From NCBI GenBank assembly GCA_030531505.1, contig JAUNNH010000018.1, positions 1 to 37,233 of the forward strand: DNA of 37,233 bases. Direction: 5' to 3'. Under the pieces are notes generated by a model. The model was not told the origin of the DNA. It ran no database searches and saw only the letters and a program-made list of their open reading frames with translations. The DNA comes from Eubacteriales bacterium (lineage in GTDB: Bacteria > Bacillota > Clostridia > Oscillospirales > Oscillospiraceae). The position numbers and the translations under genes were made by a program. Shown piece after piece: positions 1 through 37,233 of the stretch (position 1 is its first letter; every line of letters starts with the position of its first letter).

Positions 1-1155
1 CGCAGCCCCTACGAGCTGATGGAGGAGCTGGAGAACGAGTTCGGTATCGGGACCTATCCGATGAACTGGCCCATCGGCTGCGGCCAGGAGTTCAAGGGCG
101 TGTACGACCGCGAGCGGCGGGAGATCCTCGCCTTCAACGAGTTCCACCGCGGGCAGAACAAGATCCGCGCCATCGAGTGCCGCCTTGACGAGACCGAGAA
201 GCTCGACGAGCTGATTGGGTCCCGCCTGCGGCAGAGCCTCGCGGACGACATCGAGCTGCTCGACGGCGCCGGCTACGACTTCGATATCGAGGAGGTTCGC
301 CGCGGCCGCCTGAGCCCGGTGTTCTTTGGCTCGGCGCTCAACAACTTCGGTGTGGAGCCCTTCCTCGAGAGCTTCCTGCGCATGACCATGCCGCCGCTGC
401 CGCGCATCTCAAAGGACGATATCGTCGATCCCTTCGACGAGCATTTCTCTGCCTTCGTCTTCAAGATCCAGGCGAACATGAACAAGGCGCACCGCGACCG
501 TATCGCCTTCATGCGTATCTGCTCGGGCCGCTTCGAGCGTGACAAGGAGTATTTCCATGTCCAGGGCGGGAAACCTCTCCGCCTCGCGCAGCCGCAGCAG
601 CTTATGGCGCAGGAGCGCGCCATCATCGACGAGGCCTTCGCGGGCGACATCATCGGCGTCTTCGACCCGGGCATCTTCTCCATCGGCGACACGATCTGCG
701 AGAAGGGGCAGGACCTCTGCTTCGAGGGTATCCCGACCTTCGCGCCGGAGCACTTCGCCTCGGTCGAGCGCACGGACACCATGAAGCGCAAGCAGTTTGA
801 GAAGGGTATCCAGCAGATCGCGCAGGAGGGCGCCATCCAAATCTTCCATGAGCCGCACACCGGCGTGGAGGAGGTCATTGTGGGCGTCGTGGGCGTGCTG
901 CAGTTCGAGGTGCTCGAGTACCGGCTGAAGACGGAGTACGGCGTGGATATCCGCCGCCGGAGCCTCCCGTACGAGCTGGTGCGCTGGGTGGAGAACGAGG
1001 ACATCCGCATCCCGGACCTGAACCTTACGAGCGACACGCGCTGGGTACAGGACTTCAAGGGCAACGACCTGCTGCTCTTTACCTCCTCCTGGTGCATCGA
1101 CTGGGCGCTCAAGAAGAACGAGGGGCTGCGCCTGCGTGAATTCAACCGAGACTGA
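1..1155 (+). CDS. prfC: Peptide chain release factor 3, C-terminal part
   Basis: The frame is open from the first base, so this is the last 384 residues of a gene that starts outside the window. RF3 is a translational GTPase that removes RF1 or RF2 from the ribosome after termination. The part seen holds the end of the GTPase domain, the beta-barrel domains and the C-terminal domain; the run GVLQFEVLEYRLKTEYGVDI near residue 296 is typical of RF3 rather than EF-G. Bacterial RF3 is usually about 530 residues, so about 145 residues, including the P-loop, are missing because of the window edge and not because of truncation. The cyclodeaminase gene follows after 11 bp and is probably co-transcribed. 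The family call is confident. Confidence 0.93.
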   Translation, partial: RSPYELMEELENEFGIGTYPMNWPIGCGQEFKGVYDRERREILAFNEFHRGQNKIRAIECRLDETEKLDELIGSRLRQSLADDIELLDGAGYDFDIEEVRRGRLSPVFFGSALNNFGVEPFLESFLRMTMPPLPRISKDDIVDPFDEHFSAFVFKIQANMNKAHRDRIAFMRICSGRFERDKEYFHVQGGKPLRLAQPQQLMAQERAIIDEAFAGDIIGVFDPGIFSIGDTICEKGQDLCFEGIPTFAPEHFASVERTDTMKRKQFEKGIQQIAQEGAIQIFHEPHTGVEEVIVGVVGVLQFEVLEYRLKTEYGVDIRRRSLPYELVRWVENEDIRIPDLNLTSDTRWVQDFKGNDLLLFTSSWCIDWALKKNEGLRLREFNRD

Positions 1156-1166
1156 AGGAGACTACT

Positions 1167-1763
1167 ATGGCCGAAAAACTGACGATCGAGATCTTCCGCA
1201 AAAAGGATGCGGAGGACTTTACCCTGGCCCTGGCCGATCCGGAGAGCCGGACGGCGATCGGCAGCGGCGCGGCGATGTCCGCCGCGATCGCCGCGGCGTA
1301 TCTGCACAGGGCGGCTGCCCTCTGCGCGCGAGAACAGCCGGAGGATGAGCGCCTGGCATGGTTTGTGCGCAACAGCGAGACGCTGCGCAGCTATATGGTC
1401 AAGCTCATCGATGAGGACGTGAAGTGCCGCGGTCCGCTGCGCCGCGCGCGCAGCGAGGGCGATGCCCGGGCCATCGAGGCTGCGCACCAGCCGGCCGCCG
1501 CGATCGCAAACGAAATCGTGAACATGATGGTCCAGTGCATGGACCTGCTCGAGGAGTTGAACGCACGGGCGCAGGGCGAGGCGAAGACCTATATCACCGC
1601 GGCGGCGGAGCTCGCCATGGGCGCGGTCTGCGCCTGCATGCACTACAGCGTGGACCTGAGCCGCGAGTGCTCGGACGAGACCTACCGCTATGTCGTGCGG
1701 CGGGAGAACGAGATGACGCTCGAGCAGCTCAGAGCCGTGTACGAGCGCGTGCTTGCCGGATAA
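1167..1763 (+). CDS. Cyclodeaminase/cyclohydrolase family protein (FchA-like)
   Basis: The 198-residue protein matches the formiminotetrahydrofolate cyclodeaminase / methenyl-THF cyclohydrolase family, which is all-helical and usually about 200 residues. Members convert 5-formimino-THF to 5,10-methenyl-THF with release of ammonia, or hydrolyse methenyl-THF, feeding one-carbon units into folate metabolism. The sequence shows the Gly/Ala-rich N-terminal helix (GSGAAMSAAIAAAYLHRAA, about residues 33-51) and later long helices with Ala-rich faces. The start ATG follows a GAAGGAGA ribosome site. It lies 11 bp after prfC, although the two have no obvious functional link. Whether it acts as cyclodeaminase or cyclohydrolase cannot be told from the sequence. 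Confidence 0.8.
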   Translation: MAEKLTIEIFRKKDAEDFTLALADPESRTAIGSGAAMSAAIAAAYLHRAAALCAREQPEDERLAWFVRNSETLRSYMVKLIDEDVKCRGPLRRARSEGDARAIEAAHQPAAAIANEIVNMMVQCMDLLEELNARAQGEAKTYITAAAELAMGAVCACMHYSVDLSRECSDETYRYVVRRENEMTLEQLRAVYERVLAG

Positions 1764-1783
1764 ACAGGGCTATACGATCCGTG

Positions 1784-1813
1784 AACAGGCTGCTCCTTCC
1801 GGGGCGGCCTGTT
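1784..1813 (+). terminator. Probable terminator after the prfC/cyclodeaminase pair
   Basis: AACAGGC at 1784-1790 pairs with GCCTGTT at 1807-1813, with further GC pairs inside around a TTCC loop. The T-run after the stem is short (TTT), so termination may be inefficient. Confidence 0.5.
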
Positions 1814-1895
1814 TCGCGTAGAAGACTTTTCCATGCGGGATCTGCCCGAAAGGTGTATACTGAGCCGGAAAAAGAAAGAAACAGATGGAGATTCC

Positions 1896-2289
1896 ATGAA
1901 AAGATTTTACTGATCGTGCTGGCCCTGTTCCTGATCCTGGCCCTGGAGTTCGTCGTGACGACATTCCGTGCCCCGGCGGAACTCGGCGAGTCGAAACTGT
2001 ACAGCGAGGAGGATCTGCGCAGCGCCGTCCGGGTCATACGCCTTGACTGCCTCACCGATCTGGACTATCGCCTCAGTCGTCTCCGCTACGCCGGGGACGC
2101 GGTGTCCCTGATCCGGCAGGAGTATTTCATCAACTTTCAGGAGGAGTACGGCGAGTTTGATGAGTGCGCCGTTTTCCTGGCCGATTTTTTCTCTACCCGG
2201 CATGTGGGAAAAGAACCGGACGATACCGACTGGGAGCTGGTCCTGGCCCGCAAAAGCGGCGGCCGTTGCGGATCCTGACGCAGGGCTGA
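1896..2289 (+). pseudogene. Small membrane-anchored protein gene with two apparent 1-nt frameshifts
   Basis: A GGAG site at 1887-1890 sits five bases before ATG 1896, but the frame ends after four codons (stop 1911-1913). If the A-run after the ATG had one more A, the product would start MKKILLIVLALFLIL, a normal hydrophobic N-terminal anchor, and stay open for about 120 codons. At the far end the same frame gives ...ARKSGGRCGS and stops at 2278. Shifting frame near 2265 instead gives ...LRILTQG and a stop at 2289, like the W-R-x-L-x-x-G(Y) ending I recall for small secreted proteins of gut Clostridia that share the YSEEDLRSA and DTDWELVLAR motifs. The intact-frame alternative would need a GTG start at 1853 with a poor ribosome site. 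It is either a decaying gene or a gene with two base-call errors. Function is unknown. Confidence 0.55.
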
Positions 2290-2320
2290 AAGCGGCCGCG
2301 GCGCGATGAAAAAAGGATTT

Positions 2321-2361
2321 CCCCGTGTTTGGCGCCCTGCGCGCGGAACACGGGGCTTTTT
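2321..2361 (+). terminator. Intrinsic terminator
   Basis: CCCCGTGTT at 2321-2329 pairs perfectly with AACACGGGG at 2347-2355 and is followed by CTTTTT. It separates the preceding small gene from the sirtuin promoter. Confidence 0.85.
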
Positions 2362-2410
2362 GTGCGCCGGGGAAGCGGCGATCCTTAAGAAAGCTTAATC
2401 GCTGTCCGGC

Positions 2411-2439
2411 TTGCCAATTGTTGGCGGGACGTGTATAAT
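2411..2439 (+). promoter_or_regulatory. Promoter of the sirtuin-tmk pair
   Basis: TTGCCA at 2411-2416 and a perfect TATAAT at 2434-2439 are 17 bp apart. Transcription would start near 2446, which rules out any upstream start codon for the sirtuin and supports ATG 2474. Confidence 0.85.
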
Positions 2440-2473
2440 ATCCTCATTACGGGAAGCGAAAGGAGCGGGGAAC

Positions 2474-3190
2474 ATGGACGAAAAGATCCGAACCCTGAAA
2501 ACCTGGATCGAGGAGAGCGACAACGTCGTTTTCTTCGGCGGCGCGGGCGTCAGCACAGAGAGCGGGATCCCGGATTTCCGCAGTGTGGACGGGCTGTATA
2601 ACCAGAAATGGAAGTACCCGCCCGAGACGATCCTGAGCCACAGCTTCTTTGAGCGGGACCCGGCGGAGTACTACCGCTTCCACCGCGCCAAGCTCGTGAT
2701 CGAGGGCGTGAAGCCAAACCGCGCCCATCTGCGCCTCGCGGAGCTTGAAAAGGAAGGGAAGCTGCGCGCCGTGGTGACTCAGAATATCGACGGGCTCCAT
2801 CAGGCCGCCGGCAGCAAAAAGGTGCTCGAGCTGCACGGAAGCATCCTGCGCGCTTACTGCTCCAAGTGCCGCCGTCCCTATCCGGCCGAGCAGATGAACC
2901 ACGGGGAGGGGGTGCCGCGCTGTGTCTGCGGCGGCGTCATCCGGCCCGACATCGTGCTCTACGAGGAGCCCCTGGATCAGGACGTCATGTCCGAGGCGAT
3001 CCATTACATCCGAAACGCCGAGATCCTGATCGTCGGCGGCACGAGTCTGAACGTGTACCCTGCGGCGGGACTCATCAACTACTATCGCGGCAGCAAGCTC
3101 GTCCTTGTCAACCGCAGCGCCACCCCCTATGACAGCTACGCCGATCTTGTGATCCACGCCAACATCGGCGATGTGTTTTCCCAGATTTGA
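2474..3190 (+). CDS. cobB: NAD-dependent protein deacylase (sirtuin)
   Basis: This 238-residue protein is a bacterial sirtuin that removes acyl groups from lysines while consuming NAD+. Visible motifs are the NAD-binding GGAGVSTESGIPDFRS (residues 22-37), TQNIDGLH (102-109), the catalytic histidine H121 in LELHGS, a zinc site with cysteines 129, 132, 150 and 152, and GGTSLNVYPA near the end. The short small domain and length fit the bacterial CobB/Sir2 class. ATG 2474 is chosen because AGGAG lies at 2461-2465 and a perfect promoter lies just upstream. The thymidylate kinase gene follows after 17 bp. The window does not show whether it deacetylates or desuccinylates. Confidence 0.93.
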   Translation: MDEKIRTLKTWIEESDNVVFFGGAGVSTESGIPDFRSVDGLYNQKWKYPPETILSHSFFERDPAEYYRFHRAKLVIEGVKPNRAHLRLAELEKEGKLRAVVTQNIDGLHQAAGSKKVLELHGSILRAYCSKCRRPYPAEQMNHGEGVPRCVCGGVIRPDIVLYEEPLDQDVMSEAIHYIRNAEILIVGGTSLNVYPAAGLINYYRGSKLVLVNRSATPYDSYADLVIHANIGDVFSQI

Positions 3191-3207
3191 ACGGAGAGAA
3201 AGAGACC

Positions 3208-3879
3208 ATGGCCAAAGGAAAACTGATCGTGCTCGAGGGCATCGACGGCAGCGGCAAGTCCGCCCAGTACCGCCGCCTCTGCGCGCGAATGGAAAACGAT
3301 GGAATTGCGTATAATCATATCGTCTTTCCGCGTTACGATAAAGAGAGCAGCGCCCTGATCCGTCTGTACCTGGGCGGCGCCTTCGGCTCGAAACCCGGGG
3401 ATGTCAACGCCTACACGGCCTCGACCTTCTATGCGGTGGACCGCTTCGCCTCCTACCGCGACGACTGGGGCGAGATCTACGAAAACGGGGGTATCATCCT
3501 CTCCGACCGCTACACGACCTCCAACGCCGTGCACCAGGGGTCCAAGCTCCCCGAGGAGGAGCTCCCCGCCTTTTTTGACTGGCTGCAGGATCTGGAGTAC
3601 GGCAAGATGGGCCTGCCGCGGCCGGACCTTGTGATCTATCTCGACGTGGATGTGCCTCTCTCGCTCGCCCGCATGCGCCGCCGCCAGCAGAAGACCCACA
3701 CCAGCGCCGATATCCACGAGAAGGACGTCGCCTATCTCGAGCGCTGCCTGCGCACGGCCCGTCTCGCCGCCGCGCATTACGGCTGGACGAGCATCCCCTA
3801 TCTCAAGGACGGAAAAGAGCGCGAGGTGGATGAGAAGAACCGCGAGATCTATGCCATCCTTCTCGACTATCTGAAATAA
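3208..3879 (+). CDS. tmk: Thymidylate kinase-like nucleoside monophosphate kinase
   Basis: The 223-residue protein should phosphorylate dTMP to dTDP in the cytoplasm. It has a P-loop at residues 11-18 (GIDGSGKS), the DR motif in LSDRYTTSN, YLDVDVP before the lid, and an Arg-rich LID segment MRRRQQ. Length fits the family (about 205-225). The start is ATG 3208 after GGAGAGA; an in-frame ATG at 3187 overlaps the sirtuin stop and would add seven residues unlike the family. The middle (FPRYDKESSALIRLYLGGAFG) differs from the E. coli type but is common in Clostridia. It is probably transcribed with the sirtuin from the promoter at 2411. Confidence 0.88.
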   Translation: MAKGKLIVLEGIDGSGKSAQYRRLCARMENDGIAYNHIVFPRYDKESSALIRLYLGGAFGSKPGDVNAYTASTFYAVDRFASYRDDWGEIYENGGIILSDRYTTSNAVHQGSKLPEEELPAFFDWLQDLEYGKMGLPRPDLVIYLDVDVPLSLARMRRRQQKTHTSADIHEKDVAYLERCLRTARLAAAHYGWTSIPYLKDGKEREVDEKNREIYAILLDYLK

Positions 3880-3899
3880 AAAAGGGCCCCGAAGGGCCC
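3878..3899 (-). terminator. Terminator of the small Cys-rich gene
   Basis: Read on the minus strand, GGGCCC-TTCG-GGGCCC is followed by six T residues. The hairpin overlaps the end of tmk, so it may also slow transcription coming from the plus strand, but the T-run belongs to the minus strand. Confidence 0.8.
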
Positions 3900-3915
3900 C
3901 GGGGTTTCGATCCGT

Positions 3916-4050
3916 TCAGTTGCAGCCGCAGCCGTTGTTGCAGCCGCAGTTGTTGTCACAGCCGCAGCCGTAGCCGTTGCCGCAGCCGAAGAGAATGATG
4001 ATGAGGATCAGGATCCACAGTCCGTTGTTGTTGCAGCCGTTGCAGAACAT
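3916..4050 (-). CDS. 44-residue Cys/Gly/Asn-rich membrane miniprotein
   Basis: Start ATG is at 4050-4048 with an AAAGGGAA ribosome site upstream, and the stop is at 3918-3916. The product opens MFCNGCNNNG, continues with a hydrophobic stretch LWILILIIILF (residues 11-21) and ends with a tail of repeated GC, CGC and NN units; 9 of 44 residues are cysteine. A dedicated terminator with six T residues follows directly. The one-helix plus Cys-rich tail layout resembles small Cys-rich proteins of spore-forming Clostridia and Bacilli (YjcZ-like or 'high-cysteine' proteins), but that is recollection and not a motif match. It could bind metal or form a disulfide-linked surface layer; no function can be assigned. 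Its own ribosome site and terminator argue that it is real. Confidence 0.8.
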   Translation of the reverse strand: MFCNGCNNNGLWILILIIILFGCGNGYGCGCDNNCGCNNGCGCN

Positions 4051-4202
4051 AGTTGTTTCCCTTTCTCCGCGCAGGGGATGATGGAGACCTCGGCGAGCGC
4101 CGCACGGAAGACGACCGCCGTTTCGATGAGAGGCGGTCCTCGCGCCGCCATGCCATACTATGCTGCCCCGGTCGCGGCGGTTAACCTTCCAAGGAGGAGA
4201 CC

Positions 4203-5534
4203 ATGTCAGAAGAATACGACCAGATCGACGAGATCTTTCGCCGACACGAGGAAGAGCTTGAAGACACGATGAACCGGCAGGCCGCGGAGGCGGAGGAAAA
4301 GGGCTGGGAGAAGCTCTCGATGAAGCGCGTGGACAAGCTGCTGATCGACGAGACCGGCGACGAGGCCTTCAACTATACCGGCGATGAGGAGTCCGAGCGG
4401 GATTACCGACCGGTCCGGCAGAGCCATGAATACAAGTCCGGCTGCCTCGGAGGCGTGATGTATTTCGTGTTCATCGTCTGCATCAGCATCATCCTGGCCT
4501 GCCTCGCCTGGATGGCGAGCAGCGATATGCTGGCGCTGAACAAGCCCGAGTACAGCGCGAGCGTGACGCTCCCCATGAGCATCTTTGAGTCCGAGACCGT
4601 GGACACGCTGGACGAATACGGCCGCAAGACCGGCACCAAACGCGTCACCCACGCCGATATCGACTACCTGGCCGACACGCTGAAGGAGGCCGGGCTCATA
4701 GAATACAAGTGGCTGTTCAAGGCCTTCTGCCGCATCTCGAACGCGGAGACAAAGGTGAGCCCGGGCGAGTATGAACTGCGCTCAAGCTACGACTACCGCG
4801 CGCTGATCCAGCATATGCGCCCCGGCGCGACCGGCGCCGTCACGGTGAAGGTCACGCTGCCGGAGGGCTTCACCATGCGGCAGATCTTCCTGCGCCTGGA
4901 GGAGAAGGGCGTGGCCGATTACGACGATCTGATGAACGCCGCCGCGAACTACACCTTCAACTACGCCTTCCTCGAGGGCCTGCCCGAGGGTGACGCCAGC
5001 CGTCTCGAGGGCTATCTCTTCCCGGACACCTATGAGTTCTATGTCGGGATGCAGGCCTCCAGCGCGATCAACAAGTTCCTCGAGAACTTCCACTATATGC
5101 AGACGGCCGATATGCTGCAGCAGGCGGAGAATCTCGGCATCAGCATGCGCGAGATCGTCATCATTGCCTCCATGATCGAGAAGGAGGCCGCGAACGACAA
5201 CGAGCGCAGCCGCATTGCCTCCGTCATCTACAACCGCCTGAAGTCGGATATGCCGCTCGGCGTCGACGCGACGATCCTCTATCTCTATCCCGAGCACGAG
5301 GGCGCACCGACCCGCGAGATGCTGGAGACCGACAGCCCCTACAACACGCGCATCTATACCGGCCTGCCGCCCACGCCAGTGAGCAACCCGGGCCTCATGT
5401 CCATCCTCGCGGCGCTCAATCCCGACCACACGAACTACTATTACTACGCGCTCGACACCGAGACGGGCGAGCACCGCTTCTTCACCAACGCCAACGACTT
5501 CAACGCCTTCGTGGCGACGCAGAACTATGGCTGA
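4203..5534 (+). CDS. mltG: Endolytic murein transglycosylase MltG
   Basis: The 443-residue membrane protein should cut nascent glycan strands and so end peptidoglycan polymerisation. It has a long charged cytoplasmic N-terminus (1-82), one membrane segment (about 83-105) and an extracellular YceG domain. The family signatures are SRLEGYLFPDTYEF (about 266-280) and IIASMIEKEAANDNERSRIA (320-339), whose Glu at about 326 corresponds to the catalytic residue, then VIYNRLK and LGVDATILY. AAGGAGGAGA before ATG 4203 gives a strong ribosome site. Its last eight bases overlap the U32 gene, so the two are translationally coupled. The N-terminal extension is typical of Firmicute MltG proteins. Confidence 0.93.
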   Translation: MSEEYDQIDEIFRRHEEELEDTMNRQAAEAEEKGWEKLSMKRVDKLLIDETGDEAFNYTGDEESERDYRPVRQSHEYKSGCLGGVMYFVFIVCISIILACLAWMASSDMLALNKPEYSASVTLPMSIFESETVDTLDEYGRKTGTKRVTHADIDYLADTLKEAGLIEYKWLFKAFCRISNAETKVSPGEYELRSSYDYRALIQHMRPGATGAVTVKVTLPEGFTMRQIFLRLEEKGVADYDDLMNAAANYTFNYAFLEGLPEGDASRLEGYLFPDTYEFYVGMQASSAINKFLENFHYMQTADMLQQAENLGISMREIVIIASMIEKEAANDNERSRIASVIYNRLKSDMPLGVDATILYLYPEHEGAPTREMLETDSPYNTRIYTGLPPTPVSNPGLMSILAALNPDHTNYYYYALDTETGEHRFFTNANDFNAFVATQNYG

Positions 5535-6738
5535 GGCGCTGGAACTGCTCTCCCCGGCGGGCGACCGTGAGCGTCTGCTCATGGCGCTGCGCTACGGGGC
5601 GGACGCGGTGTATCTCGCCGGACGGCAGTTCGGGATGCGCTCCTCGGCCGTGAGCTTTACGGACGAGGGACTGTGCGAGGCGGTGCAGCTCGCCCATGCG
5701 CAGGGCGCGAAGCTCTATGTGACGGTCAACACCCTCCCGCGGGAGGAGGAGCTCAAGGCCCTGCCACCCTATCTGGCGTTTCTGCAGGACGCGGGGGTGG
5801 ACGCGCTGATCCTCGCGGACCTCGGCGCGATGGCACTCGCCGCACGCTACGCCCCGCGCGTGGCGCGGCATGTGAGCACGCAGCTCGGCGTCATCAACAG
5901 CGAGACGGCGCGCGTGCTTTACGACATGGGGGCCGACACCGTCGTGCTCGCCCGCGAGACGCCGCTGGAGGACATCCGGCAGATCCGTGCGCACACGCCC
6001 GCCGGCCTGCGCCTGGAGGCCTTTGTCCACGGGGCGATGTGCGTATCCTTCTCGGGGCGCTGCCTGCTCTCCAACTATCTCACCGGGCGCGACGCCAACC
6101 GCGGCCAGTGTGCCCAGCCCTGCCGCTGGAAGTATCACCTCGTCGAGGAGACGCGGCCCGGGCAGTATTTCGAGATCAGCGAGGACGGCGGCACCCACAT
6201 TATGAACTCCCGCGACATGCGCATGATCGAGCACCTGCCGGAGCTCATCGAGGCCGGCATTACGAGCTTCAAGATCGAAGGACGCATGAAATCCGCCTAC
6301 TACACGGCCGTCGTCACGAACGCCTACCGGCATGCGCTGGACGCCGCGAAGCGGGGCGAGCCGCTCGATCCGCTCTGGGTGGAGGAGACCGAAAAGCTCA
6401 GTCATCGCCCCTACTCGACGGGCTTCTATTTCGGTGAACCCGGGGAGCACTACGGGGATGCGAGCTATTTCTCCCAGGCGGACGTGGCCGCCGTCGTGGA
6501 GAGCTGCGACGCGGAGGGTATGGCCTGGCTCACTCAGCGCAACAAATTCTCCCGCGGCGAGGAGCTGGAGCTCCTGCTTCCCGGAGATAAACCGCTGCGC
6601 TTTGCGGCGGAGGAACTATGGGATGAAGAGGGGAGTGCGATCGCGGATACCCGCCGGGCGATGATGCGCTTTCGCATGCAGCTTCCGGCTTGTGCGCCCG
6701 CGCTCTCGATCGTGAGAAAAAACCGGGAAAATCCTTGA
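5527..6738 (+). CDS. Peptidase U32 family protein, TrhP-like tRNA hydroxylation factor
   Basis: The 403-residue protein carries the U32 signature E-x-F-x-x-G-A-x-C-x4-G-x-C at residues 164-179, plus cysteines 195 and 199, which together are expected to hold an Fe-S cluster. Relatives once called collagenase-like peptidases are now known to act in RNA modification: TrhP in 5-hydroxyuridine formation at tRNA position 34 and RlhA in 23S rRNA hydroxylation. A tRNA role is the more likely one here (inference from family knowledge). LSPAGDRERLLMALRYGADAVYLAG at the N-terminus is typical. It overlaps mltG by eight bases, and its stop codon overlaps the -35 box of the alaS promoter. Confidence 0.88.
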   Translation: MAEALELLSPAGDRERLLMALRYGADAVYLAGRQFGMRSSAVSFTDEGLCEAVQLAHAQGAKLYVTVNTLPREEELKALPPYLAFLQDAGVDALILADLGAMALAARYAPRVARHVSTQLGVINSETARVLYDMGADTVVLARETPLEDIRQIRAHTPAGLRLEAFVHGAMCVSFSGRCLLSNYLTGRDANRGQCAQPCRWKYHLVEETRPGQYFEISEDGGTHIMNSRDMRMIEHLPELIEAGITSFKIEGRMKSAYYTAVVTNAYRHALDAAKRGEPLDPLWVEETEKLSHRPYSTGFYFGEPGEHYGDASYFSQADVAAVVESCDAEGMAWLTQRNKFSRGEELELLLPGDKPLRFAAEELWDEEGSAIADTRRAMMRFRMQLPACAPALSIVRKNRENP

Positions 6739-6763
6739 CAAATCTTTCCGGGAACGCTAAACT
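6735..6763 (+). promoter_or_regulatory. Promoter of the T-box / alaS unit
   Basis: A perfect TTGACA at 6735-6740 and TAAACT at 6758-6763 are 17 bp apart. The -35 box overlaps the stop codon of the U32 gene. The expected start near 6770 is the beginning of the T-box leader. Confidence 0.88.
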
Positions 6764-6770
6764 GTTCTCT

Positions 6771-6989
6771 GTTATTTGGCTGTGACGAAACGAGTCGGAG
6801 CGGAGCATATCAGAGAGGGGCCGGGCGCTGCGAGACCCCATGCCGCACTTCGACAGCCACTTCCGAGCCACTCCGGGAGACCGGGGCGTGTGCCCGCGTT
6901 AAGGGCGCTGAGAGGCCGCTTCGGCGGCGAATCAGGGTGGTACCACAGACTGAACCTCTGTCCCTGTCCGGGGCAGAGGTCTATTTTTT
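6771..6989 (+). promoter_or_regulatory. T-box leader, alanine-specific
   Basis: The leader has the conserved T-box sequence AGGGTGGTACCAC at 6934-6946, the AGAGAG element of stem I near 6811, and an intrinsic terminator CCTCTGTCCC / GGGCAGAGG (6955-6979) followed by ATTTTTT. In the specifier region the sequence TTCCGAGCCAC places GCC at 6867-6869, an alanine codon, in the position where the specifier usually follows a GA dinucleotide. This fits the downstream alaS. Uncharged tRNA-Ala should stabilise the antiterminator and allow readthrough. The first gene after the leader is a small zinc-ribbon gene, with alaS second, so both respond to alanine charging. Confidence 0.92.
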
Positions 6990-7003
6990 GGAGGAGAAAA
7001 GGA

Positions 7004-7207
7004 ATGAACTGTCTGCGCTGCGGAGAGCCCATGGAAGATCTCGGCTGTGAGGAGATCCAGCTCGGCCATTACGGTTTCTTTTCCGGCCATCTGAGCAATC
7101 TGTTCTCCGGGGCCCTGGACGTCAGGATCTACGCCTGCCCGGGCTGCGGCAAGATCGAATTCTTCAAAGCCGGCCAGGAGAAAACGGAGGACCGTCAGAG
7201 CGAGTAA
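7004..7207 (+). CDS. 67-residue zinc-ribbon protein between T-box and alaS
   Basis: ATG 7004 follows GGAGGAGAAAAGG just after the T-box terminator. The protein has two CxxC knuckles, MNCLRCG (C3, C6) and ACPGCG (C45, C48), separated by a stretch with GHYGFFSGHLSNLFSGALDV, and ends EFFKAGQEKTEDRQSE. This is a compact zinc ribbon of a kind common in Clostridia; it has no known catalytic motif. It is transcribed from the alaS promoter and lies 24 bp before alaS, so its level is tied to alanine-tRNA charging. Whether it affects translation is unknown. Confidence 0.8.
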   Translation: MNCLRCGEPMEDLGCEEIQLGHYGFFSGHLSNLFSGALDVRIYACPGCGKIEFFKAGQEKTEDRQSE

Positions 7208-7231
7208 AAAATCCAATTGGAGGAAGAATAC

Positions 7232-9868
7232 ATGGAAAAATACGGACTGAACCAGCTGCGGGAGATGTTTCTCTCGTTCTTTGAGACGAAGGGCCATCTG
7301 CGCCTGCCGAGCTTCTCGCTCATCCCGCAGGACGATGCGAGCCTGCTGCTCATAAACTCCGGCATGGCGCCGATGAAGCCCTACTTCAAGGGCGAGAAGG
7401 AGCCGCCGCGCCACCGCGTCTGCACCTGCCAGAAGTGCATCCGCACCGGCGATATCGAAAACATCGGCAAGACCGACCGCCACGGCACTTACTTCGAGAT
7501 GCTCGGCAACTTCTCCTTCGGAGATTATTTCAAGCACGAGGCCATCGCCTGGAGCTGGGAGTTTCTGACTTCCCCCGAATGGGTCGGTCTCGATCCGGAC
7601 CGTCTCTATCCCTCCGTCTATGTGGATGACGACGAGGCCTGGAACATCTGGCATGAGGAGATCGGCATCGCGCCGGAGCGTATCTTCCGCTTCGGCAAGG
7701 AGGACAACTTCTGGGAGCACGGCGCCGGCCCCTGCGGTCCCTGCTCGGAGATCTATTACGACCGCGGCGAGAAGTACGGCTGCGGCAAGCCGACCTGCAC
7801 CGTCGGCTGCGACTGCGACCGCTACATTGAGGTGTGGAACAACGTCTTCTCCCAGTTCGACAACGACGGACAGAACCACTACACCGAGCTCAAGCAGAAG
7901 AACATCGACACCGGCATGGGCCTTGAGCGCCTGGCCGTCGTCTGCCAGGACGTGCAGTCCCTCTTCGATGTGGACACCGTCATGAACATCACCCACAAGG
8001 TCAGCGAGCTGACGGGCGCCTTCTACGGCCAGAGCCACAAGAGCGACGTGTCACTGCGTGTCATTACCGACCATATCCGCAGCGGCGTCTTCATGATCTG
8101 CGACGGGGTGCTGCCCTCCAACGAGGGGCGCGGCTATGTCCTGCGCCGCCTGCTGCGCCGCGCCGCGCGCCACGGCAAGCTGCTCGGCGTGAATGAGCCC
8201 TTCCTGTTCAAGGTCGTCGAGACTGTCGTGCAGGAGAACGAGTGCCAGTATCCCGAGCTGCGCGAGAAGATGGCCTACATTGTGCGCGTCATCCAGACCG
8301 AGGAGGAGAACTTCGCCCGCACCATCGACGCCGGCATGAAGATCTTTGCCGATCTGCTCGCCGAGCACAAGGCCAAGGGCGAGACCACCTTCTCCGGCGC
8401 CGACGCCTTCAAGCTCTACGACACCTACGGCTTCCCGGTGGACCTCACCATCGAGATGTGCGCCGACGAGGGCATGGGCGTGGACGAGGACGGCTTCCGC
8501 AGCCTGATGGAGGAGCAGCGCGTGCGCGCCCGCAAGGCGCGTGAGGCGCTGGGCGACCTCGGCTGGGCCGGACTGGAGTTCGGCAAGGACATGCCCGAGA
8601 CGAACTTCGTGGGCTACGATCAGGCCTCCTGCGAGGCAAAGGTGCTCGCCATTGTTGCTGAGGGCGAGAGCCGCGAGGCGATCCCCGCCGGGACCGAGGC
8701 CATCGTCGTGCTCGACCGGACCGTGCTCTACGCCGAGATGGGCGGCCAGGTGGCCGACCACGGCGAGCTGAGCGCCGAGGGGATGCGCTTTGTTGTCGAC
8801 AACGTCCAGAAGAACAAGGGCGGCAAGTATATGCACTATGGCAAGCTCGTCTCCGGCGAGCTGAAGCTGGGCGATGCCGTGACCGCCTCGTATGACGAGA
8901 CCCGCCGCGCCGCCATCCGCCGCGCGCACAGCGCGACCCACCTGCTGCAGAAGGCCCTGCGCGATGTATTGGGCGATCATGTGCACCAGGCGGGCTCCCT
9001 GGTCGAGCCCGATTTCCTGCGCTTCGACTTCACGCATTTCTCCGCTGTTACACCGGAAGAGCTCCGGCAGGTGGAGACCGCGGTGAACGAGGCGGTGCTG
9101 CGCGGCATGGCCGTTGAGACGAAGGAGATGCCGATCGACGAGGCACGCAAGTGTGGCGCGACCGCGCTTTTCGGCGAGAAGTACGGCGATGTGGTGCGCG
9201 TGGTGAACATGGGCGGCTACAGCGTCGAGCTCTGCGGCGGCACCCATCTGGACAACACGGCCAAGGCCGGCGCCTTCCATATCCTCTCCGAGGGCTCTGT
9301 GGCATCCGGCGTGCGGCGCATCGAAGCGACGACCGGTCTGCGCACCCTTGCGTCTCTGGATGAAACGATGAGTCTCCTTACCGGCCTCGCGGCCGGCTTC
9401 AAGGCCACTCCCGCGGACCTGCCCGCTCGTCTCGAGCAGCAGGCGAACGAACTCAGGGAAGCCCGCCGCGTCATCGAGCAGTACAAGGCGAAGGAATCCG
9501 CCGGCGGCGCGGATGAGATGCTGCGCAAAGCCATCGATGTGGGCGGCCTGCATGTGGTCACCTGCAGCCAGGACGGCTGCGACGCGGCTAAGCTGCGGCA
9601 GATCGGCGACGTGCTGCGCGACAAGGACGGCTCCGTGGTCGCGGTGGTCGCCTCGGTGAACGGGGAGAAGATCACCTTCCAGTGCGTCTGCGGCAAGGAG
9701 GCCGTGGCCCGCGGCGTGAAGGCCGGGGATATCATCCGCGCCATCACCGCCATCGCCGGCGGCAAGGGCGGCGGAAAGCCCGACTCCGCTATGGGCGGGG
9801 GCAATGATGTGAGCAAGCTGAACGAGGCGCTTTCCGCGGTGAAGGACCTCGTACAGGAAAAACTGTGA
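7232..9868 (+). CDS. alaS: Alanyl-tRNA synthetase
   Basis: The 878-residue enzyme charges tRNA-Ala and edits mischarged Ser and Gly. The class II core is at the N-terminus (LRLPSFSLIPQDDASLLLINSGMAPMKPYF and TYFEMLGNFSFGDYFK). The editing domain has the HxxxH zinc site at H566 and H570 and the C668/H672 site in CGGTH. The C-terminal C-Ala domain with its coiled coil and Gly-rich region ends the protein. Length fits the bacterial norm of about 875. ATG 7232 is preferred over an upstream TTG because TTGGAGGAAG lies directly before it. A four-cysteine insertion (CGKPTCTVGCDC, about residues 184-195) is common in Firmicute AlaRS. Expression is under the T-box. Confidence 0.97.
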   Translation: MEKYGLNQLREMFLSFFETKGHLRLPSFSLIPQDDASLLLINSGMAPMKPYFKGEKEPPRHRVCTCQKCIRTGDIENIGKTDRHGTYFEMLGNFSFGDYFKHEAIAWSWEFLTSPEWVGLDPDRLYPSVYVDDDEAWNIWHEEIGIAPERIFRFGKEDNFWEHGAGPCGPCSEIYYDRGEKYGCGKPTCTVGCDCDRYIEVWNNVFSQFDNDGQNHYTELKQKNIDTGMGLERLAVVCQDVQSLFDVDTVMNITHKVSELTGAFYGQSHKSDVSLRVITDHIRSGVFMICDGVLPSNEGRGYVLRRLLRRAARHGKLLGVNEPFLFKVVETVVQENECQYPELREKMAYIVRVIQTEEENFARTIDAGMKIFADLLAEHKAKGETTFSGADAFKLYDTYGFPVDLTIEMCADEGMGVDEDGFRSLMEEQRVRARKAREALGDLGWAGLEFGKDMPETNFVGYDQASCEAKVLAIVAEGESREAIPAGTEAIVVLDRTVLYAEMGGQVADHGELSAEGMRFVVDNVQKNKGGKYMHYGKLVSGELKLGDAVTASYDETRRAAIRRAHSATHLLQKALRDVLGDHVHQAGSLVEPDFLRFDFTHFSAVTPEELRQVETAVNEAVLRGMAVETKEMPIDEARKCGATALFGEKYGDVVRVVNMGGYSVELCGGTHLDNTAKAGAFHILSEGSVASGVRRIEATTGLRTLASLDETMSLLTGLAAGFKATPADLPARLEQQANELREARRVIEQYKAKESAGGADEMLRKAIDVGGLHVVTCSQDGCDAAKLRQIGDVLRDKDGSVVAVVASVNGEKITFQCVCGKEAVARGVKAGDIIRAITAIAGGKGGGKPDSAMGGGNDVSKLNEALSAVKDLVQEKL

Positions 9869-9878
9869 GGAGGTCAGC

Positions 9879-10229
9879 ATGATGAAAGACGAAAACTGCC
9901 TGTTTTGCAAAATCATAGCGGGGGAGATCCCGAGCAGCAAGGTGTACGAGGACGACTATGTCTTTGCCTTCCGGGACATCAATCCCCAGGCGCCGGTCCA
10001 TGTGCTCGTCGTTCCGAAGGAGCATATCCCCTGCGCCGATGCCATCGGTGCGGCGAATTCCGTCTATGTGGCCAAGTGCTTTGAGGCGATCGCGAAGATC
10101 GCGAAGGCCGAGGGCCTGGACAAGGGCTATCGCGTCATCAACAACTGCGGCGAGTACGGCGGGCAGAGCGTGCAGCACCTGCACTTCCACCTCGTCGGCG
10201 GCGTGAAGCTCTCCGAAAAGATCCTTTAA
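9879..10229 (+). CDS. hinT: HIT family protein (HinT-like purine phosphoramidase)
   Basis: The 116-residue protein has the histidine triad HLHFHLVGG with H100, H102 and H104, plus NCLFCKIIAGEIPSSKVYEDD at the N-terminus, the layout of bacterial HinT. Such enzymes hydrolyse purine nucleoside phosphoramidates and aminoacyl-adenylates, and a link with aminoacyl-tRNA synthetase side products is plausible because alaS ends only 10 bp upstream. GAGGAGG precedes a double ATG at 9879/9882; either may start. A strong terminator follows, so the T-box transcript ends here. Confidence 0.93.
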   Translation: MMKDENCLFCKIIAGEIPSSKVYEDDYVFAFRDINPQAPVHVLVVPKEHIPCADAIGAANSVYVAKCFEAIAKIAKAEGLDKGYRVINNCGEYGGQSVQHLHFHLVGGVKLSEKIL

Positions 10230-10239
10230 GAACGAAAAA

Positions 10240-10267
10240 GGGCGTGCGAAACGGCACGCCCTTTTTT
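10240..10267 (+). terminator. Intrinsic terminator after hinT
   Basis: GGGCGTGC at 10240-10247 pairs with GCACGCCC at 10254-10261 around GAAACG, followed by TTTTTT. It lies over a possible upstream GTG start of comEC and so argues against that start. Confidence 0.92.
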
Positions 10268-10285
10268 ACAAGGTGGGACTGCGAA

Positions 10286-12562
10286 ATGCGTGTGCTCGCG
10301 ATCACGGCGCTGGCCTTCTCGGCCGCGGTCTTCGCGTCGAACTATATCCTGCCGCCCGCGTGGCTGCCCGCGCTGGCACTCCTGTGCGCAGCGGCGGGCG
10401 GTGCGATCCTGCTGCCGCGCAGCCGCTGGCTGCGAGGCTTTGCCCTGCTGGCCTTCGGCCTTGCGATCGGCTTCGGCTGCTTCTGGCTGAACGCCCGGCA
10501 TACGACGGTCCCGGCCGCGGCGCTGGATGGGGAGACCCGTTATATCTGGGCCGAGATCGCCGATTGGCCGCAGTCCTATGAGCGCTATACGCGCGTCGTC
10601 ATCCGCCTGCGGACCGAGGGACTGCCGCCGCTGAACGCGCTGCTCTACGACAACGAAAACGCTCTGCGCGAAGCGGAGCCCGGACAGCGGATCGAACTGG
10701 AGGCGCGGCTGCGCCCGGCGGATCGACGCTATGGGGAGCGATATCTGGGCTATAACGCGCGGGATATCTATCTCATTGCAAGCTCACGGGGCGAGATCGC
10801 TGTCACGGAGGATGCTCCCGGGCTGCGGTATTGGCCGCAGCACCTCAACCGCCGCATCCTCGGCCTGGTCCGGACACTCTTCCCGGCAGACACCGCCTCT
10901 TTCATTGAAGCCCTGCTGCTCGGCGACAAGACGGAGCTCTATCGGGACGAAGCGCTCTATCAGGCGCTGAACCGCGCGGGCCTGATGCACGTCGTCGCGG
11001 TCTCAGGCATGCACATCGCCTTTCTTATTGGCCTCCTGCGGACGATCCTCGGCAGGAGCCGCGCCTGCTCCGTGACCTGCATCCTGATTGTCTGGCTCTT
11101 CGTTCTCGTGACCGGTGCGAGCCCTTCGGCGGTCCGCGCCGCCATCATGCAGACCCTGCTGCTCACGGCCTCGCTTTTCCGGCGGGAGAACGACCCACTG
11201 ACCTCGCTTTCTGCGGCGCTTGCGCTGATCCTGCTGGGCAATCCCCATGCGGCGGCGAGTGTCAGCCTGCAGCTGTCCTTTGCTTCCATCGCGGGTATCC
11301 TCTGCTTTTCCGAAGGCCTGGAGGAACCGCTCTATGCCCGGCTGCCCAGCCTGCGCAGCCGCTTCCTCGGCCGCACGGCCGTGGGCGCGGTGACGAACTC
11401 GCTGAGCGTCATGCCTTTTGCGGTGCCGCTCATGTGTCTGCACTTCGGCTCTGTGCCGTTGCTTGCGCCGCTGACAAACCTGCTCGCACTCTGGGCTGTG
11501 ACACTCTGCTTCTGCGGAGCCTGTCTGCTCTGCGCCGTCGGGGCACTCTGCCCGCCGCTGGGAAAGCTGCTGGCCTGGCTGCTCTCCTGGCTTGTGCGCT
11601 ACATTTTCCTCACGGCGCGCTGGGTCTCGTCGATCCCCTTCTCCACGGTCTATCTCGAGACGCGGGCTGTCTGGCTTTGGCTGCTGCTCTGCTATGCACT
11701 CTTTCTTGCTTTCCGCTTTGTGAAAAGGGGAAAGCTCGTTCGCCTCGGCATCCCGGCGCTTCTCAGCGTCCTGAGCCTGGCGGCGCTGCTCACGGCGGCG
11801 CGGCTTGCCTATGCCGGGGAGACGGAGACGATCGCCGCGCTGGATGTGGGGCAGGGACAGTGCCTCGCGGTACTGTCGGGCGACAACACCCTCCTCATCG
11901 ACTGCGGCGGCCTGGGGACGGCGGAGAACGCCGGGGAGATCGCAGGGCGCTATCTGCTCACCCGCGGAAGATGGCGGGTGGACGCGCTGATCCTCACGCA
12001 TCTGGACACGGACCATGTCAACGGCGTAGATGCGCTGACGGCCCTGTGCCCGGTGAAGACCATGATCCTACCCGAAGCGGAGGACACGGGAAACGGCATG
12101 CCTGAGGAGATCAAGGCCGCTGCGGCGCGCAGGGGAACGGAAATGCGCGTTTTGCGGGAGGACAGCCTGCTTGCGCTCGGCGGGATCCGGGTGCAGCTCT
12201 TCGCTCCGGAGGAATCGGGCACGCCGAACGAGCACGGCCTCGCGGCAGTTGTCTCACTGGGGGATTACGATATGCTCGTGACCGGGGACATGTCCCGGAC
12301 AAAAGAGCGGGCGCTGCTGAAACAGCACCCGCTGGAGGGGATCGAACTCTATGTCGTCGGCCACCATGGCTCCCCGTATGCCAGTTCCCGGGAGTTGCTG
12401 GAGAGCATCGGGGCGGACACAGCCGTTATCAGCTGCGGCTACAACACATACGGCCATCCCGCGCCGGAGACCTTGCTCCGCCTCGCGGAATGCGGCTATA
12501 CCGTCTTTCGGACGGATGAGAACGGAACAGTCGAAATACGGATCGGAAGGGACCATGGCTAA
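10286..12562 (+). CDS. comEC: ComEC/Rec2 DNA-uptake channel protein
   Basis: The 758-residue polytopic protein is the predicted channel that brings single-stranded DNA across the membrane during transformation. The N-terminal region has membrane segments and an OB-type segment, the competence core shows LLGDKTELYRDEALYQALNRAG and HVVAVSGMHIAFLIGLLR, several helices follow, and the C-terminal metallo-beta-lactamase domain has LDVGQGQCLAVL, HLDTDHVNG (H572, D574, D576, H577) and VVGHHGSPYAS. The domain order and length fit full ComEC. The start ATG 10286 has AAGGTGGG upstream; an in-frame GTG at 10244 lies inside the preceding terminator. It overlaps holA by eight bases. No other competence genes are in the window. 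Confidence 0.93.
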   Translation: MRVLAITALAFSAAVFASNYILPPAWLPALALLCAAAGGAILLPRSRWLRGFALLAFGLAIGFGCFWLNARHTTVPAAALDGETRYIWAEIADWPQSYERYTRVVIRLRTEGLPPLNALLYDNENALREAEPGQRIELEARLRPADRRYGERYLGYNARDIYLIASSRGEIAVTEDAPGLRYWPQHLNRRILGLVRTLFPADTASFIEALLLGDKTELYRDEALYQALNRAGLMHVVAVSGMHIAFLIGLLRTILGRSRACSVTCILIVWLFVLVTGASPSAVRAAIMQTLLLTASLFRRENDPLTSLSAALALILLGNPHAAASVSLQLSFASIAGILCFSEGLEEPLYARLPSLRSRFLGRTAVGAVTNSLSVMPFAVPLMCLHFGSVPLLAPLTNLLALWAVTLCFCGACLLCAVGALCPPLGKLLAWLLSWLVRYIFLTARWVSSIPFSTVYLETRAVWLWLLLCYALFLAFRFVKRGKLVRLGIPALLSVLSLAALLTAARLAYAGETETIAALDVGQGQCLAVLSGDNTLLIDCGGLGTAENAGEIAGRYLLTRGRWRVDALILTHLDTDHVNGVDALTALCPVKTMILPEAEDTGNGMPEEIKAAAARRGTEMRVLREDSLLALGGIRVQLFAPEESGTPNEHGLAAVVSLGDYDMLVTGDMSRTKERALLKQHPLEGIELYVVGHHGSPYASSRELLESIGADTAVISCGYNTYGHPAPETLLRLAECGYTVFRTDENGTVEIRIGRDHG

Positions 12563-13604
12563 AAGAAAAGGCTCGGAAGAGGAAAAACTGAATTACAACC
12601 AGGAGGTCCGCCGCCTGAAGGAGGAGGGCCCGGAACGGCTCTACCTGCTCTGGGGCCCGGAGGACTATCTGCGCGAGTATTATCTGGGCGAACTGAAGAA
12701 GGTCTGTATCCCGGAGGGGGAGGACGGCTTCAGCTTCCGACGCCTCAACGGGCCGGAGCTGGACGTCCATGCTCTGCGCGAGGCCGTGGATGCGATGCCC
12801 TTCATGACGGAGCGCAGCTTTGTGGAGATCCGGGATGTGGACTGGAACCGTCTGAAGGAGAGCGACGCGCTCCTAAAGGTGCTGGGCGACCTGCCGGACT
12901 ACTGCACGGTCGCGCTGGTGCAGGGAGCAGCCTTTGAACCGGACGGGCGCCTCAAGACGATCAAGGCCCTGCGTGCGCTGGCCCGCGAGCTCAAGTTTAC
13001 CTCCCAGTCCCAGGAGGCGCTGATCCGCTGGATCAGCAAACGCTTCGCGGCCGCCGGCAAGGGCGTGGAGCTCGAGGCGGCGCAGCGGCTTATCTTTGTC
13101 AGCGGGGATCTGATGAACCGGCTGATCCCGGAGATCGAGAAGGTCGCGGCTTACACCAAGGGAGAGAAGGTCACGGCGGCAGATGTGGACGCGGTGGCGA
13201 GCCATATCCCCGAGGCCGTTATCTTTGAGCTGACCGACTGCATCTCCCGCAAAGAGTTCAATGTGGCCCTCTCTATCCTCGCGGAGCTGCTCAGCGACAA
13301 AAACAGCGAGCCGATCGCCATGCTTGGCATGCTGGGGGTCCAGATGCGAAGCCTCTATGCGGCGCGCCTGGCCATCGAAAAGAATCTCGGCGCCTCGTTC
13401 CTGCTCGACAGCGGCGCGGAAAAGTATGATTTCCGTGCCCGCAAAACAATCCAGGCCGCCCGCGGCTTCACACGGGAGCAGCTTCGGCGTGCGGTTGAGA
13501 TCTGCGCGGAGACAGACTACCGCATGAAGAGCAGCGGCGCGGACGATGCGGCGCTCTTCCAGGAGGCGGTGCTGCGGATCGCGGCGGGGGAGTGCGATGC
13601 ATAA
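12555..13604 (+). CDS. holA: DNA polymerase III delta subunit
   Basis: This 349-residue protein is the clamp-loader delta subunit, which opens the beta sliding clamp. It has the N-terminal segment LYLLWGPEDYLREYYLGELKK (residues about 28-48), typical of HolA in place of a P-loop, the middle helical domain with LTDCISRKEFNVALSILAEL, and the C-terminal helices that build the pentamer collar. ATG 12555 lies inside the end of comEC and follows GGAAGGGA. The comEC-holA order is widely conserved in Firmicutes. Length and motifs are normal. Confidence 0.9.
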   Translation: MAKRKGSEEEKLNYNQEVRRLKEEGPERLYLLWGPEDYLREYYLGELKKVCIPEGEDGFSFRRLNGPELDVHALREAVDAMPFMTERSFVEIRDVDWNRLKESDALLKVLGDLPDYCTVALVQGAAFEPDGRLKTIKALRALARELKFTSQSQEALIRWISKRFAAAGKGVELEAAQRLIFVSGDLMNRLIPEIEKVAAYTKGEKVTAADVDAVASHIPEAVIFELTDCISRKEFNVALSILAELLSDKNSEPIAMLGMLGVQMRSLYAARLAIEKNLGASFLLDSGAEKYDFRARKTIQAARGFTREQLRRAVEICAETDYRMKSSGADDAALFQEAVLRIAAGECDA

Positions 13605-14172
13605 AATCAGGGAAGTGATCGTGGTCGAGGGGCGTTACGACAAAAACGCGCTGAGCCAGGTCGTGGACGCGGTGATCCTCGAGACCGCGGGCTTCGGCAT
13701 CTTCAAGGACCGGCAGAAGCAGAAGCTCCTGCGTACCCTGGCCGAGACGCGCGGGCTGATCGTGCTGACCGATCCGGACGGGGCGGGCTTCGTCATCCGC
13801 AATTTCCTCAAGGGCTGCACGGATCCGAGCCGCGTCAAACATGCTTATGTGCCGGATATCCCGGGCAAGGAGCGGCGCAAAAGTTCGCCCTCCAAAGAGG
13901 GTAAGCTCGGTGTGGAAGGCATGCGGCCGGCGCTGCTGCTGGAGGCGCTGAGACGCGCGGGCGCAAGCTTCGAGGAAGCGGAGGCGGCGCCGGAGAGAGA
14001 GCCGATCACCAAGGCGGATCTCTACGCGCGCGGACTCAGCGGCGGCGAGGGAAGCGCCGAAAAGCGCCGTGAGCTGCTGAAAAAACTCGATCTGCCCGAG
14101 CGCCTCACGGCAAACGGCCTGCTGGACGTCCTGAACGCGCTGATGAGCCGAGAGGAATTCTACCGGCTTTGA
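13597..14172 (+). CDS. rnmV: Ribonuclease M5 (5S rRNA maturation)
   Basis: The 191-residue protein has a TOPRIM domain with the glutamate motif VVEGRYDK (E11) and the DxD motif VLTDPDGAG (D59, D61), followed by the C-terminal domain seen in RNase M5. The enzyme cleaves precursor 5S rRNA held by ribosomal protein L18. It overlaps holA by eight bases, so comEC, holA and rnmV form one tightly packed unit. Its 3' end overlaps the convergent small membrane gene by 13 bp. Residues 80-100 are rich in Lys and Ser (GKERRKSSPSKEG), as usual for the loop before the C-terminal domain. Confidence 0.9.
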   Translation: MHKIREVIVVEGRYDKNALSQVVDAVILETAGFGIFKDRQKQKLLRTLAETRGLIVLTDPDGAGFVIRNFLKGCTDPSRVKHAYVPDIPGKERRKSSPSKEGKLGVEGMRPALLLEALRRAGASFEEAEAAPEREPITKADLYARGLSGGEGSAEKRRELLKKLDLPERLTANGLLDVLNALMSREEFYRL

Positions 14173-14411
14173 AGCTCCTCCATGCAGACCGAAAGGATCA
14201 GCGCGACGAGCAGGATCCCCTGCGCGCTCTCGTTGAGTGACTGGGCGGTCATGTAGAGCGGGTATTTCCCGAGCATATCGCCGTTATACTCCAGCAGCAG
14301 CGCAAAGGCGCAGAGCAGCAGCACGCAGCACAGCTGCAGACTTCGAAGGAATATGTACCAGGCGTCGGGCTTCATATCCAGCATGCGCCGGACGGTCTTG
14401 CGCAGTTTCAT
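14160..14411 (-). CDS. 83-residue two-helix membrane protein
   Basis: A GAGAGGTGAG ribosome site and a plausible promoter precede the ATG at 14411. The protein has a basic N-terminus (MKLRKTVRRMLDMKPDAWY), a hydrophobic stretch at about residues 20-41 (FLRSLQLCCVLLLCAFALLLEY) and a second at about 65-77 (GILLVALILSVCM). Both ends are therefore likely cytoplasmic. It converges on rnmV with a 13-bp overlap of the coding ends. I recognise no family; the name could only be hypothetical membrane protein. Confidence 0.7.
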   Translation of the reverse strand: MKLRKTVRRMLDMKPDAWYIFLRSLQLCCVLLLCAFALLLEYNGDMLGKYPLYMTAQSLNESAQGILLVALILSVCMEELQSR

Positions 14412-14428
14412 GTACTCACCTCTCCCTG

Positions 14429-14458
14429 AGTGTAGCGCGGCAGAAGCCCATCCCGCAA
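14429..14458 (-). promoter_or_regulatory. Candidate promoter of the small membrane protein gene
   Basis: On the minus strand TTGCGG (14458-14453) and TACACT (14434-14429) are 18 bp apart, just upstream of the ribosome site. Confidence 0.5.
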
Positions 14459-14484
14459 GGGCAAGTTTTTTCCAATTTCAAAGA

Positions 14485-14522
14485 AGAGGACCGCGCGGCT
14501 GATTCCAGCCGTGCGGTCCTCT
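14485..14522 (-). terminator. Terminator of the TM1266/ABC operon
   Basis: AGAGGACCGC.CGGCTG at 14485-14501 pairs with CAGCCG.GCGGTCCTCT ending at 14522, a 16-17-bp stem with one mismatch. On the minus strand it lies five bases after the ABC ATPase stop and is followed by TCTTTGAAATT, a weak T-run. Confidence 0.7.
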
Positions 14523-14526
14523 GGCG

Positions 14527-15123
14527 TTATACGTCAAATCGACCCTTGTCATAGCGCAGGATCCGGCAGCCCAGAGCGGCGGCCTCGGCCTCGCTGTGAG
14601 TGGCGAGAAGGATCGCGGCCTCCGGCAGCGCCCGGGATACAGTCGTGATCACGCGCTCGCACAGCGCCTCGTCCAGCCCCTTGAAGGGCTCGTCAAGCAC
14701 CAGCAGATCGGGCGCGGCGGCCAGGGCGCGCGCCAGAGACACGCGCTGCTGCATACCGCCGGAGAGCTCGGCAGGGTAGAGCTCTGCCGCCTCGCCGACT
14801 TCGAGCCGGTCGAGCCAGGCGCGGGCTTCGCCCTCCGTGTCGGGCCCGTCGGAAAGGACAAGATTCACGTTTTCCCAGGCCCTGCGCCAGGGGAGCAGGC
14901 GCGGTTCCTGAAAGACGGCGGCCGGGCGGACGAAGCGGTTCCCGATCGCCCCGGAATCCGGACGCTGCAAGCCCAGAATAACGCGCAGGAGCGTCGTTTT
15001 CCCGCAGCCGGAGGGGCCCATGAGCGCGCTTCGCGCTCCTGCCGAAAGGCTGAGATCGCAGTTCCGGAGGATCTGCTTATCTCCGAAGGAGAGGGAGATA
15101 TGTTCAAGCTTCAGCAGCTTCAC
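14527..15123 (-). CDS. ABC transporter ATP-binding protein (SsuB/TauB-like)
   Basis: The 198-residue ATPase energises the adjacent permease. It shows Walker A GPSGCGKTT (residues 36-44), the Q-loop at Q72, the signature LSGGMQQR (120-127) and Walker B LLVLDEP (140-146), then the H-loop in LLATHSEAEA. It is shorter than the usual 240-260 residues for nitrate/sulfonate-type ATPases, lacking the C-terminal tail. The start overlaps the permease gene by 20 bp. The substrate cannot be read from this subunit. Confidence 0.87.
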   Translation of the reverse strand: MKLLKLEHISLSFGDKQILRNCDLSLSAGARSALMGPSGCGKTTLLRVILGLQRPDSGAIGNRFVRPAAVFQEPRLLPWRRAWENVNLVLSDGPDTEGEARAWLDRLEVGEAAELYPAELSGGMQQRVSLARALAAAPDLLVLDEPFKGLDEALCERVITTVSRALPEAAILLATHSEAEAAALGCRILRYDKGRFDV

Positions 15124-15874
15124 CGCCCCCTTTCTGCCCGATGCGCTCTACGAGCCGAAGCAGGATCCGTTCGATGACGAGACTCAGCAGGATGACCGTA
15201 AGCGTCCAGGCGAAGAGCTCGGGTGTCTCCAGATAGAGCTTGGCCTCGAAGATGTTTTTTCCGATGGAGTGCGGCGGCACAGTCAGCACCTCGGCGGCGA
15301 TCCCGGCCTTCCAGCCCATCCCGAGGGAGGAGCGCAGCGCCGCGCGAAAATGCGGCAGGACAGAGGGAAGAGTAATGCGCCGCAGCACGCGCCGGCGCGG
15401 CAGTCGGTAGACGCGCGCCAGCTCGAGCAGCTGCCTGTCCCGGCCGGAGAGCCCGGCGGAAACATTGGCCCAGACTACCGGCAGCACCATCAGCGCGGTG
15501 ATGAAGGCCGGGAGAATGTCGCGTCCGAGCCAGAGCAGCGCGAGGATGATAAAGGAGGCGACGGGCGTGCTTTTTACGAGCGTCATGACAGGGGAGAGCA
15601 GCTGCCGCGCGAGCGCGCTGTATTCGGTGAGTGCGGCGAGCAGCACGCCCAAGACCGTCGCCGAGAGGAGACCGGCCAACACGCGCAGGATACTGCGGGA
15701 AGTCGCAAGCCAGAAAGCCTCTGTGCCTGCCATGGAAAAGAGTTCTTCCAGTACCCGGAGCGGGGAAGGGAGCAGCAGCTCCTGCCCGACGAGCCGCGCG
15801 AGCAGCGCCCAGAGCGCTGTCCAGAACAACAGCACGGCCAGCGTCGTGGGGAGCTTTCGCAGCCGGGCTTTCAT
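15104..15874 (-). CDS. ABC transporter permease (SsuC/TauC-like)
   Basis: The 256-residue protein has about six membrane segments and the binding-protein-dependent permease layout. The cytoplasmic EAA-type loop is RVYRLPRRRVLRRITLPSVLPH (roughly 158-179), near the usual spot for docking with the ATPase, and it ends with the short GWKAGIAAEVLTVPPHSIG motif seen in the sulfonate/nitrate/taurine group. It overlaps the substrate-binding protein gene by four bases and the ATPase gene by 20, so the three subunits are made together. Confidence 0.87.
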   Translation of the reverse strand: MKARLRKLPTTLAVLLFWTALWALLARLVGQELLLPSPLRVLEELFSMAGTEAFWLATSRSILRVLAGLLSATVLGVLLAALTEYSALARQLLSPVMTLVKSTPVASFIILALLWLGRDILPAFITALMVLPVVWANVSAGLSGRDRQLLELARVYRLPRRRVLRRITLPSVLPHFRAALRSSLGMGWKAGIAAEVLTVPPHSIGKNIFEAKLYLETPELFAWTLTVILLSLVIERILLRLVERIGQKGGGEAAEA

Positions 15875-16854
15875 TTCAGAATGCAGTAGAAGTCCTCGCC
15901 GGGCAGTGCGCCGCCGATGGACTGCGGAGCGGACTCAAACAGGATCTCCAGAAAAGCGCCGAGGCGCTGCTGCATCTCTTCACCGACGATGAAGCAGGGA
16001 TTGCAGCGGGGGAGGGCTTTTTCGGCCACCGCGGCCTTGGCAAAGATGCCGGCCGCTTCGATCTTCTGCGCGGCCGCGGCGGGGTCGGCGCTCAACAGCT
16101 CGACCGAAGCGCCGTATTCCTCCAGAAAGACGCGCAGCTCGGCGGGATGCTCGGCAGCGAAGTCCGAACGCACGACGACGCAGCCTTGCACAAGGCTGCC
16201 GGGTTCGGCGACCTTGTCCCATTCCTCCGTAAGGTCGAGTGCGACAACAAGGTCCTTATTCTGCGCGCGGGCGACCGTCAGCAGCGGCTCGGGAAGCACG
16301 GCGATCTGCACCGATCCGGCGGCTACGGCGCCGTTGAGCTCTGCAGGCTGGGCAAAGCTGTTGTCGATCTCCACGTTCACGCCGTTGGCCTTGCAAAGGA
16401 AGCTGAAGAGAAAGCTGGGATTCTGGGCGGGGACGAACACGGTCTCGCCCTCCAAATCGGCAAAGCTCTGAATATCGGCGCTTTTGTCACAGACCAGGTA
16501 CAGCACGCCCAGCGTGTTGAGGGCAAGCACCTGGACCTTGCCCTGCGTTTTGTTATACAGGGCGGCTGCGGCATTGGTCGGCAGCGCCGCAATGTCGCAG
16601 TCCCCGCTCACAAGCGCGGCGGTGACATTGGAGGCGTCGGTCTCGACGCTGAAGCGATAGTTGAGCGCGGCCTCGCCCGCGTCGGACGCGGCGATGAGCC
16701 CGGCCATTCCGAAGCCGGTGCTGCCGTTGAGGGTCATGACACGAACGGGGAGAGCCGCATCAAAAGCGGCATCCTCCGCCGCAGCGCAGGCGCAGAGCGA
16801 GAGGCAGAGGCTCAGGGCCAAAAGAAGAGCGAGAAGAGAGTGTTTCGTTTTCAT
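15871..16854 (-). CDS. ABC transporter substrate-binding lipoprotein (NMT1/SsuA-like)
   Basis: The 327-residue protein has a lipoprotein signal peptide with the lipobox LCAC, so Cys23 should carry the lipid after cleavage. The mature part fits the periplasmic-binding-protein type II fold of the NMT1/SsuA group: VRVMTLNGSTGFGMAGLIA at the start, GDCDIAALPTNAAAALYNKT, FADLEGETVFVP and the second-lobe segment GCVVVRSDFAAEHPAELR. Members bind sulfonates, nitrate, taurine or thiamine precursors, and this one could bind something else. It lies 28 bp downstream of the TM1266-type regulator and is controlled by the same structured leader, which may sense the transported compound (inference). Confidence 0.85.
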   Translation of the reverse strand: MKTKHSLLALLLALSLCLSLCACAAAEDAAFDAALPVRVMTLNGSTGFGMAGLIAASDAGEAALNYRFSVETDASNVTAALVSGDCDIAALPTNAAAALYNKTQGKVQVLALNTLGVLYLVCDKSADIQSFADLEGETVFVPAQNPSFLFSFLCKANGVNVEIDNSFAQPAELNGAVAAGSVQIAVLPEPLLTVARAQNKDLVVALDLTEEWDKVAEPGSLVQGCVVVRSDFAAEHPAELRVFLEEYGASVELLSADPAAAAQKIEAAGIFAKAAVAEKALPRCNPCFIVGEEMQQRLGAFLEILFESAPQSIGGALPGEDFYCILK

Positions 16855-16882
16855 GGCATAGTTCCTTTCAGACAGTTTGGTT

Positions 16883-17128
16883 TTATGCGCGGCTATAGAC
16901 GGCCTTGGCGCTGACCCCCGGCAGACGTCCGAGCTTGCCGCTCAGGGCGTTGATGATATCCAGCGGCGCGTCCATCGCAAGACAGATGATGCTGACGCCC
17001 TTTTCCCGGTAGGGGATGCCCATGCGGCCGAGGATGTGCGGCGCATAGTCGTGCAGGAGGGCGTTGAGCGCCTCAACGGAGGCGGGTTCTTCCACCAGGA
17101 TCGAGATTGCGGCGATTCGCGTTTCCAT
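16883..17128 (-). CDS. TM1266-type [FeFe]-hydrogenase system putative regulator
   Basis: The 81-residue protein matches the small ferredoxin-fold family annotated as iron-only hydrogenase system regulator (TM1266). Seen motifs are METRIAAISILVEE at the start, GRMGIPYREKGVSIICLAMDAP in the middle and NALSGKLGRLPGVSAKAVYS at the end. ATG 17128 has GGAAAGGAAGG upstream. It is the first gene of an operon with an SsuABC-type transporter and is divergent from the hydrogenase operon, so its hydrogenase link is supported by position here. An upstream in-frame start would run through the terminator hairpin and is rejected. The mechanism of these proteins is not established, to my knowledge. Confidence 0.85.
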   Translation of the reverse strand: METRIAAISILVEEPASVEALNALLHDYAPHILGRMGIPYREKGVSIICLAMDAPLDIINALSGKLGRLPGVSAKAVYSRA

Positions 17129-17148
17129 GTTTCCTTCCTTTCCCGCCG

Positions 17149-17179
17149 AAAACAAAAACGCCATGCCGGAAGGCATGGC
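17149..17179 (-). terminator. Attenuator terminator in the leader of the TM1266/ABC operon
   Basis: On the minus strand GCCATGCC-TTCC-GGCATGGC (17179-17160) is followed by GTTTTTGTTTTC. It lies between the promoter and the first start codon, 31 bases before ATG 17128, so the operon can only be expressed by reading through it. Confidence 0.85.
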
Positions 17180-17302
17180 AAAAAGGAACGCGCAAAATCG
17201 CGGCATTATCCAGAGCCGTATCCTTCCGCCTCAAGTGTTGCGTTTCGGCGTCAGTCGCATCGATTCGAGCCTTGCCGCAAGCATTGCTCACGGCTCGGGT
17301 CC
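17180..17302 (-). promoter_or_regulatory. Structured leader, candidate riboswitch or attenuator of unknown class
   Basis: Transcription from the promoter at 17336-17308 should begin near 17301, right at the base of a long stem: CCCGAGCCGT (17299-17290) can pair with ACGGCTCTGG (17219-17210), ten positions with one mismatch. The same 5' strand can instead pair locally, CGAGCC (17297-17292) with GGCTCG (17271-17266), around an inner GCAA/TTGC hairpin. ATGCCG at 17206-17201 can pair with CGGC at 17218-17215 or with CGGCAT in the terminator (17171-17166). Such exclusive pairings ahead of a terminator are typical of riboswitches. I cannot match it to TPP, FMN, SAM, cobalamin, THF, T-box or guanidine classes by eye; Moco RNA is not excluded. 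Confidence 0.65.
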
Positions 17303-17307
17303 CTGTT

Positions 17308-17336
17308 ATTGTACCCGCGCGGCCCGGCCTTGTCAA
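17308..17336 (-). promoter_or_regulatory. Promoter of the TM1266/ABC operon
   Basis: On the minus strand a perfect TTGACA (17336-17331) and TACAAT (17313-17308) are separated by exactly 17 bp. This is one of the strongest promoters in the window, which suits a gene set controlled by premature termination. Confidence 0.88.
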
Positions 17337-17425
17337 CTATTATCTCCCGCGGCGCTCCCGTTATGAGCCGGAGAACAAAAATGCGGGAAAAATTGGCAGC
17401 TTGTCAGAAAATAAACAGATTAAGC

Positions 17426-17455
17426 TTGCCTAACTCGTACGTATTATAGTACAAT
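17426..17455 (+). promoter_or_regulatory. Candidate promoter of the hydrogenase operon
   Basis: TTGCCT at 17426-17431 and TACAAT at 17450-17455 are 18 bp apart. The region holds two copies of GTACGT and an additional GTAC around the -10 box, which could be an operator. I see no match to the Rex consensus. Confidence 0.55.
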
Positions 17456-17503
17456 ATCTGTACGTCAAGCATTTCTTTGTCAAAATCCCATTCAGGAGAA
17501 AGG

Positions 17504-17989
17504 ATGCATCTTATGATGGAAAACAACGACCTGAAATTCATCGACTCCGTATTGGAGAAATACGGAAACGACAAGGCAAAAATCATCGCGATCATGCAGG
17601 ATGTCCAGGAGCGCTATCGCTATCTGCCCCAGGATGCGCTGGAGTACATCGCCGGCAAAGTCGGCATGAGCGAATCCAAGCTCTATGGCGTCGCAACCTT
17701 CTACGGGAACTTCTCTCTGGATGCCAAGGGCAAGTATGTCATGAAGGTGTGCCGCGGCACGGCCTGCCACGTGCGCAAGAGCGCCACGGTTCTGCAGGCC
17801 CTCTATGATGCCACCGGGACGAACGAGCACAAGCCCAATTCCGACGACGGGCTTTTCACGCTGGAGATCGTCTCGTGCCTCGGCGCCTGCGGGCTCAGCC
17901 CCGTGGTCATGGTCAACGAGACCGTCCACGCGGCCATGACACCCGAGAAGGCAAGAGCCCTGGTCGAAAAGCTGAGAGAGGAGGCTTGA
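17504..17989 (+). CDS. NuoE-like subunit of trimeric [FeFe]-hydrogenase
   Basis: The 161-residue protein has a thioredoxin-like fold with one [2Fe-2S] cluster on C83, C88, C125 and C129 (CRGTAC and CLGAC motifs), the NuoE/HndA/HydC layout. It passes electrons within the hydrogenase complex. AGGAGAAAGG precedes ATG 17504; ATG codons at 17513 and 17516 are alternatives. The next gene starts three bases after the stop. It forms an operon with the NuoF-like and catalytic subunits and is divergent from the TM1266-type regulator. Confidence 0.9.
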   Translation: MHLMMENNDLKFIDSVLEKYGNDKAKIIAIMQDVQERYRYLPQDALEYIAGKVGMSESKLYGVATFYGNFSLDAKGKYVMKVCRGTACHVRKSATVLQALYDATGTNEHKPNSDDGLFTLEIVSCLGACGLSPVVMVNETVHAAMTPEKARALVEKLREEA

Positions 17990-17992
17990 GTC

Positions 17993-19876
17993 ATGCGGGA
18001 GAAAATCAAGAATCTGGAAGAATTCCGTGCGCTGCAGGAGAAGTTCATCCGGGCGCGCAGTTGCGAGAAGCGCAAGGTGCTCGTCTGCTGCGGCACCGGC
18101 TGCGCCGCGGGCGGCAACCTCGCGGTGTATGAGGAGCTGAAGAAGCAGATGGCTGCGCATGGCGCGGCATTCGAAGTCTCTCTCAACGACAGCTGCGGCG
18201 GCGACGCCACCGGCATCAAAAAGTCCGGCTGCCACGGCTTCTGCGAGATGGGTCCGCTGGTCCGCATCGAGCCGGAAGGCTGGCTCTACACCAAGGTCCA
18301 CGCCGACGACGTGGAAGAGATCGTGGAGAAGACCATCCTGGGCGGTGAGTTCATCGAGCGCCTCGGCTATCACCAGAACGGGCAGCTCTACAAGCGCCAG
18401 GAGGACATCCCCTTCTACAAGAAGCAGACGCGCCGCGTGCTTGAGCACTGCGGCCACATCGACGCCGAGAGCATCGAGGAGTACTTCTCCATCGGCGGCT
18501 ACAGCGCCCTGGTCAAGGCGCTGTTTGAGATGAGCGGCGAGGAGGTTATCGCCGAGGTCTCCGATTCCGGTCTGCGCGGCCGCGGCGGCGCGGGCTTCCC
18601 GACCGGCAAGAAATGGGCGCAGGTCGCGGCCCATACCGAGGAGCCGGTCAAGTACATCGTCTGCAACGGCGACGAGGGCGACCCCGGCGCGTTCATGGAC
18701 CGCTCCTGCATGGAGGGCGATCCCCACAAAATCCTCGAGGGCATGATCATCGCCGGCGTGGCGACGGGCTCCACCGAGGGATACATCTATGTGCGCGCGG
18801 AGTACCCGCTGGCGGTCTCGCGTCTGAGCATCGCCATCGCCCAGGCGGAGGAGTACGGCATTATCGGCGACGATATCCTCGGCAGCGGCAAGAGCTTCCA
18901 TATGCACATCAACAAAGGCGCCGGCGCGTTCGTCTGCGGCGAGGGCTCGGCCATGACCGCTTCCATCGAGGGCAACCGCGGCATGCCGCGCACCAAGCCC
19001 CCGCGCAGCGTGGACAAGGGCCTCTTCGGAAAGCCCACCTGCCTCAATAACGTCGAGACCTTCGCCAATGTCCCCGATATCATCAAGAAGGGCGCTGCCT
19101 GGTTCCGCTCTGTCGGTACGGAGGGGAGTCCCGGCACGAAGGCTTTTGCCCTGACCGGCAACGTGGTGAACACCGGCCTGATCGAAGTCCCGATGGGCAC
19201 GACACTGCGCGAAGTCGTCTATGATATCGGCGGCGGCATCAAGAACGGCAAGAAGTTCAAGGCTGTTCAGATCGGCGGCCCCTCCGGCGGCTGCCTGACC
19301 GAGGAGCATCTCGACCTGCCGATGGATTTCGACTCGCTCAAGAAGGTCGGCGCGATCATCGGTTCCGGCGGACTGGTCGTCATGGACGAGGACAGCTGCA
19401 TGGTGAACATCGCCCAGTTCTTTATGAACTTCATCTGCGAGGAGTCCTGCGGCAAGTGCACACCCTGCCGTGAGGGCACGACCCGCATGAACGAGATCCT
19501 GACCCGGATCACGCACGGCAACGGCAAGATGAGCGACATCGAGGAACTGCGCAGTCTCGCCAAGATGATCCAGATCTCGTCTCTCTGCGGTCTGGGCAAG
19601 ACGGCGCCGAACCCCGTCCTCTCCACGCTGCAGAACTTCGAGGAGGAATATATCGAGCATATCCGGGATAAACGCTGCCACTGCGGCACCTGCAAGGCGC
19701 TCTCGCAGTATGTGATCACCGACAAGTGCATCGGCTGCACGAAGTGCGCGCGCAACTGCCCGGTCAACGCCATCACCGGCACCGTGCGGCATAAGCATGA
19801 GATCGATACGACCAAGTGTATCAAATGCGGAACCTGTAAGGCCAACTGTCCGGTCGGCGCCATCAAGGAGGGATAA
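17993..19876 (+). CDS. NuoF-like NAD(P)H-binding subunit of [FeFe]-hydrogenase
   Basis: The 627-residue flavoprotein (HndC/HydB type) exchanges electrons between NAD(P)H, ferredoxin and the catalytic subunit. Domains in order: a thioredoxin-like [2Fe-2S] domain with C32, C37, C80 and C84; the FMN/NAD domain with GRGGAGFPTGKKW near residue 195 and CNGDEGDPGAFMDR near 223; the SLBB segment; the [4Fe-4S] domain ESCGKCTPCREGT near 484; and a C-terminal two-cluster ferredoxin domain (CIGCTKCARNCP and CIKCGTCKANCP). This is the full set expected for electron-bifurcating enzymes such as the Thermotoga HydABC complex. The catalytic subunit gene follows after three bases. Whether NADH or NADPH is used is not visible. 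Confidence 0.93.
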   Translation: MREKIKNLEEFRALQEKFIRARSCEKRKVLVCCGTGCAAGGNLAVYEELKKQMAAHGAAFEVSLNDSCGGDATGIKKSGCHGFCEMGPLVRIEPEGWLYTKVHADDVEEIVEKTILGGEFIERLGYHQNGQLYKRQEDIPFYKKQTRRVLEHCGHIDAESIEEYFSIGGYSALVKALFEMSGEEVIAEVSDSGLRGRGGAGFPTGKKWAQVAAHTEEPVKYIVCNGDEGDPGAFMDRSCMEGDPHKILEGMIIAGVATGSTEGYIYVRAEYPLAVSRLSIAIAQAEEYGIIGDDILGSGKSFHMHINKGAGAFVCGEGSAMTASIEGNRGMPRTKPPRSVDKGLFGKPTCLNNVETFANVPDIIKKGAAWFRSVGTEGSPGTKAFALTGNVVNTGLIEVPMGTTLREVVYDIGGGIKNGKKFKAVQIGGPSGGCLTEEHLDLPMDFDSLKKVGAIIGSGGLVVMDEDSCMVNIAQFFMNFICEESCGKCTPCREGTTRMNEILTRITHGNGKMSDIEELRSLAKMIQISSLCGLGKTAPNPVLSTLQNFEEEYIEHIRDKRCHCGTCKALSQYVITDKCIGCTKCARNCPVNAITGTVRHKHEIDTTKCIKCGTCKANCPVGAIKEG

Positions 19877-19879
19877 AGC

Positions 19880-21571
19880 ATGGCAGAAAAGAAAATGATC
19901 ATCGACGGCGTGGAATGTCCGTTCACCAACGAGCGCAATGTCCTGGAGGTCGCCCGCAAGAACGGGATCGATATCCCCTCGCTGTGCTATTGTGAGAACC
20001 TTTCCATCTATGGCGGCTGCCGTCTCTGCCTGGTGGAAAATGAAAAGGGCGTGCTGGACGCCGCCTGCTCCATGCAGCCACGCAACGGCCTTGTGGTCTA
20101 CACCCACTCCAAAAAGGTCCTTGAGAGCCGCCACACCACGCTGCAGCTTTTGATGAACAGCCACCGCGCGGAATGCCTGACCTGCGAAGAGAGCGGGCAC
20201 TGCAAGCTGCAGGAGTATGCCCACCGCTACAACGTTGTTGAGCCGCGCTTCGATGAGAACACCTATTCCCACGAGAGGCTTGACGTCTCCTCGCCCTGCA
20301 TCACCCGCGATCCCTCCAAGTGCATCCTCTGCGGCCTGTGCGTGCGCATGTGCGCGGAGGTCCAGAACATCGGCGCGATCGATTTCTCCAAGCGCGGCAA
20401 AAAAGCGATCGTGGGTCCCGGCTTCGGGAAGATGCTGATCGAGACCGGCTGTGTCGGCTGCGGCCAGTGCGCGGCGGTCTGCCCCACCGGCGCCATCACC
20501 ATCAACCGCCAGATCCCGCAGATGTGGGAGATGCTCAACGATCCGAAGAAGCGTGTCGTGGTGCAGATCGCACCCAGCGTGCGCGTCGGCCTTGCCGAGG
20601 AATTCGGTATGCCTGCAAACGTCCCCGTCACTGGGAAGCTGGTCACGGCGCTGCGCCGCCTCGGCGTGGATGTGGTGTATGACACCAACCTCACCGCGGA
20701 CCTCACCATCATGGAGGAGAGCGCGGAGTTCCTGGAAAAGGTGAAGTCCGGCGCGAAGCTGCCCATGTTCACCTCCTGCTGCCCCGGCTGGATCCAGCAT
20801 GTGGAAAAGGCTCACCCGAACCTGATGCCTCAGGTCTCCACCTGCGGCAGCCCCATGGAGATGTTCGGCGCGCTGATCCGTCAGCAGTTCAAGGATGAGG
20901 ACGTCTATTCGGTCGCGATCATGCCCTGCACGGCAAAGAAGTTCGAGGCGCAGCGTCCCGAGCTCGAAAAGGACGGCAAGCGCCTGATCGATCTGGTCCT
21001 CACGACCGACGAGCTGGCCCGCCTCTTCAAAGCGGCGGGCATCGATCTGAAGAACCTGCCCGACTCTGAGCCGGACAGCCCTCTCGGCGATTATACCGGC
21101 GCGGGCGTGATTTTCGGCGTCACGGGCGGCGTGACCGAAGCGGTCATTCGCCGTGTGCTGGACGACGCCTCGCCCGACGCGCTCAAGACCATTGCGGAAT
21201 GCGGCGTGCGCGGCCTGGAGGGTATTAAGGCTTTCGAGGTGACGGCCGGCGAACTCAAACTGCGCATCGCCGTGGCCAACGGCCTCGGCAATGCCGACAA
21301 GCTGATCGAGAAGGTCGAGAGCGGAGAGGAGTACTTCGACTTTATCGAGGTCATGGCCTGCCCGAACGGCTGTATCGGCGGCGGCGGCCAGCCTCCCGCC
21401 TCCAACGCCCGCAAGGCGGAGCGCTTTGAGGCGATCTTCAAGGCGGACGACGCGTGCGAACTCAAGATCCCGCAGCAGAACCCGGCCCTCGGCTATATCT
21501 ACGACGAGCTGCTCAAGGGCCGTGCTCATGAGCTGCTGCATATCCACTATCCGCTGCACGGGCACCACTGA
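19880..21571 (+). CDS. [FeFe]-hydrogenase catalytic subunit (HydA/HndD type)
   Basis: The 563-residue protein makes or oxidises H2 at the H-cluster. Its N-terminus has a [2Fe-2S] ferredoxin domain (CRLCLVENE), a His-ligated [4Fe-4S] domain (ECLTCEESGHCKLQEYA) and two [4Fe-4S] clusters (CILCGLCVRMC and CVGCGQCAAVCP). H-cluster motifs are L1 TSCCPGW (298-304), L2 MPCTAKKFEAQRPE (from 348) and L3 MACPNGCIGGGGQP (from 492). L3 is usually MACPGGC or MACHGGC, so Asn496 is a mild variant. The C-terminal small-subunit segment is fused, ending in HGHH. With the two upstream genes it forms a trimeric group A enzyme. No HydE, HydF or HydG maturase gene is in the window. Confidence 0.95.
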   Translation: MAEKKMIIDGVECPFTNERNVLEVARKNGIDIPSLCYCENLSIYGGCRLCLVENEKGVLDAACSMQPRNGLVVYTHSKKVLESRHTTLQLLMNSHRAECLTCEESGHCKLQEYAHRYNVVEPRFDENTYSHERLDVSSPCITRDPSKCILCGLCVRMCAEVQNIGAIDFSKRGKKAIVGPGFGKMLIETGCVGCGQCAAVCPTGAITINRQIPQMWEMLNDPKKRVVVQIAPSVRVGLAEEFGMPANVPVTGKLVTALRRLGVDVVYDTNLTADLTIMEESAEFLEKVKSGAKLPMFTSCCPGWIQHVEKAHPNLMPQVSTCGSPMEMFGALIRQQFKDEDVYSVAIMPCTAKKFEAQRPELEKDGKRLIDLVLTTDELARLFKAAGIDLKNLPDSEPDSPLGDYTGAGVIFGVTGGVTEAVIRRVLDDASPDALKTIAECGVRGLEGIKAFEVTAGELKLRIAVANGLGNADKLIEKVESGEEYFDFIEVMACPNGCIGGGGQPPASNARKAERFEAIFKADDACELKIPQQNPALGYIYDELLKGRAHELLHIHYPLHGHH

Positions 21572-21599
21572 TCCCGGGCAGGCGTCCCAAAAGCATATG

Positions 21600-21634
21600 G
21601 CCCGTCCCTCACCGCGGTGAGGGACGGGCTTTTT
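21600..21634 (+). terminator. Terminator of the hydrogenase operon
   Basis: GCCCGTCCCTCACC (21600-21613) pairs perfectly with GGTGAGGGACGGGC (21616-21629), followed by TTTTT. Confidence 0.95.
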
Positions 21635-21713
21635 CCTGAACAGACCGTAAACTTTCTGCCCGCTCGATTGAAAAAACGGAGCGATGCGAGTATACTGAAT
21701 AACTGCGAAAATC

Positions 21714-21841
21714 GGCACCCACGAGAGGATTCGCATGCATTTCTTTTTCGCCTGGCGAAAAAGAAATAAAGGAATTCACCAGTGTGAGCACTGGTTCATG
21801 CACATGCCACCGGCATGTGCGGACATGATTCGAATCCTCTC
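21714..21841 (-). repeat. tRNA-arm-matched three-hairpin element, copy 1 (downstream of tRNA-Arg)
   Basis: Read on the minus strand, the element starts with GAGAGGATTCGAA (21841-21829), the exact antisense of nucleotides 54-66 of the neighbouring tRNA-Arg, and ends with a 20-bp sense copy of the tRNA from C56 through the acceptor strand and CC (21733-21714). These arms form an outer 11-bp stem. Inside lie the core GAATCATGTCC (21831-21821); hairpin 1, GCACATGCC-GGT-GGCATGTGC (21820-21800); hairpin 2, ACCAGTG-CTCA-CACTGGT (21795-21778); hairpin 3, a 14-bp inverted repeat containing TTTTCGCC/GGCGAAAA (21767-21739); and CATG before the right arm. It begins 152 bases after the tRNA 3' end, beyond the tRNA terminator. 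No reading frame of interest lies in it. It shares its design with the copy at 28549-28675. Confidence 0.85.
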
Positions 21842-21864
21842 ATAGACAAGAAAAATCGTCTCTC

Positions 21865-21907
21865 AAAAAAAACAAAATCGGAGCCCAGCAAAGCGGGTCC
21901 GATTTTG
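21865..21907 (-). terminator. Terminator of tRNA-Arg
   Basis: On the minus strand CAAAATCGGA.CCC (21907-21895) pairs with GGG(C)TCCGATTTTG (21886-21873), followed by eight T residues. It separates the tRNA gene from the hairpin element, so the element is not simply the tRNA trailer. Confidence 0.88.
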
Positions 21908-21993
21908 AGAAGGAAGAAGGAGACTGCGGATATGCAGTTTTCGCGGCGCTTACGAAACCGCGGAAACGGAATGGAGCAGGCTTTTTCTGACGT

Positions 21994-22070
21994 TGGCACC
22001 CACGAGAGGATTCGAACCTCCGACCCCTCGCTTAGGAGGCGAGTGCTCTATCCTGCTGAGCTACGTGGGC
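21994..22070 (-). tRNA. tRNA-Arg(CCT)
   Basis: Minus strand, 77 nt with encoded CCA. The acceptor stem is GCCCACG/CGTGGGT (a G-U closing pair), the anticodon arm is CTCGC-CTCCTAA-GCGAG with anticodon CCT reading AGG, and the T-arm is GGAGG-TTCGAAT-CCTCT. Its 3' end is the source of the arms of the repeat element at 21714-21841. Confidence 0.96.
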
Positions 22071-22088
22071 GTATTGAAAGCAGGAGAT

Positions 22089-22117
22089 ATTTTAACGCAG
22101 AAGCGAACGCGTGTCAA
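22089..22117 (-). promoter_or_regulatory. Promoter of tRNA-Arg
   Basis: On the minus strand TTGACA (22117-22112) and TAAAAT (22094-22089) are 17 bp apart. The -35 box lies directly beside the ribosome site of the divergent ABC exporter gene. Confidence 0.87.
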
Positions 22118-22130
22118 GGAAGGAATGCCC

Positions 22131-25055
22131 ATGCTCAAGCTCAGCGATATCCGAAAAGACTATCTGGCCGGAGAGTCGACGGTCCATGCGCTCAAGGGCG
22201 TGGATCTCGAGTTCCGGGAGAGTGAGTTTGTGGCGATCCTCGGCCATTCCGGCTGCGGCAAGACGACGCTCCTGAACATTATCGGCGGCCTCGACCAGTA
22301 TACGGCGGGCGATCTTATCATCAACGGCAAGTCCACCAAAAACTTCACCGACGGGGACTGGGACAGCTACCGCAACCACTCTATCGGCTTTGTCTTTCAG
22401 TCCTATAACCTGATCCCGCACCAGACGGTGCTCGCGAACGTCGAACTTGCGCTGACGCTCTCGGGTGTCGGAAAGAGCGAACGCCGCGCACGTGCTTCGG
22501 AAGCGCTGCGCAAGGTCGGCCTCGGCGACCAGCTCTATAAGCGCCCCAACCAGATGTCCGGCGGCCAGATGCAGCGTGTGGCCATCGCCCGCGCCCTGGT
22601 GAACAACCCGGATATCCTGCTTGCCGACGAGCCGACCGGCGCGCTCGACTCCGACACCTCGGTGCAGATCATGGACCTGCTCAAGGAGATCTCGCGCGAC
22701 AAGCTCATCATCATGGTGACGCACAATCCCGACCTCGCCCTGGAATACGCCAGCCGCGTCATCCGTCTCAAGGACGGTCTGATCGTGGACGACAGCGCGC
22801 CGTATTCCTCCGGCATTGTGGAGGAGGCTGTGAAGGGAAAGCGGCAGCGTAAGCCGTCCATGGGCTTCTTCACGGCGCTCGCGCTCTCAACCAACAACCT
22901 CCTGACCAAGAAGGCCCGCACGATCCTGACCTCCTTTGCCGGGAGCATCGGCATTATCGGCATCGCGCTCATCATGTCGCTCTCCACCGGCATCCAGAAT
23001 TATATCGACAAGGTGCAGGAGGATACGCTCTCGAGCTATCCGATCACGATCCAGGCCGAGGCGGTGGATATGACGAGCATGATGACCTCGTTTATGGGCG
23101 TGCAGGCGCAGGCGGCGGAAAACCAGCATGCCAAAGATGCGGTCTATTCGAGCTCCGTGCTCTACGATATGATCAACTCCTTCGTCGCCGCCGACGCGGA
23201 GACAAACAACCTGCGCGCCTTCAAGGCCTGGATCGAGGATCCGGAGAGCGAGATCACACCGTACCTGAGCTCGGTGCAGTATTCCTATGATGTGGATATG
23301 ACGCCCTATGCCGAGGACGTGAACGGGCACATCGGGAAGACAGACGCCGTGCAGATCATCCAAACCGCCATGTCGGCGTCCTTCGGCGGGGATTACAGCA
23401 ACTATTTTTCAACCTACGGGCAGATGTTCTCGACGCTGGATATCTGGCAGGAGATGCTGCCGGGCGAGGAGGATGGGGAACTCATCAACCCCCTGCTCAA
23501 AAAACAGTATGATGTCCTCTATGGCCGCTGGCCGGAGCGCTACGATGAGGTCGTGCTGATCGTCAACGAGAATAACGAGATCTCCGACCTGGTGCTCTAC
23601 TCGCTGGGCCTGAAGGCCACGGACTCCATCAAGGAGAACATGGACGCGATCATGTCGGCCGAGGCGATGGACACCTCGATCGAGAGCTGGAACTACGATG
23701 AGATCTGCGGGATGTCCTTCCGCTACATCTTCTCGGCGGACAAATTTCGCTATGATGAGGAGAAGAGGGAGTACGTCGATCTGAGCGAGGAAGAGCTCGG
23801 GCTTCGCACGCTCTACAACAACGGCCTCGAGGTGCGCATCGTCGGCATCATCCGTCAGAACGAGGACGCGGTCAGCGCCAACATGACCGGCGCGGTTGGC
23901 TACACCCACGCGCTGGTGGTGCATATCATCGAGGAAACGGCGGAGAAGGAGCTGGTCAAAAAACAGCTCGAGGACCCGACACATGAGGTCTTTACCGGGC
24001 TGCCCTTCCTCGACCGGGAGGACGAGGCCTCGACCCGCCGAAAAAAGATCGACGCCGCGCTCGACTATCTCGCGAGGGCCGACGAGGCGGAGATCGCCGA
24101 GGTCTACATCGCCTTCATGTGCGAGCCGGACGAGGAATACCTGCGGGAGATGATCGACGAGCAGATGGAGGGCACGACACGCGCGGACATCGAGGACATG
24201 GTCCTCAAGAGCTATCCCGAGTACGCTTCCATGCTCTCTCAGATGGACGACGATATGCTCTTCAGCTACATCGACCAGATGATGGGCGATCAGATCAAGC
24301 AGCAGTACGCCATCCAGATGGGCGCCGTCTACCGGGAGCTCTCGAACGAGGAGCTGGCCCACGATTTCCGCATGCTGGATCTCACGGACGACGACTACCT
24401 CTGGATCTACGATAACGCGATCCCACCGGTCTTTTCGACCAGCAATTTCAAGGATACGCTCAAGAAGCTCGGCTATGCCGACCTGGATACGCCCAGCGTC
24501 ATCAACCTCTACGCTGCGACCTTTGAGGACAAGGACGCCGTCGGGGAGGCGATCAAGCACTATAACGAGAGCGTGGGCGAGGACGACGAGATCAGCTATA
24601 CCGACATGGTGGCGCTCCTGATGAGCTCGATCACGACCATCATCCGCGTCATCAGCTATGTGCTGATCGCCTTTGTCGCGATCTCCCTGGTGGTCTCCTC
24701 GATCATGATCGGCATCATCACCTATATCAGCGTGCTCGAACGCACGAAGGAGATCGGTATCCTGCGTGCCATCGGCGCTTCCAAGCGGGACGTGAGCCGC
24801 GTCTTCAATGCCGAGACCTTCATCATCGGCCTCTTTGCCGGTCTGCTTGGGATCGGGACGACACTGCTGCTGAATATCCCGATCAATCTCATCGTACACG
24901 ATCTGACCGGTATCTATTCGCTCAATTCCACCCTGCCGGCAGCCGGTGCGATCGGCCTCGTGCTCATCAGCGTTTTCCTGACCTTTATTGCCGGCCTGAT
25001 CCCCTCTGGCCTCGCGGCCAAGAAGGATCCGGTCGAGGCGCTGCGTACGGAATAA
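22131..25055 (+). CDS. Fused ABC exporter, ATPase plus FtsX/MacB-type permease
   Basis: The 974-residue protein joins an N-terminal ATPase to a permease. The ATPase shows Walker A GHSGCGKTT (38-46), MSGGQMQRVAIARAL (signature, about 142) and ADEPTGALDS (Walker B). One membrane segment follows at about 265-287, then a very large acidic extracellular domain of about 540 residues, then three membrane segments (about 835-862, 897-922 and 935-960) with the FtsX-type ERTKEIGILRAIGASKRDV loop. Such MacB-like Gram-positive proteins act as mechanotransmitters or exporters of peptides, lipoproteins or antimicrobials. ATG 22131 is preferred to 22125 because the AAGGAAGG site would be too close to the latter. 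It has no partner gene nearby; the substrate is unknown. Confidence 0.85.
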   Translation: MLKLSDIRKDYLAGESTVHALKGVDLEFRESEFVAILGHSGCGKTTLLNIIGGLDQYTAGDLIINGKSTKNFTDGDWDSYRNHSIGFVFQSYNLIPHQTVLANVELALTLSGVGKSERRARASEALRKVGLGDQLYKRPNQMSGGQMQRVAIARALVNNPDILLADEPTGALDSDTSVQIMDLLKEISRDKLIIMVTHNPDLALEYASRVIRLKDGLIVDDSAPYSSGIVEEAVKGKRQRKPSMGFFTALALSTNNLLTKKARTILTSFAGSIGIIGIALIMSLSTGIQNYIDKVQEDTLSSYPITIQAEAVDMTSMMTSFMGVQAQAAENQHAKDAVYSSSVLYDMINSFVAADAETNNLRAFKAWIEDPESEITPYLSSVQYSYDVDMTPYAEDVNGHIGKTDAVQIIQTAMSASFGGDYSNYFSTYGQMFSTLDIWQEMLPGEEDGELINPLLKKQYDVLYGRWPERYDEVVLIVNENNEISDLVLYSLGLKATDSIKENMDAIMSAEAMDTSIESWNYDEICGMSFRYIFSADKFRYDEEKREYVDLSEEELGLRTLYNNGLEVRIVGIIRQNEDAVSANMTGAVGYTHALVVHIIEETAEKELVKKQLEDPTHEVFTGLPFLDREDEASTRRKKIDAALDYLARADEAEIAEVYIAFMCEPDEEYLREMIDEQMEGTTRADIEDMVLKSYPEYASMLSQMDDDMLFSYIDQMMGDQIKQQYAIQMGAVYRELSNEELAHDFRMLDLTDDDYLWIYDNAIPPVFSTSNFKDTLKKLGYADLDTPSVINLYAATFEDKDAVGEAIKHYNESVGEDDEISYTDMVALLMSSITTIIRVISYVLIAFVAISLVVSSIMIGIITYISVLERTKEIGILRAIGASKRDVSRVFNAETFIIGLFAGLLGIGTTLLLNIPINLIVHDLTGIYSLNSTLPAAGAIGLVLISVFLTFIAGLIPSGLAAKKDPVEALRTE

Positions 25056-25071
25056 GAAGCAGAACAAAAAA

Positions 25072-25103
25072 ATCCCCTCAAGCTTTGAAAGGCTTGAGGG
25101 GAT
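25072..25103. terminator. Bidirectional terminator between the exporter and hypA
   Basis: ATCCCCTCAAGC (25072-25083) pairs with GCTTGAGGGGAT (25092-25103). On the minus strand it is followed by a run of seven T residues, on the plus strand by TTCGTTT, so it serves the minus-strand hypA operon best. Confidence 0.9.
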
Positions 25104-25108
25104 TTCGT

Positions 25109-25453
25109 TTACATGGCCTCGATCTCTTTGATGACGTACTCGTTTCCCGTCACCAGGAAGGTGTTGTCACTCTGGCAGTAGGGGCAGATCTTGGCGTACT
25201 GCACAGTGGGGTAGGTTTTTCCGCAGCTCTGACAGTAGGTCACGGCGTGGATCGTCTCGATCTTCAGCTCCGCCTCCTGCAGGTAGGTGGTCTTCTTCTT
25301 GGCGTATTCCCAGTAGTCCGAGAGGAAATGGGGAATGATGCCGCTGACCTCGCCGACCTCGAGCGTGACGGATGCGATCTTGCTCAACTGGTTTTCGACC
25401 GCAAGCTTCTCCACCGTGTCGATCACATAATGAATGGTTCCCAGTTCGTGCAT
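25109..25453 (-). CDS. hypA: HypA-like nickel/zinc metallochaperone
   Basis: The 114-residue protein begins MHELGTIHYVIDTVEKLA, with H2 available as nickel ligand, and has a zinc site made of C74, C77, C90 and C93 (YCQSCG and CPYCQS). That is the HypA/HybF pattern; HypA delivers nickel to [NiFe]-hydrogenase or urease. It lies one base after the 911-residue flavin/Fe-S protein gene, so both are one operon. The only hydrogenase in the window is of the [FeFe] type, which needs no nickel, so HypA either serves a [NiFe] enzyme elsewhere or has another role with its partner gene. Confidence 0.88.
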   Translation of the reverse strand: MHELGTIHYVIDTVEKLAVENQLSKIASVTLEVGEVSGIIPHFLSDYWEYAKKKTTYLQEAELKIETIHAVTYCQSCGKTYPTVQYAKICPYCQSDNTFLVTGNEYVIKEIEAM

Positions 25454-25454
25454 G

Positions 25455-28190
25455 TTACTTGTTCTTCCTCATGATTCGGGCGGCGCGCTTGAGAGCGTAG
25501 GGCCCGATCGCCTTAAGCTTGTCCTCGGCCTTGACCATCGTGGAGCACTCCGGATGATCCCGGCGCAGATGGATTGCGTCAAACTGGCACTTGGTGGTGC
25601 ACAGGCCGCAGCCGATGCAGCGGTTCTCGTCCACGATGCAGGCGCCGCAGCTCAGGCAGCGGGCGGCCTCCTGCTTGACCTGGGCCTCCGTGAAGGGCAG
25701 GCGGTCGTCGGAGAAGGAGAGCGCCTTGCTTGCGTCCTTGCCCGGAATTTGCCGTTTGGCCTCATCGTAGCAGAGCGGGAGGACGGCGTTTTCCTTGTCG
25801 AGCTCGATAAACTCGCGGAGGTTGCGGTGAAGCGTGAGCTGCTGGCCGGGCTGCACAAAGCGATGGATGGAGGTGGCTCCTTCGCGGCCCGCGGCGATCG
25901 CGTCGATCGCGAACTTCGGACCGGTCAGCACGTCGCCGCCGACGAAAATGTCCTGCTCATCGCTCTGGCAGGTGACCTTGTGGGCGATCGCACGACCCTT
26001 GGCGTCGGTGCGCAGCTTGCCGACGTCCAGCTTGCCCCAGTCGATCTGCTGGCCGGTGGCGCAGATGACGGAGGAGACCTCGATGGTCTCGAACTCGCCG
26101 GTGCCGACGGGCTTGCGGCGGCCCTTCTCGTCGGGCTCACCGAGGGCCATGATCTCGACCTTCAGCCCGGTGACCTTGCCCTTCTCATCCCCCAGAAGCT
26201 CTACCGGCGCATTCAGGAAGCGGAACTGCACGCCCTCTTCCATCGCGGCCGCGACCTCCTCGGGATCGGCGGGCATCTCCGCCTGAGAGCGGCGGTAGAC
26301 GATATAGGTGTCCTTCGCGCCGAGGCGGACGGCGGTGCGGCAGACGTCCATCGCGACATTGCCGGCGCCGATCACGGCACACTTCTTGCCGATGCGCGGC
26401 TTTTTGCCGAGATTCACCTGACGCAGGAAATCCACGCCGCCGAGCACGTTCTTGAGATCGTCGCCGGGGATGCCGAGCTTTGTGGACTTCTGCGCGCCGA
26501 TCGCGACGTAGAAAGCCTTGTAGCCCTGCTCGCGGAGCTGGGCGATCGTGACGTCCCTGCCGACTTCGGTGTCGCACTGGAAGTGAACGCCCATCTGCCG
26601 CAGCACATCGATCTCGGCATTGATGACGTCGCGCTCGAGACGGAAGGAGGGAATGCCGTGAGTCAGCATGCCGCCGGGGACCGGGTTGCGGTCAAAGACG
26701 GTGACGTTCTCGTAGCCCATGTTGGCGAGATAAAACGCGCAGCTCAGACCGGCGGGACCCGCGCCGATGACAGCGATCTTCTCGGGGAAGCGCGCGTCGG
26801 GGTCGGAATTGAAGTTCTTGACCGGCGGGATGTAGCGGTTCTCTTCCTTGAGCTCAAGCCCGGCGACGAACTTCTTGACCTCGTCGATCGCGACCGCGCG
26901 GTCGATGTTCCCGCGGGTGCAGGCCTCCTCGCAGCGGCGGTTACAGATTGCGCCGCAGACCGCGGGGAAGGGGTTGTCCTGCTTGATGAGTTTGAGCGCG
27001 TCGAGATAGCGGCCCTGCGCGGCCATTTTCAGGTAACCCTGAACGGCGATGTGCGCGGGACATGCGGTCTTGCAGGGGGCGGTGCCGGTATCGTAGCAGT
27101 TGATCTCGTTGTCGTTTTTGTAGTTGAGGTTCCACTTGGAGGGACCCCAGGGCGTGTCATCCGGCAGCTCCTGTTTGGGGTACTGGATGGGGCCCTGCTT
27201 TGTGCAGAGCTTCTGGCCGAGCTTTGCCGCGCCGGCGGGACATACCTCAACGCATTTGCCGCAGGCGACGCAGTTCTGCTTCTCCACATGTGCGACATAG
27301 GCGCTGCGGGACATGTTGGGGGTGTTAAAGAGCTGGGAAGTGCGCAGGGCGTAGCAGACGCCGGGGGCGCAGTTGCAGATGGCGAAGATCTTGTTCTCGC
27401 CGTCGATGTTCGTGATCTGATGCACATAGCCGAGATCCTCGGCACGCTGGAGAATCTGCATGGCCTCCTCATAGCTGATGGCATGGCCGATGCCGACCTC
27501 GTTCGTGTAGTCGGCAAACTCGCCGACGCCGATGCACCAGTCGGCCTCCACATCGCCTGAGCCCTGGCCGCGGGTGCTCTCGCTGCGGCGGCAGGAACAG
27601 ACAGCCACGCCGATATGACCCTCGTACTTCTTCAGCCAGTGGGAGATATGCTCGATACTGAGCGACTTGCTCTCGGCCGGGATCGCCTTCTCGACCGGGA
27701 TGACGTGCATGCCGATGCCGGCGCCGCCGGGAGGCACCATGGCCGTGACCTTTTCGAGCGGCAGGAAGGTCATGCGCTCAAAGAAGTCCGTGACCTCCGG
27801 GTGCTCCGTGGAGAGCTTGCGGTTCATGTTGAAGAGCTCCGCAGAACCGGGCACAAAGAGCGGGAGGATATAGCGCTTGTTCTCGCGATTGTGGGGGAGC
27901 GTCAGCTTGTCGCCCCAGTTGTACTCGAGCAGCCCATGCTCGGCCATGCGCTGGAGCTTGTCGTACAGCGGATCCTCAGGGATCCCGGTGAGCTCGGACA
28001 TCTCCTTGAGCGAGTAGGGGGTGCGCTGCTTCATCTTCAGCGCGATCTCCACCATCTCATCGTCGAGGATGTTGACCATGCCCCAGAACTCAGGAGACTG
28101 CTCTGTCAAAGGTTCGAGCCCAAGCTTCTGGGGGATGCGGTCCGTCATCTTTTTCCCGAGCTTGAGCAGATTCTCTTTGTTATGTACCAT
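25455..28190 (-). CDS. Multidomain FAD/Fe-S oxidoreductase (GltD-like C-terminal half)
   Basis: The 911-residue protein joins several modules. Residues 1-290 hold a winged-helix-like segment (EMSELTGIPEDPLYDKLQRM) and a Cys-containing region (CSCRRSESTRG, CNCAPGVCYALR); about 300-320 is a ferredoxin motif (NCVACGKCVEVCPAGA); about 365-440 is the GltD-type Fe-S domain; FAD binding is at about 473 (AVIGAGPAGLS), NAD(P) binding at about 602 (AVIGAGNVAMD), and about 844-870 is a second two-cluster ferredoxin region (CLSCGAC and CIGCGLCTTKC). It should move electrons from NAD(P)H to a ferredoxin-like partner. ATG 28190 has AAGGAGGG upstream; the upstream extension in frame lacks a ribosome site. 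The precise reaction is not known. The pairing with hypA may be a clue. Confidence 0.82.
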   Translation of the reverse strand: MVHNKENLLKLGKKMTDRIPQKLGLEPLTEQSPEFWGMVNILDDEMVEIALKMKQRTPYSLKEMSELTGIPEDPLYDKLQRMAEHGLLEYNWGDKLTLPHNRENKRYILPLFVPGSAELFNMNRKLSTEHPEVTDFFERMTFLPLEKVTAMVPPGGAGIGMHVIPVEKAIPAESKSLSIEHISHWLKKYEGHIGVAVCSCRRSESTRGQGSGDVEADWCIGVGEFADYTNEVGIGHAISYEEAMQILQRAEDLGYVHQITNIDGENKIFAICNCAPGVCYALRTSQLFNTPNMSRSAYVAHVEKQNCVACGKCVEVCPAGAAKLGQKLCTKQGPIQYPKQELPDDTPWGPSKWNLNYKNDNEINCYDTGTAPCKTACPAHIAVQGYLKMAAQGRYLDALKLIKQDNPFPAVCGAICNRRCEEACTRGNIDRAVAIDEVKKFVAGLELKEENRYIPPVKNFNSDPDARFPEKIAVIGAGPAGLSCAFYLANMGYENVTVFDRNPVPGGMLTHGIPSFRLERDVINAEIDVLRQMGVHFQCDTEVGRDVTIAQLREQGYKAFYVAIGAQKSTKLGIPGDDLKNVLGGVDFLRQVNLGKKPRIGKKCAVIGAGNVAMDVCRTAVRLGAKDTYIVYRRSQAEMPADPEEVAAAMEEGVQFRFLNAPVELLGDEKGKVTGLKVEIMALGEPDEKGRRKPVGTGEFETIEVSSVICATGQQIDWGKLDVGKLRTDAKGRAIAHKVTCQSDEQDIFVGGDVLTGPKFAIDAIAAGREGATSIHRFVQPGQQLTLHRNLREFIELDKENAVLPLCYDEAKRQIPGKDASKALSFSDDRLPFTEAQVKQEAARCLSCGACIVDENRCIGCGLCTTKCQFDAIHLRRDHPECSTMVKAEDKLKAIGPYALKRAARIMRKNK

Positions 28191-28234
28191 GGATTTCCCT
28201 CCTTGCTGCGCATTGCGCGCATACATCTTTACAC

Positions 28235-28263
28235 AGCATAACACAGTTCACCTGCCTTGTCAC
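28235..28263 (-). promoter_or_regulatory. Candidate promoter of the flavin/Fe-S protein-hypA operon
   Basis: On the minus strand GTGACA (28263-28258) and TATGCT (28240-28235) are 17 bp apart, 45 bases before the start codon. Confidence 0.6.
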
Positions 28264-28383
28264 GAACAATTATTCAAATCGACGGCAATCAGCAATATAG
28301 AAAAGTGATTTTTGTAAAATATAGCCAAGTGATAAGACAAAAGACGAGTGAGTGTACAAAGAAAAAGCTTTCTGATTTTTTGC

Positions 28384-28412
28384 TTGACAAGAGGGACGCT
28401 TGCCATTATAAT
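28384..28412 (+). promoter_or_regulatory. Promoter of tRNA-Pro
   Basis: Perfect TTGACA (28384-28389) and perfect TATAAT (28407-28412) with a 17-bp spacer; the tRNA begins 13 bases after the -10 box. Confidence 0.95.
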
Positions 28413-28425
28413 ATAAAGGCTGTTT

Positions 28426-28501
28426 CGGGGTGTAGCGCAGCTGGTAGCGCGCTTGGTTCGGGACCAAGAGGCCGGGAGTTCAAGTCTCCCCACTCCGACC
28501 A
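28426..28501 (+). tRNA. tRNA-Pro(CGG)
   Basis: 76 nt with encoded CCA. Acceptor stem CGGGGTG/CACTCCG, anticodon arm CTTGG-TTCGGGA-CCAAG with anticodon CGG reading CCG, T-arm GGGAG-TTCAAGT-CTCCC. Its 3' end supplies the arms of the element at 28549-28675, and its anticodon arm reappears in inverted form at 28680-28699. Confidence 0.97.
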
Positions 28502-28537
28502 AAAAGACAGGGGGCCATTCGGCCCCCTGTCTTTTTG
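28502..28537 (+). terminator. Terminator of tRNA-Pro
   Basis: AAAAAGACAGGGGGCC-ATTC-GGCCCCCTGTCTTTTT is a perfect 16-bp stem directly behind the CCA end. It lies between the tRNA and the hairpin element. Confidence 0.95.
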
Positions 28538-28548
28538 GTACAGGAGGA

Positions 28549-28675
28549 GGGGAGACTTGAATCATGTCCACACAGCCCGGTGGGCTGTGTATTCCCCAGT
28601 GCGCACACTGGGGAATACGATGATGTTTCGCCGTCCCCCGCAAGGCGAAACATGCAGACAAGTCTCCCCACTCCG
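28549..28675 (+). repeat. tRNA-arm-matched three-hairpin element, copy 2 (downstream of tRNA-Pro)
   Basis: The left arm GGGGAGACTTGAA (28549-28561) is the exact antisense of tRNA-Pro nucleotides 54-66. The right arm (28659-28675) is a 17-bp sense copy from C56 through nucleotide 72. They form an outer 11-bp stem. Between them lie GAATCATGTCC (28559-28569); hairpin 1, ACACAGCCC-GGT-GGGCTGTGT (28570-28590); hairpin 2, TATTCCCCAGTG-CGCA-CACTGGGGAATA (28590-28617); hairpin 3, ATGTTTCGCC and GGCGAAACAT around an 11-nt loop (28623-28653); and CATGC. It is 127 nt, against 128 nt for copy 1, with the same order of parts and the same tRNA register. Confidence 0.87.
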
Positions 28676-28679
28676 GCGA

Positions 28680-28703
28680 CCTCTTGGTCCCGAACCAAGA
28701 GGC
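28680..28703 (+). repeat. Inverted copy of the tRNA-Pro anticodon arm
   Basis: Twenty bases at 28680-28699 are the reverse complement of the tRNA-Pro anticodon arm (28452-28471), including the loop, which reads TCCCGAA instead of TTCGGGA. The palindrome continues to 28702 and the next bases GGCCG again match the tRNA in sense. It lies five bases after the right arm of copy 2 and six bases past the end of the minus-strand gene at 28708, for which it might act as a 3' hairpin. Copy 1 has no such extension. Confidence 0.8.
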
Positions 28704-28707
28704 CGTT

Positions 28708-29124
28708 TCACGGTCTGCACCGCTTGCAGGGGTCATAGCCCATCGCGATGACTTCCTCCCGTGTGCCGGTGAAGTCCTTTCGATTCTTGGGGTTCATGTC
28801 GGCCACGCTGTCGCAGTCAGGGTAGTGAAACTTGTGCGAATTGGTGTTCAACACATAGTCCGGCGCGGCGTCGGTGTCGAGCGCGGGGAGGGCACGGCTC
28901 TCCGCCGCCGGAGCGCCGCCCGCCCGCTGCCCCTCCTGATAGCCGAGCGTATAGGCCTCCTGCAGCAGGGACAGGACCTCCTCCAGCGTGAACACACGGT
29001 CCGTATCCATCGAGGCGAGATCCTCCAGCGAGATCGAATCTGACGCAGGCGCCGCAGCGGCGCAAGGCACAAGCAGAAAGAGGACCCCGAGCAGAGCGAG
29101 AACAAAAGAGAGCAGACGCTTCAT
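28708..29124 (-). CDS. Secreted small protein with a Cys/His nuclease-associated domain
   Basis: The 138-residue protein has a signal peptide (MKRLLSFVLALLGVLFLLVP, then CAAAAP), an acidic linker and a C-terminal domain starting YVLNTNSHKFHYPDC and ending DPCKRCRP. H100, C104, C133 and C136 could bind metal, as in the small Ada-like or nuclease-linked domains often found at the end of secreted thermonucleases and micronuclease-like proteins of Firmicutes. There is no nuclease domain in this protein itself. ATG 29124 follows GAGGTGAAGG. CysXXCys and His positions are intact. The role is unknown. It ends five bases from the tRNA-like hairpin at 28680-28703. Confidence 0.78.
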   Translation of the reverse strand: MKRLLSFVLALLGVLFLLVPCAAAAPASDSISLEDLASMDTDRVFTLEEVLSLLQEAYTLGYQEGQRAGGAPAAESRALPALDTDAAPDYVLNTNSHKFHYPDCDSVADMNPKNRKDFTGTREEVIAMGYDPCKRCRP

Positions 29125-29134
29125 TTCCTTCACC

Positions 29135-29896
29135 TCAGTATTTGGCAGCCTTTACCATATCACTTACGGTTTCCCGGTCGATCAGACGGAAGCGGTCCTC
29201 GGACGGATAGAGACAGCCGCCGTAATAGATGGCGCGGTTGTTGTTCGCTGAGGGATCCTCCAGACTGCGGTGGACCGCGATATGTAGCTGATCAGCGCCG
29301 GTCTCGGCGAGGATGCGCGCCATATTGCGCGGTGTGACGCCGGCGCCTGGCAGGATCTGGAGCCGCCCGGCGGCGTAGGCGATCATCTCCCGCACGGTCT
29401 GGGTGCCGTAGGCAACGTCCGGCTCCTGCCCGCTGGTCAGGACGCGCGTGATGTGCAGCTCGGCGAGCAGATCGATGGCCTCGCGCCAGTCGGGCACCAC
29501 GTCGATCGCACGGTGAAACACGGCCTCTTTCCCGGCTTCGAGCGCGGCTTCGGCGAGGATGCGCGTGCGTTCGGCGTCGATGGTCCCGTCTGTATGCAGA
29601 AAGCCGAAGACCAGCCCGTCCGCCCCGTTTGCGAGCAGCAGACGCGCGTCTTCGCGACAGACGGCAAATTCCGTATCCGTATAGCAGAAGCCGCCTTCGC
29701 GCGGGCGCACCATGGTCATGATCGGTAGCGCTGTCTCGCGCTTGGCGACGAGGAGAGAGCCGAGTGTCGGCGTAAGCCCGCCGTGAAAGAGATCACTGTT
29801 GAGTTCCACGCGGTCCGCGCCGGCCCTCCAGGCCTCGATCACATCCTCGGCACTGCCGCAGCAGACCTCGATCAATGCCGTTTTCCTTCGCTCCAT
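29135..29896 (-). CDS. cutC: CutC family protein
   Basis: The 253-residue TIM-barrel protein matches CutC, long linked with copper handling although its biochemical role is unsettled. It begins MERRKTALIEVCCGSAEDV and has ADRVELNSDLFHGGLTPTLGSL, TMVRPREGGFCYTDTEF, DGLVFGFLHTDG, FHRAIDVVPDW and LTSGQ, the expected family order. AGGAGG precedes ATG 29896; an upstream frame extension to 30055 crosses the promoter of the divergent gene and is rejected. TACAAT on the minus strand at 29932-29927 is a possible -10 box. The secreted protein gene lies 10 bp downstream and may share the transcript. Confidence 0.9.
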   Translation of the reverse strand: MERRKTALIEVCCGSAEDVIEAWRAGADRVELNSDLFHGGLTPTLGSLLVAKRETALPIMTMVRPREGGFCYTDTEFAVCREDARLLLANGADGLVFGFLHTDGTIDAERTRILAEAALEAGKEAVFHRAIDVVPDWREAIDLLAELHITRVLTSGQEPDVAYGTQTVREMIAYAAGRLQILPGAGVTPRNMARILAETGADQLHIAVHRSLEDPSANNNRAIYYGGCLYPSEDRFRLIDRETVSDMVKAAKY

Positions 29897-29980
29897 CCGC
29901 CATTCCTCCTCTTTTCGTATGAAACTATTGTACCACAGCCCAAAGCCGGGGAAAAGCCCCCACATTCTCTCTGCAGAGCA

Positions 29981-30009
29981 TTGATTTTCCACAGGAAATT
30001 TAGTAGAAT
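29981..30009 (+). promoter_or_regulatory. Promoter of the cysteine desulfidase gene
   Basis: TTGATT (29981-29986) and TAGAAT (30004-30009) are 17 bp apart, 33 bases before the start codon. Confidence 0.75.
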
Positions 30010-30041
30010 AAATACATAAAGAAAAGGAAGAAGGCGCCAAT

Positions 30042-31316
30042 ATGAACGAAACCATCTATGCCGCCTATCTGGATATCCTGCGGGAGGAGCTCGTTGAGGC
30101 CATGGGCTGTACCGAGCCGATCGCGGTGGCCTATGCCTGTGCACTCGCGCGTCAGACCCTCGGCCGGATGCCGGAGCGGCTTGAACTCACCGTCAGCGGG
30201 AATATCATCAAGAACGTCAAGAGCGTCATCGTTCCGCACACAGGAGGACGCAAGGGGCTTCGCACGGCGCTTGCGGCCGGTGTCTGCTTCGGCGAGGCGG
30301 AGAAGGAGCTGCAGGTCCTCTCGGATGCCAACGATGAGCAGCTCGCCGACATGGACGCCTGGCTCGACACGGCGCAGATCACGATCCGGGAGTCGAATGC
30401 CAACTGTCCCTTCGATCTGCATGCGCTGGCCGGAGCGGGGGAGGACAGCGCCTATGTCCACATCATCTCCCATCACACGAATGTCGTCACGATCCGCCGA
30501 AACGAGGAGGTGCTTCTGGAAAAGCCCTTCACCGACGAGGCGGTGCAGGTCCCCGAAAATCGGCGCCTTCTGAATGTGGAGGAGATCGTCCGTTTTGCCG
30601 ATGAGGTGCGTATCGAGGATGTGAGGGAGCTGCTGCAGCGGCAGATCGACGACAATATCGCCATCGTCTATGCCGGGCTCAGCGGCAAATACGGCGCGGC
30701 TATCGGCAAGATCCTGCTGCTCTCCTACGGCAACAGCGTGCAGAACCGGGCCAAGGCCTGGGCCGCGGCCGGGTCGGACGCGCGGATGGACGGCTGCGAG
30801 CTGCCGGTGGTCATCAATTCCGGGAGCGGCAACCAGGGCCTGACAGCTTCGGTCCCGGTGATCGTCTATGCGCGGGAGTGCGGCGTCTCGCAGGAGATGC
30901 TGTACCGTGCGCTCGTCGTCTCGAATCTGGTGACCATCCATCTCAAAACCGGGATCGGCTCGCTCTCGGCCTACTGCGGCGCGACCAGCGCCGGGGCGGG
31001 TGCGGGCGCCGGCATCTGCTACCTGTACGGCGGAGGCTATGACGAGATCTCCCACACCATCGTGAACGCGCTCGCCATCAACTCCGGCATGATCTGCGAC
31101 GGCGCGAAGGCCAGCTGCGCGGCCAAGATCGCCTCGGCGGTCGAGGCGGGCATGCTCGGCATGCGGATGAACATGCATGACAGCCAGTTCTACGGCGGCG
31201 ACGGGATCGTCGTCAAGGGCGTCGAGAACACGATCCGCGCGGTAAGCACGATCGCACGTGAGGGGATGCGCAGTACCGACAAGGAGGTTATCCGCCTCAT
31301 GATGGAAAACAGCTGA
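30042..31316 (+). CDS. L-cysteine desulfidase family protein (CyuA/YhaM-like)
   Basis: The 424-residue protein matches the family formerly called UPF0597 or serine dehydratase alpha-like, whose members CyuA and the methanogen enzyme split L-cysteine into sulfide, ammonia and pyruvate with a [4Fe-4S] cluster. The N-terminal EAMGCTEPIAVAYA carries C23, and NSGMICDGAKASCAAKIASAVEA carries C352 and C359. Gly-rich SGSGNQGLTASVPV and ATSAGAGAGAG stretches are also typical. It is a single gene with its own promoter and terminator; the usual transporter partner CyuP is not beside it. Specificity for cysteine rather than serine is inferred. Confidence 0.87.
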   Translation: MNETIYAAYLDILREELVEAMGCTEPIAVAYACALARQTLGRMPERLELTVSGNIIKNVKSVIVPHTGGRKGLRTALAAGVCFGEAEKELQVLSDANDEQLADMDAWLDTAQITIRESNANCPFDLHALAGAGEDSAYVHIISHHTNVVTIRRNEEVLLEKPFTDEAVQVPENRRLLNVEEIVRFADEVRIEDVRELLQRQIDDNIAIVYAGLSGKYGAAIGKILLLSYGNSVQNRAKAWAAAGSDARMDGCELPVVINSGSGNQGLTASVPVIVYARECGVSQEMLYRALVVSNLVTIHLKTGIGSLSAYCGATSAGAGAGAGICYLYGGGYDEISHTIVNALAINSGMICDGAKASCAAKIASAVEAGMLGMRMNMHDSQFYGGDGIVVKGVENTIRAVSTIAREGMRSTDKEVIRLMMENS

Positions 31317-31330
31317 GGAATACAAACAGC

Positions 31331-31364
31331 AAGGAAGGACCGCCCGGCTGGGCGGTCCTTCCTT
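31331..31364. terminator. Bidirectional terminator between the desulfidase and EamA genes
   Basis: AAGGAAGGACCGCCC (31331-31345) pairs with GGGCGGTCCTTCCTT (31350-31364), a 15-bp perfect stem between converging genes. The T-runs are interrupted. Confidence 0.8.
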
Positions 31365-31368
31365 ATCG

Positions 31369-32289
31369 TCAGTCGTTTTCCGTTTTCTTATCCGGCAGGG
31401 GGATCTGGACCAGGATGATGGCCGCGAACATCACGATACAGCCGGCCAGTTCCCGCGGGCTCAGACGCTCGTGAAGCAGCAGTGCGCCGGCCAGCACGGC
31501 GAAGACCGATTCGAGGCTCATGAGGAGGGACGCGATCGTGGGATCGGTGTAGCGCTGGGCAACGATCTGCAGCGTGTAGCCGAGACCGCCGGAGAGCAGG
31601 CCGCAGTACAGGATCGGGATCGCGGCGGAGACGAGCTTGTCCCAGCTCGGTGCCTCTGTCAGGAAAGCCAGCACAGCGGAGATAACGGCACCGGTGACAA
31701 ACTGGATCGCGGAGATGCGGATGGGATCCCCTGTACGTGCGAAGTGATCACAGCAGAGGATATGCCCGCTGAAGAGCAGTGCACAGATACAGACCAAGGT
31801 GTCGCCATATGTGAGGCGAAAGCTCTCGGTGACGCAGAGCAGATACATCCCGACCACGCCGACCAGCACCGCAAACCAGACAAGCCAGGTGTTTTTTCGC
31901 TTGAACAAGAGAAAATGCAGAATGGGGACGAGCAGCATATACATCGCGGTAATGAAGCCCGCCTTGCCCGCTGTCGTGTAGACGACGCCCATCTGCTGGA
32001 AGATACTGGCCGCTGTGAGAAAGCACCCGCAGCAGATACCGCCGATCACGCTGCTGCGGCGGACAGCCCGTTCCTCCTCCGCACCGCGGGCCAGGGGATC
32101 GCGCCGCGCCCGTCTTCCCGACAGGAGAGCGACGAGTCCGACAGCTGCGGCTGCGAGTGCCATGCGGGCGGCGGTGAAGGTGATCGGCTCGATCGACTCC
32201 ATGCCCACGCGCTGCGCGACAAAGGCGCTGCCCCAGATGATCGCGGTCAGCGTTAGAAGGATGTTTCCGAGCAGCTTTTTGTTTTTCAT
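31369..32289 (-). CDS. EamA/DMT family transporter
   Basis: The 306-residue protein has about ten membrane segments in two EamA repeats, starting with LLGNILLTLTAIIWGSAFVAQRVG and with the second repeat marked by YTDPTIASLLMSLESVFAVLAGALLLHE, the usual signature near the end. The family exports or imports metabolites such as amino acids; the substrate is not visible. Between the first and second repeat halves a charged loop ARRDPLARGAEEERAVRR lies in the cytoplasm. The start overlaps the upstream exonuclease gene by four bases. Confidence 0.88.
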   Translation of the reverse strand: MKNKKLLGNILLTLTAIIWGSAFVAQRVGMESIEPITFTAARMALAAAAVGLVALLSGRRARRDPLARGAEEERAVRRSSVIGGICCGCFLTAASIFQQMGVVYTTAGKAGFITAMYMLLVPILHFLLFKRKNTWLVWFAVLVGVVGMYLLCVTESFRLTYGDTLVCICALLFSGHILCCDHFARTGDPIRISAIQFVTGAVISAVLAFLTEAPSWDKLVSAAIPILYCGLLSGGLGYTLQIVAQRYTDPTIASLLMSLESVFAVLAGALLLHERLSPRELAGCIVMFAAIILVQIPLPDKKTEND

Positions 32290-32843
32290 CGAGCCTCCGG
32301 ACTGTTCAAAGCGTATGTTTTGATAAAGGGAGCGGCGTCCGCGCCGCTTTCAAGATAGCGCAGCAGGATCTCCGCACAGGCGCGGCTGTCGCTCCCGGCA
32401 TGGTGGTGATCCAGCGCAATGCCGTAATAAGAGCAGAGCGCATCGAGCTTATGGCTCCTGTCCGGCAGGAGCCGCCGCCCCATCTGCACCGTGCAGAGAT
32501 AGCGGGCGCTGCGCTTCCAGGAAATGTCATAGGCCTGCAGGCAGCGCCGCAGTACGCCCATGTCAAAGGGAGCGTTGTGCGCAACGAGGATCCCGCTGTT
32601 CAGCAGGGGTTCGATCCGCGGCCAGAGCGCGGCAAAGTTCGGCGCACCGCGGACCGCGTCCGCGTCGATCCCGGTGAGCCAGGTGTTGAAGGCGTCGAAG
32701 TCCGTCTCCGGATCGACGAGGGAATAGAAGGAATCGGCGACGGCGCCGTTTTCGATCACACTGATCCCGATGGCGCTCATGCGGTGGTTGAGGTGGTTCG
32801 GCGTCTCCACATCGAAGGCAATATAGCGTTCCGTATCCCTCAC
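32286..32843 (-). CDS. DnaQ-like DEDDh 3'-5' exonuclease
   Basis: The 185-residue protein has the three exonuclease motifs: FDVETPN (Exo I, D11 and E13), VAHNAPFDMGVL (Exo II) and HHHAGSDSRACAEIL (Exo III with His and Asp). It resembles the stand-alone PolC-type epsilon nucleases of Firmicutes and trims 3' ends of DNA or RNA. The start is uncertain: the first in-frame start is GTG 32843, but the GGGAGG site touches it, so initiation a few codons later is possible. It is the first gene of a pair with the EamA transporter, overlapping it by four bases. Confidence 0.85.
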   Translation of the reverse strand: MRDTERYIAFDVETPNHLNHRMSAIGISVIENGAVADSFYSLVDPETDFDAFNTWLTGIDADAVRGAPNFAALWPRIEPLLNSGILVAHNAPFDMGVLRRCLQAYDISWKRSARYLCTVQMGRRLLPDRSHKLDALCSYYGIALDHHHAGSDSRACAEILLRYLESGADAAPFIKTYALNSPEAR

Positions 32844-33082
32844 CTCCCGGGTGTTTCGCTCACATGTTCGCAGAAAGAATCGGCCCGTTACGGACGCCGC
32901 AAGCTATGCGCAGAGTATAGCATAATCTGACAGAGTTCGCCAGCCTTTTCGCGGGGACGATGGAAAACGGCCCAAACGGGACAAGGCGAAATGCACATGG
33001 TGTTTATCCCATTATTCCGGGATGCCCGCAAGACAGCTATGGTCGCTATGGGTCGGATAATCAGGATTACCACATGGGTACC

Positions 33083-33832
33083 TTAATCTTCAAGCGTCAG
33101 AATATTGATCTTTCCGCTGTATGCGGTGCAGGCGTCCAACGCGATCACCCCGGGGCCGTAGTATGGACTGAAATCCGCGTCCGGCCCGAACTCGGAACCT
33201 TTGTGTTCATACCGCGCGTGGCCGTAGGAACAATGCCAGTGGCCGCATAGGATCGTCTTCTCTTCCGTGCAGGCCTGCGCCGCGTCCATCCCGTTACACC
33301 ACCGCGCCCGGCGCCATTCTTCGGACGTAGCCTCGCGCCAATCGGAGCGGTGGCTGTAGCTGCCGTCACGCTCCTTAATGCAGGGAATCCAGCCATGCAC
33401 GAAAACGAAGTGCGCGGTTTCAAAATAGTCAACCGTCGCCGGGATGATCTGTCGATAATAGGCTGTGTTCTGCGCCGCCTCGGCGAAAGCAAAATGGCGG
33501 ATGAGGGCCACCCCGGGGTCATAGCCCGTCAGCTGCAGGGCTGTCCCGTAGGTCCCGTTGCTTTTGTGGTGCCGGACTGGCAGACCCTCGTCGATCGTGA
33601 TCATTTCCTCGTAGAGATCTTCATGATTCCCGCGGACCAGGATCACGGCGTCCTGCTCCAGAAGGGAGAGAATGAAGCGCTGCATCTCCACGGCTTCCTG
33701 CCCGCGGTCGAAGATATCGCCCAGGATGATCAGCTTGTGCGGCTCCGGGTCAGTGAAATACCCCGCCTCATCCAGCGCCTTATGAAATTCGGTATAAAAG
33801 CCGTGAATATCGGCAGTGATGTAGTATTTCAT
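33083..33832 (-). CDS. Calcineurin-like metallophosphoesterase
   Basis: The 249-residue protein has the PP1/PP2A-like bacterial phosphatase motifs ADIHG (D8, H10), GDIFDRG (D39), RGNHED (N69, H70), FVHGW and CGHWH, forming a two-metal site. Such enzymes act on phosphoproteins, dinucleoside polyphosphates or RNA ends; the target here is unknown. It is a single gene. Base composition of this stretch and the following 400 bp is more AT-rich than the rest of the window. The frame just upstream runs into a repeat region and does not appear coding. Confidence 0.88.
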   Translation of the reverse strand: MKYYITADIHGFYTEFHKALDEAGYFTDPEPHKLIILGDIFDRGQEAVEMQRFILSLLEQDAVILVRGNHEDLYEEMITIDEGLPVRHHKSNGTYGTALQLTGYDPGVALIRHFAFAEAAQNTAYYRQIIPATVDYFETAHFVFVHGWIPCIKERDGSYSHRSDWREATSEEWRRARWCNGMDAAQACTEEKTILCGHWHCSYGHARYEHKGSEFGPDADFSPYYGPGVIALDACTAYSGKINILTLED

Positions 33833-33891
33833 TAAGGTAGGTCTTCTTTACATGATAGTCCTCGTTCTTCACGAAGGCGCTCAGCGCGTTT

Positions 33892-34023
33892 TCACACTTT
33901 TCAATAGAATCCGTCACCGGAAAACAACACATTTCAATAGAATATGAACCATTGAAGCAACACATTTCACTATCCATTTTACTCAGAAAACCACACAAAT
34001 CAATAGACCACGCAAAAAAGAAC
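33892..34023. repeat. Four tandem 33-bp units, degenerate
   Basis: The motif TCAATAG or its variant TCACTAT recurs at 33901, 33934, 33967 and 34000, exactly 33 bp apart. Units 2 and 3 both begin CAACACATTTCA; units 1 and 4 begin TCACACTTTTCAATAGA and CCACACAAATCAATAGA. The outer parts of the units differ. The array lies in the 404-bp gene-free stretch 33833-34236 upstream of the metallophosphoesterase. It resembles the multiple inner-end repeats of some IS21-type elements as I recall them, but no transposase is present. Confidence 0.7.
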
Positions 34024-34054
34024 AGCCCACCTAAAAAGGTGAGCTGTTCTTTTT
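34020..34054. terminator. Hairpin with T-runs on both strands
   Basis: GAACAGC.CACCT (34020-34032) pairs with AGGTG.GCTGTTC (34037-34049), with TTTTT after it on the plus strand and TTTTTT on the minus strand. It is a bidirectional terminator-like hairpin at the edge of the 33-bp repeat array. Confidence 0.75.
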
Positions 34055-34061
34055 GTCTGTG

Positions 34062-34106
34062 TTGCACCAAACGGTGTCCAGAGAAGGGTATTTGCACCAA
34101 ACGGTG
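34062..34106. repeat. Two direct copies of a 15-bp sequence
   Basis: TTGCACCAAACGGTG occurs at 34062-34076 and 34092-34106, 30 bp apart. Each copy holds a small hairpin CACC-AAAC-GGTG. They could be operator sites, the end of a lost mobile element, or both; nothing else of note is seen in 34107-34236. Confidence 0.75.
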
Positions 34107-34236
34107 CCCGCAGATTACATCAACAACTTGCTTGGCTTATATCTGATTATCGTCCCAACATATAGTTGTTTTGGGATTATTGTTTTTTCGGGCGCTCCCC
34201 GCCAAATGGGCACCAGCGGTCTTGAAAATCCTGTAA

Positions 34237-35859
34237 TCAGATCTCGCCCAGCATGCTCTTCATCGCGATCACACCGAAGGTCATACAGCGGCCGATGGAG
34301 AGACCGGGAACGGTCAGAGGATAGTCAACGCCGCCGTAGAACTGGCCGGAGCAGTTTCCTCCTGCGTACAGGCCCTCGAGCACAGATCCTTCCGGGGTCA
34401 AAACCTGCGCCTTGTCGTTGATCAGGACGCCGCCGAGCAGGGCGGAAACACGATAGTTCTTGTGGATGCCATAGAACGGAGGCGTATCGATCCTCTTCAT
34501 GTACTTGCTGTCCTTGCCGAAGTCCTTATCCACGCCCTCATCGCACAGCTGATTATAGCGTTCAACACTGGCGATCAGATTCTCCGCGGGAATGCCAAGC
34601 TGCTCCGCCAATTCTTCCAAAGTATCCGCCTCATGGGTATCGATCAACTGCTTGAACACCCCCTTCGGGGACTCCAGCTTACCGGGGATGTAATTGTCGA
34701 GGGATTCCAGGGTGCTGGGATTTCCGCCCCACTCCGTCGCCTGCTCAAAGTAGTTGCTGTCAAAAACAGAGGTGCAGCGGCCGGGATTGGGCTGTCTCTT
34801 TAAGTAGTTGCAGCGATACTCGTAGACGACCTCTTCATTCATGAAACGCTCGCCGTTATCGTTTACGCACAGGAACGGTTCGTTTCTCATGGGGCCGGAG
34901 TCCGCATCGTGGATCATCTTGGTGTGTCCGATGTCCTCCAGCGCGCCGCCAGCCAGGACGCCCATCAGGATGCCGTCGCCGGTCTTCTGGAACTGCTTCT
35001 TCTGAAACTCCTTGACATCGGGGCAGAAGCGCTCCACCATCGCCTCGTTGTTCTGGTAGTCGCCGGTGGCGAGCAGAACGCCCTTAGAGGCGTTGAAGCG
35101 GATGAGGCGGCCATCCTTGCCGCGGCCGATCACCGCGACCACCTTGCCCTCCTCCTTGACGAGCTGGACACCCGGGGTCTCAAAGAAGAACTCCGCCCCC
35201 GCTTCCTCTGCGATCTTTCCGAGAGCCTGCATGCCCAGGCCGTTATCTCTGGGCTTTGCGCCGTAGCCGATGAGGCGGGTGGTCGCTTTGTAGGCGCCGT
35301 CCTTGTAGCTGAAGGTCATGCTCCTCTCGCTCAGGCCCTCAAAACCGGTCTCACTCAGGCGATCGTAAACCATCTTTTCAACTTCACCGGAATACTTGCA
35401 CCATGCCCACAGAAGACTCTCGTCCGGGCGGTACGCGCAGGACTTCACATGCTCATCAATAAAGTACCTCACAGCCAGCTCATCCGTCTCTTCCAGAGCG
35501 AGACCGCATCCGCCGGTACCCTGAGAAATAATCATGCCCTGTTTCTGAAGGACAGCGACTTTCGCGCCGTGCTCTGCTGCATAAAGGGCGGCAGGAACGC
35601 CGGTGGAGCCTGCGCCGATGATAACGATATCATAGTCCAGCTCCTCATCCCATGCTTTGATCGGTTCGATCTCCGCCGTAGACTCTTCGAACAGATTCTC
35701 CGTTAACGGCCAGGGCAGCGCCGTCTGCGCTTTTGCGGTGTCATCTGCGGCTGATGCGGTGACGGGGGCGGCCAGATTGCCTGCAGAAAAAATGGCCGCG
35801 CCGGCAGCTACGGCCGCAGCTCCCTTTAAGAACTCACGGCGGGTTAAACTTTCGCTCAT
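34237..35859 (-). CDS. Tat-exported FAD-binding reductase (fumarate reductase/UrdA-like)
   Basis: The 540-residue protein starts with a twin-arginine signal (SLTRREFLKGAAAVAAGAAIF, R7 and R8) and has the FAD site DIVIIGAGSTGVPAALYAAEHG (about 77-98), then the fumarate-reductase-type body (GVLLATGDYQNNEAMVERFCP, GRFMNEE-like GERFMNEEVVYEY, and the C-terminal GGVLINDKAQVLTPEGSVLEGLYAGGNCSG). There is no FMN_bind or heme domain. Relatives in gut bacteria are extracytoplasmic reductases for fumarate, urocanate, cinnamates or similar acceptors; the acceptor here is unknown. A LysR regulator is divergent, with a palindrome between them, so expression is probably induced by the substrate. On the minus strand TGATATACT near 35947-35939 is an extended -10 box with a weak -35. 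Confidence 0.87.
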   Translation of the reverse strand: MSESLTRREFLKGAAAVAAGAAIFSAGNLAAPVTASAADDTAKAQTALPWPLTENLFEESTAEIEPIKAWDEELDYDIVIIGAGSTGVPAALYAAEHGAKVAVLQKQGMIISQGTGGCGLALEETDELAVRYFIDEHVKSCAYRPDESLLWAWCKYSGEVEKMVYDRLSETGFEGLSERSMTFSYKDGAYKATTRLIGYGAKPRDNGLGMQALGKIAEEAGAEFFFETPGVQLVKEEGKVVAVIGRGKDGRLIRFNASKGVLLATGDYQNNEAMVERFCPDVKEFQKKQFQKTGDGILMGVLAGGALEDIGHTKMIHDADSGPMRNEPFLCVNDNGERFMNEEVVYEYRCNYLKRQPNPGRCTSVFDSNYFEQATEWGGNPSTLESLDNYIPGKLESPKGVFKQLIDTHEADTLEELAEQLGIPAENLIASVERYNQLCDEGVDKDFGKDSKYMKRIDTPPFYGIHKNYRVSALLGGVLINDKAQVLTPEGSVLEGLYAGGNCSGQFYGGVDYPLTVPGLSIGRCMTFGVIAMKSMLGEI

Positions 35860-35938
35860 CGTGTTATCTCCTTTCCAAGCTCCGATTCAGTCAATCGTTA
35901 TCCGTATAACACTGAAGCCTCAGTGTATCTGTGTAATG

Positions 35939-35984
35939 AGTATATCATAATTGAATTGAAATGGCATTTCGATTGTGGTATGCT
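35939..35984. promoter_or_regulatory. Divergent promoter and operator of the LysR gene and the reductase gene
   Basis: TTGAAA (35956-35961) and TATGCT (35979-35984), 17 bp apart, form the LysR promoter. A palindrome AATTGAAAT-GGC-ATTTCGATT (35954-35974) covers it, with one mismatch per arm. The reductase promoter on the other strand is an extended -10 (TGATATACT) with no good -35, which fits activation by LysR. Confidence 0.7.
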
Positions 35985-36019
35985 GTTATAAGAGAATGCT
36001 TATAGGAGAGAGTGACGGT

Positions 36020-36907
36020 ATGAAAATCAGCGATCTGGAGCTGTTCACAGCTGTAGCGAAGGAAAAGAGCTTCAGCAAGGCCGCGCAGCGTCTGTACATC
36101 TCTCAATCGGCCGTGACGCAGCATATAAAAAAGATTGAGACGGAGCTTGGTTTCGCGCTGTTCGAGCGCAATACGCATTCTGCCGCGCTGACAGAACAGG
36201 GAGAGATCATGCTGCGCACCGCTCGGGAGATGCTCAAGCATTATCATAAGGCGCTTGCGATGTGCTCGAGGAGCCTTGAGGCTCCGACGAAGCTGACGGT
36301 TTTCTACATCGGCACGGCCAGTCAGCGGTTTCTGCCCGAGGTGCTGAAGCAATTCCACGCGCGTTTTCCCACCTGCTCAATCGCGTCGCGGCGCGTCAGC
36401 TCGGCAGAGGCCCGGGAAGCGCTGGAAAAAGGAGAGACAAACCTGCTTATCCTGCCCGCCGACATGTTCAGCGACAGCCAGGGGTGGTCCTTCTTCCCGC
36501 TCTATCAGGATGCCTTTTACTGCGTGATGAACGAGAACAATCCCCTTGCCGCACGTGAAGCGCTTGACTACAAGGATCTGGCGGGGACAACGCTTATGGC
36601 TCCGTCTCGCGCCAGCTGTCCGGACAGCATGAGGCAGGTGCTCGAACGGGTTCAGGAGGAGGTGAAGAGCTGCGAACTGGTGTGGGAAAACAACATCGAC
36701 AGCGTGGTTCTGCATCTGCGCTCCTTCAGCAGTGACTGCCTTGCAATCATGCCCGGCCTTGCGCTCCCGGAGCATCGGCAACTTTGCGCAGTGCCGTTTC
36801 GGGCCGGGATCAACATACAGGTCGGATTGGCGTATGCGCATCCGATGTCCCGCATGGAGGAGGCCTTTGTATCTTTAGCACGTGATCATACCCGTTTCGG
36901 GAAATAA
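36020..36907 (+). CDS. LysR family transcriptional regulator
   Basis: The 295-residue protein has the LysR winged helix at the N-terminus (MKISDLELFTAVAKEKSFSKAAQRLYISQSAVTQHIKKIETELGFALFERN, quoted here only as its start ISDLELFTAVAKE and its LysR box QSAVTQHIKKIE) and a periplasmic-binding-like effector domain. ATG 36020 is chosen because GGAGAG lies ten bases upstream. It is divergent from the Tat-exported reductase gene and is the likely activator of it. The effector domain holds several Cys (C133, C185 area), which is not unusual. The inducing ligand is unknown. Confidence 0.9.
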   Translation: MKISDLELFTAVAKEKSFSKAAQRLYISQSAVTQHIKKIETELGFALFERNTHSAALTEQGEIMLRTAREMLKHYHKALAMCSRSLEAPTKLTVFYIGTASQRFLPEVLKQFHARFPTCSIASRRVSSAEAREALEKGETNLLILPADMFSDSQGWSFFPLYQDAFYCVMNENNPLAAREALDYKDLAGTTLMAPSRASCPDSMRQVLERVQEEVKSCELVWENNIDSVVLHLRSFSSDCLAIMPGLALPEHRQLCAVPFRAGINIQVGLAYAHPMSRMEEAFVSLARDHTRFGK

Positions 36908-37044
36908 TCCTGCAGACCTTACCTTTCAAGACTTCAAATAAACATGTTTCTTGGTCCGAAGCCTTCTGCCTCAACCTTTAAGCGAGACTTCTGCACAGCC
37001 CATCTGTAGCAAAAGGTGATTATAATAATTGGACTATTTATGCA

Positions 37045-37091
37045 AAAAAGAGCTCCCGCGCGATCTATTCGACCATGCGGGAGCTCTTTTT
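37045..37091. terminator. Terminator-like hairpin between LysR and tRNA-Gln
   Basis: AAAAAGAGCTCCCGC (37045-37059) pairs with GCGGGAGCTCTTTTT (37077-37091) around a 17-base loop. The rest of 36908-37136 shows nothing I can name. Confidence 0.8.
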
Positions 37092-37136
37092 CGTTGAAAT
37101 TACTGGAAAAGCGGGGATATTCACCTCATAAACATG

Positions 37137-37175
37137 AAAAATGCCGGATTTGCCTGGTAGACAAATTCGGCATTT
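37137..37175 (-). terminator. Terminator of tRNA-Gln
   Basis: On the minus strand AAATGCCG.ATTTG (37175-37162) pairs with CAAAT.CGGCATTT (from 37151), followed by TT. It directly follows the tRNA 3' end. Confidence 0.75.
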
Positions 37176-37179
37176 ATCA

Positions 37180-37233
37180 TGGCAGCGGGAGAAGGATTCG
37201 AACCCTCACATACGGAGTCAGAGTCCGCTGTGC
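37180..37233 (-). tRNA. tRNA-Gln(CTG), 3' part
   Basis: Minus strand with encoded CCA (TGG at 37180-37182). The T-arm is GAGGG-TTCGAAT-CCTTC and the anticodon loop CTCTGAC gives anticodon CTG. The 5' part lies beyond the window. No three-hairpin element follows this tRNA. Confidence 0.9.

Follow-up and report, generated by a model that had tools for sequence, protein, structure and literature searches.

A family of gene-less hairpins behind tRNA genes suggests an undescribed kind of DNA element inserting into tRNA genes

Using a combination of approaches (covariance-model searches, folding, covariation counts and comparisons of tRNA loci), we found that a structure at positions 28549-28675 of the window (the whole stretch of 37,233 nucleotides that was analysed, contig JAUNNH010000018.1 of an Eubacteriales bacterium) belongs to a family of gene-less hairpins, the copies of which are dispersed behind tRNA genes. 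The arms that enclose the hairpins match, in both senses, the tRNA gene next to which the copy lies. Inverted repeats are normally the element's own and common to its copies. We propose, with a probability that we put at about 0.4, that the family consists of gene-less integrative DNA elements, which would insert in the T-loop of tRNA or tmRNA genes and carry a hairpin attachment site mimicking the target. We suggest, more tentatively, that the element is mobile and rewrites both its ends at each target, copying the 3' end in sense and antisense and keeping only the structure of its hairpins.

The window copy lies downstream of tRNA-Pro(CGG) (28426-28501, on the forward strand like all the features of this copy; nt 56-76 of the tRNA are 28481-28501), which is preceded by a promoter-like TTGACA-17-TATAAT sequence (28384-28412). 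It comprises, in that order, the left arm S' (GGGGAGACTTGAA, 28549-28561), which is the antisense of nt 54-66 of tRNA-Pro (28479-28491); the unpaired conserved core AATCATGTCC (28560-28569); hairpin 1 (28570-28590), hairpin 2 (28592-28615, with the conserved apex CCAGTNC..ACTGG) and hairpin 3 (28623-28653, with GTCCCCCGCAAG in its loop), all three supported by folding and covariation; and the right arm S (CAAGTCTCCCCACTCCG, 28659-28675), a sense copy of nt 56-72 of tRNA-Pro (28481-28497) with its breakpoint at C56. The initial annotation, made from the letters of the window, had described these two arms, and we found its description exact on both sides; coordinates and folds likewise bear out the 11-bp stem that it drew from the pairing of the arms around the three hairpins. 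The fold of this copy is strong on both strands with both RNA and DNA parameters (z of about -8 to -12), and none of 200 shuffles was as stable. The first AA of AATCATGTCC can also be read as the antisense of T54T55, and, since the AA after the left arm is kept in other genera while the next bases vary, it may be copied sequence.

Between tRNA-Pro and the left arm stands a perfect hairpin, hereafter X (28502-28536). As its A-run and its T-run pair with one another, X is probably a terminator; a simple terminator scan of the window did not list it. The element is placed, as annotated, beyond this hairpin, which adjoins tRNA-Pro. On the other side, directly past the right arm, a palindrome (CCTCTTGGTCCCGAACCAAGAGG, 28680-28702) includes the antisense of the tRNA-Pro anticodon arm, and an antisense anticodon-arm piece likewise lies 3' of tRNA-Pro in G334. 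Further downstream, positions 28708-29133 (reverse strand) encode a small protein with an Ada-type metal-binding domain (E 1e-4; at 22.5 bits, slightly under the Pfam cut-off of 23).

A search with 171 bases revealed further copies in the same genome, one of them inside the window. This second copy (21714-21841, reverse strand) lies behind tRNA-Arg(CCU) (21994-22070) and consists of a left arm (21831-21841), hairpins 1, 2 and 3 (21800-21820, 21775-21798 and 21739-21767, respectively) and a right arm with a sense copy of nt 56-75 (21714-21733), all on the reverse strand. Its core AATCATGTCC and its hairpins are the same as those of the tRNA-Pro copy, and its arms are the antisense and the sense of tRNA-Arg. 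A covariance-model search, a check that the initial annotation had also proposed, showed that the element is a repeated family. Model R1, built on four copies from the window's own genome with the arms paired to each other and no tRNA information, gave 14 matches in that genome at E ≤ 0.1 (including two reverse-strand echoes), and matches at E ≤ 0.01 in 20 of the 60 relatives scanned, two of them marginal (one, G050, E 0.0045, from another family). Strong matches (E < 1e-9) occur in 18 of the 37 genomes of the genus, with 0 to 25 matches per genome. The improved model R2, which includes one reverse-strand row of the window copy, matched 28 of 400 genomes and 15 of 106 genera in the family sample (the own genus and up to 14 others) and, among the 391 genomes of the class sample, the own genome only; an earlier model matched two of the 295 genomes of the order sample (the own one plus a second from its family). 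These large scans (family, order and class) were run with stricter filters, by which weak matches are lost. In total, the covariance model counts about 110 copies in the genus, and there are more than 150 copies with the other genera.

When public genomes were scanned with a pattern, 62 stretches came up, of which 60 bear clostridial MAG titles, with ruminants wherever an animal is named; contigs of Nitrospira and Paenibacillus, which came up in the same scan, look like chance matches and were rejected. Phage, plasmid and viral collections gave no match to the queries used (one exact pattern for the viral scan, one genus copy as a DNA query), which would miss the cores of other genera. The counts given below come from two sets. 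For the genus set, 100 stretches were fetched and 118 matches parsed, and the 112 that reached at least 50 bits were counted, leaving out the weaker rows (including G050) and the reverse-strand echoes. The other-genera set holds 78 matches in 64 stretches, 17 of the 91 places outside the genus, mostly weaker, having been left out. Two of its members (L277 and L278) hardly differ from genus copies and could belong to misbinned contigs.

With location on the strand of the tRNA as a requirement of counting in both sets, 84 of the 112 genus copies (at least 50 bits) have a tRNA upstream, within flanks of up to about 2.5 kb, and 65 have it within 60 nt (median spacing 46 nt). As for the remaining 28, 10 have less than 500 nt of upstream sequence, several adjoin tRNA 3' fragments resembling island ends, and others adjoin what we take to be tmRNA, recognised by eye in L060 and L075, where ARAGORN made no call. 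The targets found within 450 nt in the genus are tRNAs for Pro, Arg, Ser, Leu, Lys, Gly, Ala, Thr, Glu and Gln. In the other genera, a tRNA or tmRNA lies within 600 nt of 52 of the 78 copies, with Trp, Val and Met as new targets and, in one case (L314), an ARAGORN-called tmRNA with matching arms, bringing the targets to the tRNAs of 13 amino acids, plus tmRNA.

The arms follow these genes closely. Over nt 56-66 of the 65 genus copies, the right arm has on average 0.92 mismatches in 11 positions with its own tRNA versus 3.9 with other tRNAs, and the left arm 0.78 in 11 versus 3.8. In the 52 copies from other genera, the mean mismatches are 0.65 versus 4.0 for the right arm and 1.37 versus 4.0 for the left one, and the right arm is identical to its own gene over nt 56-66 in 38 of the 52. 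Repeated as it is over the family, the match between tRNA and arms is far beyond chance. What had been annotated for one tRNA-Pro (arms drawn from the adjacent tRNA in both senses) holds for many tRNAs and many species in both sets, and cores lacking any match between arms and tRNA, which the initial annotation would have taken as the sign of a chance link, were not seen as a rule in either. As exceptions, one unit at the tmRNA of G680 has the arms of another tRNA, and in a few Ala and Lys copies the two arms agree with one another, but not with the tRNA. Near-identical units with the same X and the same CGATCCCCCT-type arms were also observed behind differing tRNA or tmRNA tails (L283, L281, L282 and L292); this looks like transport at the end of some larger integrative element.

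The element is present behind some tRNA-Pro genes of the genus and absent behind others, as seen in the comparison with and without the element that the initial annotation had proposed for this locus and that we made across the genus (50 loci centred on tRNA-Pro genes). Where the core is present, an exact antisense arm lies within 300 nt in five of five cases and an exact sense arm in four of five. Among the 38 core-free tRNA-Pro genes with at least 150 nt read, the antisense arm is absent from all and a sense copy occurs in two; seven further genes are too short to judge. The antisense arm is therefore tied to the core, and not to tRNA terminators generally. In L225 and L361, a core-free tRNA-Pro gene has a sense copy of its own 3' end within 300 nt, without an antisense arm, and these copies resemble plain attachment-site duplications.

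The limits of the arms are as follows. First, right arms that are exact over nt 56-64 show no match beyond C56 in 58 of 58 cases in the genus and in 34 of 38 elsewhere, the other four matching the tRNA upstream of C56. Second, exact left arms reach T54, not G53, in 56 of 56 cases in the genus and in 26 of 31 elsewhere, where five run further. Third, of the 96 exact right arms, 54 end before CCA is reached. Fourth, in 17 of 104 copies, the sequence that precedes the left arm has antisense traces of nt 67-76 (score of at least 7, a score that other tRNAs reach in 0.7% and 2.4%), so that the copied antisense can begin upstream of the interval that corresponds to 28549-28675. Concerning the later fate of the arms, at those positions of nt 56-66 at which right arm and tRNA disagree, the left arm sides with the tRNA 38 times and with the right arm 9 times in the genus, and 12 and 2 times, respectively, in the other genera; these counts are biased by the fact that arms are located by their tRNA match, and one genus arm set was skipped. 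On the whole, the arms appear to start out perfect and mostly to decay independently thereafter, unlike the inner hairpins, and the drift counts are more in line with copying at birth than with strong selection for pairing later on. The initial annotation had left a choice between two-sense copying of the tRNA, for which snap-back synthesis would be one conceivable route, and a requirement that the stem pair; the drift is better explained by the former, and arm placement leans the same way.

The main rival of an integrative element, namely template switching during replication, is in our judgement unlikely. Switches among the 3' end of the tRNA, X and the core would copy both senses and keep the hairpins perfect, thereby making and maintaining the arms once a core has landed near a tRNA, with no dedicated arm enzyme. 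The hairpins do vary and yet are near-perfect, with few wobble intermediates, and one study reports that template switching yields perfect stems and multibase compensatory changes (PMC8794818). The antisense traces of nt 67-76 beside X would also fit a fold-back through X. However, antisense nt 56-66 are kept better than nt 67-76, despite their greater distance from the centre of such a fold-back; the breakpoints at 54 and 56 are exact; and none of the 38 element-free tRNA-Pro genes has an antisense arm behind it.

Returning to the integrative element, the extent of the insert can be approached through hairpin X and the sequence past the right arm. X is a perfect hairpin, the sequence of which is different in nearly every copy, and for that reason we read it as belonging to the inserted unit. 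Three tandem units in another genus have three different X, and the tRNA-Leu copies of G007 and G034 differ in X though their flanks on the downstream side are 96% identical. Such differences in X between orthologous or tandem copies are not expected from simple unit transfer. Two other origins of X were considered and rejected: a copy of the native terminator (X resembles the sequence past the right arm in 2 of 26 cases only, one of them a tandem unit) and travel together with the core (a similarity of 9.27 across the tRNAs of one genome versus a background of 8.65). The terminator of an element-free tRNA-Pro(UGG) gene of G009 aligns with the sequence past the right arm in three of the four copies tested (22-26 of about 41, shuffles reaching at most 13), versus 6-8 with X; the fourth copy, from a tandem array, gave no match, and in four other element-free tRNA-Pro(UGG) genes there is no resemblance to X or to the sequence past the right arm. 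As the G009 terminator matches there (one gene of five), the sequence past the right arm may be native, which suggests that the insert consists of the copy of nt 56-76, X, the antisense arm and the hairpins. The right arm is thus, as annotated, a sense match to the tRNA, but it may be the displaced native 3' end instead of the new copy, judging from that one gene of five. Tandem arrays have a period of about 178 bp, which agrees with an insert of about 180 bp. Flank searches for two loci did not reveal any clean empty site with matching neighbouring genes, and inspection by eye, with no empty site to compare, found no MITE-like target-site duplication outside the arms.

By analogy with XerC acting on the attP hairpin of the CTX phage and on dif, we propose that an insert of about 180 bp (copy of target nt 56-76, X, antisense arm and three hairpins, in that order) would go in between nt 55 and 56, in the T-loop of a tRNA or tmRNA gene. 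The tRNA would retain a working 3' end, and its former 3' end would turn into the right arm. In a single-stranded or cruciform form, the antisense arm would pair with the 3' end copy into a forked hairpin, the stem of which would carry the target-site sequence. A tyrosine recombinase or another enzyme, supplied in trans by the host or by an island, would then carry out the exchange between this stem and the T-loop in the tRNA gene. The tRNA would correspond to the restored target, X to the body of the insert, and the arms and hairpins to the folded site.

In an integrated CTX phage, the attP1 and attP2 sites are inverted, with a spacing of about 90 bp, and form a forked hairpin, the stem of which is the attachment site; integration leaves a functional target site along with two non-functional arm sequences (PMC3089051). 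The attP(+) site of this phage, which relies on the host XerC/XerD, and the element have in common two inverted arms with a spacing of about 90-105 nt (about 100 nt in the element), hairpins in the interval and a stem that mimics the chromosomal target. The two nevertheless differ, in that CTX targets dif whereas the element targets the T-loops of many tRNA genes and of tmRNA, and in that the arms of the element differ from copy to copy and no phage genes were seen.

Concerning the enzyme, matches resembling tyrosine recombinases occur in 39 of 41 genomes, i.e., nearly everywhere. A reverse transcriptase (RVT_1) was rejected as a partner, being found in 14 of 41 genomes and not in the draft sequences of the element-rich G007, G030 and G033. 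A Y1_Tnp transposase was rejected as well, being found in 24 of 41 genomes and not in the element-bearing G000, G002, G004, G013, G019, G027 and G036, although several of the genomes lacking it are incomplete. No recombinase was recognised between close copies, in the few inter-copy stretches whose ORFs were read. At three loci (L067 2471-3469, L060 2253-2603 and L087 2715-3242), genes are flanked by two copies with the same arms; their products are one double GNAT protein and two proteins that match no Pfam family at E 0.01.

Such loci with genes between same-armed copies, among them that of the double GNAT protein, would fit a reading of the element as a relative of the integron attC, or as some other recombination site of a resident tyrosine integrase, possibly with cargo between two copies. 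The attC sites are described as folded DNA hairpins and, like the element, they keep hairpin structure more than sequence and are probably read as DNA. We nevertheless regard this relationship as improbable: an integron integrase (TIGR02249) was above the cut-off in none of 41 genomes, the arms of the element change with the tRNA, and its three hairpins stand within a target-derived stem, unlike those of attC.

Whether the hairpins act as DNA or as RNA was addressed through their variation. In an alignment of 110 distinct copies, which was fitted to the model and hence favours pairing (slid controls being less than 50% paired), 95.1% of cells are paired, 32 of 39 pairs have double changes, and 952 cells with double changes were observed versus 269 in shuffles. 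Variation in RNA helices passes through G-U. Hairpins 1-3 of the genus have 26 G-T and 21 A-C among 3,054 cells, and those of the other genera 27 G-T and 17 A-C, whereas the tRNA stems at the same loci have 72 G-T versus 10 A-C in the genus and 67 versus 2 elsewhere, and the X hairpins 25 versus 6. The difference between hairpins and tRNA stems gives Fisher p values of 7e-5 and 1e-6, for sequences that are not independent. Hairpin by hairpin, the G-T to A-C counts in the genus are 4 to 6 (hairpin 1), 10 to 13 (hairpin 2) and 12 to 2 (hairpin 3), the last ratio being RNA-like. A scan of the window found no promoter-like site between X and the element, and the only Rfam match at gathering score is the tRNA, all weaker matches being below their gathering scores. 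The few G-T, their small excess over A-C and the lack of a promoter-like site together point to DNA structures rather than RNA.

An RNA gene, a possibility that the initial annotation had raised by proposing a look for RNA reads, is therefore not what the element looks like, its balance of G-T and A-C being unlike that of tRNA stems. We consider it very unlikely that the element is a structured RNA, or a processing or regulatory signal in the tRNA transcript. The strong folds (present on both strands), the location of the counted copies on the tRNA strand (itself required when counting) and the ratio in hairpin 3 of the genus would agree with an RNA. On the other hand, the three hairpins taken together have no clear G-U excess, which X and the tRNA stems do have; the element is placed past X; and the promoter and Rfam results given above tell against it too.

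The relationships between cores bear on the way in which copies spread. Of 78 cores, 31 have their nearest neighbour at a tRNA of the same type (shuffles: mean 5.7, maximum 18), and 18 have it in the same genome (shuffles: mean 6.7, maximum 14). Because cores cluster by tRNA as well as by genome, old inheritance appears to be mixed in, and the sequences argue that locus inheritance and within-genome spread or homogenisation are both present. In G021, for instance, the core variant AATTATG is found with tRNAs for Thr, Gln, Arg, Ala and Gly, as well as in two copies whose arms are of the Lys type, and not in the Pro, Ser and Leu copies; single copies of this variant occur in G017, G034 and G036. 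The sharing of tRNA type by nearest-neighbour cores more often than in shuffles would also be consistent with an immobile DNA structure kept by the host, such as a boundary or a recombination guard behind tRNA genes. We give this idea little credence, in view of the patchy distribution of the element: within the genus, 18 of 37 genomes have strong matches (numbers per genome run from 0 to 25, and many genomes are incomplete), and in the family sample the element occurs in 15 of the 106 genera.

Other repeats were observed near tRNA ends or within copies. Among the copies listed, hairpin 2 of L115 576-754 and that of L074 2786-2956, from different genomes, have a near-identical palindromic insert (CCTGCCTCTGCATACACAAGTTCTA..AGAAC(T/A)TGTAGTAAGT). 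A second recurrent sequence, which starts with ACGTC(A/G)GAAGAA or similar and has its own terminator-like hairpin, lies directly past the CCA of tRNA copies (window, about 21842-21993, reverse strand; L082, L074 and L285) and is perhaps another tRNA-end element. Finally, near tRNA ends, L002, L005, L159 and L366 share another dispersed repeat, in which a TCCGCTTCGCTC-like motif is accompanied by a GC-rich palindrome.

Similarly to the islands and ICEs that target tRNA genes, the element has the 3' end of the tRNA duplicated at its far end. It differs from them by its size of about 180 bp, which leaves no room for an integrase gene, by its additional antisense arm, and by the association of one core with many tRNAs. 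Like the REP/BIME palindromes associated with RAYT, it is a dispersed non-coding intergenic DNA palindrome, but its ends are made of tRNA sequence and Y1_Tnp does not track its presence. The foot of REP hairpins carries an unpaired GTAG or CGTC tag, according to PMC3733652, and no such tag was found by eye in the window copy, the single copy inspected. Like MITEs, the element is short, gene-less and ended by inverted repeats, but these are common to a copy and its target, and not to the copies among themselves. Of the known families considered, each departs from the element in a tested defining feature, save the CTX-type site, the key step of which would be strand exchange on single-stranded DNA by a tyrosine recombinase. 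The literature searched holds no element of this design, in agreement with the initial annotation, which knew of none; most subscription journals lay outside that search, and a description there is possible.

Together, these data suggest an undescribed kind of DNA element inserting into tRNA genes, in which each copy has the inverted arms of its own target gene, with tmRNA and the tRNAs of 13 amino acids as targets and up to 15 genera as hosts. If the element is mobile, it would have a route into essential tRNA genes without breaking them, and a way of changing target, and it would depend on a recombination system that reads the structure of DNA and not its sequence. With more than 150 copies at hand, the question of how the ends get written is directly testable by sequencing.
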